46,014 bases of DNA. Source: Candidatus Gastranaerophilales bacterium (lineage in GTDB: Bacteria; Cyanobacteriota; Vampirovibrionia; Gastranaerophilales; Gastranaerophilaceae). The number at the start of each line of letters is the position of its first letter. The stretch's first letter is position 1. Positions 1 to 46,014 of the stretch are shown piece after piece. The notes below the pieces were generated by a model. That model worked only from the letters and a program-made list of their open reading frames with translations. It ran no database searches and had not been told where the DNA came from. The stretch spans positions 1 through 46,014 of the forward strand of contig CANQML010000005.1 of NCBI GenBank assembly GCA_947624935.1. The letters run 5' to 3'. The position numbers and the translations under genes are program-made.

Positions 1-1
1 G

Positions 2-88
2 TACATTGATTACTACAACAACGAACGAATTGTATCTAAACTGAAAATGAGCCCGGTGCAATACCGAACTCATTCTCCTGCAATTTAA
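2..88 (+). pseudogene. IS3-family transposase OrfB, C-terminal end only (cut by window edge)
   Basis: The first bases read in frame as YIDYYNNERIVSKLKMSPVQ followed by YRTHSPAI and a TAA stop. This is the usual C-terminus of the IS3/IS150-type DDE integrase (rve domain): a tyrosine/asparagine-rich helix, then KLK-MSPVQYR. Only 28 codons are inside the window, so it cannot be said whether the upstream gene is intact. It is marked as a fragment for that reason. The catalytic DDE residues would lie to the left. An inverted-repeat-like end follows about 10 bases after the stop, as expected for this family. Confidence 0.82.
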
Positions 89-98
89 TATTTACTTT

Positions 99-123
99 TG
101 TCTAATCTTTGGGGGTCACTTCA
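99..123 (+). mobile_element. Probable right terminal inverted repeat of the IS3-family element
   Basis: Immediately after the transposase stop there is a stretch beginning TGTCTAATCTTTGGGGG and ending CACTTCA. Its reverse complement begins TGAAGTGACCCCC. IS3/IS150-type ends have a TG...CA border close behind the orfB stop, and this fits. The left end is outside the window, so pairing of the two repeats and the target duplication cannot be verified. Confidence 0.5.
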
Positions 124-169
124 ATAATCGGGGGTTATTCCCACGTCATAAAGGACACCAAATAAATAA

Positions 170-208
170 AACCGCGAGAACAAGCTTTGCACACTTACTA
201 TCACGGTT
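170..208 (-). terminator. Intrinsic terminator of the degV gene
   Basis: Read on the minus strand, AACCGTGA (201-208) pairs with TCGCGGTT (170-177), including one G-U pair. A T-rich TTATTTATTT tract follows. It sits just downstream of the DegV stop codon. Confidence 0.7.
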
Positions 209-220
209 TTTTATTATGTA

Positions 221-1066
221 TTACTTTCTGACAAAAAGAACTCCGAGAGTATTAGGTCCGCAATGGGAAGTTACGGTACAGCCCGCCGTTGTTTCAATGA
301 TTTCGTTAAAATTCGGACAAAGCTTTGTAACTCTATCTCTAACAAGCCTAATTGTTTCAGGATTGCATTTTGTGTGAGTAATAAAAATTCTGTCATACAC
401 AATGTCGTTCCTATCTTTAAGGCGGTCGGTAACATAATCTAAAATAACCCTGTCGATATTTCCTCGGTATTTTTTAGAGGGAATCATCTTGCCATCAATA
501 ACCTCAATGCAGGGTTTAAGTTTCAGAAGATTTGCCCCTAAAGCGACAAGCGCGGAGCAACGGCCTCCTTTATAAAGATAATCAATGCTGTCAACAACAA
601 AGCTTGCCTCAATCCGAGAGGTTAACTTATCACACTCGTTTTTGATTTCCTCGGCGGATTTTCCTCGACTTAAAAGGTCTGCTCCGTGTAGAACAACAAG
701 CCCCTGTCCTGTCGAGAGATTTTTTGAATCCACAACATACACATCTCCGATTTCATCGGCGGCAATACACGCGTTATGATATGAGCTTGAAAAATGACTG
801 CTTATAGAAAAATATACAATAGAATAACCTTTATTGTGCCAATAACTGAAAATTTCAATAAAATCACCTAAATTTGTGGCAGAAGTTTTCGGAAGCTTTC
901 CTGTTTCTTCAACATACCTGTAAATATCCTCGGGAGCAATCTCCAAACCGTCCTTTTTAGCTCTTTCGTCGATAGAAATATAAAGCGGAAGCAAGGAAAT
1001 ATTATATTTTTTTATAAGTTCTTTTGAAAGGTCGCAGGTACTGTCGGAAATGATTTTAACTTTCAT
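221..1066 (-). CDS. degV: DegV family fatty-acid-binding protein
   Basis: A cytoplasmic 281-residue DegV/FakB-type protein. The family binds a single fatty acid, and FakB members present it to the FakA kinase for phospholipid synthesis. It opens with KIISDSTCDL, the family N-terminus. It carries the SATNLGDF and FSSSYHNA segments that line the lipid pocket, and ends with the conserved HCGPNTLGVLF. Length is normal for the family. GGGAG lies about 9 bases before the ATG. No FakA-like kinase gene adjoins it, so this is likely one of several DegV paralogues. The lipid preference cannot be read from sequence. It appears monocistronic, with its own terminator. Confidence 0.93.
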   Translation of the reverse strand: MKVKIISDSTCDLSKELIKKYNISLLPLYISIDERAKKDGLEIAPEDIYRYVEETGKLPKTSATNLGDFIEIFSYWHNKGYSIVYFSISSHFSSSYHNACIAADEIGDVYVVDSKNLSTGQGLVVLHGADLLSRGKSAEEIKNECDKLTSRIEASFVVDSIDYLYKGGRCSALVALGANLLKLKPCIEVIDGKMIPSKKYRGNIDRVILDYVTDRLKDRNDIVYDRIFITHTKCNPETIRLVRDRVTKLCPNFNEIIETTAGCTVTSHCGPNTLGVLFVRK

Positions 1067-1245
1067 AGGTTTAATCTCCCAAAATTTTTATACTTCTTGG
1101 TTTGAAACTTAAAATTATAACAATCATAACTTGAATAAATTATGTTTTTAATATTTCAAAGAATAAAAAATATTAAGAATTTGATATACAAGCTTATACA
1201 TAAAAAAACATTACTGTGGGAGAATAGATCTTGAGGTGACTTTAA

Positions 1246-1422
1246 ATGATAAATAAAGATTTGCCACTTGGGTTCGGTATGGCTTTGGCACAACATCCTG
1301 AGGCAATGAAAAAATTTTCCGATATGTCAGACAGCGAACAGGAAAAAATACTATCACAAGCACATAATGTAAAATCAAAACAAGAAATGCAACAGTTTGT
1401 ATCAAACCTTACCAAAAATTAA
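1246..1422 (+). CDS. Small conserved hypothetical protein (58 aa)
   Basis: A 58-codon reading frame preceded by a good ribosome site (GAGGTG at 1233-1238, 7 bases before the ATG). It begins MINKDLPLGFGMALAQHPEA and ends VSNLTKN. The composition is that of a folded helical protein: alternating Lys/Glu/Gln, 'FSDMSDSEQEKILSQAH', then 'SKQEMQQFV'. Similar short proteins starting 'LPLGFGMALAQ' are, from memory, common in Clostridia and of unknown function. It is divergent from degV. A longer frame on the opposite strand over the same DNA has no ribosome site and looks like its shadow. Confidence 0.8.
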   Translation: MINKDLPLGFGMALAQHPEAMKKFSDMSDSEQEKILSQAHNVKSKQEMQQFVSNLTKN

Positions 1423-1485
1423 TCGTAAATTCTATTCTAAGTAACTCTATAATAAAGCCAGACTTTAAATAAAAAATAAAATTAA

Positions 1486-1507
1486 AAGCGGACCTAAAGG
1501 TCCGCTT
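1486..1507 (-). terminator. Intrinsic terminator between convergent small genes
   Basis: A perfect 9-bp stem, AAGCGGACC/GGTCCGCTT, with a 4-base loop. On the minus strand it runs into TTTTAATTTTATTTTTTATTT, so it terminates the 66-aa peptide gene. On the plus strand it may also stop transcription from the 58-aa gene, although the downstream T tract there is poor. Confidence 0.8.
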
Positions 1508-1549
1508 AAATATAATCGTAACTTTTAAAATGAAATCCAAGAAATCAAA

Positions 1550-1750
1550 TTAAAAATCAATAAGACCACCCGGATCTTGAGTCGAAGGCTCTGTAGCATG
1601 ACCGTACTCTCCATCGCCGTCTTCTGTTTCTTCGGGAATTGTATTATCAGGGTCAACTTCAATATCTGGATTAGAAGCAGAAAGTACATCCTCTAACAAA
1701 TCTATATTCATCCATTCAAACTCAGGAGAAATATATAAATTTTTATGCAT
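1550..1750 (-). CDS. Small acidic peptide of unknown function, KxYISPEFE-type leader
   Basis: A 66-residue peptide with a near-ideal ribosome site (GGGAGG, 7 bases before ATG), its own promoter and its own terminator, so it is very probably expressed. The N-terminus MHKNLYISPEFEWMNIDLLE, then DVLSAS, resembles a class of short gut-bacterial peptides with a 'K-Y-P-E-E...DV...S' pattern. The rest is strongly acidic and Pro/Gly-rich (EVDPDNTIPEETEDGDGEYG) and ends GGLIDF. There is no signal peptide, no cysteine, and no maturation enzyme next to it. I do not recognise a function. A modified-peptide precursor or a secreted/anchored small protein are both guesses. Confidence 0.75.
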   Translation of the reverse strand: MHKNLYISPEFEWMNIDLLEDVLSASNPDIEVDPDNTIPEETEDGDGEYGHATEPSTQDPGGLIDF

Positions 1751-1792
1751 TTTTTTACCTCCCTGTTTAGGTTTTCCTTATCGTTCTTGTTT

Positions 1793-1821
1793 ATTATACA
1801 CTAAACAAAAGTAAAAATCAA
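1793..1821 (-). promoter_or_regulatory. Sigma-A promoter of the 66-aa peptide gene
   Basis: On the minus strand TTGATT (1816-1821) and TATAAT (1793-1798) are separated by exactly 17 bases. Transcription would start about 40 bases before the peptide's ATG. Confidence 0.75.
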
Positions 1822-1880
1822 GTATTGCAAAAATAAATTAAAAATCAAATTTAATGTTTAATTTGTACAAAATGCACAAT

Positions 1881-1906
1881 AGCTCCCTCCCTTACGGAAG
1901 GGAGCT
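1881..1906 (-). terminator. Hairpin downstream of the 1243-aa secreted protein gene
   Basis: On the minus strand AGCTCCCT pairs with AGGGAGCT over 8 bp, a few bases after the stop codon of the large secreted protein. The following tract (ATTGTGCATTTTG) is only moderately T-rich, so it may be a weak terminator or an mRNA 3' stabiliser. Confidence 0.5.
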
Positions 1907-1912
1907 ATACTA

Positions 1913-4900
1913 TTAATTTTCTGCGTACAACTTGGCGTCAGCGTAATCATCGGATACAGAGACTGTATATTCTCCGTTGTTCTGGTCGTAATAAACAAAG
2001 AAAGAATAAACTCGCAGACTATAATTTGAATATTTCTCATCGTTTAAGAATCTTGGAGAATAGATATACTGATATGCTTGAAGCGCGTCAGAATACCTAA
2101 ATACATCTTTATGCTCATCATAATTAAGATATCTGCAAACAACATTGGTATTAGCATCAGTAACATTATCTACATCATCAACATAATCATTCTCTCCGCC
2201 TGATCGTTCTACAACTTTGGTAAGTTCTTCATTAATTCCTACGCCACTTGCATCTACAGCATCCTTAGCCTTTGTAGGTGCGCCCGTTTCATCATTCATA
2301 GCGTAATAAAGTGCGCCACCGCCTACAAATTCTACGTCTTTACCAAGACTGTCATTGTAGAAATCTGCTATATAGAAATTCTGAACAATCTCTTTCATTG
2401 CAGTATTAACATCATGTGACCTATGAGCGATAATTGTTTTTCCGTTTAATGTAATACCGTCGGTATTTGCTGCAGTTGTAATACTCATATCGCCCGTAAT
2501 TCTAAAGTTATATGATGTACCTGTAGCAACCTGTTTACCATCATCATACCAAATTAGATTTTCACTATTACCAACTCCCGAAACCTCACCGGATTCAATT
2601 GTTACAGGAGCCTGATATGTTAAGTTTTGTTTATAAACAGCACCGTTAAGATTTACAGTATATGTTCTAACGGTCTTTTTAAGATATGCTGTAATTGTAT
2701 AAGTTTTTGAAGCATCGTCAGATTGAACTTCATAACCAAATTCGGGATCCTGAGTTTTGGGGTCTGATACTAAATGATACTCATAGTAATCATTTACAAG
2801 AGTCGGGTGATTATGAATAATATATTCACTTGTTTCTTCATCAGATAAGTTATCTCCGACGAATGTAATACCCTCAAACGAATACTCTTTAGGAATATCA
2901 TGTTCTTTAGCATAATCTTCGTCATAATAAGTTATTTCTGAATCATCATACAAATCATACTTATATACAATATTAACTGTCCATGTAGTCCTCTGTATAT
3001 ACTTTATTGTGTAATCTTTACCGTCAAGCCAAATTTCAGCATATTCGTCTTTATAATCAACTGACTTTTCATCACCGACATACCAACCGTCAAAATAGTA
3101 ATCCTCCAAAGCGGTTGTACTTGGAGTTACCTTTAATTTAAGCGTACCGTATTCTGTGTCAGAATCAGCTTCAGCATACTTAACTGTATACGAACCACTT
3201 GAATTTTTAGTAACAATACCGCGATTATTAATAGTTGATGTTGCATTTCCTGTGGATTTTGAACCGTGAAGTTCTGTTGAAACACCGCTTAATGTTCCGT
3301 TTTCCGCATCAAAGGTAGAAGAAACTGACTTATAAGACATTACATTAAATGAACCGGATGTTACTTCAGGCTCTACTGTAACATTTATTGTAAACGTCTT
3401 TTCATCATAAGTCTTATTTGTCCAACTACTCATTGAACTATAATATCCACTATGAACCGTACCTGTAATCGTAGCTGTTTTCCTGGTTGTAACAGATTTT
3501 GCGGTTAGTGTGCTTCCGCTTACACTAATAATACTGCTATAGGTAGAGGGAACAGAATACGTAATTGATGCGCCTGTGTAATCATCATCCTTTGTCATTG
3601 ATATATTTGTGCTACTGTCTGACGAAATTGTGATAGTACTTGGATGGCTGTATACAAAAGCTTCAGTGGATGAATAACTGGTCAATGTTCTACCATAGTT
3701 TCCGTTATTATCGTTACTTGTAGAAGTTGAGATAAGGAATCTATTACTACTTGACAAATTGGCGTCTACAGACCTATTATTTATATCATCTGCACTACCT
3801 GCAACTGTTTTAAATACACCAACTGTTGCGCTAACACCAACTTCAACTGCATATACGCTTTGACCACTCGTATTCGTACCAATTTTGGTCATAGCTTTTG
3901 CTGATGTCCAGTCCATCGTACCGTCGTCACAATATAGATGTGGAGTAGTCCAACCTGATAAGGACGTTGATACCACGAGATAAACAACCTTTTTAGTTTT
4001 TGATACTTTAGAAGTAGTTGTTGTAGATGTTGTCACTTTATCTCTTTTAATCTGACCAATACTTTCGAGCCAAGCCTCGCCGGTTGAAATAGCTTTCTTT
4101 CCTATGGTTACTTGATACTCACCGCCATTACATGTAACAGTCGCCGGAATATCTGCAATAGGAGTATCAACATCTCCACTTACTGCATCATACTTATAAG
4201 GTGTGCTTACTTTTGCGGAGTAGACTGTGCTTTCTCCAACTTTAGTTAGAGTTGTTGCAGCTCCCGAACCAAACTTAATCGTCGGACTGGTCGAAATTTT
4301 ATTATCATGTAAATCAATATAGTATGTTACATCCTTACTGCTTTCCGATTGACTTTCAGAGGGAGTTAACGAAAGCGTATCAGATTTAACTGATGTATAA
4401 CCTGATTTTTCTACCTGTACGTAAACAGTATGAGTATTTGTATCTGCAAATGAAGTTTTAAACTCATTTGAAACAGTATTCTGTTTAGTTGAACCATCAA
4501 CATAGAAGTGATAAGTTGCACCGCTTACAGCACCCTCAGCAGTTGCAGTAAAGGTATATTCTACATCTTTATAAACTGTACCCGACGGTTCCCGAGTTAA
4601 CGTTACGCTTGTACAAGCAGGTTCATCCTTTTCAAAGTTTGCGGTCAATGTACCTGTAGCATTAGCATGTAAAGTTGTGGTAGCGGAATTAGCGTCAGTT
4701 ACACTTGCACCGCCTGTAACAGTCCAGTCTTTAAAATGATAGCCTGCGTTAGGCGTAGCTTTAACAGATATACCGCTTGAACCAACAGCTTGTTTTCCGC
4801 TTGGAGAAACACTACCGCCTGTACCAGCAGAAATCGTTACATCGTGTCCGGGTGAAACTGATTTAATATATATTGTATTAGATGTTGCATGTGAGCTTGA

Positions 4901-5644
4901 ATAATAGCTTGTCGAAGACTTATAGTTCCAAGCATATCCCGTATGTGATGCAACAGTACCATTAGTTGAACTTGCTGTAAAAGTCTTGGTATAAGTATTT
5001 GTTGTTGTAGAAGACGCCTTCGAAGAAGAAGAATCAATATTCCAACCAAAACCTGTCATACCGGCATCGTCTTTCGTACCCGTAAGTTTAACAGTATAAG
5101 TTGCTCCCGTATCTACAATATACGGATTTGATGATGTACCGGTTCCGCTTTTTGCATCCGTTACCGAAGCAGTAACAGAGTCGGGCTTAACTGCATAATA
5201 ACTTACTGACTTACTCGTACCACTTGCGGTAAAACTTGTATAGCAGTTATGCGTTGCATCAAGAACAATATCGCCTGTTTGATTCCACGTTTCATTCCAA
5301 GGTCCGGTCGAGTTAGATTTGTTTCTGGTAAAAATAACTCTGTCATAATTAGCGGCAGTTGTTATTCTTGCCCGGTAGTAATCTCCGCTATATTGACTAA
5401 ATTGAATATCAATCTCTTTACCTACACCCTCAATCCACAGATGGGCCCAGGCAGTTCCGCCACTTGTTATCCAATTGTCACTCCAACCGGAAGGTTTAAA
5501 GTTCTTTATATAGATATATTCTCCGACAACCCAAGATTTTGCACCGGCAGTTACTGTGCCTACAAACATTATTGATAACATCATAAGGAAGCATAGTACC
5601 ATAGCCAACGCTCTTTTTGAAATACGAGTTAATTTAGTTTTCAT
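1913..5644 (-). CDS. Large secreted multi-domain surface protein with starch-binding-like and InlB-like repeats
   Basis: A 1243-residue exported protein. The ATG at 5644 has GGAGG 8 bases upstream, whereas an in-frame TTG five codons earlier overlaps that ribosome site. An N-terminal signal peptide (RISKRALAMVLCFLMMLSIM, cleaved near TAGAKS) is clear. Residues about 40-130 look like a starch-binding (CBM26-type) beta-sandwich ('YIYIKNFKPSGWSDNW' to 'QTGDIVL'). A bacterial InlB/Flg_new-type repeat lies near 265-340 ('ISAGTGGSVSPSG...GYHFKDW...ANFE'). A second GW-type starch-binding-like block follows a TTSTTTTSK linker ('YLVVSTSLSGWTTPHLYCDD'), and the C-terminal third is rich in beta-strands and Asp/Tyr. 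I see no catalytic domain, dockerin, LPXTG or transmembrane anchor. A binding or structural role is inferred. Confidence 0.8.
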   Translation of the reverse strand: MKTKLTRISKRALAMVLCFLMMLSIMFVGTVTAGAKSWVVGEYIYIKNFKPSGWSDNWITSGGTAWAHLWIEGVGKEIDIQFSQYSGDYYRARITTAANYDRVIFTRNKSNSTGPWNETWNQTGDIVLDATHNCYTSFTASGTSKSVSYYAVKPDSVTASVTDAKSGTGTSSNPYIVDTGATYTVKLTGTKDDAGMTGFGWNIDSSSSKASSTTTNTYTKTFTASSTNGTVASHTGYAWNYKSSTSYYSSSHATSNTIYIKSVSPGHDVTISAGTGGSVSPSGKQAVGSSGISVKATPNAGYHFKDWTVTGGASVTDANSATTTLHANATGTLTANFEKDEPACTSVTLTREPSGTVYKDVEYTFTATAEGAVSGATYHFYVDGSTKQNTVSNEFKTSFADTNTHTVYVQVEKSGYTSVKSDTLSLTPSESQSESSKDVTYYIDLHDNKISTSPTIKFGSGAATTLTKVGESTVYSAKVSTPYKYDAVSGDVDTPIADIPATVTCNGGEYQVTIGKKAISTGEAWLESIGQIKRDKVTTSTTTTSKVSKTKKVVYLVVSTSLSGWTTPHLYCDDGTMDWTSAKAMTKIGTNTSGQSVYAVEVGVSATVGVFKTVAGSADDINNRSVDANLSSSNRFLISTSTSNDNNGNYGRTLTSYSSTEAFVYSHPSTITISSDSSTNISMTKDDDYTGASITYSVPSTYSSIISVSGSTLTAKSVTTRKTATITGTVHSGYYSSMSSWTNKTYDEKTFTINVTVEPEVTSGSFNVMSYKSVSSTFDAENGTLSGVSTELHGSKSTGNATSTINNRGIVTKNSSGSYTVKYAEADSDTEYGTLKLKVTPSTTALEDYYFDGWYVGDEKSVDYKDEYAEIWLDGKDYTIKYIQRTTWTVNIVYKYDLYDDSEITYYDEDYAKEHDIPKEYSFEGITFVGDNLSDEETSEYIIHNHPTLVNDYYEYHLVSDPKTQDPEFGYEVQSDDASKTYTITAYLKKTVRTYTVNLNGAVYKQNLTYQAPVTIESGEVSGVGNSENLIWYDDGKQVATGTSYNFRITGDMSITTAANTDGITLNGKTIIAHRSHDVNTAMKEIVQNFYIADFYNDSLGKDVEFVGGGALYYAMNDETGAPTKAKDAVDASGVGINEELTKVVERSGGENDYVDDVDNVTDANTNVVCRYLNYDEHKDVFRYSDALQAYQYIYSPRFLNDEKYSNYSLRVYSFFVYYDQNNGEYTVSVSDDYADAKLYAEN

Positions 5645-6040
5645 AAATATAACCTCCAATTAAATTGAAATATAACATTCGGAAGATGTACCGCCTCTAA
5701 GGCATCGGTACATCTTTCGTTCAGCGGGAGTACAATATCCCGCTAAACAGCGCTTGCATTGCAAGCACTCTGCCTGTTAAAAGCATAGCTTTGAATTAAA
5801 ATTGAAACTTTATCTGATATGCGGTGCTGACCAACGCTTTTCATATAAGTTATATAAAGCTCAATTTTAATTACCGGCATTTAGCCGATTTGCGGTTAAA
5901 TTTAAGGAAATCTTAGGCTTTTCCCGCCTGACCTTTTCCGGGAGAAAACCGTTTTGCACACCACGAAACAGTTAAGCCGTTTCGTCCCTGAAAACAATTT
6001 CCACCAAAGTAAATCCTTACATTATTCCGCTATTTTTTAC
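5645..6040 (-). ncRNA. Long structured 5' leader RNA (candidate cis-regulatory or non-coding RNA)
   Basis: Between a strong promoter (start near 6040) and the ATG at 5644 lie about 395 untranslated bases with many self-complementary segments. Helices visible by eye: 5963-5969/5979-5985; 5915-5918/5926-5929 nested in 5906-5910/5935-5939; 5875-5878/5884-5887; a 12-bp long-range helix 5794-5805/5861-5872, continued by 5808-5813/5854-5859; 5752-5757/5761-5766 with outer arm 5746-5750/5774-5778; 5723-5729/5738-5744; and a perfect 11-bp hairpin 5683-5693/5706-5716. It is visibly richer in G+C than its AT-rich flanks. I recognise no known riboswitch core, and no U-tract terminator follows the last hairpin. 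Confidence 0.6.
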
Positions 6041-6046
6041 TATATA

Positions 6047-6076
6047 ATTATACAATAACTTCACTAAAATTTTCAA
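6047..6076 (-). promoter_or_regulatory. Sigma-A promoter of the structured leader and large secreted protein
   Basis: On the minus strand TTGAAA (6071-6076) and TATAAT (6047-6052) are 18 bases apart. It is the only strong promoter pair I see between the Rpn terminator and the leader. Confidence 0.75.
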
Positions 6077-6250
6077 GTCGTTTAAAGAATTTTAGCGATA
6101 ATTTTCAAATTTCGCTTTTTTGCACAATCTGCCTTTTACAACTTTGGTTATTGTAACTAAAAAATTTTAAATTTTATTGAGAATTATTTACTTTCTTCAA
6201 TTTCTTATTTTTTATATTCTATGCAACAGCATACCCGCGCGCATATCAAA
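6077..6250. other. AT-rich spacer without recognisable features
   Basis: Very AT-rich intergenic sequence between the leader promoter and the terminator of the nuclease gene. I see no reading frame with a ribosome site and no hairpin of note. A short GC island (CCCGCGCGC near 6233) stands out but has no evident meaning. Confidence 0.6.
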
Positions 6251-6290
6251 AAAAGCTGTATTAAAACATAACCGCTTTAATACAGCTTTT
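6251..6290 (-). terminator. Bidirectional intrinsic terminator after the Rpn nuclease gene
   Basis: AAAAGCTGTATTAAA (6251-6265) is perfectly complementary to TTTAATACAGCTTTT (6276-6290): a 15-bp stem with T runs on both sides. It would end transcription of the minus-strand nuclease gene. Confidence 0.88.
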
Positions 6291-6311
6291 TATCATTATT
6301 TTTGGTTTTTT

Positions 6312-6338
6312 CACTAACCTTTCAACTGCTTCACACAT
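6312..6338 (-). repeat. Duplicated 27-bp piece of the Rpn coding region, copy 1 (beyond the stop)
   Basis: 27 bases at 6312-6338 match 6514-6540 inside the Rpn gene at 26 positions. The coding copy specifies MCEAVERLV. This copy lies just after the stop codon and is out of frame by one base, so it looks like the remnant of a longer or tandemly duplicated C-terminus. Confidence 0.8.
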
Positions 6339-6342
6339 TTTT

Positions 6343-7155
6343 TTAAATCTCCGACGCTATTTCGTTGATTTTTTCAATCGGAAGTCCCACAATTTGAGAA
6401 ATCTTCTCTTTCGAGAGAGTTCCGTCCTTTATTAAGCTTTTTATTGTTTCCGCTATGCCTTTTTGCATGCCCTGTTGCATACCCATTTGCAGGCTTTTTG
6501 TCTTTTCTCTCTGCACTAACCTTTCAACCGCTTCACACATAAAATCAACTCCTTTAGCTGTTTCTTTGTATGTTTTTGTTATTTCAGCCATAGGCTCGCA
6601 TAACATTTCATTCGCGTTCACACATCGGAAATCATGTAACAGCTTTCCTATATCCGTGCTGACATCATTATATTCTCCGTTTATGTACACTATATGAGTT
6701 CCGTCGTTAAGATGTTCGCCCGTTTTTGTATTCATTCTCTCAAACCAATACACCGGCTCGTTACCCTTAAATATATCTTTTTCAGTTACGAAAATAATAT
6801 ACACATCGGGTAACTTTTCATATGACTCCATTTTTTTGAGATTATCTATATCAAGTGCGCTTGAATGATATCTCGCCCGATGCGGATTAGCTCCCGAATT
6901 GGAGCGTTGAATTTCAATATTGTAAATTTTTCCATTGCTGTCCTTAGCGTAAACATCTAAACATACCGCCCTTGACCCGACTAAATTTATGTCACGCTGT
7001 GTTTCTTCTTCTATGATTTTTAAGTCTTTATTGCTAAGGAAAATTTGAATAACATATTCAGCCAGTTTTAAATTATTCTGAAATATTATCCGCATAAAAT
7101 TATCATCTATGGGACGATAACCCATAACGATACTTTTTATTTCGTTTCTGTCCAT
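6343..7155 (-). CDS. Rpn family recombination-promoting nuclease / PD-(D/E)XK putative transposase
   Basis: A 270-residue member of the Rpn/YhgA-like family, DNases that promote RecA-independent recombination in E. coli and are often annotated as PD-(D/E)XK transposases. The nuclease core is visible: LD67VYAKDSNGKIYNIE81IQ, with Asp67, Glu81 and Gln83 in the D...ExQ arrangement typical of this family. RPIDDNFMRIIF near the N-terminus is also characteristic. The C-terminal tail has the Met/Gln/Gly-rich 'QMGMQQGMQKGIAETIKSLI' segment and an 'SKEKISQIVGLPIEKI' helix. It stands alone with its own promoter and terminator. These genes are usually multicopy in gut Firmicutes. Confidence 0.88.
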   Translation of the reverse strand: MDRNEIKSIVMGYRPIDDNFMRIIFQNNLKLAEYVIQIFLSNKDLKIIEEETQRDINLVGSRAVCLDVYAKDSNGKIYNIEIQRSNSGANPHRARYHSSALDIDNLKKMESYEKLPDVYIIFVTEKDIFKGNEPVYWFERMNTKTGEHLNDGTHIVYINGEYNDVSTDIGKLLHDFRCVNANEMLCEPMAEITKTYKETAKGVDFMCEAVERLVQREKTKSLQMGMQQGMQKGIAETIKSLIKDGTLSKEKISQIVGLPIEKINEIASEI

Positions 7156-7168
7156 ACCTTATCTCCTT

Positions 7169-7206
7169 AACTTGATTATATCACTCCCATTTTAAATAAT
7201 CAAGTT
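7169..7206 (-). promoter_or_regulatory. Rpn promoter embedded in an 11-bp inverted repeat
   Basis: On the minus strand TTGATT (7198-7203) and TATAAT (7175-7180) are 17 bases apart. Both hexamers lie within the arms of a perfect inverted repeat, AACTTGATTAT...ATAATCAAGTT (7169-7179 and 7196-7206). The start site would fall right at the AGGAGA ribosome site. The dyad could be an operator. Its plus-strand T run also allows a terminator-like hairpin. Confidence 0.6.
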
Positions 7207-7304
7207 TTTTCTATCTCCTCGTCAGACAATACATTACCTATATTATAAGGCATATCCACCAAGCGTATTTTCCGATGTTTGAATTTGGATATGAATATAA
7301 AATT

Positions 7305-7330
7305 CGGGAAGATAAAAATTTATCTTCCCG
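7305..7330 (-). terminator. Intrinsic terminator of the htrA gene
   Basis: CGGGAAGATAA/TTATCTTCCCG forms an 11-bp stem with a tight loop. On the minus strand it is followed by AATTTTATATT. It lies about 20 bases past the protease stop codon. Confidence 0.82.
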
Positions 7331-7349
7331 ATTATGGCTATTAAATTAG

Positions 7350-8915
7350 TTATCTGAATATATCCCAAACGCTGTCGCCGTCATCGATATCTTCATCACG
7401 GTTTTTGTAATTGTCGTTTGTCAGAGAATCTCTGGTATATTCCTGAAGTTTCATTTTAATAGTTCCCGACCTGCCTGCACGGTAAACTCCGAAAGTTACC
7501 TCGTCTCCTACCTTTAACTTTTTAATTATCGCGTTCAATTCAGTCGTGGATTTTACCTCGGTCTTGTTTACCTCCGTGATAATATCCCCCGACTTAAAGC
7601 CCGCACGCTCGGCGTTACTGCCCGAATTTACAGCGGTTACATACACGCCCGTTTGCGATGTGCCGTACATCCAAAGTTGTGCCGTGGAGCTTATATCGGA
7701 AAGCGACATTCCGAGGTCAATCTGTCCTTTTACATAACCGTATTTTTTAAGGTCGGATAGTACATCCTGTACATCATTTATCGGAATTGCAAAGCCGATA
7801 CCTTCCGCTGACTGCGAGGTTGACTTAGCGTTTATAATTCCTATAAGCTCACCGTTGCCGTTAAAAAGTCCTCCGCCCGAGTTTCCGGGACTTATTTCAG
7901 CGTTTGTTTGAAGCAAATTCATTGTTTCGTTCTCTATGGTTACCTCACGGTCGAGCGCGCTGATAATTCCGTCCGTTACGCTTCCGCCGAGCTGTCCGAG
8001 AGGATTGCCGATTACCACGGCATAGTCGCCTACGGAAATTTTTGCGCTGTCGCCGAATGTCGCATAGGTTAAATCTTTCTTGGGTTTTATTTTTAAGAGA
8101 GCTATATCCCCCGCCTCGTATGTTCCGACAACCTCAACATCCGTGTACTCGGTTTTATCACGCAGATTGACCGTCAGGTGCGACGCGCCCTCAATAACGT
8201 GGTAGTTTGTGATTATATATCCGTCCTTTGAAATGATAACTCCCGAGCCTGCGCCTTTTTGAATGTACTGCTGTGAGAACGAGCCTGTTGTTACCTGCTC
8301 GGTTGTGATTTCAACAACAGAATCGGCGGTTTTCTTTACAATCTCGGTAGTCGACAACGCCGACGTGGACGACGCGTAGGTCGCGCCCGAACCCTCGGAT
8401 TTGCTGACGTTGAGCATATCGGAATTACTGCCCGCCGTATTCGCCGCCAAATATCCGCCTCCCGCGCCTAAAATCGCGGAGCATATAACGCTTATAACTA
8501 AAACCGCCGCGATTGTACCGCGTGTTACCGGCTTTTTCTCCTTTTTCTTGGGCTGTTTCGGTGCGCTGTATACATTTTGATATGAGGACGTGTAATTTAC
8601 AGGATTTTGTGTGCCTGTATTGGCGTTTTGTCTGTATTGATTATCAGTCTTATAGCTGTTGTTTTGCCCACTTTGTTTTTCACCCGTGTAAAAGCTTTCT
8701 CCGTAACGAGCGTAATTTTCCGCTGATTTTGATGTGTTTGCAAAATTTTTCTGATAATATTCATCGGGAGTATAGTCGGGAGTTTTTGACGTGATATGCT
8801 CCGTATTATAGGGATTTGACGATGAATTTATGTTATTTGTTTCATAGTCCTGCTGTGCGGTATTTTTACTATCGCCGTTTTGGTTTTCATAAGGTTCATA
8901 TGGGTTGTAATTCAT
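7350..8915 (-). CDS. htrA: HtrA/DegP-like membrane-anchored serine protease (S1C, PDZ)
   Basis: A 521-residue surface quality-control protease. An Asn/Tyr/Gln-rich cytoplasmic stretch (1-120) ends in a Lys-rich patch, followed by one transmembrane helix (about 133-158). The trypsin-like domain follows with the catalytic triad His239 (ITNYHVIEG), Asp270 (GDIALLKIKP) and Ser346 (SPGNSGGGLF). A C-terminal PDZ domain (about 412-490, 'GVYVTAVNSGSNAERAGFKSGDII') should control substrate access. This layout is standard for Firmicutes HtrA/YkdA-type proteins, which degrade misfolded exported proteins and are often under envelope-stress control. GGAGG precedes the ATG. It diverges from cotJ across 174 bp. 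Confidence 0.95.
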   Translation of the reverse strand: MNYNPYEPYENQNGDSKNTAQQDYETNNINSSSNPYNTEHITSKTPDYTPDEYYQKNFANTSKSAENYARYGESFYTGEKQSGQNNSYKTDNQYRQNANTGTQNPVNYTSSYQNVYSAPKQPKKKEKKPVTRGTIAAVLVISVICSAILGAGGGYLAANTAGSNSDMLNVSKSEGSGATYASSTSALSTTEIVKKTADSVVEITTEQVTTGSFSQQYIQKGAGSGVIISKDGYIITNYHVIEGASHLTVNLRDKTEYTDVEVVGTYEAGDIALLKIKPKKDLTYATFGDSAKISVGDYAVVIGNPLGQLGGSVTDGIISALDREVTIENETMNLLQTNAEISPGNSGGGLFNGNGELIGIINAKSTSQSAEGIGFAIPINDVQDVLSDLKKYGYVKGQIDLGMSLSDISSTAQLWMYGTSQTGVYVTAVNSGSNAERAGFKSGDIITEVNKTEVKSTTELNAIIKKLKVGDEVTFGVYRAGRSGTIKMKLQEYTRDSLTNDNYKNRDEDIDDGDSVWDIFR

Positions 8916-9089
8916 AATTATACCTCCAATATCTTTTATTCTATGTCTTAAATAATAATTCCCTAAAGTGAAAAGTATATGAAATAAGCTTGAAACTAAA
9001 TTGAAAATTTTACATATTTAGGACAAATCTTAATTGGACGCATAGTATATATAGAAGTTTTCTTCAATAAATTTTAAGGAGTACCGATT

Positions 9090-9293
9090 TTGGAAATTTT
9101 TGAATCCGTTATGGAAAGTTACGGACTTACGCCTCTTCCAAAAAATCCTGTGGAAACTATGGCGTATGTGCCTTTTCAACAATATAACTCTAAAACCTAC
9201 TCACCCGAACAGGCGCTTGAGGCGGGTACGGTGTATCCGATATTAGATAAACCTTTCTTCGGTAGTAAATGCTGGGGAGGAAAAAATGACTGA
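9090..9293 (+). CDS. cotJA: Spore coat associated protein CotJA
   Basis: A 67-residue CotJA-family protein. The segment AYVPFQQYNSKTYSPEQALE followed by AGTVYPILDKPF is the family signature. The start is a TTG at 9090, supported by AAGGAG (9076-9081) 8 bases upstream; the next ATG (Met8) has no such site. In Bacillus subtilis cotJ is transcribed in the mother cell by sigma-E and its products join the spore coat. The stop overlaps the cotJB start by 8 bases, so the two are translationally coupled. I could not find a convincing sigma-E promoter by eye. Confidence 0.92.
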   Translation: MEIFESVMESYGLTPLPKNPVETMAYVPFQQYNSKTYSPEQALEAGTVYPILDKPFFGSKCWGGKND

Positions 9294-9540
9294 AAGAGAT
9301 ATTTTGATGAAACAGCTTTCGTCGTATCAGTTTTTGGTTCACGATTTAAAGCTTTATCTTGACACTCACCCAAACGACAAGGCAACTATTGAAAAAGTAA
9401 ACGAATACACCGCTAAGCTTGTTCCTCTTAGAGATAAGTACGAAAAACTTTACGGTCCGCTTACTACCTTTGATGCTGAAAAAAACCGCTGGAGCTGGGT
9501 AAACGCTCCTTGGCCCTGGGAAAACGAGGAGGTTGACTAA
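9286..9540 (+). CDS. cotJB: Spore coat protein CotJB
   Basis: An 84-residue CotJB-family protein. It contains the helical LSSYQFLVHDLKLYLDTHPN motif and the characteristic aromatic end WSWVNAPWPWE. It is encoded between cotJA (8-base overlap) and cotJC (which begins at the next base after the stop), the canonical order. The ribosome site GGGAGG lies inside the end of cotJA. Its biochemical role is unknown; it is needed for coat assembly of the CotJ set in Bacillus. Confidence 0.94.
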   Translation: MTERDILMKQLSSYQFLVHDLKLYLDTHPNDKATIEKVNEYTAKLVPLRDKYEKLYGPLTTFDAEKNRWSWVNAPWPWENEEVD

Positions 9541-10170
9541 ATGTTTGTATATGAAAAGAAATTACAGTACCCTGTAAATATTAAAAATCCAAATCCGCGA
9601 CTTGCTAAAATAATTATGAGCCAGTTCGGCGGCGCCGACAGTGAGCTTGCCGCATCGGTCAGATACCTTAGCCAACGCTACACAATGCCACTGCCCGAAC
9701 TCAAAGCAACTTTGACGGATATAGGTACAGAGGAACTTAGTCACCTTGAAATGGTCGGAGCTATTATTTATCAGCTAACTAAAGGCCTTAGCGAAAAAGA
9801 AATAAAGGCGGCAGGCATAGACGACTACTTTGTTGACCATACTCTTGGTATTTATCCGTCTTCTGCAGCAGGCGTTCCCTTTACGGCGGCATATTTACAG
9901 TCTAAGGGAGACGCAATCACCGACCTTCACGAGGATTTAGCCGCTGAACAGAAAGCTCGAACAACATATGACAACATTCTCAGATTCTGCGATGACCCAG
10001 ACGTTAAAGACGCTATTCGCTTTTTAAGACAGCGTGAGGTTGTTCACTATCAGCGTTTCGGTGAAAATTTAAGAATTTTAACCGACAAGCTTGACGAGAA
10101 TAACTTCTATGCATTTAATCCTGAGTTTGACAAAAAATGCTTTAAAAATCAGATGAAGAAGAATAAATAA
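9541..10170 (+). CDS. cotJC: CotJC, manganese-catalase-family spore coat protein
   Basis: A 209-residue four-helix protein of the non-haem manganese catalase family. Candidate metal ligands are in place: Glu35 (GADSELAAS), Glu65 and His68 (GTEELSHLE), Glu131 (DLHEDLAAEQ), and Glu166 and His169 (QREVVHYQRF). The protein is shorter than full-length Mn catalases, as usual for CotJC. It probably decomposes peroxide at the spore surface, although activity varies in this family. It is the last gene of cotJABC, with a strong terminator 37 bases after the stop. The complete operon is good evidence that the organism forms spores, or did recently. Confidence 0.95.
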   Translation: MFVYEKKLQYPVNIKNPNPRLAKIIMSQFGGADSELAASVRYLSQRYTMPLPELKATLTDIGTEELSHLEMVGAIIYQLTKGLSEKEIKAAGIDDYFVDHTLGIYPSSAAGVPFTAAYLQSKGDAITDLHEDLAAEQKARTTYDNILRFCDDPDVKDAIRFLRQREVVHYQRFGENLRILTDKLDENNFYAFNPEFDKKCFKNQMKKNK

Positions 10171-10206
10171 TTTTAAGCTATTTATCCTTAATAAATATAA
10201 TATAAA

Positions 10207-10232
10207 AACCGCCCGTTGATTAACGGGCGGTT
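10207..10232. terminator. Bidirectional terminator between cotJC and the dockerin protein gene
   Basis: AACCGCCCGTT/AACGGGCGGTT is a perfect 11-bp, GC-rich stem with a 4-base GATT loop. It has A/T-rich tracts on both sides. It serves the convergent cotJC (+) and the phosphoesterase gene (-). Confidence 0.92.
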
Positions 10233-10240
10233 ATGATTTT

Positions 10241-13153
10241 TCAGGAAACTATATAACTGTCTTTAAATGGATAAGTTGAAACCGAATATGGTGACGATGA
10301 AGATGAAAGATAATAAGCGGTACGGTCGACAGTTAATGCAATATTTTCGGTTTGATTTCCGGAATTGTTATTGAAAATTATATGGTCATAAACATCCATA
10401 TTAACGGTATATTTATATATTGATTTTCCCATATCGTTCTTACCTATATAGGTCATAATTTTTCCGGGCCAAATAGCCTCCTTATTACTGCCTTTCCAAC
10501 AATAGGCATAAACAGAGGACCAGTTGTTTGTATTTTCAAAATAGACCGTAATTGTATTTTTAATATCTTCGTCATTACCGTCTACATTTTTTGGGTCAAC
10601 TACTGCAAGTAAAGCTTTCTGTAGTTCTGTGAGCCTGCTAACAGCCAAGTCCGTATTTAGGGTACCGTTACTGTAGAGTGTTTTGTCGGTACGGTATTCT
10701 TTCTTTAATGCCTGGTAGCAGTCATACGAACTGTAACGGTAGTAAAGAGAAAGATTATTCTCAACTTCTTTAAAAACAGAATCTATTCCTGCGCCTACAG
10801 AAATCACGTTCGGTTTTTCAGATGTACCATTGAAAGAAAGTATTATCTTTGCGACATATTTTTGAATTAAAGTAACATCCTTTACGTTAACTCCTCTGTC
10901 TTTATCAACATCTGCGGCATAAAATTTATCTCCTGTTAATTCTAACATACCCGCAATATGTTTCTGAACTACTGTTGCGTCTAAGATATTTATTTTTCCG
11001 TCCGCATTAACATCACCCAATGTATAGTCCTTTCCTTCAATAAGGGTAGATTCAGATGTAGAAGATTCACTTGATGAAGTTTCAACGCTCTCTGTAGATT
11101 CAGTTGTTTCTTTGGAAGCGTCTGAATTTTCAGAGGTAATTGATTGAGTGGTTGATTCCGAACTTTCGGTGGAGGTTGAGGAATTAGAATCAGAGGTCGA
11201 TTCCGAGCTTTCGGTAAAGGTTGAATAAGTAGAGTTGGAGGTTACTTCCGAACTTTCGGATGAAACTGAATTAGTTATTGATTCTGTCATTTCCGTAGCT
11301 GAAGCTTTCGTCGATTCGGAAATAGTATTTGTTTCATTTGTTTTAGATGATAAATTTTCCGTAGTTTCAGATGATAAAGTTTCCGTAGTTTTTGAAGCAG
11401 TTGATTCAGAACTTTCAGTTTCATAAGGATTTTTATTTGAATATAAAAGTATTAACTTTTTCGTGGAAGTATTAAAGTTAAACGTGTAAAAACCGCCTGT
11501 TGCGATAAGTTGGCAATCTCCCGCAGACGTACTCATTACCCAGCCTCCGGTTGAGGTCTTTGTTGTAGTATCCTCAATCTGACCATCGTTTCCATACCAA
11601 GTTGAGCCGTTATTTATCTTGAATTTATAAGTTCCTCCGTTTAACTGCAGAGTTGTTGAAACAACAGAAGAATCGCTTGTATAGTACAGAGGATTGCTTG
11701 TTCCCCAGTCGTTAAAGGAGCCCTTCAAATAATAAGATGACGGATTAGTACCCTGAGTCAGCTTTTCGGTGGTAGGTTTTGTTGTAGGATCGGTAGAGGT
11801 CATTTGCTTATAAGCCTGATCAGATGTTCTTACAATATAACAACAATTCGGGTCGTATTCATTATAATAAAGATTAGCGCCGTTAAAAATTATCGCATTA
11901 TCAAATACGTCTACAATATAACCTTCGGTTTGGTCTTCATAATAGGTGTAGTCAAGCTTACCGTTTATAATACGTCGGGTGCCTCCTACAGAACTATTGT
12001 GTATCATTTGTGCAGATGTATCGTTATTATCAGAATAATTATACTGTTCGGAAAATCTTATATGTGTATGACCTGAAATAAAAATAGTGTCTTTATATTT
12101 TTCAAGAAGTGATTTAAAGCGAACGGTAGATGCCTGATTATCGCTTAAAGGAATATCGTAATACGGTGTGCCTGTAGTTGTATCGCCCGCGCCGTACTTG
12201 TAAAACAGAGAATGTTCCACAATATAAATATTATGACCGTCACCCGAGTATTTCTCCAAAAGACCTTCTAACCAATCAAGCTGGTCATTTGAAAACTCCT
12301 CAACTCTGTCAGGATAAAAACCTCCCTCTAAAGCCATAAAAATAAAGTGGTCGCCGTTGATATTTTTTTCAAAGTACGCTTTTTTTGAAGTGTTGTTTGA
12401 GCCCTCCAGACCTGTTGCATTGATAAAGCTTGAGGTGCCTTCGCTGACGCTTTGCCAAAGCTCGTGATTTCCTATTGCCTCATAAATGGGATTACAATAG
12501 TCGGACTCTGCGAGAATTTTTTCATAAATTTTCCATTCCTTAGGCTGAATCCCTTTTGAATCAATATTGTTATTTGTGTAGTCGCCTGATTCAATAATAA
12601 AATCAACCTGTCGGTCCGCAGCGGTTTGAAGCGCATTGCGCCAATGACTGTCAGCATATTTATATGTGCTGTATAAACCGTCTATATGGATATCCGAATA
12701 GGAAGCAAAGCTGTAATTTTTATCTGAGGATTTATGACCAAGCAATTTATTAGCAGGAATGTCATAAACTGCAGATGCATTTCCGACTGTTTTGTTTGAA
12801 GGCTCTGATGCAGAAGAAATTGCAATAAGCTTTACGGCATCCGCAGGTATTGCTGTTTGAGCATACATCTTGTGCGACTGCAAAGAAGATGAAACTGTCA
12901 GCTTGGCTATCTCGCTGTATCCGTTAAGAGCCTTTGTATTATCAGCCCAATAGAGCCAATAGGTTCCCGCAGGAGCAGAAAGTGTTATTGTACCCTCAGC
13001 ATATCCTGCAGTTTCAGCATTAGCACCTGAAAAATTATAAGTAATTTTTGCTGTTGTTTCAGCATTAACCGCAAAAGAAGAAACTGAACAGGATAGAAGA
13101 ATAAAAATTAAAAATATAGAAAATGATTTTTTAAATTTAATTTTAACTTTCAT
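10241..13153 (-). CDS. Secreted dockerin-bearing calcineurin-like metallophosphoesterase with starch-binding-like modules
   Basis: A 970-residue modular exported protein. Signal peptide 1-31. A beta-rich N-domain lies at about 35-130. The metallophosphoesterase domain (145-440) has all metal motifs: D154xH156, G190-D191, GNH230E, His313, and GHTH (361-364). A pullulanase/SusE-like starch-binding-type module follows (about 472-572, 'YYLKGSFNDWG'), then a 130-residue Ser/Thr/Glu linker. A type I dockerin (710-772) has two calcium loops (D714-N716-D718...D725 and D748-D750-D752...D759). A second starch-binding CBM26-like module ends the protein (865-957, 'VYAYCWKGSNKEAIWPG'). Dockerins attach proteins to cohesin scaffolds, so this would be a cellulosome or amylosome component. 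The phosphoesterase substrate is unknown. It has its own promoter. Confidence 0.92.
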   Translation of the reverse strand: MKVKIKFKKSFSIFLIFILLSCSVSSFAVNAETTAKITYNFSGANAETAGYAEGTITLSAPAGTYWLYWADNTKALNGYSEIAKLTVSSSLQSHKMYAQTAIPADAVKLIAISSASEPSNKTVGNASAVYDIPANKLLGHKSSDKNYSFASYSDIHIDGLYSTYKYADSHWRNALQTAADRQVDFIIESGDYTNNNIDSKGIQPKEWKIYEKILAESDYCNPIYEAIGNHELWQSVSEGTSSFINATGLEGSNNTSKKAYFEKNINGDHFIFMALEGGFYPDRVEEFSNDQLDWLEGLLEKYSGDGHNIYIVEHSLFYKYGAGDTTTGTPYYDIPLSDNQASTVRFKSLLEKYKDTIFISGHTHIRFSEQYNYSDNNDTSAQMIHNSSVGGTRRIINGKLDYTYYEDQTEGYIVDVFDNAIIFNGANLYYNEYDPNCCYIVRTSDQAYKQMTSTDPTTKPTTEKLTQGTNPSSYYLKGSFNDWGTSNPLYYTSDSSVVSTTLQLNGGTYKFKINNGSTWYGNDGQIEDTTTKTSTGGWVMSTSAGDCQLIATGGFYTFNFNTSTKKLILLYSNKNPYETESSESTASKTTETLSSETTENLSSKTNETNTISESTKASATEMTESITNSVSSESSEVTSNSTYSTFTESSESTSDSNSSTSTESSESTTQSITSENSDASKETTESTESVETSSSESSTSESTLIEGKDYTLGDVNADGKINILDATVVQKHIAGMLELTGDKFYAADVDKDRGVNVKDVTLIQKYVAKIILSFNGTSEKPNVISVGAGIDSVFKEVENNLSLYYRYSSYDCYQALKKEYRTDKTLYSNGTLNTDLAVSRLTELQKALLAVVDPKNVDGNDEDIKNTITVYFENTNNWSSVYAYCWKGSNKEAIWPGKIMTYIGKNDMGKSIYKYTVNMDVYDHIIFNNNSGNQTENIALTVDRTAYYLSSSSSPYSVSTYPFKDSYIVS

Positions 13154-13207
13154 AATAACCTCTTTTCAAAAAACAATAACAATATTATCTAAATGATAGG
13201 TTTGATT

Positions 13208-13234
13208 TTTATAAAAACTGTAAGTTTTTATAAA
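13208..13234 (-). repeat. 12-bp perfect inverted repeat in the 5' untranslated region of the dockerin protein gene
   Basis: TTTATAAAAACT and AGTTTTTATAAA are separated by GTA. The dyad lies about 50 bases downstream of the predicted transcription start and 55 bases before the ATG. It could be an operator or an AU-rich mRNA hairpin. No protein binding it is identifiable here. Confidence 0.75.
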
Positions 13235-13287
13235 TTTTGAGAATATACTTTCAGTTAATGATATTAAATTATATTCTTCTTTAGTTT

Positions 13288-13317
13288 ATTATAAATAAAA
13301 TTTAGCATTTTTGTCAA
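13288..13317 (-). promoter_or_regulatory. Consensus sigma-A promoter of the dockerin phosphoesterase gene
   Basis: On the minus strand a perfect TTGACA (13312-13317) and a perfect TATAAT (13288-13293) are separated by 18 bases. This predicts a leader of about 130 nt before the ATG at 13153, containing the inverted repeat. Confidence 0.85.
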
Positions 13318-13412
13318 GAATTATTTAAAAAATATCTGAATTTTTATAAAGATAATATAATTTTTCTGTTTTTTAAAATAATAGTACCTTTATTAATTCC
13401 TACTGTTTATAC

Positions 13413-13901
13413 TTATTTTATTATTTTCCAGTGCTCTATGAGCCTGTCAATAGAAAAAGAGGCGTTTGCAGGACTTGTTGACGGAAGCTTTACTGCCCCT
13501 ATCTTTGTTTTAGGATAGATGTATTTCATATACATTTTGTGCGACAAAGCGCCGTTGCAAAATATCCTGTTCACCTTGCTGTTTTCTAGTATTTTTGATA
13601 TATCATTAGGCATTACATTTTTAACGGAGCTGTCGCTTGAACCTGTTATCGTGCAGGATTTTATCGAGTCCCATAACGCAAGGTTATTATTAAGAATCAG
13701 CGATTTCTTTTCTTCAATGTTTTTTGGTATATCTTCACCGTACAGCAAAGAAATTACTTTCCAAAACCGATTTTGCGGATGGCCGTAAAAGAAATTCGAT
13801 TCCCGTGATTTTACCGACGGAAAACTTCCGAGAATAAGCGTATGTGAATTTTCATCATATAACGGAGGGAAAGGATGAACAATGTTACTTGTTTCGCTCA
13901 T
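13413..13901 (-). CDS. DNA-deoxyinosine (hypoxanthine) glycosylase, uracil-DNA glycosylase superfamily
   Basis: A 162-residue base-excision repair enzyme. The motifs LILGSFPSVKSRES and FFYGHPQNRFWKVI are typical of the hypoxanthine-DNA glycosylase branch of the UDG fold. 'NRIFCNGALSHKMY' and 'KLPSTSPANASFS' form the C-terminal catalytic loop region. The ATG at 13901 is chosen because AGGAG lies 9 bases upstream; an earlier in-frame ATG would extend it by 23 residues into the terminator region without a ribosome site. It lies after the vanZ terminator, so it is probably outside the glycan transcription unit or expressed by read-through. Confidence 0.85.
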   Translation of the reverse strand: MSETSNIVHPFPPLYDENSHTLILGSFPSVKSRESNFFYGHPQNRFWKVISLLYGEDIPKNIEEKKSLILNNNLALWDSIKSCTITGSSDSSVKNVMPNDISKILENSKVNRIFCNGALSHKMYMKYIYPKTKIGAVKLPSTSPANASFSIDRLIEHWKIIK

Positions 13902-13934
13902 TTTATAACTCCTAATCCATAAATATAAAGAACA

Positions 13935-13962
13935 AAATTGCCCGAAACTATCCGAGCAATTT
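13935..13962 (-). terminator. Intrinsic terminator over the vanZ stop codon, probable end of the glycan operon
   Basis: On the minus strand AAATTGCTCG pairs with CGGGCAATTT (10 bp with one U-G pair), with an 8-base loop. TGTTCTTTATATTT follows. The hairpin begins within the last codons of vanZ. Confidence 0.7.
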
Positions 13963-14484
13963 GTTAACATTTCTTTTATAACTTAATAAATAACTTATAC
14001 TTCCTATCGCCGTACCGACAGTATTGCATACAAGGTCTATTGTTTCAGCATTTCCAAATCCAAATACTCCCTGAATGATTTCAATAATTAACGAAAAAAC
14101 AGCTCCAAAGAGTATGGTAAATAAAATCCCTTTTATTAAAGTCGAATTAAAAACCTGGGGCAAAACAATCCCGAACGGAATAAAAAGTATTACATTCATA
14201 AAAAACGAATTGTAATAATCCCACTGTTCTTCCCCTCTTTTAAATGTGGTTAAGGGGTTCAGGACAATTTCGTATCCCGTGTTTCTCTCTCTTAAAAAAA
14301 GTGTTATGAAAAGTATCAACAAAACAATTGCCACGAACGCCAAAAAATTAAGCGTCCGCCATTTCTTTCTGTGTTTCTGTATGGCAAAACGTCCGATAAT
14401 ACCCCATAGAACAATAAACAATATAGAAGATATTATGAAAGTTGTTTTAGGTATAGCGTATATAGATGAGTATAAATTCCACAT
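13948..14484 (-). CDS. VanZ-like integral membrane protein
   Basis: A 178-residue VanZ-family protein with four or five transmembrane helices (about 15-37, 44-64, 94-112, 117-140, 145-168). The family hallmarks are visible: the short loop LNPLTTFKRGEE, then 'NVILFIPFGIVLP' and 'IIEIIQGVFGFGNAETIDLVCNTVG'. VanZ itself gives low-level teicoplanin resistance by an unknown mechanism, but most homologues occur in surface-polysaccharide loci with no resistance genes, as here. It starts 3 bases after the preceding gene's stop, so it is co-transcribed. No van ligase or regulator is nearby, so glycopeptide resistance should not be inferred. Confidence 0.88.
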   Translation of the reverse strand: MWNLYSSIYAIPKTTFIISSILFIVLWGIIGRFAIQKHRKKWRTLNFLAFVAIVLLILFITLFLRERNTGYEIVLNPLTTFKRGEEQWDYYNSFFMNVILFIPFGIVLPQVFNSTLIKGILFTILFGAVFSLIIEIIQGVFGFGNAETIDLVCNTVGTAIGSISYLLSYKRNVNKLLG

Positions 14485-14487
14485 AAT

Positions 14488-15603
14488 TTACTTTGTTTTA
14501 TTCACAATGTCAATTTCTTTTTTTATCCTTTTCCTACCCGAAATGCCTTTGAATATAATTCGATAAACAACGTAAAAAGGTATAATCCACTTGTGGCGGT
14601 ATACAAACGGAGCGTTGCCCTTGTACCATTCAAGAGTTGGGAATAACCTTCTCCTTAAATATGAGGACTTTCCAAGTGATTCTATACTTTTACCGATCGT
14701 CTGTTGTGCAGTTCCGAACGCTCCCGAGCTTATTATAAATAAAAAATCCTTTTCTTCTTCAAAGCTAAGCTTTTCGTTAGTTTTAAACAGCTTTTCAGAC
14801 AAATTCTTAAAGGACTTTTCAAAATCCAATATTCCGAGTTTTTCAAGTTCTTTATCAATATATTCCCAATTTAACGTATCTTTCTTTTTTTCGGTATATA
14901 AAAAGCAATCAAGCAACGCTCGCAACCCTACTCCGCTGTCGGACATATGCTTGTAGGAATGTAGAGTTATATATACATAAAAATCCTCATCGCTCATTTT
15001 GTATTCATAATCGCCCGATAAAATCAAAAATTTGCTCATATCGGAATAGTATCTTGACCATTTATCGCGGTTAATCATAAAAAAGCGTTTATGAAGTTCA
15101 AAGCTGTAATACGGCTCCATAAAATACTCGTCAACGTGGGTTTCTTTAGTTGCGCTTGGGGTTTTGTAGCCGTTTTCAAGCATAAATTTACGCATAATGC
15201 GGTATCCGTCTGCGTCATAATAAATGTCGTTATCCACCATTTCACGCAGATACGGTTCGGGATAAAGCTCTCTCAACACAAGTCCTTTCATAAGCATATA
15301 TCTTATTTTATTCTTTCTCATATGCTCTAAAATTTTCTCGAGTTGCTGCTGAAAGGTCAACGACCATAACATTGCGTAATTAAGCTTATCCTGCCAAACA
15401 AGTTTTTGCTCATCAAAAAGCAAATCATCTGACAGTAAAGCATAAGCAACAACAGCGCTTACTCTGTGCCTGCTGCAGAGCTTTTTTACCTCGCCTAAAT
15501 TCATCGACCTGACCTTATCTATATTCGGTTTTCCACCCGATATTGCACTGTTTATAAGATACACAATATCATATCCGCATTTCAGCGTTTCTTCTTTCGT
15601 CAA
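14488..15603 (-). CDS. Nucleotidyltransferase-fold protein of unknown role (NTP_transf_5 family)
   Basis: A 371-residue protein of the uncharacterised nucleotidyltransferase family often found in polysaccharide and peptide-modification loci. 'MLMKGLVLRELYPEPYLREM' followed by 'VDNDIYYD' is the core with the metal-binding acidic residues. 'VYITLHSYKHMSDSGVGLRALLDCFLY' is the second family signature. The start is TTG (15601-15603) with AGGTGAG 6 bases upstream. It directly follows the phosphonate genes. A role in transferring a nucleotide-activated group is a possible link but is only inferred. Confidence 0.75.
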   Translation of the reverse strand: MTKEETLKCGYDIVYLINSAISGGKPNIDKVRSMNLGEVKKLCSRHRVSAVVAYALLSDDLLFDEQKLVWQDKLNYAMLWSLTFQQQLEKILEHMRKNKIRYMLMKGLVLRELYPEPYLREMVDNDIYYDADGYRIMRKFMLENGYKTPSATKETHVDEYFMEPYYSFELHKRFFMINRDKWSRYYSDMSKFLILSGDYEYKMSDEDFYVYITLHSYKHMSDSGVGLRALLDCFLYTEKKKDTLNWEYIDKELEKLGILDFEKSFKNLSEKLFKTNEKLSFEEEKDFLFIISSGAFGTAQQTIGKSIESLGKSSYLRRRLFPTLEWYKGNAPFVYRHKWIIPFYVVYRIIFKGISGRKRIKKEIDIVNKTK

Positions 15604-15640
15604 TCAATACTCACCTGAAATCAGATTAATTGGTAAATAA

Positions 15641-16759
15641 TTATTTCTTTAGATAATTCATAAAATTGTTCTTATTCTCAATCGCCGTAGTTGTAGGGCG
15701 TCCGAGATTTGCTCTTGCACCTATTGAACATTTGACTTCAATGAAACTTAATTCATTACGCTTTTTAGCTAAATTAAGCTCTTTATTAAGTGATTCAAAA
15801 TTATCCACACATACAGCATAGGGATACCCGCACGCTTTTGCTATTGCCACAAAATCCAAACTGCCCGCCACTGTAGGCATACCGCCGACTGTTTCATGGG
15901 CTTCGTTATTAATAACAATATGTACAAGATTATTCGGGGAGTTCGCTCCGAGAACTGCCATAGCTCCCATATGCATAAGTACAGCGCCGTCGCCGTCAAT
16001 ACACCAGATTTTTTTATCGGGCTTATTTAGCGCTACACCCAATGCGATTGATGAGCTGTGTCCCATAGAACCGACAGTCAAAAAATCATATTCATGCCCC
16101 TGACCGTTTGCCTCTCTTATTTCAAATAACTCTCTGCTCGCTTTTCCCGTAGTTGAGATTATGGGGTCTTTACCTGTTACGTTAACTATATGTTGAATAA
16201 TTTCTTCACGAACCATAATATTTGAGTTTGTGTAATTTACCTTTTTATCGTATTCCAGCGCACCTTTCCTTATAATAAAGGCAACATTTTTACCTTTGGC
16301 AAGAATATCGTTAAAGTCTTTCATAACTTCAGCAATTTCCGTATCAGTTGTCTCTTTGCTAACAATAAAGGTTTTTATACCCATATCCTCCATTAGCTTA
16401 ACTGTAACTTCGCCTTGATAGATATGCTGAGGTTCATCATGTACACCGGGTTCACCTCTCCAACCTATAATAAATACCATAGGAATGGCGTAAACCTTAT
16501 CATTAAGCAGGGAAGCTACAGGATTAATTATATTTCCCTCCCCGCTGTTTTGCATATACACAACCGGCACTTTTCCTGTTGCAAGATGATAACCTGCCGC
16601 CAGCGCGGTACAGTTTCCTTCATTTGAAGCGATAATATGATGTTTTTTGTCTATTCCATATGTGTTCATAAGATAGTCGCAGAGAGCTTTTAATTGTGAA
16701 TCAGGTACACCCGTATAAAATTCCGCGCCTATTACTTCGAGTAACTTTTTTACTTTCAT
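15641..16759 (-). CDS. aepY: Phosphonopyruvate decarboxylase
   Basis: A 372-residue thiamine-diphosphate enzyme that decarboxylates 3-phosphonopyruvate to phosphonoacetaldehyde, the step that pulls the unfavourable PEP mutase reaction forward. The N-terminal half has 'FYTGVPDSQLKALCDYL' and the catalytic glutamate in 'ASNEGNCTALAAGYHLATG'. The C-terminal half has the ThDP-magnesium motif 'CIDGDGAVLMHMGAMAVLG' through NN. The segment 'WRGEPGVHDEPQH' is typical of Ppd rather than sulfopyruvate decarboxylase. GGAG precedes the ATG. It lies 12 bases after the phosphonoacetaldehyde reductase gene, forming one unit with PEP mutase. Confidence 0.93.
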   Translation of the reverse strand: MKVKKLLEVIGAEFYTGVPDSQLKALCDYLMNTYGIDKKHHIIASNEGNCTALAAGYHLATGKVPVVYMQNSGEGNIINPVASLLNDKVYAIPMVFIIGWRGEPGVHDEPQHIYQGEVTVKLMEDMGIKTFIVSKETTDTEIAEVMKDFNDILAKGKNVAFIIRKGALEYDKKVNYTNSNIMVREEIIQHIVNVTGKDPIISTTGKASRELFEIREANGQGHEYDFLTVGSMGHSSSIALGVALNKPDKKIWCIDGDGAVLMHMGAMAVLGANSPNNLVHIVINNEAHETVGGMPTVAGSLDFVAIAKACGYPYAVCVDNFESLNKELNLAKKRNELSFIEVKCSIGARANLGRPTTTAIENKNNFMNYLKK

Positions 16760-16771
16760 ATTTACTCCTTA

Positions 16772-17878
16772 TTAAGTCAAAATTTGATGATACAACATAT
16801 CAATTGTATTCATATCAAGTTTTATAGGATTATTCTTTAATCTCGTTGGATTAACTGAATTTTTTAGAATTTCAAAATCCTCGTCTTTAAAAATAACTTT
16901 AGGAAAATTCATATTGATTAATATTTTTTCAAACTTTTTACACATCTCAGATGTATCGTCACATCCCATTACATATGCAAGCTTTACAAAAAGTTTGTCA
17001 AGATATTCTTTGCCCCTTAAGTCAATACATTTATCAGTATTACTTACCATATATGGTAATAATTTTGAAACACATAATGCTGCTGCGTGTCCGTGAGCTA
17101 TTCCATATATGCTCGTAAGCTTGTAGCACATAGCATGACCTGCGGTAGTTTGCGTAATATTTATAGCCTTACCTGCAATATTCGCCGCTTTTAGCATATT
17201 TATATTACCCTGTTCACTATTCGATAAATAACCGTCTTGATTTTCAAGAATAATCTTAATAGCTTTTTCAGACAGCTTTATACTTTCGTCAGTTGAGTTT
17301 ACCGACCAAAATGATTCCATCGAATGACAGAGCGCATCAAGCATAGTGGACTTTCTCTGGTAATCAGGCAGCGTTTTAAGAGCTGACGCGTCAAAAATTA
17401 CAGTAGATGGGATACAGCTGTAATCAGTAACGCTCTGCTTGATTCCCTTATAGTAGATTACAGCATATCTCGTTGCTTCACTGCCTGTCCCTGCTGTAGT
17501 AGGAATAGCAACTAATTTAATATCATTTGGTATTATCGTTTGATTAATATATTCTTCGCTGCCTTCCATAGTTGCATATAGCTTAACGCATTTAGCTAAG
17601 TCAATTGCACTTCCGCCTCCGACAGCAATAATCATATCACAATTTTCTTCTTTATAAAGACTGACCGCCCTAACAACAGAACTATAATCGGGATTTGGCT
17701 CAAAGTCGGAAAATTTTACTACTTCAATATCTTTTAATTCATCAAAATATTTTCCGATACTTAAAAAGCTATATGAACCATCACATACCAAAAATATTTT
17801 ATTTACATTTTCATAAGATAGAAAATTGTCAATCTCTGAATAATCGCCGTTTACAGTTATTTCTTTTTGTTTTATCAT
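16772..17878 (-). CDS. Phosphonoacetaldehyde reductase (iron-containing alcohol dehydrogenase family)
   Basis: A 368-residue group III metal-dependent alcohol dehydrogenase. The nucleotide-binding motif 'VGGGSAIDLAK', the 'IPTTAGTGSEATRYAVI' loop, and metal ligands in 'DALCHSMESFWS' and 'YGIAHGHAAALC' are intact. Lying between PEP mutase and phosphonopyruvate decarboxylase, it is best read as the enzyme reducing phosphonoacetaldehyde to 2-hydroxyethylphosphonate (PhpC-like). The absence of a class V 2-aminoethylphosphonate transaminase in the module argues for the hydroxyethyl rather than the aminoethyl product. Substrate assignment rests on context. Confidence 0.85.
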   Translation of the reverse strand: MIKQKEITVNGDYSEIDNFLSYENVNKIFLVCDGSYSFLSIGKYFDELKDIEVVKFSDFEPNPDYSSVVRAVSLYKEENCDMIIAVGGGSAIDLAKCVKLYATMEGSEEYINQTIIPNDIKLVAIPTTAGTGSEATRYAVIYYKGIKQSVTDYSCIPSTVIFDASALKTLPDYQRKSTMLDALCHSMESFWSVNSTDESIKLSEKAIKIILENQDGYLSNSEQGNINMLKAANIAGKAINITQTTAGHAMCYKLTSIYGIAHGHAAALCVSKLLPYMVSNTDKCIDLRGKEYLDKLFVKLAYVMGCDDTSEMCKKFEKILINMNFPKVIFKDEDFEILKNSVNPTRLKNNPIKLDMNTIDMLYHQILT

Positions 17879-17890
17879 ATTGCTCTCCGA

Positions 17891-19900
17891 TTATATATCA
17901 TCAGGAATAAGACGTATAATTTCCTTAAAAGGCATACAAATATCATCACATTCCTTGGCGCGGTGATTTTCAAGAATCAATTTAGCCGCATTCTGCATAG
18001 CAGGAAATCCTGTCCTTGTAAGTTGATTAGCATAAATAATAATATTTACTCCGCGCACCTTAAATTCTTCCTCAGTTACGGTATTAAACGATGTTGGAAC
18101 TACTACAATTGGAGTTGTCTTATCTTTCGCGCGGAACTTCTCCACAAACTCAAAAATCTCATCAGGTGATTTCTTTCTGCTGTGAATCATAATTGCATCG
18201 GCGCCTGCTTTTGAAAACGCAAATGCTCTTTCAAGCGCATCGTCCATTCCGCGTTCCAAAATAAGACTTTCAATACGCGCACAAATCATAAACTCTTTTG
18301 TTCTTTGAGCCTTTTTGCCCGCTTTAATCTTTTCGCAAAAATTAGGAATACTGTCCTGTGTTTGCTGTACTTCTGTACCGAAAAGACTGTTTTTCTTTAG
18401 TCCCGTCTTATCCTCTATGATAACCATAGAAACTCCCATACGTTCAAGCGAACGTACTGTATATACAAAATGTTCGGTCAATCCGCCTGTGTCACCGTCA
18501 AATATAATCGGTTTTGTTGTAACCTCACAAATATCGTCAATAGTACGAAAACGCGACGTCATATCAACAAGCTCAATATCAGGCTTTCCCTTAGCAGTAG
18601 AGTCACAAAGAGAACTAACCCACATTGCGTCAAACTGACGTGTACCGCCGTTTTCTTCAACCCTTGTGTTTTCTACAATAAGGCCTGTAAGTCCGCTGTG
18701 AGCCTCCATAGCGGTAATTGTACCTTTCATTGTAAGCAATTTTTTAAGCCTCGAACGGCGCACATCCGGTGTAGACAGCTCCATCGTGGCACGTTTTTCA
18801 AGCTCATCATATTTCTCGTCTTTTGAATACGGGAACTCAATTAATTTTCCGCCGTAAGTATTAAGCACATCAACAACTTCTTGACGAATTGATTTTTGAA
18901 ATCCCGTTTTCCAGTCGTCACCGTGTACAACAAAATCAGGCTTATATTTTTCAAGATTTTCTCTGTAGCTTAACTTATTTTGTTCCACTACCTTGTATAC
19001 TCCCGAAATATTTTCAAGCATACTCTTTCTTTCGGAATAAGGTACCAAAGGAAATCTCTTGTAAGTTACAACGGCCTCATCAGAAAGTATTCCGATAATC
19101 AGTTTTCCCAAGCGTTTAGCTTTTTTCAAAATTTGAATGTGTCCGCTGTGTAAAATATCCGTTGAAAAACACATATACACAATGCGGTTCTCAATTTCTT
19201 TGAGTTTATTGGAAACATCACCTAAATCTTCAGGATTATCAACCTCGGAGCACAGTCTTTCTTTAACGTCTAACGGATTAATTTTACATCTATCCGAAAC
19301 TTTATTTAAAGCGTTTTCAGCATAGCAATTCACATTATCCGATTCACAAAAATCAATAATACTGTCAAGCCAAACTTTCCAGTCATCTTTTAAAAGCTTA
19401 TAAAGCGGTTGAGCAGACAAAGCATTTTCAAAAAAGTCAATGCCTACCTTTTCTACTCTATTGTCTGAAATAACTGCCTTAAAATCCTTTTTAGGTAAAG
19501 GAAGTGTAGAACTAACTGTCATACAACTGCCCTTAAAACTTAGTACATCATCAAATACAGTATTTTCAAACACCAAATCGCCGTGCATTAAAATAATATC
19601 GTCATCAAGATATTCCCTGGCACAATAAATTGAGTATATATAATTTGTTTTATCATATACCGGGTTTTTCACAAATTTGTATTTTAAAGGCAAATCAAGA
19701 CTATAGCAGTATTCCTCCAAAATATTATCAAAATATCCGGTTGTCATTACAACTTCTTTTATTCCTGCCTGAGCAATTATCTTTAATTGACGGCTTAATA
19801 TAGTATCCGTAGGCAGAATTTCTGTCATACACTTAGGCTGTTCAGATGTCAGAACTCCCATACGGCTTCCAAGTCCTGAATTTAAAATCAATGCTTTCAT
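17891..19900 (-). CDS. aepX: Trifunctional fusion: NTP transferase - cytidylyltransferase-like - PEP mutase
   Basis: A 669-residue three-domain protein. Residues 1-230 form a LicC/PntC-like nucleotidyltransferase (LNSGLGSRMGVLTSEQPKCM, with Asp108 in MHGD). Residues 238-385 form a TagD-like cytidylyltransferase with the HxGH motif HSGH at 251-254 and 'FVVHGDDWK'. Residues 388-669 form PEP mutase of the isocitrate-lyase fold: 'EAHSGLTGLIVE', 'FDGDTGG' and the signature EDK(496-498)TGLKKNS(504-505). PEP mutase makes the C-P bond by converting PEP to phosphonopyruvate. The cytidylyltransferase-PEP mutase pairing is common; the extra N-terminal domain suggests CMP activation of the finished phosphonate. 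It follows a 195-bp AT-rich gap with no clear promoter. Confidence 0.93.
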   Translation of the reverse strand: MKALILNSGLGSRMGVLTSEQPKCMTEILPTDTILSRQLKIIAQAGIKEVVMTTGYFDNILEEYCYSLDLPLKYKFVKNPVYDKTNYIYSIYCAREYLDDDIILMHGDLVFENTVFDDVLSFKGSCMTVSSTLPLPKKDFKAVISDNRVEKVGIDFFENALSAQPLYKLLKDDWKVWLDSIIDFCESDNVNCYAENALNKVSDRCKINPLDVKERLCSEVDNPEDLGDVSNKLKEIENRIVYMCFSTDILHSGHIQILKKAKRLGKLIIGILSDEAVVTYKRFPLVPYSERKSMLENISGVYKVVEQNKLSYRENLEKYKPDFVVHGDDWKTGFQKSIRQEVVDVLNTYGGKLIEFPYSKDEKYDELEKRATMELSTPDVRRSRLKKLLTMKGTITAMEAHSGLTGLIVENTRVEENGGTRQFDAMWVSSLCDSTAKGKPDIELVDMTSRFRTIDDICEVTTKPIIFDGDTGGLTEHFVYTVRSLERMGVSMVIIEDKTGLKKNSLFGTEVQQTQDSIPNFCEKIKAGKKAQRTKEFMICARIESLILERGMDDALERAFAFSKAGADAIMIHSRKKSPDEIFEFVEKFRAKDKTTPIVVVPTSFNTVTEEEFKVRGVNIIIYANQLTRTGFPAMQNAAKLILENHRAKECDDICMPFKEIIRLIPDDI

Positions 19901-20095
19901 ATTTTAATCCTAATAAAAATAATAGTTATTTGATAAAACTTAAAAATATTCATTGTTATTTTGTTATAAAATACAGAATTTTTTCAATATTTATTGTAAT
20001 GAATTTCAAATCATGCTTTATTACATAAACCTAAAATGACTTAGTTTTTATAATTCATTTCGCTTTATACTTATCTGTTACAAAATTGTCTTGCC

Positions 20096-20440
20096 TTATA
20101 ACGCGTAAATTATAATCCCAATTATGATAATTGACAATCCAAATATTTTCTGCTTGGAGATTTTTTCTTTTAGAAAGATATAACTAAGTACAGCTACAAA
20201 AAAGTAACCGCTTGATTCTAAAACAGGCCCTAAGGAAAGCGGTATTTTTGTGTACGCCAAAATTGAGCATAAAGTCGCTCCAAAGAAAATTATGTATGAA
20301 AATATAACTCTTACATTAAGGTATTCTCTGATTTTACTTGGGTATTCCCTATCGGCGCTCTTTTTGAGGATAATCTGCGATATTGATGAGATGAAAACGC
20401 CGATAATAAAAATAAGCGAAAACAGTATCTTCTCATTCAT
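20096..20440 (-). CDS. EmrE/EamA-like small membrane protein, second flippase half (ArnF-like)
   Basis: A 114-residue protein with four hydrophobic helices (about 6-25, 47-66, 74-92, 98-113) in the drug/metabolite transporter fold. 'ISQIILKKSA' near the N-terminus and 'LGPVLESSGYFFVAVLSYIFLKEKIS' are typical EamA/SMR elements. It overlaps the preceding four-helix gene by 8 bases. Such paired half-transporters resemble ArnE/ArnF, which flip undecaprenyl-phosphate-aminoarabinose. With a polyprenyl-phosphate glycosyltransferase two genes upstream, a lipid-linked sugar flippase is more likely than drug efflux. This is inferred from context. Confidence 0.75.
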   Translation of the reverse strand: MNEKILFSLIFIIGVFISSISQIILKKSADREYPSKIREYLNVRVIFSYIIFFGATLCSILAYTKIPLSLGPVLESSGYFFVAVLSYIFLKEKISKQKIFGLSIIIIGIIIYAL

Positions 20441-20792
20441 CGGACTTCACCACCACAAACACCCCGATAATCACAATTACCGCACCGACAACCATATTCC
20501 ACTTTATTTGCTCACCAAAGAATATAATACCCCACATTATACCCCAAACTATAGTAATTGCTTTGTTAGCATACGCAGTGGTAAGAGGAAGGTGCTTTAT
20601 TATTTGTTGCCAAACTATCGCATAAATTCCAAGATTCAGAATTACCAATCCATAGAAAAATATAAACCAAAACGACAGAAAATCATATTTTCCTGCCAAT
20701 TTAGAACATATTCCGCTCATTGAATAAATGATAAGAAGAATATTGAGCGCAATTAAATACTTGGCTGTCGTTAATTTATTATGTATCATCAT
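20433..20792 (-). CDS. EmrE/EamA-like small membrane protein, first flippase half (ArnE-like)
   Basis: A 119-residue four-helix protein. 'LPLTTAYANKAITIVWGIMWGIIFFGEQIK' is the conserved third-fourth helix region of the SMR/EamA family. 'MSGICSKLAG' is the usual first-helix end. Its start overlaps the acyltransferase stop by 4 bases and its end overlaps its partner, indicating tight translational coupling. Likely a heterodimer with the next gene product, exporting a polyprenyl-phosphate-linked amino sugar across the membrane. Confidence 0.75.
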   Translation of the reverse strand: MMIHNKLTTAKYLIALNILLIIYSMSGICSKLAGKYDFLSFWFIFFYGLVILNLGIYAIVWQQIIKHLPLTTAYANKAITIVWGIMWGIIFFGEQIKWNMVVGAVIVIIGVFVVVKSDE

Positions 20793-21460
20793 CTCATAAA
20801 GTCTTTGCTTGTCCTTTCATTTAGAACTATACTTCTTGCAGGAACTACCACTTTTTCAGAGTTGATGTTTTTATCCACATATGCTCCTGCGCCGATCAAT
20901 GCGTAATCTCCAATTGTTACTGAATTTCGTATAGTGCTGTTTGAGCCAATAAAACTTCCTGTCCCGATTGTTATATCTCCGCAAAGTACACACCCGGGGG
21001 CAAAGAAATTAAAATTCCCTATTTTGCAGTCGTGACTGATTGTAACGCCCATTTCAAAGTGGTTGCCGGCGCCGATTTCCACATTCGGGCCTATGTTCAC
21101 ACCGGCAAATATTGTTGTACCTTCTCCTATTTTTGTCGTATATACGTTTGCTTTTTCACTAATAAACTTTTCAAAGATAAACCCTGAATTATGAAACTGT
21201 CTAAAAAGCCTTTCCCTTATCCTATTCATACTTGGCATACCAACTCCTAAATATACCTTAGTTTGAGTCGGTTCAAAGTCTTTTATAAATTGCTCAGTCG
21301 CTAAAACCTCACAATCTCCGATTCGTTTTGTTTCTACATATTGTCCGTCTACTACGTAATAATTTGCCTTAATTCCTTTTTCAGACTCCAATAAAAACTG
21401 TAGTTCTCTCGCTCGCAGACCGGACCCGAAAATCGCAATACTGTTTTTTTCTTTCGCCAT
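20789..21460 (-). CDS. PglD/NeuD-like sugar O/N-acyltransferase (left-handed beta-helix)
   Basis: A 223-residue acyltransferase. The N-terminal Rossmann-like part (SIAIFGSGLRARELQFLLES) binds the sugar nucleotide or amino sugar. The C-terminal half is a hexapeptide-repeat beta-helix ('IGEGTTIFAGVNIGPNVEIG', 'VTISHDCKIGNF', 'IGSNSTIRNSVTIGDYALIGAGAYV') with the catalytic histidine in SHDC. This architecture is that of PglD, which N-acetylates UDP-4-amino sugars. The upstream WecE-type transaminase makes a 4-amino sugar, so N-acetylation of that group is the best guess. The ATG at 21460 starts the Rossmann domain correctly; an earlier in-frame ATG lacks a ribosome site. Confidence 0.85.
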   Translation of the reverse strand: MAKEKNSIAIFGSGLRARELQFLLESEKGIKANYYVVDGQYVETKRIGDCEVLATEQFIKDFEPTQTKVYLGVGMPSMNRIRERLFRQFHNSGFIFEKFISEKANVYTTKIGEGTTIFAGVNIGPNVEIGAGNHFEMGVTISHDCKIGNFNFFAPGCVLCGDITIGTGSFIGSNSTIRNSVTIGDYALIGAGAYVDKNINSEKVVVPARSIVLNERTSKDFMR

Positions 21461-21510
21461 AATTAAAACACTTCCAAATACAATGCTGTGGAACATTCAA
21501 AAACTGATTT

Positions 21511-22458
21511 TTATTGTTTTTCATCACTGTCAATCTGATATGTATTTCTTATTACATACTGCGGTGAGTTGTTTATGCTTATATATATTCGTCCGATATA
21601 CTCGCCTATTAAGCCTAACATCAGCATAATAATACCGCCGATAAACAACATAACCGCCAACATTGAGCTATAGCCCATAGGTACGTTAGGATTTATGAGT
21701 CTGTTTACGACGATTACAATCTCAAACACAAATCCTAAAATTGCAAATATTATTCCTATAAAGGTTGCCAGCCTCAACGGTTTTACAGAAAAGGCCGTGA
21801 ATCCGTTAATCCATAAACTTAACGATTTAAAAAAAGTAAAGTTTCCTTTACCTGCTACACGTTCTCTTTCTTCCATTTTTACGCCAAGTATTCTGTTTGT
21901 TGTTCTTAAAATCAGACCTTCAAGATACGGATATGGATTCTCATATTTCAACATTTCCTGAACTATATATGATTTCATAATAAAGAAATTTGAAAACTGC
22001 AAATCCTTAGGCTTATTTATCAATGTTCTCGACATTAAAGAGTTAATGTGACTGCCGAAATTCTTGAAAGCAGACTGCTTCTTTTTAGGATATTCAGCCA
22101 TTGTCATATCTGCCTTATCCTCAATAATCGGATCTATCAGGTCCCACAGCCTGTCCATCGGACATTGACCGTCGTCATCAAGACTTACTATATAATCACC
22201 TGAGGTCATAGAAAATCCCGCCATAACTGCAGAATGTTTACCAAAGTTTTTAGCTAAATCCGCAACCTTTATTTTAGAATTATTCTCAGCGACCTTTTTA
22301 AGAACAGATAACACATTATCCGGAGAAGCGTCATTAACACAAATAATTTCATAGTCAAAATCTTTGCGTCTGGATACAATTTCAACAATCTCGTTAATAA
22401 CAAATTCAATTGTATTTTCTGAACCGTAACACGGTATTACAAAAGAAAGAAGTTTCAT
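21511..22458 (-). CDS. Polyprenyl-phosphate glycosyltransferase (GT2, DPM1/ArnC/GtrB-like)
   Basis: A 315-residue membrane GT2 enzyme. The catalytic domain has 'LSFVIPCYGSENTIEFVINE', the 'VNDASPDNV' nucleotide-binding loop and 'SLDDDGQCP' carrying the metal-binding DDD. Two C-terminal transmembrane helices (about 225-250 and 262-290) end in 'LIGEYIGRIYISINNSPQYV', the GtrB/ArnC signature. Enzymes of this type load one sugar onto undecaprenyl phosphate for use on the outer face as a side-branch donor. The neighbouring transaminase, acyltransferase and two half-flippases fit an Arn-like branch. The 171-bp gap before it contains a TATAAT-like box but no convincing -35. Confidence 0.9.
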   Translation of the reverse strand: MKLLSFVIPCYGSENTIEFVINEIVEIVSRRKDFDYEIICVNDASPDNVLSVLKKVAENNSKIKVADLAKNFGKHSAVMAGFSMTSGDYIVSLDDDGQCPMDRLWDLIDPIIEDKADMTMAEYPKKKQSAFKNFGSHINSLMSRTLINKPKDLQFSNFFIMKSYIVQEMLKYENPYPYLEGLILRTTNRILGVKMEERERVAGKGNFTFFKSLSLWINGFTAFSVKPLRLATFIGIIFAILGFVFEIVIVVNRLINPNVPMGYSSMLAVMLFIGGIIMLMLGLIGEYIGRIYISINNSPQYVIRNTYQIDSDEKQ

Positions 22459-22629
22459 TTTATCACCAAAATAATTTTAAAGAGTTTTATCGTGGTACTT
22501 TAAATTATTATAAAACAAATAATAGAACAAAAAAAGTAAATATCCGCAACTTTGCAATATTAGTTTGAAGTCTATAAAATATTAACCCTGTATGTAAAGT
22601 TATTTTTATTACCTAAACTATTTCGACTA

Positions 22630-23763
22630 TTATTTAAAAAAATTATATATCACGTTTGTAATATACTCGATGTCTTTAGATTTTAAGCCATAGTACATAG
22701 GTAATCTAAGTAATCTTTCACTTTCCCTTGTTGTATACCTGTCTTGTCCAAAGAATCTGCCAAACTTTTGGCCTGCGGGTGATGAATGGAGCGGAACATA
22801 ATGGAACACAGAATATACTCCATTCTCTTTTAAATATGAAATCAACCTTGTGCGTTCCTCCATATTCTTCACTTTTACATAATACATATGCGCATTATGA
22901 GCACATTCTTTAGGAATATGGGGTAACTCAATTAAGCCCTTTTCAGCCATTGGTTTCAACATTTCATTATATGAATTCCAAGAGGAGAGTCTGTCATCAT
23001 TAATAATATCAGGGTTTTCAATTTGTGCATAAAGATACGCGCAATTAAGCTCACTCTGTAAATAGGAAGAACCAATATCCACCCAAGTGTACTTATCGAC
23101 CTGACCGCGGAAGAATTTTGAACGGTTTGTCCCCTTTTCGCGTATTATCTCAGCGCGCTCAATATATTTATCTTCATTTATTAATACAGCTCCGCCTTCA
23201 CCCATGCTGTAATTCTTCGTTTCATGAAAGCTATAGCAACCGAAATCTCCTATTGAACCGAGCGGGCGTCCTTTATAATAAGCATTAACCCCTTGCGCGG
23301 CGTCCTCAATTACAAATAAATTATGTCTTTTGGCTATATCACAAATAGTATCCATCTCACAGGAAACTCCTGCATAGTGCACGGGAACAATTACCCTGGT
23401 CTTAGACGTAATCGCGTCTTCAATTAAATTCTCATCAATATTCATAGTATCAGGGCGAATATCAACAAAAACTATCTTGGCTCCACGCAAAACAAAGGCA
23501 TTAGCGGTGGATACAAAAGTATAGGAAGGCATTATAACCTCATCACCGGGATTAATATCTGCAAGAATAGCTGCCATTTCAAGCGCCGAGGTGCCTGAAG
23601 TTGTAATCAAAGCTTTTTTAGCTTTTGAAATTTCTTCAAGCTTTTGACTGCACTTTTTGCTAAATTCCCCGTCACCGCTTATTTTTTTATTTTCAATTGC
23701 ACGTTTTATGTAATCGTCCTCGTTTCCAACGTATGGAGGCACATTAAACTGAATACCATTCAT
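22630..23763 (-). CDS. wecE: dTDP-4-amino-4,6-dideoxygalactose transaminase (WecE/RffA-like)
   Basis: A 377-residue PLP enzyme of the DegT/DnrJ/EryC1 family. It matches the RffA/WecE branch: 'VPVHYAGVSCEMDTICDIA', 'EDAAQGVNAYYKGRPLG', and the Schiff-base lysine Lys183 in 'SFHETKNYSMGEGGA'. WecE transfers an amino group to C4 of dTDP-4-keto-6-deoxyglucose, giving dTDP-Fuc4N, and RmlA/RmlB in the same locus supply the substrate. The ATG at 23763 follows GGAGG by 7 bases; a TTG two codons earlier is too close. It begins the Arn-like branch cassette. Confidence 0.9.
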   Translation of the reverse strand: MNGIQFNVPPYVGNEDDYIKRAIENKKISGDGEFSKKCSQKLEEISKAKKALITTSGTSALEMAAILADINPGDEVIMPSYTFVSTANAFVLRGAKIVFVDIRPDTMNIDENLIEDAITSKTRVIVPVHYAGVSCEMDTICDIAKRHNLFVIEDAAQGVNAYYKGRPLGSIGDFGCYSFHETKNYSMGEGGAVLINEDKYIERAEIIREKGTNRSKFFRGQVDKYTWVDIGSSYLQSELNCAYLYAQIENPDIINDDRLSSWNSYNEMLKPMAEKGLIELPHIPKECAHNAHMYYVKVKNMEERTRLISYLKENGVYSVFHYVPLHSSPAGQKFGRFFGQDRYTTRESERLLRLPMYYGLKSKDIEYITNVIYNFFK

Positions 23764-23885
23764 AAACAATCCTCCTTTTATTGTGAAATAATTATAATGA
23801 TTCTATTGACAATAAAAGTTTTTCATCCGGATCAATCTTATATATCAAATGAAATTGATAACCGTTAATCGTTTTTCACTCACTT

Positions 23886-24467
23886 TTAATTGCTTTTACC
23901 AAGCTCAGCGTTTTTATATTCTTCAAATGACATTAGTTTTGTATCTTTTTCACTGATAATAAGATTTTCTTTTCCGCCTATAATTTCAAAAGGCCATTTG
24001 ATATTTATATCCTTATCGTTATACATAATTCCCGAATCGCCCTCGCCGTAGAAAACCTCGGAACATTTATAACTTACAACGGAATCTTCCGCGACCAGAT
24101 ATCCGTGTCCGAAGCGCTCAGGTACATACAACATATTCATATTTTCCCCTGTTAAATCAAAACCTACCCATTGTCCGAAAGTTTCAGATTCGGGCCGTAA
24201 ATCGACTATTACATCGTAAACGTGACCGCTTATACAACGTACAAGCTTCGGCTGTTGCTTTACAAGTTGGAAGTGTGTAGCGCGGATAACCCCACGCTTT
24301 GAAACGGTGTAAAACACTTCTTTAAGCTCGTGGTCAATTCCGTTCTCCTTAAAAGTATCTATGTTATAATCCTTAATTAATCCACCGCGCTCATCAGTCG
24401 AATAAAATGGTTTTATAAGATAAGCTCCCTTTAATTTAAGTTGTTGAAATTCAAATTTTTTAATCAT
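23886..24467 (-). CDS. RfbC-like NDP-4-keto-6-deoxyhexose 3,5-epimerase (cupin)
   Basis: A 193-residue cupin of the dTDP-4-dehydrorhamnose 3,5-epimerase family. Recognisable elements are 'FYSTDERGGLIKDYN', the active-site histidine in 'VIRATHFQ', the aspartate in 'YDVIVDLRP', and 'VPERFGHGYLVAEDSVVSYKC'. It lies 18 bases after a transaminase gene and downstream of rfbF/rfbG. It therefore probably acts on a CDP-linked 4-keto-6-deoxy intermediate rather than on dTDP-rhamnose synthesis; no RmlD reductase is present. Single C3 or C5 epimerisation is possible and cannot be distinguished by eye. Confidence 0.82.
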   Translation of the reverse strand: MIKKFEFQQLKLKGAYLIKPFYSTDERGGLIKDYNIDTFKENGIDHELKEVFYTVSKRGVIRATHFQLVKQQPKLVRCISGHVYDVIVDLRPESETFGQWVGFDLTGENMNMLYVPERFGHGYLVAEDSVVSYKCSEVFYGEGDSGIMYNDKDINIKWPFEIIGGKENLIISEKDTKLMSFEEYKNAELGKSN

Positions 24468-24485
24468 AACTTTCTCCTGTTTATC

Positions 24486-25601
24486 CTATTTTGAGAAAAA
24501 GCTCTTAATACAATTTACTACTTCTAAAATATCGTTGTCTGATAGTTCAAAATGTAGCGGTAAACATAATACTTCTCTAAAAATTTCGTCCGTATTTTCC
24601 ATTACCTCGCCATTATTATAATAACTAAAATGGTGACACGGAATATAGCTTATACCACTTTCGATATCATGATCCATTAAGTAACTTTTTAATTCATCAC
24701 GTTTTGAATTTTTAACCTTAATTACAAACATAAAAGGCGCAACGGTTGAAAAATCAATTATCGGAAGTTCAATTCCCTTAACACCTTCCAATTCTTTAAG
24801 GTAAAGATTACAGAGTTCTCTTCTTCTTTTGATAAACTTATCAAGCTTTTTAATCTGAGCTAATCCAATAGCAGCGTTAATATTGCTCATATGATAGCGA
24901 TATCCGTCAAATGGAACATCATAAATCCATGAACGTTTTTTCCAATCCTTAGTGTGCATAGTCTTTCGGTCAATACCCAAAAGTCGCTTTTTCCTTATAA
25001 TTTCTGCAACATCTGCATCAGATGTTACCACAGCTCCTCCTTCGCCACAAGTCATAACCTTAATTGAGTCAAAACTAAAACATGTAATATCTCCGAATGA
25101 ACCAATCTTTTTATCTTTATATATCGTTCCGATTGCGTGCGCGGCATCCTCAATTATGCGTACACCGTACTTTTCCTTTAAACTTAATAATGCATCCATA
25201 TCACAAGGTGCTCCTGCATAATGGACAGGAATAATTGCCTTAGTTTTATCAGTAATTTTGCTTTCTGCATCCTTAACATCAATTAACATTGTATCTTTAT
25301 CTACTTCACAAAAAATAGGTTTACCTCCGCAGGCTGATATTGCCTGAGCTGTAGCCACAAATGTAAACGAAGGCAAAATAACCTCATCACCTTCTCCAAT
25401 TCCTATTGAAGCAAGCGCAATATGTAATGCAGAAGTACCCGTATTAACGGCTATAACTTCTTGATTATTACCTATATATTCCTTCAGTTTTTCTTCAAAT
25501 TCATTAACCTTATATGCTAATCCAAAATAGCCGTAGTCAAACGCTTCTTTTACCTGAGCGAGTTCTTCTTCTCCGCAACATCCTCTTGATGATTTAATCA
25601 T
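24486..25601 (-). CDS. DegT/DnrJ/EryC1/StrS aminotransferase, probable CDP-4-keto-6-deoxyhexose transaminase
   Basis: A 371-residue PLP aminotransferase. 'NTGTSALHIALASIGIGEGD', 'EDAAHAIGTIYKDKKIGSFG' and Lys181 in 'SFDSIKVMTCGEGGA' place it among sugar transaminases. The lysine excludes the PMP-dependent 3-dehydrase (DdhC/E1) that usually accompanies RfbF/RfbG, where histidine replaces it. With the CDP-glucose genes directly upstream (19 bases), the likely product is a CDP-linked amino-dideoxyhexose. The ATG at 25601 has GGAGG 5 bases upstream. Confidence 0.85.
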   Translation of the reverse strand: MIKSSRGCCGEEELAQVKEAFDYGYFGLAYKVNEFEEKLKEYIGNNQEVIAVNTGTSALHIALASIGIGEGDEVILPSFTFVATAQAISACGGKPIFCEVDKDTMLIDVKDAESKITDKTKAIIPVHYAGAPCDMDALLSLKEKYGVRIIEDAAHAIGTIYKDKKIGSFGDITCFSFDSIKVMTCGEGGAVVTSDADVAEIIRKKRLLGIDRKTMHTKDWKKRSWIYDVPFDGYRYHMSNINAAIGLAQIKKLDKFIKRRRELCNLYLKELEGVKGIELPIIDFSTVAPFMFVIKVKNSKRDELKSYLMDHDIESGISYIPCHHFSYYNNGEVMENTDEIFREVLCLPLHFELSDNDILEVVNCIKSFFSK

Positions 25602-25620
25602 AAAAACCTCCAAATTTAAT

Positions 25621-26673
25621 TTAATGTAAAAATTCCTCTATTTGTCTATCCATACACTTTCTTATATCATCACCGTTTAACCAACATTTTGTCCATTCAA
25701 CGGTTTTTTCAACAGCTGTATCTAAGTTCCACTTAGGCGACCAACCAAAAATTGATTTAATTTTAGAGCAGTCAAGCTTTAAAAAGTTCGCCTCATGAGG
25801 TCCGCCGTCATATTGATTAACCCATTTCAATCCGCTGCCCCAATGCTTTACAAACAAATCTACCAACGAGCCTGTTTCAAAACAATCACAGTCGTCGGGA
25901 CCCACGTTATACCAACCTGAAAACTTATTATCTTCATACTGCTTTTTTGCAATCATAAGATACGCAAAAAGCGGTTCCAAAACGTGCTGATAGGGTCTTG
26001 TTGAATACGGGTTGCGTACAATAATATCTTTATTTTCCATTGCCGCGCGAACACAATCGGGGATAATCCTGTCGTTAGAAAAATCTCCCCCGCCTATAAC
26101 ATTACCTGCGCGCGCGGTAGAAACAGCCACTCTGCTGTCAGAGAAGAAACTGTTTTTGTAGCTGTGGGTAACAAGCTCGGAGCAGGATTTTGAATTTGAA
26201 TACGGGTCATATCCGTCAAGCATCTCATCTTCGCGGTAACCCCAAAACCATTCTCTGTTCAGATATACTTTGTCGGTAGTTACATTTAGAAATGACTTTA
26301 CACTATCACTATGACGTACACATTCTAAGATGTTAACAGTACCCATTACATTTGTTTCATAGGTATATACAGGGTCTTTGTAGCTGTCTCTGACTATAGG
26401 CTGAGCAGCAAGGTGAAGTACAATTTCGGGATTAGATTTATCAAAGGCTTCTTTTAGTGAATTTAAATCGCGTATATCTCCGATAATGCTTTGGGTATCA
26501 TTTTCTATATCCGCAATTTCAAAAAGCGACGGCTCTGTATAAGGCTTTAGAGAATAACCTGTAACCTCTGCCCCTGCATTGGATAAAATTTTACACAGCC
26601 AAGAGCCTTTAAATCCTGTATGTCCGGTTATGAAAACTCTTTTATTTTTGTAAAAAGATAAATCAAAATTCAT
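25621..26673 (-). CDS. rfbG: CDP-glucose 4,6-dehydratase
   Basis: A 350-residue short-chain dehydrogenase/reductase-fold enzyme converting CDP-glucose to CDP-4-keto-6-deoxyglucose. It has the NAD-binding 'RVFITGHTGFKGSWLCKIL', 'LHLAAQPIVRDSYKDP', the catalytic YxxxK in 'DPYSNSKSCSELV', and 'TARAGNVIGGGDFSNDRIIPD', all RfbG hallmarks. The ATG at 26673 overlaps the rfbF stop (TGATG) and has GGGAAG upstream. A longer in-frame version would run into rfbF and is unlikely. It feeds the transaminase and epimerase that follow. Confidence 0.94.
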   Translation of the reverse strand: MNFDLSFYKNKRVFITGHTGFKGSWLCKILSNAGAEVTGYSLKPYTEPSLFEIADIENDTQSIIGDIRDLNSLKEAFDKSNPEIVLHLAAQPIVRDSYKDPVYTYETNVMGTVNILECVRHSDSVKSFLNVTTDKVYLNREWFWGYREDEMLDGYDPYSNSKSCSELVTHSYKNSFFSDSRVAVSTARAGNVIGGGDFSNDRIIPDCVRAAMENKDIIVRNPYSTRPYQHVLEPLFAYLMIAKKQYEDNKFSGWYNVGPDDCDCFETGSLVDLFVKHWGSGLKWVNQYDGGPHEANFLKLDCSKIKSIFGWSPKWNLDTAVEKTVEWTKCWLNGDDIRKCMDRQIEEFLH

Positions 26674-27452
26674 CAGTCTTCCCATACCTTCCAAGGCGCT
26701 TGCCCGCTTTCCCAAAGCTGTTCAAGCTTCTTCTTTTCTCTCATTGTATCCATACACTGCCAAAAGCCCTTATGGATATAGCTTTTAAGTTGTCTCATTT
26801 CCACAAGTTCATTCATTGTTTCACTTTCAAAATCCGTTCTATCATCCTTTATTAAATCAAAAACTGCTGGTTCTAAAACCATATATCCAATATTTATTAG
26901 ATTTCCATCAAGATCACTTTTTTCCCTGAAATTTTCAATCAAATTATTATCTCCTATTTTAACAACTCCCTTACTTTGTCCAAAGTTATAGACTGAAACG
27001 GTGCCGATTTTTCCGTGACTCTTATGAAAATCAATGAGTTTTGTAATGTTAACATTACCTACCGCGTCACCGTATGTAAGAAGAAATGTTTCATCTCCGA
27101 TATAGTCCTTTATCCTTTTAACTCTACCGCCGGTCTGTGTATTTAATCCCGTGTCAACAACAGTAACCTTCCACGATTCCGCTCGTTTATTATGAACAAT
27201 CATATCATTTCCGTTGGTAAAGTCAAAAGTTATATCAGAAGTATGAAGAAAATAATTTGCAAACCATTCTTTAATTATATGTTGCTTATATCCGGCACAA
27301 ATTATAAATTCCTTTATTCCGTAATAGGAATAAACTTTCATAATATGCCAAAGTATAGGCATCTGACCGATTTCAAGCATAGGTTTGGGTTTAAATTTTG
27401 ATTCTTCAGAGATACGTGTTCCGTATCCCCCTGCTAAAATTACAGCTTTCAT
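26673..27452 (-). CDS. rfbF: Glucose-1-phosphate cytidylyltransferase
   Basis: A 259-residue nucleotidyltransferase that makes CDP-glucose from CTP and glucose-1-phosphate. 'MKAVILAGGYGTRISEESKF' followed by KPKPM is the nucleotide-binding signature; 'GYKQHIIKEWFANYF' and 'LTYGDAVGNVNI' are typical of RfbF. 'GFWQCMDTMREKK' near the end is also conserved. It is full length. It is the committed step of the CDP-sugar branch and couples translationally to rfbG. Confidence 0.95.
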   Translation of the reverse strand: MKAVILAGGYGTRISEESKFKPKPMLEIGQMPILWHIMKVYSYYGIKEFIICAGYKQHIIKEWFANYFLHTSDITFDFTNGNDMIVHNKRAESWKVTVVDTGLNTQTGGRVKRIKDYIGDETFLLTYGDAVGNVNITKLIDFHKSHGKIGTVSVYNFGQSKGVVKIGDNNLIENFREKSDLDGNLINIGYMVLEPAVFDLIKDDRTDFESETMNELVEMRQLKSYIHKGFWQCMDTMREKKKLEQLWESGQAPWKVWED

Positions 27453-27468
27453 AACAAAACCTCTTATT

Positions 27469-28653
27469 TTAATATCTTCTTTTTATCTGTTCAATTATAC
27501 AATCATATACTCTTTGTGAAGATTTATTATCTCTGTTCTCATTAAATAATTTGCACATTTCATCGCGCTTTGACTTTAATTTATCTTCCCCATTAGCTAC
27601 ATCTTTTACAAATGAAATAAAATCGTCCACATTGAGTATATGCTCCCCTATAATATAATCAAACACGTTTTCAAATACAAATCCTGTTTCTTTAGAGTAG
27701 GTATCAAAATCATCTACAGTTAAACCAATATTGTTACCGGTTAGAAGATAATCATAGTAAACAGAAGAATAGTCGGTTATAAGTGCGTCAGTTGCCCCGA
27801 TAAATTGATAAAGTTGTAAATTTGCATTTGAAATTGTGTCATTATATAGAACTACAAAGTTTGATAATCCAAGTTTTTTTAATAAAGTAAGCTTTTGTGC
27901 AGGGTGGGGCTTTAATATCAATAAAATATTATTCTCGATTAAAACTTCATTCAACTTTTTACAATCCTCTTCTGTATATAAACAAGGGATTTCAAGAGGA
28001 AAATCAAATGTTGAGTCTACCCTGTCGCTATTATCAGCCTTACGGAACGTCGGCATCCACAAAATTACCTTATTATATTTCTTATTCGGATAAATTTTTT
28101 TAATGTAATTTTTATCATTTTCAAAGAGAAAATCATTTCTGGGATAACCCGTAATCACAAATTTTTCTTCTGATATTCCCCCAGATTCCAAAGAATCATA
28201 TTTAACAAAAAACGGAGCCAAACAAATACACATATCACTCTCGTTATTTTCATCTTCTCTGCAATGTTTTAGTCTTGACTTTAAAGATGTTCCATGTTGA
28301 AGATATACGAATAACTGCTTTTCAAAAACTTTTCCTATATATCTATTTGCATATAACATAGCCCTTGAAGTACATAATGTATACATTCGCTGAATTTTTT
28401 CAAATCGTGTCTTTGGATAAAAGTTCATAAATTTCACATTTTTTATATGTATATCTTTAAAATCGTTTTTATCGCTGACAAGCCAAATTATTTTATACTC
28501 ATCGTTTAAATGATTTTCGAGCATTTTTTGAAAAACCGGATAAGTCTGACAGCTCATATCCGGCACACTTTCAAGAAGTATTTTTTTATTAGGATACCAT
28601 TTTGATTGAAAAATTTTTTCAGCAAACTTTTTTATTGCCCTTTTTATACTCAT
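27469..28653 (-). CDS. CDP-glycerol glycerophosphotransferase-family protein (TagB/TagF-like)
   Basis: A 394-residue teichoic-acid-type polymerase or primase homologue. The GT-B C-terminal half shows 'FVYLQHGTSLKSRLKH', 'VITGYPRNDFLF', 'ILWMPTFRKADN', 'LILKPHPAQ' and 'ATDALITDYSSVYYDYLL', with the two conserved histidines of the family. Known members take glycerol-phosphate or ribitol-phosphate from a CDP-alcohol. No TagD or CDP-ribitol synthase gene is present nearby, whereas a CMP-phosphonate-forming fusion is. A CMP-phosphonate donor is therefore an attractive inference. It begins 13 bases after rmlB with a weak ribosome site. Confidence 0.85.
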   Translation of the reverse strand: MSIKRAIKKFAEKIFQSKWYPNKKILLESVPDMSCQTYPVFQKMLENHLNDEYKIIWLVSDKNDFKDIHIKNVKFMNFYPKTRFEKIQRMYTLCTSRAMLYANRYIGKVFEKQLFVYLQHGTSLKSRLKHCREDENNESDMCICLAPFFVKYDSLESGGISEEKFVITGYPRNDFLFENDKNYIKKIYPNKKYNKVILWMPTFRKADNSDRVDSTFDFPLEIPCLYTEEDCKKLNEVLIENNILLILKPHPAQKLTLLKKLGLSNFVVLYNDTISNANLQLYQFIGATDALITDYSSVYYDYLLTGNNIGLTVDDFDTYSKETGFVFENVFDYIIGEHILNVDDFISFVKDVANGEDKLKSKRDEMCKLFNENRDNKSSQRVYDCIIEQIKRRY

Positions 28654-28666
28654 AAAAACACCATTA

Positions 28667-29686
28667 TTATCTGTTACTATACATTTTATCATAATAATCG
28701 CGGTACTCACCGCTTATAATGGTTTCCCACCACTGTTTATTATTGAGATACCATTTTATCGTTTTTTCAATACCGTCAGAAAATTTTGTTTTTGGCAACC
28801 AACCCAATTCATTACTGATCTTTGTGGGGTCAATCGCATACCTTAAATCGTGACCTTTTCTGTCTGTAACAAAAGTTATAAGTGATTCAGGTTTGTTAAG
28901 CTTTTTACATATAAGCTTAACTATGTCAATATTTTTCATTTCATTATGTCCGCCGACATTGTAGACCTCTCCTGCTTTTCCTTTATGTATTATAAGGTCA
29001 ATAGCCTCGCAGTGGTCCTCCACATACAGCCAATCGCGTACATTTTCTCCCTTTCCGTATACAGGTAAAGGCTTGTCCGCCAATGCGTTTGCTATCATAA
29101 GCGGAATAAGCTTTTCGGGAAAATGATACGGACCGTAATTATTGGAACATCTGCTTATCGTAATCGGCAGATTATATGTACGGTAATATGCAAGCACCAG
29201 TAAATCCGCAGATGCTTTTGACGCACTATACGGACTTGAGGTGTGCAGGGGAGTTTCTTCAGTAAAGAACATATCAGGTCTGTCTAAGGGAAGGTCACCA
29301 TAAACCTCGTCTGTACTTACCTGATGATAACGAGTTACTCCGTATTTTCTGCAGGCGTCCATAAGCACTTGAGTTCCTAAAATATTAGTTTTCAGGAAAA
29401 CCTCAGGATTTTCAATCGAACGGTCAACATGGCTTTCCGCCGCAAAATTGACCACAATATCAGGCTTATGCTCGTCAAAAATCTTATATATTTCTTCACG
29501 GTCACAAATATCTGTCTTTAAAAACACAAAATTTGGATTTTTAAGAGCCTTTTCGAGTGTAGAAAGATTTCCCGCGTATGTAAGGCAATCAACGCAGATT
29601 ATTTTATAATCAGGGTATTTTTTCAGCATATGATAAACGAAGTTAGAGCCTATAAATCCCGCTCCGCCCGTAACTAAAACTGTCAT
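28667..29686 (-). CDS. rfbB: dTDP-glucose 4,6-dehydratase
   Basis: A 339-residue RmlB. '[19 protein letters not shown]', '[16 protein letters not shown]', the catalytic 'STDEVYGD', the '[14 protein letters not shown]' YxxxK pair and '[20 protein letters not shown]' are textbook. It makes dTDP-4-keto-6-deoxyglucose, the branch point for the 2,3-dehydratase route and the WecE route in this locus. It overlaps rfbA by 4 bases. There is no rmlD, so dTDP-rhamnose is not an end product of this cluster alone. Confidence 0.97.
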
Positions 29687-30561
29687 TTATTTAGTGCCTC
29701 CTCGGCTATAGAAATTATGTATCTGCCATATTCGGTTGTTTTTAAATTTTCTCCAAGCTTTAAGAGCTGATTTGCGGAAATAAATCCTTGTCTCCAAGCT
29801 ATTTCCTCAATACAAGACATATAAAAACCTTGTCTGGACTGAACTGCCTCAACAAATTCAGCGGCTTTTAGCATACCCTCGGGAGTACCTGTATCAAGCC
29901 ATGCAACACCTCTGCCCATAAGCGTAACTTTAAGCTCTCCCGACTTTAAATACTCATTGTTGACAGCGGTAATCTCTATTTCACCACGCTCAGACGGTTT
30001 TATATTTTTTGCTATATCTACAACCTTGTTATCGTAAAAATATAAACCGGGGACAACATAATTAGATTTAGGTTTTTGAGGTTTTTCCTCTATTGAAATG
30101 ACATTATTATCATCGTCAAACTCTACAACTCCAAATTCTCTGGGATTTTTCACAGGATAACCGAAAATAGTAGCGCCATTTAAATTTTTAATGGAATTTC
30201 TGAGTATTCCTGTTATATCCTGTCCATAAAAAATATTGTCGCCGAGTATAAGACATACATCGTCATCGCCTATAAAATCAGCGCCCAATACAAACGCGTC
30301 GGCAAGACCCCTTGGCTTGTCCTGTACTTTATATTCTATCGTAATTCCGAGTGATTTTCCATCCCCTAAAAGCTTTTTATATAGAGTAGTATCCTCAGGA
30401 GTAGAAATAATAAGTATTTCTCTTATACCCGCAAGCAATAAAATTGATAAAGGATAATATATCATAGGTTTATCATAAACAGGTAATAATTGTTTAGATA
30501 CGGCAATTGTCATAGGGAAAAGACGTGTTCCTTTTCCGCCTGCTAAAATAATACCTTTCAT
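29683..30561 (-). CDS. rfbA: Glucose-1-phosphate thymidylyltransferase
   Basis: A 292-residue RmlA. '[20 protein letters not shown]' then [17 protein letters not shown] is the family signature, and '[13 protein letters not shown]' and '[12 protein letters not shown]' confirm it. It makes dTDP-glucose for RmlB, whose gene overlaps it by 4 bases. The ATG at 30561 is preferred because GGAG lies 9 bases before it and it starts directly at the nucleotide-binding strand. Confidence 0.97.
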
Positions 30562-30589
30562 ATATCTCAACTCCAATCAAAATATTTGT

Positions 30590-31678
30590 TTATTTTAAAA
30601 CTAAATCACAGATTTTATCAACTTCCTCAACAGATAAATCCGCATATAGCGGAAGTGTAAGCACCTTTTCTGAAACGGATTTTGCAATAGGCGTACTTTG
30701 AATATCAAAACGATTTTGATACACCTCAAACTCACTTGTTAGAGGATAAAAATATTTGCGTGCAAATATATCATTCTTTGCCAAAATTTCTGCAACTTCA
30801 TCTCTTGAATATTTATATCCGTCAAACACAACAGGAAAGTATGAATAATTGTGCTTAACACATTGTTTGATTTTCAATAACTTTATGCTTTCAATACCAC
30901 TTAGACGCTCAATATATCTGTCAAAGGCTTTTTTACGTTTTGAAATTTCTTCATCAATATGTTTAAGGTTGCAAAGTCCCATAGCCGCGTGCATTTCTGT
31001 CATTTTTGCATTAGTTCCCACAACAGTGACACTTTCTTGTCCTTTCATACCAAATTGTCTTATTCTAGCAAATTTATCATTTAAAGAATTATCTGAATAT
31101 GTAAGTCCTCCTCCTTCAACAGTATGGAAAACCTTGGTAGCATGAAAACTGAACATTGACATATCACCCAAAGTGCCTACACCTTTACCATTAATTTCTA
31201 CGCCGAAAGCATGAGCCGCATCATAAATAACCTTTAAGTTATACTTTTTTGCAATTTCATCAATTCTTTTATAGTCACATACACTTCCGTAAACATGAAC
31301 AGGCAAAATTGCACATGTTTTTTCAGTTATTAAAGATTCTATTTTATCAGCATCGATAGTATAGTCATCTTCTCTTATATCACAAAAAACAGGAGTTAGA
31401 CCATTACGAACAATGGCTTGTGTAGTCGAGGCAAAAGTATAAGGAGTCGTAATAACTTCACCCTCAAGCTCAAGTGCATTTAACGCGAGTTCAAGCGCCA
31501 TATGCCCGTTACTGAAAAGAGAAACATTTTTAACTTTTAGATAATCAATAAGACCCTTTTCTAATTTTTGATGTTTAGGTCCTGTGTGGGTAAGCCATCG
31601 ACTATCCCATAAATCTTTTATCTCTCCGCAAAATTCTTCATATGGAGGCATAGAAGATTTAACTACATTAATACTCAT
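30590..31678 (-). CDS. VioA-like dTDP-4-keto-6-deoxyhexose 4-transaminase (DegT family)
   Basis: A 362-residue PLP enzyme. 'WDSRWLTHTGPKHQKLEKGL', 'SLFSNGHMALELALNAL', 'GEVITTPYTFASTTQAIVRN' and 'VIYDAAHAFGVEI' resemble VioA-type 4-transaminases. The Schiff-base lysine is Lys182 in 'FSFHATKVFHTVEGGG'. Lying directly after a 2,3-dehydratase and 3-ketoreductase, it probably aminates C4 of a 2,6-dideoxy-4-ketohexose. The ATG at 31678 overlaps the upstream stop and has GGAG 9 bases before it. C3 amination is a less likely alternative. Confidence 0.85.
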   Translation of the reverse strand: MSINVVKSSMPPYEEFCGEIKDLWDSRWLTHTGPKHQKLEKGLIDYLKVKNVSLFSNGHMALELALNALELEGEVITTPYTFASTTQAIVRNGLTPVFCDIREDDYTIDADKIESLITEKTCAILPVHVYGSVCDYKRIDEIAKKYNLKVIYDAAHAFGVEINGKGVGTLGDMSMFSFHATKVFHTVEGGGLTYSDNSLNDKFARIRQFGMKGQESVTVVGTNAKMTEMHAAMGLCNLKHIDEEISKRKKAFDRYIERLSGIESIKLLKIKQCVKHNYSYFPVVFDGYKYSRDEVAEILAKNDIFARKYFYPLTSEFEVYQNRFDIQSTPIAKSVSEKVLTLPLYADLSVEEVDKICDLVLK

Positions 31679-32678
31679 TTGCAATTCTCCGTATCTCATT
31701 CATTAGTAATGATTGCTTTAATATTTCTTCATATCTTTTTTCCCTAACAGATAAATCATTTATACAATTCAAAAAATGTTCAGCTGAATGCAAAAACTGA
31801 TCATCAGGATTTACAACAATATTTTTCTCCAAAGCACTAACGTTAATCTCTGTTTTCATCTCTGCAGTTGGAGTAAATACCCTTGGTGTATAAAGAACCC
31901 CTTTACTTCCCCATACTTCAAGTTCACACTTATATGAATTATCCATACCAAAAGAAATCTGAGCAGTTAAACCATTCCTATTCTGCATAGTTGCAGCTCC
32001 AAAAACATCAACATCGTGTTCTCTCGATGAACATAGAGATGAACTTGTTATTCTGGATGTATCTCCTAACAACAGATATGCCAATTTTGTCGGATAACCT
32101 CCGCAATCAAGCAAAGCGCCCCCACCTAACGATTTATAGTATCTAAAATCATCTTTTCCTCTATATGGAAATCCAAAAGAAGTTCTAATAAGACGAATTT
32201 CACCAATTAACCCTTTGTTAATTACTTCATTTATTTTTTCAATCTGAGCATGATAAGCAAATGCGAAATTTTCGTGTACAGCTACTCCATACTCTTTAGC
32301 CTTGTTTATTAATAATTCAGTATTTTTATAAGAATCAGAAAATGGCTTTTCCATAAGAAGATGTTTTTTGTTCTCTATTACTTTGTTACCCCATTTAAAA
32401 TGTAACCCCGGTGGCAACGGAACATATACAGCTTCAATTTCCGGGTCATTAAGCATAGTTTCATAGCCTTCAAAAATCTTTCCGCCAAATTCATCTCTAA
32501 ACTTTTTTGCCTTTTCATACTCACTAAGTATAACACTGTTATCATTTTTACTCTCATCCCATTCACAACAAAGAGCACAAGCAACCCCAATATATTCAAA
32601 TTCCTTACTTTTAAGTATTGCCGGGACAAAACGTCTGAAAGCAATATCTGATGGTGCTAAGACTCCGATTTTTAACAT
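31668..32678 (-). CDS. Gfo/Idh/MocA family NDP-sugar 3-ketoreductase
   Basis: A 336-residue NAD(P)-dependent oxidoreductase. 'LKIGVLAPSDIAFRRFVPAI' begins the Rossmann fold, 'VYVPLPPGLHFKW' and the active-site lysine in 'LLMEKPFSDSY' follow, and 'GGGALLDCGGYPTKLAYLLL' is typical of the sugar C3-ketoreductases that partner 2,3-dehydratases. The start ATG overlaps the dehydratase stop as TGATG, with GAGGGGG 7 bases upstream. It should reduce the unstable 3-keto product of the dehydratase, fixing C3 stereochemistry. Confidence 0.85.
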   Translation of the reverse strand: MLKIGVLAPSDIAFRRFVPAILKSKEFEYIGVACALCCEWDESKNDNSVILSEYEKAKKFRDEFGGKIFEGYETMLNDPEIEAVYVPLPPGLHFKWGNKVIENKKHLLMEKPFSDSYKNTELLINKAKEYGVAVHENFAFAYHAQIEKINEVINKGLIGEIRLIRTSFGFPYRGKDDFRYYKSLGGGALLDCGGYPTKLAYLLLGDTSRITSSSLCSSREHDVDVFGAATMQNRNGLTAQISFGMDNSYKCELEVWGSKGVLYTPRVFTPTAEMKTEINVSALEKNIVVNPDDQFLHSAEHFLNCINDLSVREKRYEEILKQSLLMNEIRRIANEY

Positions 32679-34030
32679 CAAAAATCCCCCTCAAAAAGTG
32701 ATAATAAATTCCTTAGTTGAATATTTAAAACATTGTTTACCTGACAAAGCATATTTAAAGTTGTATACGTACACCAAAAATATCCGTCCGGTAAGTCTAT
32801 AAGCTCACTTTCCTTTATCTCTAATAGTATATTTCTGTTCTGTTCGTGATAAAAACGACCTCCCTCTTCTGATAAAAGAACATTCGTATTTACACCAATA
32901 TTTTTTTTATATCTATCAAAGAATAACTCAGTTACAATATCAGTATCAAACTCTATTCCATACTCAATCTGAACAGTAGGAGCAAGTTCAATTTTATCAA
33001 AACAACCTATCTCAGGCTTTGCTTTTACCAAAAAATTGTACAAACCATTTACTTTCTTAAAAATTAAACCAAATGTTGCGATTCCCTCCGCTTCAAAACA
33101 CGGTTGACACCAATGGCGGACTTCCCTGCCTTCAATGCTTATATCACAAAAAACCATTTTAAAGGGATAATTATTTTCACAAACAAACTCACCTTTATCG
33201 TTGTAATGCCATTTCTTTAAACTATTAAGTGAAACAATTTCTGAAGTTATATCATTATGCATTTTATAATCATTGAAATAATTAAAAATTTTAACATAAC
33301 TATTAATAGAGGGCAATTCGTTTTGAGATTTTATACTTTTAATATCATTACTATATAAAGAAAAGGGCAAACACGAAATAACCGTACGAGTATCCATATT
33401 TATTAAATTATCATAACGCATAAGTTTTTTTATTTGCCCTAATGTCATCCACCTAAAGTTGTCACCTTCATCAATATCATCATCTGTAATTACAATAACA
33501 TTTCTATTTCGCTTTCCCAAAAATCTTGAAGATTGTTCTGATTGAATTTGATCAACTATTATATTCTCAGGCTTTGCATTTAGAAAATATTTTAAATATG
33601 CAGGTTTTCCGCCTCCGTGTTTTTGCGTAAAGTTGCTCTTTGTTGCTTGAAGCGTAGGAGATATCTGTATCTTATTTATATTTCCAGGCTCAATTTTAGC
33701 CTGCATAAGAAAATAAGCAACGTCATCAACTATTTTTACTAAAATTCCAAGGTAACCAATTTCATTTTGAAGCATAATAGGTTGTTGAGAAATTAACTCT
33801 CCGTTTATACTTTGGTTTATTCCATATATCTTAAAAAATGCTCCCTGCTCATTTTTTATACAACCAGAATTTTCATCATAATGCCACGGAAAACATTTTG
33901 ATAAAGTTGTCTTTTTTATATCAACTCTAAGTTGTCTGTTACGCAATTTAACCCATTCAAGGATGTCTGAAAGTGTATGTATATACTTTTCGTTATTCCA
34001 TGAATTTATTATGGATTGTATATTTACCAT
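32678..34030 (-). CDS. NDP-hexose 2,3-dehydratase (EvaA/TylX3-like)
   Basis: A 450-residue member of the family that removes the C2 hydroxyl of dTDP-4-keto-6-deoxyhexoses, opening 2,6-dideoxysugar pathways. The internal duplication of the family is visible: 'FLMQAKIEPGNINKIQISPT' with 'LQATKSNFTQKHGGGKPAYL' and 'DQIQSEQSSRFLGKRNRN' in the first half, and 'FLVKAKPEIGCFDKIELAPT' with 'SEEGGRFYHEQNRN' in the second. The family is best known from actinomycete antibiotic glycosylation, so its place in this glycan locus is notable. The palindrome at 34061-34072 lies just upstream. Confidence 0.92.
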   Translation of the reverse strand: MVNIQSIINSWNNEKYIHTLSDILEWVKLRNRQLRVDIKKTTLSKCFPWHYDENSGCIKNEQGAFFKIYGINQSINGELISQQPIMLQNEIGYLGILVKIVDDVAYFLMQAKIEPGNINKIQISPTLQATKSNFTQKHGGGKPAYLKYFLNAKPENIIVDQIQSEQSSRFLGKRNRNVIVITDDDIDEGDNFRWMTLGQIKKLMRYDNLINMDTRTVISCLPFSLYSNDIKSIKSQNELPSINSYVKIFNYFNDYKMHNDITSEIVSLNSLKKWHYNDKGEFVCENNYPFKMVFCDISIEGREVRHWCQPCFEAEGIATFGLIFKKVNGLYNFLVKAKPEIGCFDKIELAPTVQIEYGIEFDTDIVTELFFDRYKKNIGVNTNVLLSEEGGRFYHEQNRNILLEIKESELIDLPDGYFWCTYTTLNMLCQVNNVLNIQLRNLLSLFEGDF

Positions 34031-34060
34031 TTTGCCTCCGAATGGAACTTATTGTATTTG

Positions 34061-34080
34061 CCTAAATTTAGGTAATTATA
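34061..34080 (-). promoter_or_regulatory. TATAAT box next to a 12-bp palindrome (possible internal promoter/operator)
   Basis: In the 96-bp gap before the 2,3-dehydratase, a TATAAT (34075-34080, minus strand) is followed directly by the perfect palindrome CCTAAATTTAGG (34061-34072). The -35 region is poor, so this is a weak call. Confidence 0.35.
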
Positions 34081-34126
34081 TATTGTAAAATAAATTTAAA
34101 AAACTATTATGCACAATTAAAATCTT

Positions 34127-35587
34127 TTAACTAACTTTATTTATTCTATTCCTTTTTAATAAGTTTTTTATAATGCTTACAGCATAATCAAAACTATCTA
34201 ATTTGAATATTTTTGATCCTATAATGTAAATGGCCACACCCAAAGGAATCTGAATTATCAATGTAATCCATGAGCTAAGTCCAATAAATTGCACAGAAAA
34301 TACCAATAACCCCATAACTGAAGTTAATATAATTGCGGGTAACATATCCTTTAACTGATCAATGTAGGAATAATTTAATAGATTTCTATTTGGATAAGAA
34401 TTTATTACCTGACTAATAACACTATTAAAAAGAAAACTATATGCCATTGGCATTATACCAAACCATACCGTTACTAAAATCGCAATTAATCCTATTACTT
34501 TTTTCAAAATTTCTAACTTTAAAAAAATGTCACTATGTCCCAAAGCTTTTATTGCATTTAAATTTGCTGTATGAACTGGCCAAAAGGCATATGTAAAACA
34601 AAATATTCTCAAAAACGGAACGCAAGGCAACCATTTATCTGTGAGAATAATACTTACAAGAGGTTCTGCACAAACTGCTAATCCTGTCATCATGGGCATA
34701 AGTATATATGTACTTGTCTTTATTGAACGTCTCGTCATATTTCTTAAAGAAGTTTTATCATCTTGAACTGACGACATAGAAGGCAATAATACATTATCTA
34801 TTGATGTGTTTATGTTATCAACAACCAAACTAGGGAATGCTTCTCCTTTATTATAAAAAGCAAGATCAGTAGGAGAAAACACCTTTCCTATAATTAACTG
34901 AGTTAATTTTCCATACGCTGTACTTATTATTCCTGAAACCAACATTTTCCAACCATATGAAAATAATTCTTTTAACCTTTTTAAAGAAAACATTTTTTTG
35001 GGACGCCATCTAACAGTAACCCATAGTACAATAGTATCTATAGTCATATTAAATAAATTTTGCACTATAAGTGCCCACACACCATATCCCATAAAAGCCA
35101 TCCATATTCCTATAACAGAAGCCCCTATCGTACCTCCCAAAGTAGCAAAAAAGAATTTTTTAAACATTAAGTTTTTAGAAACATATGATTCCTGTATATT
35201 TTTTACACCAGCAATAATCACCGATAATCCCATAACACGCATAACTAATACCAGTTCAGGCATATTATAAAATATTGAAACCAGTGGTGCTGTAACAAAA
35301 ATTATAATATAAATAATGATACACGCAACTAAATTAAAATAGAAAACAGATGAATAATCAAGGTCATCTGGTTGCTTTTTTTGAACCAGTGCATTTCCAA
35401 AACCACAACTAACAAATATTTGCAAAAATCCTGTAAATACGGTAACTAATGCAATTATACCATATGCTTTGGGATCAAGTAAACGAGCCAAAAAAAGAGA
35501 AACAATAAATGATACCCCTTGAGCGCCAATTCTTTCCATAAACCTCCAAATTAAATTGGTTGTAACTGTCTGCTTATTAACTTTCAT
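34127..35587 (-). CDS. wzx: Wzx/WzxC-type polysaccharide flippase (MOP superfamily)
   Basis: A 486-residue integral membrane protein with about 12 hydrophobic helices. 'NLIWRFMERIGAQGVSFIVS', 'LFLARLLDPKAYGIIALVTV', 'GFGNALVQKK' and 'LDYSSVFYFNL' are the conserved N-terminal region of the WzxC/polysaccharide-synthase branch. 'LIIGKVFSPTDLAFYNKGEA' marks helices 7-8. It should flip the undecaprenyl-linked repeat unit to the outer face. It overlaps the upstream GT2 gene by 11 bases. AAGGAAGG precedes the ATG. Confidence 0.92.
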   Translation of the reverse strand: MKVNKQTVTTNLIWRFMERIGAQGVSFIVSLFLARLLDPKAYGIIALVTVFTGFLQIFVSCGFGNALVQKKQPDDLDYSSVFYFNLVACIIIYIIIFVTAPLVSIFYNMPELVLVMRVMGLSVIIAGVKNIQESYVSKNLMFKKFFFATLGGTIGASVIGIWMAFMGYGVWALIVQNLFNMTIDTIVLWVTVRWRPKKMFSLKRLKELFSYGWKMLVSGIISTAYGKLTQLIIGKVFSPTDLAFYNKGEAFPSLVVDNINTSIDNVLLPSMSSVQDDKTSLRNMTRRSIKTSTYILMPMMTGLAVCAEPLVSIILTDKWLPCVPFLRIFCFTYAFWPVHTANLNAIKALGHSDIFLKLEILKKVIGLIAILVTVWFGIMPMAYSFLFNSVISQVINSYPNRNLLNYSYIDQLKDMLPAIILTSVMGLLVFSVQFIGLSSWITLIIQIPLGVAIYIIGSKIFKLDSFDYAVSIIKNLLKRNRINKVS

Positions 35588-36572
35588 TTATAACCTTCCT
35601 TTTTAACTTTTTTACTTTAAATAAAATTGCCATCAGGTATACTTTTAATTGGCCCTTAAAACCAAATTTATTTAATTTCATAAACTTATGATATTTTAAC
35701 TTTGCCATTCTTTCATAATCATTAAAATACCACGCTGTTGAAAATCTGTAAGCATCTATTTTTGAATTACATAGTTTATGATATTTACCGTTAGTATAAT
35801 CATCAAATTTTTTCATCATTTCTATTTGATGATTATAATGCTCTATAGTTTTTTCATAATTATTTGCAAAATTTTTTGAACGCTCTAAACTTGATAAACT
35901 TGCTTTTCTGTAATGCGACATAGTCTCATCAATATAAAAAGCATTTGAACACTGTCCGAAAAACAAGAGAAGTGGTGTATCACTGGAAACTGCCACTGAA
36001 GTAAATTCAGGTATTGGATTAATATACTTTTTTACAATTTCATTTCTAAAAAAATAACTTGTTGTTTGTAACTCATATCTTGCCATACATGCAATTTCAA
36101 CTAATTTGTCCCCACTTATTACTCCCCTACTTAATTTTATGTCTGGATAATATCTATTGAGTAATTCTCCTTTTTCTGTTATTGCGTTAACTCTATGTAC
36201 ACAAATACCACATTCAGAAAAATTTTCCAAAGCATCATACTGTTTTTGAAGTTTATATGGATCAGTCCAATAGTCATCGCCCTCACATATGGCAATATAT
36301 TTGCCCCTGCAAGCGGGAAAGACAATAGACAACCATATATCAATTCCTTGAGAATACTGATTCTCAGTTTGTAAAATTGTGCGAAACAACTCCGGATATT
36401 TATTTTTATATTCATTTATTATATCTACTGATGAATCAGTTGATACATCATCGTGTACTACAACCTCAAATTTAAAATTGCATTTTTGCATCACAAAGCC
36501 ATCAAGGCATTCTCGTAAATACTTTTCATGATTATAAACAGTGCAACATACTGAAACCATAACATCATTCAT
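35577..36572 (-). CDS. GT2 family glycosyltransferase
   Basis: A 331-residue cytosolic inverting glycosyltransferase. 'MVSVCCTVYNHEKYLRECLD', 'HDDVSTDSSVDII' and the metal-binding 'AICEGDDYWTDPYKLQKQ' are the GT-A core. The rest is helical and variable. It should add one residue of the repeat unit. The acceptor and donor cannot be read from sequence. It lies between the GT4 gene (16 bases) and the flippase (overlap), inside the operon. Confidence 0.9.
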   Translation of the reverse strand: MNDVMVSVCCTVYNHEKYLRECLDGFVMQKCNFKFEVVVHDDVSTDSSVDIINEYKNKYPELFRTILQTENQYSQGIDIWLSIVFPACRGKYIAICEGDDYWTDPYKLQKQYDALENFSECGICVHRVNAITEKGELLNRYYPDIKLSRGVISGDKLVEIACMARYELQTTSYFFRNEIVKKYINPIPEFTSVAVSSDTPLLLFFGQCSNAFYIDETMSHYRKASLSSLERSKNFANNYEKTIEHYNHQIEMMKKFDDYTNGKYHKLCNSKIDAYRFSTAWYFNDYERMAKLKYHKFMKLNKFGFKGQLKVYLMAILFKVKKLKRKVINES

Positions 36573-36588
36573 AATTATTCTTTACCCC

Positions 36589-37749
36589 TTATAATACCTT
36601 TCTATATACCTCTTCTATTCTTCTGCACACACTTTCTTTATCAAATCTTGAAATGCAATCATTACGGATAGAATTGCTGTTGTATTTATCTCTATTTTCA
36701 TACAGACTCTTCATTGCGTCCGCGAGTTGTTGGATATTGCCATACTCAACTCTAAAACCGTTTGACTCGTTTATAATGTCGTCAGCACCCTGCCCTTTTG
36801 TTCCGATACAGGGAATACCGCTCGCGAGTGCCTCAATATAAACGATTCCAAAAGGTTCTACTTCACTTGTCAAAACAAAGGCGTCGGCGCTTGAAAAAAT
36901 CTTATTGCCTTCCTCTCTTGAATATCGGCCGAGAAATTTTATTTTGTTTGTTTCTCCCAATTCACCTACAAGCTTCTGCAAATTATTTCTCTCATCACCA
37001 TCACCAGCAATGTTGAGCCTAACGGAATTATTTTTATGAAATGCCTTATTAAATGCCTTAATAACCAAATCAACACTTTTATGTTTTTTTAAATGACACG
37101 CTGTTAAAAAAATAAATTCCTTATTCTCATTCTTATTTATAAAGTAATCGGAGGTTTCTATCATATTGGGAACAAAATACGTAGGTACAGATATGTTGAG
37201 TTTATCACATACATACTTTTGAAAATTACTTCCAACAAATATAAACGCGTCGCTGTTTTCAATGGTTTTCTTAACCCTTGCATAGTCCTTTTCACTCGCC
37301 GTTCCCAATATCAAGCCGGAATAATGCTCAGTAACTACCAACGGTATTTGTAAAAACTTTGAGGCTTTTATGCAGTAATAAGCGCAACTGTGAGAAACGT
37401 GGGCGTGTATAAGGTCGGGAGGTTCCATTCCATTCGCCTTGTCCTCATCAATCTGGTTTTTCAGAATATTTTTATACATATTGGAAATGTATTTATCCTG
37501 TAAATCCGACAGCTTGCCGATAATCGGAACAATAGCTTTATAAAAAATTGTTCTTACATTTCCGTCCTGCCACACTCGTTTACTTCTCCACGGCTGTTTA
37601 AAAACGCGTGTAACAGAAACATATTCAATATGCACAACAGTCACATTGTGACCTCTGTCGGCTAAAGCGTGCGCCTGCTCTCTCACAAAAATACCGTTAA
37701 GGTCTTTTTCATTCTCAGGATACCACGCCGGAACTATATAAATATTCAT
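36589..37749 (-). CDS. GT4 family glycosyltransferase
   Basis: A 386-residue retaining GT-B enzyme. 'IYIVPAWYPENEKDLNGIFV' then REQAHALADRGHNVTVVH starts the acceptor domain. 'LIHAHVSHSCAYY' follows. The donor domain has 'LTACHLKKHKSVDLVIKAF', 'LNIAGDGDERNNL', 'IKFLGRY' and the E-x7-E motif 'EVEPFGIVYIEALASGIPCI'. It probably builds part of the repeat unit. It starts 1 base after the wbpA-like gene's stop. Confidence 0.92.
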   Translation of the reverse strand: MNIYIVPAWYPENEKDLNGIFVREQAHALADRGHNVTVVHIEYVSVTRVFKQPWRSKRVWQDGNVRTIFYKAIVPIIGKLSDLQDKYISNMYKNILKNQIDEDKANGMEPPDLIHAHVSHSCAYYCIKASKFLQIPLVVTEHYSGLILGTASEKDYARVKKTIENSDAFIFVGSNFQKYVCDKLNISVPTYFVPNMIETSDYFINKNENKEFIFLTACHLKKHKSVDLVIKAFNKAFHKNNSVRLNIAGDGDERNNLQKLVGELGETNKIKFLGRYSREEGNKIFSSADAFVLTSEVEPFGIVYIEALASGIPCIGTKGQGADDIINESNGFRVEYGNIQQLADAMKSLYENRDKYNSNSIRNDCISRFDKESVCRRIEEVYRKVL

Positions 37750-37750
37750 A

Positions 37751-39061
37751 TTACAGTAACTCTAAATTATCGCTTTTTATTCCCTTTGTGACATTTTTAC
37801 AGTCAAAAACAGGAACACCTGTATCTACAACCATTTTATAGTCAACCGTTGTGTGAGCGGTCGTGATAACAACTAAATCATATTTTTTAATAATATCAGC
37901 GTCTATAGACTTTATGCTCTCATGATATACACCGTTTTCTTTGTACTTGGAAACAAACGGGTCATAATAGTCGATATTTGTGCCGACCTTATTAAATTCC
38001 TCAATTACACGGATAGCGGGACTTTCACGGTAATCATCAATATCCTGCTTATATGCAACTCCCAAAGCTAAAACCTTAGCTCCGTTAAGCGCTTTTTTAT
38101 CTCTGTTAAGGATTCTGCCTGCACGCTCTACAACATACTCGGGCATTCTGTCATTAACCATCATTGAGGATTCAATCATAGATGTATGGAAACCGTATTC
38201 TCTCGCTTTCCATGAAAGATAATAAGGGTCAAGGGGAATACAATGTCCGCCGAGTCCCGGTCCCGGATAAAAAGCCTGGAAACCATACGGTTTAGTTTTA
38301 GCGGCGTCAATAACTTCCCACACATTTATTCCCATACGATTACATAAAATCGCCATCTCATTAACAAGACCGATATTTATGTTTCTGTAGGTGTTTTCGA
38401 GAATCTTTTCCATTTCAGCAACCGCGGGAGATGAAACCGTATGCACATCGCCGTCAAGAATCGCGGAATAAACCATAGAAATGACTTCAGCCGCGTCATC
38501 TCCGACAGCTCCTACAACCTTTGGCGTATTGCTTGTCTTATATGTCTTATTACCCGGGTCTACACGTTCGGGTGAAAAGCCGAGATAAAAGTCTTCTCCG
38601 CATTTTAGTCCGCTTCCCTTTTCAAGAATAGGTTTAAGAAGTTCTTCCGTTGTTCCGGGATAAGTAGTGGACTCTAAAACTACCATCATACCTTTTCTTA
38701 AATATTTTGAAACAGCTTCTGTAGATGAACGAACATAACTAATATCAGGCTGTTGGTGGGCGTCAAGCGGAGTCGGCACACAAATAGCGACAAAATCAAC
38801 GTCCTTAATAAAGCTGAAATCAGTAGTAGCTTTAAGCATACCGCTCTCAACAAGCTCCTTCAAATCCGAATCAACAACGTCGCCGATATAATTCTGACCG
38901 CTGTTAACCATATCAACCTTTTCTTTCTGAACATCAAAACCTATGGTAGAAAATCCGTGCTTGGCCTTGTCGACAGCCAAAGGCAATCCGACATAACCTA
39001 AACCGCATACTCCCATTTTAAGGGTTTTATTCTTTATTTTTTCAATAAGCTGTTCTTTCAC
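37751..39061 (-). CDS. wbpA: UDP-HexNAc 6-dehydrogenase (WbpA/WecC-like)
   Basis: A 436-residue NAD-dependent four-electron dehydrogenase oxidising C6 of a UDP-HexNAc to the uronic acid. 'MGVCGLGYVGLPLAVDKAKH' is the Rossmann start, 'ICVPTPLDAHQQPDISYV' and 'VLESTTYPGTTEELLKPIL' follow, and the catalytic cysteine sits in 'GPGLGGHCIPLDPYYLSW'. The start codon is GTG (39061), with GAGGTAA upstream. With WbpB, D, E and I homologues just upstream, UDP-GlcNAc to UDP-GlcNAcA is the expected reaction, the first step of the diacetamido-uronic acid route. Confidence 0.92.
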   Translation of the reverse strand: MKEQLIEKIKNKTLKMGVCGLGYVGLPLAVDKAKHGFSTIGFDVQKEKVDMVNSGQNYIGDVVDSDLKELVESGMLKATTDFSFIKDVDFVAICVPTPLDAHQQPDISYVRSSTEAVSKYLRKGMMVVLESTTYPGTTEELLKPILEKGSGLKCGEDFYLGFSPERVDPGNKTYKTSNTPKVVGAVGDDAAEVISMVYSAILDGDVHTVSSPAVAEMEKILENTYRNINIGLVNEMAILCNRMGINVWEVIDAAKTKPYGFQAFYPGPGLGGHCIPLDPYYLSWKAREYGFHTSMIESSMMVNDRMPEYVVERAGRILNRDKKALNGAKVLALGVAYKQDIDDYRESPAIRVIEEFNKVGTNIDYYDPFVSKYKENGVYHESIKSIDADIIKKYDLVVITTAHTTVDYKMVVDTGVPVFDCKNVTKGIKSDNLELL

Positions 39062-39066
39062 AATAT

Positions 39067-40209
39067 TTACCTCACTTTACTTAACGCGGTTTTTAAACAA
39101 CCGCAAACTTTTTCTATATCCTCATCTGTCAAATACGGATGTATGGGCAGACTTAATACTGTTTTACATAACTTTTCCGTTACAGGACAATCCGCATTTG
39201 AGCTATCTGTTTTCTCAAACGCGCCTTGCGAGTGCATAGGTCTCGCGTAATAAACCATACTCGGAATTTCTGATTTTTTTAATTCTGACTGTAACAAAGA
39301 CCTGTCAACTCCGTCAGGCAACTGTACCGTATACTGAGCCCAACTGCTGTAAAAATCATTGTAAATTTTGGGTAGTAATAAATCAGTATCCTTTAGCATT
39401 TCATTATATTTTTCTGCTGATTTATTAATTGAGTCAAGTTCATAATCTTCAAACGCCTTTAACTTTGGAAGAAGTATAGCCGCCTGAATAGTGTCAAGTC
39501 TACTGTTCATACCGACAAGAACATTATTGTACTTATCATTACCGCTCTTTCCGTGAACAGCGTAACTTCTTAAAAGCGCCGCCCATTCATCATTATCTGT
39601 AAAAACGGCTCCGCCGTCACCGTAGCAACCGAGAGGTTTTGCGGGGAAAAAGCTCGTTGTTGAAATATCTCCAAAACTACAGGCTTTCTTGCCGTTTATT
39701 CTTCCGCCGAATCCCTGTGCTCCGTCTTCAAGAAGCAGAAGATTGTACTTTTGGCATACAGGCTTTATGGCGTTGTAATCAGCAGGCAATCCAAATAAAT
39801 CAACCGCGACAACTACCTTGGGTGTGTATTTGCCGTCTGCAATAACTTTTTCAACAGCTTTTTCAAGCTTTTCAGTGTCTATATTATATGTACGTTTATC
39901 AACATCCACAAATATAGGCGTTGCTCCCGCAAGCGCGGGACACTCTCCGCTTGAGAAGAAAGTAAAATCAGGAACAAATACCGCGTCCCCCTCTCCTATT
40001 CCCCATGCCATTAAAGCTAAGGTAAGAGCGTCTGTACCGTTAGCGCAGGTTACGCAGTGTTTAACCCCGACATATCCCGCGAGCCTTTCCTCCAATTCCT
40101 TTACCTGAGATCCGGATATAAAGCGCGAAGATGTAATAGTTTCATTGACGGCACAATCAATTTTATCTTTCAAAGCCTTATATTGTTTTTTTAAATCTCT
40201 AAACTCCAA
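39067..40209 (-). CDS. wbpE: UDP-3-keto-GlcNAcA 3-aminotransferase (WbpE-like)
   Basis: A 380-residue PLP aminotransferase close to WbpE. 'FRDLKKQYKALKDKID', 'ANGTDALTLALMAWGIGEGD', 'LLLEDGAQGFGGRINGKKAC' and 'TTSFFPAKPLGCYGDGGA' with Schiff-base Lys191 match that branch, as does 'GMNSRLDTIQAAILLPKL'. It should aminate C3 of the keto-uronic acid made by the WbpB homologue. The start is a TTG (40209) with GGAG about 11 bases upstream; no in-frame ATG fits better. Confidence 0.92.
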   Translation of the reverse strand: MEFRDLKKQYKALKDKIDCAVNETITSSRFISGSQVKELEERLAGYVGVKHCVTCANGTDALTLALMAWGIGEGDAVFVPDFTFFSSGECPALAGATPIFVDVDKRTYNIDTEKLEKAVEKVIADGKYTPKVVVAVDLFGLPADYNAIKPVCQKYNLLLLEDGAQGFGGRINGKKACSFGDISTTSFFPAKPLGCYGDGGAVFTDNDEWAALLRSYAVHGKSGNDKYNNVLVGMNSRLDTIQAAILLPKLKAFEDYELDSINKSAEKYNEMLKDTDLLLPKIYNDFYSSWAQYTVQLPDGVDRSLLQSELKKSEIPSMVYYARPMHSQGAFEKTDSSNADCPVTEKLCKTVLSLPIHPYLTDEDIEKVCGCLKTALSKVR

Positions 40210-40215
40210 ACCAAA

Positions 40216-40806
40216 TCATTCTCCAATTAAAAATTTATATAACTCATTGGGATAATTAAAATATTTATAATCAATTCCAAGTGAGTCAAATTGCTCTTTG
40301 TTTCCAAGCCCGTATCCTACCATAACAGCATTGACGCCGTTTATTTCGGCAGTTTTTAAATCTTGTACGGAATCTCCTATTACCGTAACCTTTTTATCGG
40401 TAATATTCTCATTTATCCAATCAAATTTACTTCCGTCTTTAACCACAATTACGGGAATATCAAGCCCCAAACGTCTTAACTGCCATTTTAAATTTTGAGG
40501 ATTTCTTCTTTTTGTAAAAAGAAACGTATCATTTTGAAATAAATTTTCAGTTTCTTTTAAACCAAAATACAGCTTGTCAAGCTTTAGTAATTCTTTTGAT
40601 TCAAGCATTTCCGCCTTATCCTCAAAATAACTTTTCGGCAATGATTTACCGAGTTTTTCAGCAAGTAAACCGTCTTTTTTTAACTCTTTTTTTATGCCTT
40701 TATATTCCGAGATTGTGAGGTTGTTTATGCCTAATAATTTACAAAATACGGAATAAAATCGTTGCCAAGGATCAAGGAGAGTTCCGTCAAAATCAATTAA
40801 TCTCAT
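40216..40806 (-). CDS. HAD superfamily hydrolase of unknown substrate
   Basis: A 196-residue HAD phosphatase. Motif I is 'MRLIDFDGTLLDPW' with the nucleophile and acid aspartates Asp5 and Asp7. Motif II is the threonine in 'FLFTKRR', a lysine follows, and motif IV is 'VTVIGDSVQDLKTAE'. The helical cap between motifs I and II is small. The ATG at 40806 overlaps the ATP-grasp gene by 14 bases and is preferred to a TTG six codons earlier. The pairing with an ATP-grasp enzyme inside the diacetamido-uronic acid genes suggests a joint step in precursor modification. The substrate is unknown. Confidence 0.8.
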   Translation of the reverse strand: MRLIDFDGTLLDPWQRFYSVFCKLLGINNLTISEYKGIKKELKKDGLLAEKLGKSLPKSYFEDKAEMLESKELLKLDKLYFGLKETENLFQNDTFLFTKRRNPQNLKWQLRRLGLDIPVIVVKDGSKFDWINENITDKKVTVIGDSVQDLKTAEINGVNAVMVGYGLGNKEQFDSLGIDYKYFNYPNELYKFLIGE

Positions 40807-41746
40807 TCTCAAATATCTCCTCAAAATATCTGTACATAATTTTTTTATTGGGGACTAAATTGACGTCACTTTTTGAAATCCTTTCACCCGTTAACATTTT
40901 TACAGTAAGCATCGGCACATCAAGTCCGGAAGCAACTGTAAGCGGTAATCCTCCCGACGGATACCTTAAATTTGTATCTATAAAATAAGGAATACCGTTT
41001 TTTACTATATACTGAAAATTTACGCATCCGCAAAATTTCCAGCTTCCTGCTATTTTTTTTATATATTCTGAAACATCAAAATTATGCGAATTTTGAGTAA
41101 TTCTAACAGCTCCGCCTATTGTTTTAAGTCTTTTTCTTTGATTGTATCCTATAAGATTTCCCTCTCTGTCAAAAAGACAATCCAATGTATACTCATCGCC
41201 TTTTATAAGTTCAAAGAAAGACAAATCATTATAGGTTTTTGCGTAAGCTTTATGAATATTTTGATTATCAATAATCAACGAGCCCGCGCTTCCGCTTCCA
41301 AGATTACGTTTCATAAAAATAGGATAATCACAATCAAAATCTTCAATCAGCTTTGGTACGCTGATACCCGCCTTTTGAAATTCCCTATTCATATTAACTT
41401 TATCGTCGAGAGCCTCAAATGTTTCTTTCGGGGATACGATAAAGCGTGCTCGTGTATTTTTTCTAAGCTTGTCCTCGTTTTTGGATACTGCTTCTATTTC
41501 TCTTGAATGTGTAGGAAGATATATATCAATATGTTCACGGTTTAAAAGTACGATAAGTTTTTCAATAAAAGATGAATCATCTGAATTTGGAAGTTCAAAC
41601 TGCTTTTCCACAAAAAACTTTCCTGCGGATATTTTAGCGCTGTCCGCTCCGCAAACATAAATATAATCGTGTTTTTTAAACTGCTTTGCAAGATAAACGC
41701 CGGTTAATCCACCGTTACTTCCGATGAGGACTTTAATCTTTTTCAT
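40793..41746 (-). CDS. ATP-grasp ligase of unknown substrate (carbamoyl-phosphate-synthase-like)
   Basis: A 317-residue ATP-grasp protein. It opens with a Rossmann-like pre-ATP-grasp domain (KVLIGSNGGLTGVYLAKQFK, 'YLPTHSREIEAVSKNEDKL'). The ATP-binding part follows ('YPIFMKRNLGSGSAGSLIID', 'FFELIKGDEYTLDCLFD', 'YFIDTNLRYPSGGLPLTVAS', where Asp and Asn bind magnesium). ATP-grasp enzymes join a carboxylate to an amine through an acyl phosphate. Sitting among genes for a hexuronic acid, it might amidate that carboxylate or attach an amino acid; this is inference. It overlaps the wbpD-like gene by 4 bases. Confidence 0.82.
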   Translation of the reverse strand: MKKIKVLIGSNGGLTGVYLAKQFKKHDYIYVCGADSAKISAGKFFVEKQFELPNSDDSSFIEKLIVLLNREHIDIYLPTHSREIEAVSKNEDKLRKNTRARFIVSPKETFEALDDKVNMNREFQKAGISVPKLIEDFDCDYPIFMKRNLGSGSAGSLIIDNQNIHKAYAKTYNDLSFFELIKGDEYTLDCLFDREGNLIGYNQRKRLKTIGGAVRITQNSHNFDVSEYIKKIAGSWKFCGCVNFQYIVKNGIPYFIDTNLRYPSGGLPLTVASGLDVPMLTVKMLTGERISKSDVNLVPNKKIMYRYFEEIFENEIN

Positions 41747-42366
41747 AAGACAATCCTCATTTCACAAATCAGTTTATTTAGGGCAAGTAATATTACCCCC
41801 CCCCGAATTTCTTTAAGAGAATTATTTTCTAAAGTATACTCTCTACAGCAATCCGGGCATATTAAATTTTCGCCAAGTACATTTCCGCATTCGCAAACCC
41901 AGCCGATTTGCTTTGCGGGAACTCCTGCCATTAAGGCGTAAGGCTTAACATTTTTTGTCACTACTGCTCCTGCGGCAATTGTACACCACTCTCCCAGCTC
42001 GTGACCGCATACTATAGTGGCATTCGCTCCTATAGTAGCTCCCTTTCGTATAAGTGTCTTTTTGTAACCTTGCGGACCTTTAGGATATTTTGCACGCGGA
42101 GTGAGGTCATTAGTAAAAACCATTGACGGACCGCAGAAAACAAAATCCTCAAGCTCTACCCCTTCATAAACGGAAACATTGTTTTGTATTTTTACGCCGT
42201 TTCCTATTTTTACATTATTGGAGATATTAACATTCTGTCCGAAAGAACAGTTTTCCCCTATAACAGCACCGCTTTGTATATGGCTGAAATGCCAAACCTT
42301 TGTACCTTTTCCTATTTTTACATTATCATCTGTGTAACTGCTCTCATGAACAAAATAATCACACAT
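41743..42366 (-). CDS. wbpD: UDP-2-acetamido-3-amino-glucuronate N-acetyltransferase (WbpD-like)
   Basis: A 207-residue left-handed beta-helix acetyltransferase. 'VWHFSHIQSGAVIGENCSFG' then QNVNISNNVKIGNG and 'IQNNVSVYEGVELEDFVFCG' with PSMVFTNDLTPRA match WbpD closely; 'YALMAGVPAKQIGW' closes the helix. A short zinc-ribbon-like tail (CECG...CPDCC) follows. The last 20 or so residues are read through a run of nine G's on the coding strand (41796-41804), beyond the usual WbpD end. The ATG at 42366 overlaps the wbpB stop by 8 bases. It acetylates the C3 amine. Confidence 0.9.
   Translation of the reverse strand: MCDYFVHESSYTDDNVKIGKGTKVWHFSHIQSGAVIGENCSFGQNVNISNNVKIGNGVKIQNNVSVYEGVELEDFVFCGPSMVFTNDLTPRAKYPKGPQGYKKTLIRKGATIGANATIVCGHELGEWCTIAAGAVVTKNVKPYALMAGVPAKQIGWVCECGNVLGENLICPDCCREYTLENNSLKEIRGGVILLALNKLICEMRIVL
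41796..41804 (-). repeat. Poly-G tract (G9) inside the 3' end of the wbpD-like gene
   Basis: Nine consecutive C's on the given strand (G9 in the coding sense). With nine, the frame continues 17 more codons to a stop that overlaps the next gene's start. With eight, a TAA stop follows the tract at once. With ten, a stop occurs after about 8 codons. Confidence 0.9.
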
Positions 42367-43444
42367 TATCAAACTCGCCTTTCATATCTATACTTGCGAA
42401 GTTTTTAAGAGGGAGTTTAACAGGCTCTCCTGTTTTTACACTCTTATAAATAGCAAGTATCATTTCAAGAGCATTTCTGCCGGCATATGCGTCAACATAA
42501 GGTCTGCGATTGTTTTTTACAGAGTCAATCACATCAGCGTACAAGCTTGTGTGACCGTTACCATAAACATTGCTCGTCTGTTCTTCAAGTCCTTTATTTT
42601 CAAGATCCGCATCGGTTTCATCGGCAAAATCCCAAACATCTATGTTATTAGTTGACTTTCCGCCAAGCTTTACGGTACCGTTTTCACCAAATAAATACAG
42701 GGTTTCTTCAAGATTTCTAGGATAAACGTTAGTTGTTCCCTCTATTGTTGCGACTGCCCCGTTTTTAAAGGTTACAACCGCCATACCGACATCTTCAGCC
42801 TCAAGATACGGATGTTGGTTTTGTCTGGTAACACCGAACACGGTTTCAACATCGTTTCCGAACATCCAACGCAACAGGTCAATTCCGTGTATACATTGGT
42901 TCATAAGACAACCGCCGTCTTCAGCCCATGTTCCGCGCCAAGGAGCCTGGTCGTAATACTGCTTATTTCTGTTCCAGCGCACGTGAATACTTCCGTGAGA
43001 AAGCTTTCCGAAACGTCCTGATTCAAGAGCCTTTCTTGTTTTTTGAACAGCAATATTAAACCTGTTTTGATGGCACGCGCTGACTACTACACCCTTTTCT
43101 TCACTTCGGCGTATAATTTCGTCAGCATCTTTCATAGACATAGCCATTGGCTTTTCAATAATAACATTAACACCGTTATCAATACAAAACAAGGCAATTT
43201 CAGCGTGAACTCCGCTGCTTGTTGCAATCGCTATCAACTCAAGCTCAGGATGACTTTTAATCATTTCTTTGTAATCTACATATCTCTTGATGGAAGTATC
43301 GTTATGTAAATTATGTTTTTCGAGAAGACTTTCCATATTATTCGGTTCAATGTCGCACACAGCAACAAGCTCTAAATTATTATTAATAACCGCTTTAATA
43401 TGATTAGTCGCGATTCGTCCGCAGCCAATAAGTGCATACTTCAT
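42359..43444 (-). CDS. wbpB: UDP-GlcNAcA 3-dehydrogenase (WbpB/WlbA-like, Gfo/Idh/MocA family)
   Basis: A 361-residue NAD-dependent oxidoreductase. 'YALIGCGRIATNHIKAVINN' is the Rossmann start, 'VIIEKPMAMSMKDADEII' has the active-site lysine, and 'SACHQNRFNIAVQKTRKALE', 'HVRWNRNKQYYDQAPWRGTW' and 'DGGCLMNQCIHGIDLLRWMF' match WlbA/WbpB. It oxidises C3 of UDP-GlcNAcA, giving the substrate for the WbpE homologue. The order wbpI-wbpB-wbpD-(ATP-grasp-HAD)-wbpE-wbpA makes this assignment firm. Confidence 0.92.
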   Translation of the reverse strand: MKYALIGCGRIATNHIKAVINNNLELVAVCDIEPNNMESLLEKHNLHNDTSIKRYVDYKEMIKSHPELELIAIATSSGVHAEIALFCIDNGVNVIIEKPMAMSMKDADEIIRRSEEKGVVVSACHQNRFNIAVQKTRKALESGRFGKLSHGSIHVRWNRNKQYYDQAPWRGTWAEDGGCLMNQCIHGIDLLRWMFGNDVETVFGVTRQNQHPYLEAEDVGMAVVTFKNGAVATIEGTTNVYPRNLEETLYLFGENGTVKLGGKSTNNIDVWDFADETDADLENKGLEEQTSNVYGNGHTSLYADVIDSVKNNRRPYVDAYAGRNALEMILAIYKSVKTGEPVKLPLKNFASIDMKGEFDNV

Positions 43445-43469
43445 AAATGTTTCTCCTATAAATATATAA

Positions 43470-44546
43470 CTACATACTTTTTTCTTCTATTGCTTTAACA
43501 ATTTTTTTAGCTGAATGGCCGTCACCGAACGGCATATAGGTATCATCAATTTCCTGTTCATGTGAAAGCTTATCAAGTATCTCCTCAGCTTTAGGAGAAG
43601 ATATCTCATTCCTATTTCCAACCATTGTTTCAGGCCAACACTTAAACTCAAGAATAGTTACACACTTTTTCTTAGCATAGAAAGCCTCACATTGTAAGCC
43701 TCCTGAATCTGTAACTATTTTCTCTGCATTATTAACAAGACATACGCTCTCTAAATATCCAATAGGCTCCGTTAAAATTATATTATTAAAGCTATTATTC
43801 TTTTTTAATTCCAAGGCACGTTCTTTATTTCTGGGATGCACGGGATAGACCGTACAAGTATCTAACTGATTCATCGCCTTAAATATCTCGTATAGATTAT
43901 CACTATTGTTAGTATTTTCTTCTCTATGACATGTTAAATAATAGTACTTATTCGGAACCTTAATAACTCCGCCTGTCAATAAATTTAGTTCTATTTCTTC
44001 TAAATTTTTCTTGGAGCTATATTCAATAAACGCATCATACATAGGATTTCCAACAAAAAATGCCCTTTCTCCCAATCCTTCTTTTTTAAGATTTTCAATA
44101 CATTCTTCAGTACTGGTTAGCAAAAGAGTAGATAGATGATCTGCGCATACTCTATTCATTTCTTCAGGATTTGTTTTAGAGTATGTTCTGGTACCCGATT
44201 CAACATGGCATATGGGAATATGTAACTTTGCACCTGCAAGTGCTGCTGCAAGAGTTGAATTTGTATCTCCATATATTAACAGCCAATCAGGTTTTTCTTC
44301 AACTAAAACATCCTCTATTGCAATCATCATATTTCCAGTCATCTTTGCGTGAGAACCACCTGAAATACCGAGATTGTATTTTGGCTTTGGTATATCCAAT
44401 TGCTTGAAAAATTGTTCAGACATATTGTAGTCGAAATGTTGTCCGGTATGTACTATAACTTCTTCATGTTTTTTATCTAACTCGTGTGATACCACCGCGG
44501 CTTTTATAAATTGTGGTCTTGCTCCCACTACAGTTAATATCTTCAT
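43470..44546 (-). CDS. wbpI: Non-hydrolysing UDP-HexNAc 2-epimerase (WbpI/WecB-like)
   Basis: A 358-residue GT-B-fold epimerase. 'MKILTVVGARPQFIKAAVVS', 'VHTGQHFDYNMSEQFF', 'LLIYGDTNSTLAAALAGAKL', 'HVESGTRTYSKTNPEEMNR' and 'DSGGLQCEAFYAKKKCVTI' are the family landmarks with the catalytic acids and histidines. Together with the WbpA/B/D/E homologues, it most likely inverts C2 of UDP-GlcNAc(3NAc)A to the ManNAc(3NAc)A isomer. WecB-type action on UDP-GlcNAc is the alternative. Confidence 0.9.
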   Translation of the reverse strand: MKILTVVGARPQFIKAAVVSHELDKKHEEVIVHTGQHFDYNMSEQFFKQLDIPKPKYNLGISGGSHAKMTGNMMIAIEDVLVEEKPDWLLIYGDTNSTLAAALAGAKLHIPICHVESGTRTYSKTNPEEMNRVCADHLSTLLLTSTEECIENLKKEGLGERAFFVGNPMYDAFIEYSSKKNLEEIELNLLTGGVIKVPNKYYYLTCHREENTNNSDNLYEIFKAMNQLDTCTVYPVHPRNKERALELKKNNSFNNIILTEPIGYLESVCLVNNAEKIVTDSGGLQCEAFYAKKKCVTILEFKCWPETMVGNRNEISSPKAEEILDKLSHEQEIDDTYMPFGDGHSAKKIVKAIEEKSM

Positions 44547-44578
44547 AACATCAACGTCCTTATTTTTAATTATTATAA

Positions 44579-45862
44579 TTAATTTATTAAACTATAAACA
44601 ATATCTTCTACTTTTTGCGCTAAATAATCGTGGTCATATTTAGCAATTTCTTCTTTATTAGGATTATAGATAAGTTTTTTTCCGTTAGTTTTTAATTCAT
44701 TCTGTGAAATCAAATAATCAGTTAATCTATCAACATCATTATTCCAATTTCGTTCCTCTACTGCTATTCCAAGATTAAGTTTATTCATCAAATCAGTTGA
44801 TTCACTATAATCTTCATCACCAACTGTTATACAAATAATAGGTTTTTTATTTAAAATGTATTCATATAATTTTGCCGGAAGTGCATAAGGTTCAGCCATT
44901 AATAATAAGCAATCAGAGCTTGTCTGTAGACTTAATGCGTCTTCTCGAGATAAAAAACCGTAATCTTTTACCATATCTATACAACCGTATTTTTTTGCAG
45001 TATCTATAATTGTAGAATTATTTCCGCCTGCACAATCCAGTACAAATTTATAATCTGAATTTTTTTCTTTAATTTTTTTGAGTGCAGAAAATAATAAATC
45101 TGCTCTTCTTCTTCCTCCGTATAATGAACCTGTGTGTGTAATATGGAGAATATTATCATCCTTTTTTGATGTTTCTCTGGATTCTTTTGTAGAAAAGCCA
45201 TTGGTAATTAAATGAATTTTATTTTCGTCAATTTCTATAAACTTACACATTAATTTCTTCATAATAAGTGCTACAACAGTAACTGCATCAGAATGAAAAA
45301 GGCACTTTTCCATAATATTTCTTTCTCTATGTGTAACATCACTATTATCTTCCATAAACGGTAAATCACGGAAATCACTTATCCATTTGCATTTTAATTT
45401 TTTCTTCAGCTCATAACCAAACAACATTTCAATAAACGGACAGGCTGATGAAATAACTACATCTATTTTTGTATTTTTAGGAATAACATTTTTTACTATG
45501 TAAGAAGCATACTGCTTTGACTTTCTTTTCATAGATGCAAACATTACCTTATTCTTTAATCTGCGAATAAAGGTATCATTAGGAGCACTATTTGTATTCA
45601 TATCTCCGGTCTGCCAATCGTTGCCTGTAGCTCCGTTAAAATGCTTAACCGCTAATTTTTCATATCCTGTTTTCTGATTAACGCGTGCCACTAAGATATT
45701 ATCTTCCTTTGATATAGAAACGTTCATATCCATATCATCAAAAGGTTGAGTGACAACTATAATATTATGCTTTTTTGAAAGACGTGCAGATAAATTTGTC
45801 CAGCGCACTGATGCAATGTTTTTATCCTGTTTATAAAAAGGTGTAACGATTAGAATATTCAT
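44579..45862 (-). CDS. GT4-like glycosyltransferase, first gene of the visible operon
   Basis: A 427-residue GT-B glycosyltransferase. 'ILIVTPFYKQDKNIASVRWT' then NLSARLSKKHNIIVVTQPFD is typical of exopolysaccharide GT4 enzymes. 'KWISDFRDLPFMED', 'VTVVALIMKKLM' and the donor-domain 'LHITHTGSLYGGRRRADLLF', 'YGFLSREDALSLQTSSDCLLL' and 'LPAKLYEYILNKKPIICI' follow. It probably adds one residue of the repeat unit; the sugar is unknown. GGGAGAAG precedes the ATG. A promoter-like sequence 40-75 bases upstream suggests the operon may start here. Confidence 0.87.
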   Translation of the reverse strand: MNILIVTPFYKQDKNIASVRWTNLSARLSKKHNIIVVTQPFDDMDMNVSISKEDNILVARVNQKTGYEKLAVKHFNGATGNDWQTGDMNTNSAPNDTFIRRLKNKVMFASMKRKSKQYASYIVKNVIPKNTKIDVVISSACPFIEMLFGYELKKKLKCKWISDFRDLPFMEDNSDVTHRERNIMEKCLFHSDAVTVVALIMKKLMCKFIEIDENKIHLITNGFSTKESRETSKKDDNILHITHTGSLYGGRRRADLLFSALKKIKEKNSDYKFVLDCAGGNNSTIIDTAKKYGCIDMVKDYGFLSREDALSLQTSSDCLLLMAEPYALPAKLYEYILNKKPIICITVGDEDYSESTDLMNKLNLGIAVEERNWNNDVDRLTDYLISQNELKTNGKKLIYNPNKEEIAKYDHDYLAQKVEDIVYSLIN

Positions 45863-45907
45863 AACTTCGCTTCTCCCAATAATCTTTTCTATATTTTAAT
45901 AGACAGT

Positions 45908-45936
45908 ATTATAAGTGTACAAAACCTTTGTGAGCA
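45908..45936 (-). promoter_or_regulatory. Possible promoter of the glycan operon
   Basis: On the minus strand a perfect TATAAT (45908-45913) lies 17 bases from TGCTCA (45931-45936), a weak -35. No coding sequence is apparent between here and the window edge, so this could be the operon start. The window ends too close to exclude upstream promoters. Confidence 0.45.
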
Positions 45937-46014
45937 GATAGGAAGATATTTTGACGGTTCTCTCACAAATATCACTATTAATTATTTCTTTAAGATGAAC
46001 TTTTACAAAATTCC

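Follow-up and report, generated by a model that had tools for sequence, protein, structure and literature searches.

A structured leader upstream of a secreted-protein gene

The window, by which we mean the whole stretch of 46,014 nucleotides that was analysed, carries a gene for a secreted protein, preceded on the same strand by a structured leader with its own promoter (Table 1). The promoter proposed in the earlier note, TTGAAA and TATAAT with an 18-nucleotide spacer, is indeed present on the – strand and matches the consensus at 11 of 12 positions. Transcription of the leader region, with a start near 6040, is deduced from this promoter. The leader is also richer in G+C than its upstream flank (0.386 compared to 0.26), as had been noted before. 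The gene further upstream encodes an Rpn-type nuclease, and its predicted terminator isolates the transcription unit of the leader, which thus appears to begin a self-contained unit.

A protein search with the secreted protein revealed one true homologue, on contig CANQKO010000050.1 of a metagenome-assembled genome from rabbit gut (hereafter L002), where the leader was then located by alignment. Both the promoter and the terminator are kept in L002, and both contigs have the Rpn gene upstream. In L002, two genes that by eye resemble a SocA-like antitoxin and a MazF-like toxin (L002:318-1212) lie between the tail of the Rpn gene and the terminator-leader block; they are absent from the window.

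Table 1 Positions of the features described in the text
Feature	Positions	Strand	Details
Secreted 1243-aa protein gene	1913-5644	–	Start ATG 5644; signal peptide and one InlB-B-repeat domain (PF18998, E 8.6e-14)
Structured leader	5645-6040	–	~395 nt, between promoter and gene 1913-5644
Shine-Dalgarno and weak hairpin	5653-5670	–	GGAGG (5657-5653), covered by UUUCAAU-UUA-AUUGGAG
Hairpin array	5686-5788	–	Three strong tandem hairpins (5749-5769, 5719-5748, 5680-5719); inverted repeats
Domain B	5789-5873	–	12-bp AT-rich helix B (5861-5872 with 5794-5805) over one imperfect stem
Domain A	5892-6030	–	Multi-helix; closed by GCGG/CCGC (6030-6027 with 5895-5892)
Promoter TTGAAA-18-TATAAT	6047-6076	–	–35 at 6076-6071, 18-nt spacer, –10 at 6052-6047
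Intrinsic terminator of Rpn gene	6245-6296	–	21-nt inverted repeat, then T run
Rpn-type (PDDEXK_2) gene	6343-7155		Upstream of leader; AT-rich DNA and terminator between its end and the promoter
970-aa secreted protein	10241-13153	–	Metallophosphatase domain, type I dockerin, CBM26 starch-binding module
Phosphonopyruvate decarboxylase	15641-16759	–	In polysaccharide-type cluster
PEP mutase fused to nucleotidyltransferase domains	17891-19900	–	Phosphonate gene of polysaccharide-type cluster

Domain A starts about 10 nucleotides past the inferred transcription start, which puts a stable structure close to the start of the mRNA. Its closing helix encloses a long hairpin with an apical stem at 5984-5964, and another formed by CCCG and CGGG (5944-5922). 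The earlier note had described a 12-bp long-range helix closing a multi-helix domain. The perfect helix exists, as helix B, but it encloses a single imperfect stem of 55 nucleotides, and the actual multi-helix domain of the leader is domain A. Similarly, the last hairpin had been placed about 30 nucleotides before the ribosome site. About 23 nucleotides separate the end of the last strong hairpin (~5680) from the GGAGG, and a small hairpin between them (5670-5654) had been missed. None of the three array hairpins is followed by a T run, and no intrinsic terminator was found inside the leader (5645-6040), so control by premature termination is unlikely.

Fold strength of the leader

On the – strand the leader has a minimum free energy of –133.5 kcal/mol, compared to a mean of –93.6 kcal/mol for dinucleotide shuffles (z –7.8), and 0 of 100 shuffles are as stable. 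Each sub-part is significant on its own, with z-scores of –3.7 for domain A, –4.8 for domain B and –5.4 for the hairpin array, which bears out the description of the leader as rich in helices. The + strand also folds well, though less so (z –6.9), a consequence of perfect inverted repeats, which can pair on either strand. Control coding segments of the window reach only –0.5 to –1.6, and six other intergenic stretches on the – strand lie between near 0 and –1. Four further intergenic regions (1-220, 1067-1912, 6041-6342 and 7156-7349) attain z-scores of about –3.5 to –5, at least partly due to terminator hairpins inside them in the case of 1067-1912 and 6041-6342. Strong folds in the window are therefore not unique to the leader, but that of the leader is the strongest.

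Conservation in L002

Sequence identity between the window and L002 is, part by part, 96% in the terminator region, 89% in the upstream AT-rich DNA (range ~89–92%), 95% in the promoter, 90% in domain A, 82% in the linker, 78% in domain B and 97% in the ribosome-site region. The longest identical run (60/60 nucleotides, 5675-5616) takes in the Shine-Dalgarno with its weak hairpin, as well as the start and the initial codons of the gene, and an identical run of 42 nucleotides (6098-6057) spans the –35 element and spacer of the promoter. The hairpin array is wholly absent from L002, where it corresponds to 103 gap columns, and thus is no part of any conserved sensor core; by this comparison it is a dispensable, lineage-specific element, and it indicates the extent to which a 5' UTR can be remodeled between close relatives. 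In L002, helix B retains eight pairs and two U-G pairs, followed by a mismatch.

The fold of domain A is alike in the two sequences (z –3.7 in the window and –3.4 in L002). Survival of base pairs was compared with the structure of either single sequence as reference and with one relative only. With the window as reference, 12 pairs are broken compared to 14.3 expected from random placement (P 0.21), and with L002 as reference 12 compared to 17.3 (P 0.03); substitutions hit paired positions at close to the random rate. There are 0 two-sided compensatory changes. Five pairs of the consensus fold are changed on one side yet still paired, in a fold that was chosen from the same two sequences. The DNA preceding the promoter is as well conserved as domain A. 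Since compensatory pairs are absent, pair survival is chance-like and the upstream DNA is equally conserved, covariation is unproven. The whole block is conserved as sequence, and a single relative gives no independent sign that the RNA fold is. With one relative, the comparison shows that the sequence of domain A is kept, but no more than that of the DNA upstream. The earlier suggestion of a new cis-regulatory RNA finds no support here, with one relative that lacks compensatory pairs and also lacks three of the strongest helices.

Searches for known RNA families and further homologues

The families of Rfam 15 have nothing in common with the leader at the gathering score, at which they give no match anywhere in the window, and a search of the L002 leader was equally negative. 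At E ≤ 10, weak alignments either miss the folded domains or lie on the opposite strand; the exception is a partial caiA alignment over 5642-5692, far below threshold. A known RNA class was rejected for lack of a match in Rfam 15. This agrees with the earlier statement that no known riboswitch was recognised, and leaves the suggested large RNA class of Firmicutes without backing. The structured leader is real and matches no catalogued RNA family; cis-regulation by it is unproven. A leader-peptide attenuator was also rejected: there is no terminator, and the two candidate short frames noted by eye (TTG at ~6010 and ATG at ~5842) have changed residues or a lost start in L002.

The leader occurs as a single copy in its genome. 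Leader and protein are both absent from all 15 other genomes of the genus of the bin, and the leader is absent from 382 other genomes of the family, in which BLAST matches of 24–37 nucleotides were rejected as chance similarities within unrelated, mostly AT-rich sequence. Phage, plasmid and viral collections, including IMG/VR, gave no homologue, and one pattern match in IMG/VR (L040) lies inside a coding region and was dismissed as chance. Scanning 392 genomes of the phylum of the L002 bin and 386 of the phylum of the window bin with a two-sequence covariance model of domain A revealed nothing beyond the two known copies. A search for solved structures with the secreted protein gave none.

Possible functions of the leader

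The account that we tentatively favor, at a little short of even confidence, is that the leader is a modular structured 5' UTR of a monocistronic mRNA with a role in stability or translation of the secreted-protein message. In Bacillus-type bacteria, 5'-end-dependent decay by RNase J dominates and stable 5' structure protects mRNAs; 5' hairpins are established strong mRNA stabilizers in Bacillus (PMC3997798). Transcription would start near 6040 and the RNA would form domains A and B, with three additional hairpins in this strain. The folded 5' end would most likely shield the mRNA from 5'-end-dependent decay of the RNase J type, and the weak ribosome-site hairpin would set a fixed translation rate; we infer that no ligand takes part. 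The pairing probability of this hairpin is 0.64–0.89 in the window and 0.36–0.66 in L002, which would allow a modest effect on translation. This protective role of 5' structure, together with the lack of a terminator and the weakness of the Shine-Dalgarno hairpin, is what favors a stabilizing or translational leader. Further support comes from the strong fold in both sequences, the lack of an obvious expression platform, the ribosome site and start being the most conserved stretch, and the fact that the block of terminator, promoter, leader and signal peptide moves as one while the mature N-terminal domain is replaced. Lineage-specific strongest hairpins would also suit a generic stabilizer better than a ligand pocket. 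The leader resembles stabilizing leaders of secreted-protein mRNAs such as aprE of Bacillus subtilis (PMC3997798) in its folded 5' end, strong ribosome site and lack of a terminator, but it is much longer and more elaborate, and the likeness is one of architecture. On the other side, domain A is more elaborate than a stabilizer requires, and its conserved loop sequences GGCUUAAC, GGAAAAGGUCAG and GUUGGUCAG could form a binding pocket. A stabilizing leader would be an ordinary solution, with the leader-plus-signal-peptide block held constant while the mature domain is exchanged.

A second reading, which we regard as unlikely but worth serious attention, is a new cis-regulatory RNA that senses a ligand or a protein. 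Domain A would be the sensor and helix B would compete with the ribosome-site hairpin: its 5' arm AAUUAAAAUUGA would have two alternative partners, its own 3' arm and the strand masking the Shine-Dalgarno, and pairing with the latter would free the Shine-Dalgarno. The shared fold of domain A is consistent with this, as is the repeat UUUCAAUUU(U)AAUU, present at both helix B and the ribosome site. Both sequences allow the alternative duplex (–6.7 kcal/mol in the window and –5.3 in L002), and its ribosome-site strand is unchanged in L002. However, native helix B is far stronger (–14.4 and –12.8 kcal/mol, respectively) and AT-rich complementarity easily arises by chance; the missing compensatory changes, the chance-level pair breakage and the negative Rfam search also argue against sensing. 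Orphan riboswitch candidates and long G+C-rich intergenic RNAs (PMC8632094, PMC2864571) are similarly long, structured and G+C-richer regions upstream of a single gene and outside Rfam, but the present leader is represented by just two sequences, which show no covariation, and it has neither a metabolic gene downstream nor a recognized expression platform. A sensing RNA would represent a rare case, a cis-regulatory class attached not to a metabolic gene but to a surface-type protein that gut bacteria secrete. Its most specific form, a long shot in our estimation, is a new class in Ruminococcus-like gut bacteria in which a molecule or protein sensed by domain A shifts helix B between its two partners, and synthesis of a secreted glycan-binding or adhesin protein is thereby matched to need.

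The equal conservation of the AT-rich DNA upstream of the promoter also fits a function at the level of DNA, in which the region is a conserved flank for recombining variable secreted-protein modules beside the Rpn nuclease gene and its inverted repeats fold by accident. That both strands fold well, that conservation of the protein is a mosaic and that the Rpn gene stays upstream in both contigs point the same way. Nevertheless, the leader has an excellent promoter reading into it and a ribosome site at its end, its fold is stronger on the – strand than on the + strand and the genome has no further copies, and we judge this explanation improbable. Finally, domains A and B are compact and folded and the array precedes the gene, as might be expected of a separate non-coding RNA that is cut or terminated ahead of the gene. 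With no intrinsic terminator in the leader and no array in L002, we consider this very unlikely.

The secreted protein, the host and neighboring genes

Identity between the two secreted proteins is uneven: 26 of 35 residues in the signal peptide, 27% over residues 36-340, 61% over 341-660 and 88% over 661-770. The mature N-terminal part has apparently been exchanged or evolves fast, and the segment from the terminator through the signal peptide, like the C-terminal part, has been retained; this mosaic suggests domain exchange. The 1243-residue protein is probably carbohydrate-binding or adhesin-like.

The core contigs of the bin carry diderm genes (MlaA, secretin) and correlate with each other in tetranucleotide composition (r about 0.93), whereas the window correlates with them at 0.6–0.8. 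The HtrA encoded in the window has no close counterpart in the genus of the bin. The dockerin and CBM26 modules of the 970-residue protein suggest an amylosome-like system. Proteins with dockerin, CBM26 and metallophosphatase domains are typical of Ruminococcus-like starch degraders. Since both the tetranucleotide profile and the gene content (dockerin, CBM26) differ from those of the diderm core contigs, the most likely explanation is misbinning of the window from a Gram-positive, Ruminococcus-like organism, and relatives of such a host would be the likeliest carriers of further homologues. The small genomes with which the L002 bin is grouped lack the leader, so L002 has probably been assigned to the wrong bin as well.

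A 66-residue ORF (MHKNLYISPEFEWMNIDLLEDVLSASNPD..., 1550-1751, – strand) has a good ribosome site and is followed by a terminator (1486-1507). It sits in an intergenic region of 846 nucleotides (fold z about –5), has no Pfam match and could encode a small peptide precursor. Much of the remaining window (13948-45862, – strand) is a long polysaccharide-type cluster with phosphonate genes, which also includes an Fe-dependent alcohol dehydrogenase and a WecE-type aminotransferase; its gene content suggests a phosphonate-decorated surface glycan.
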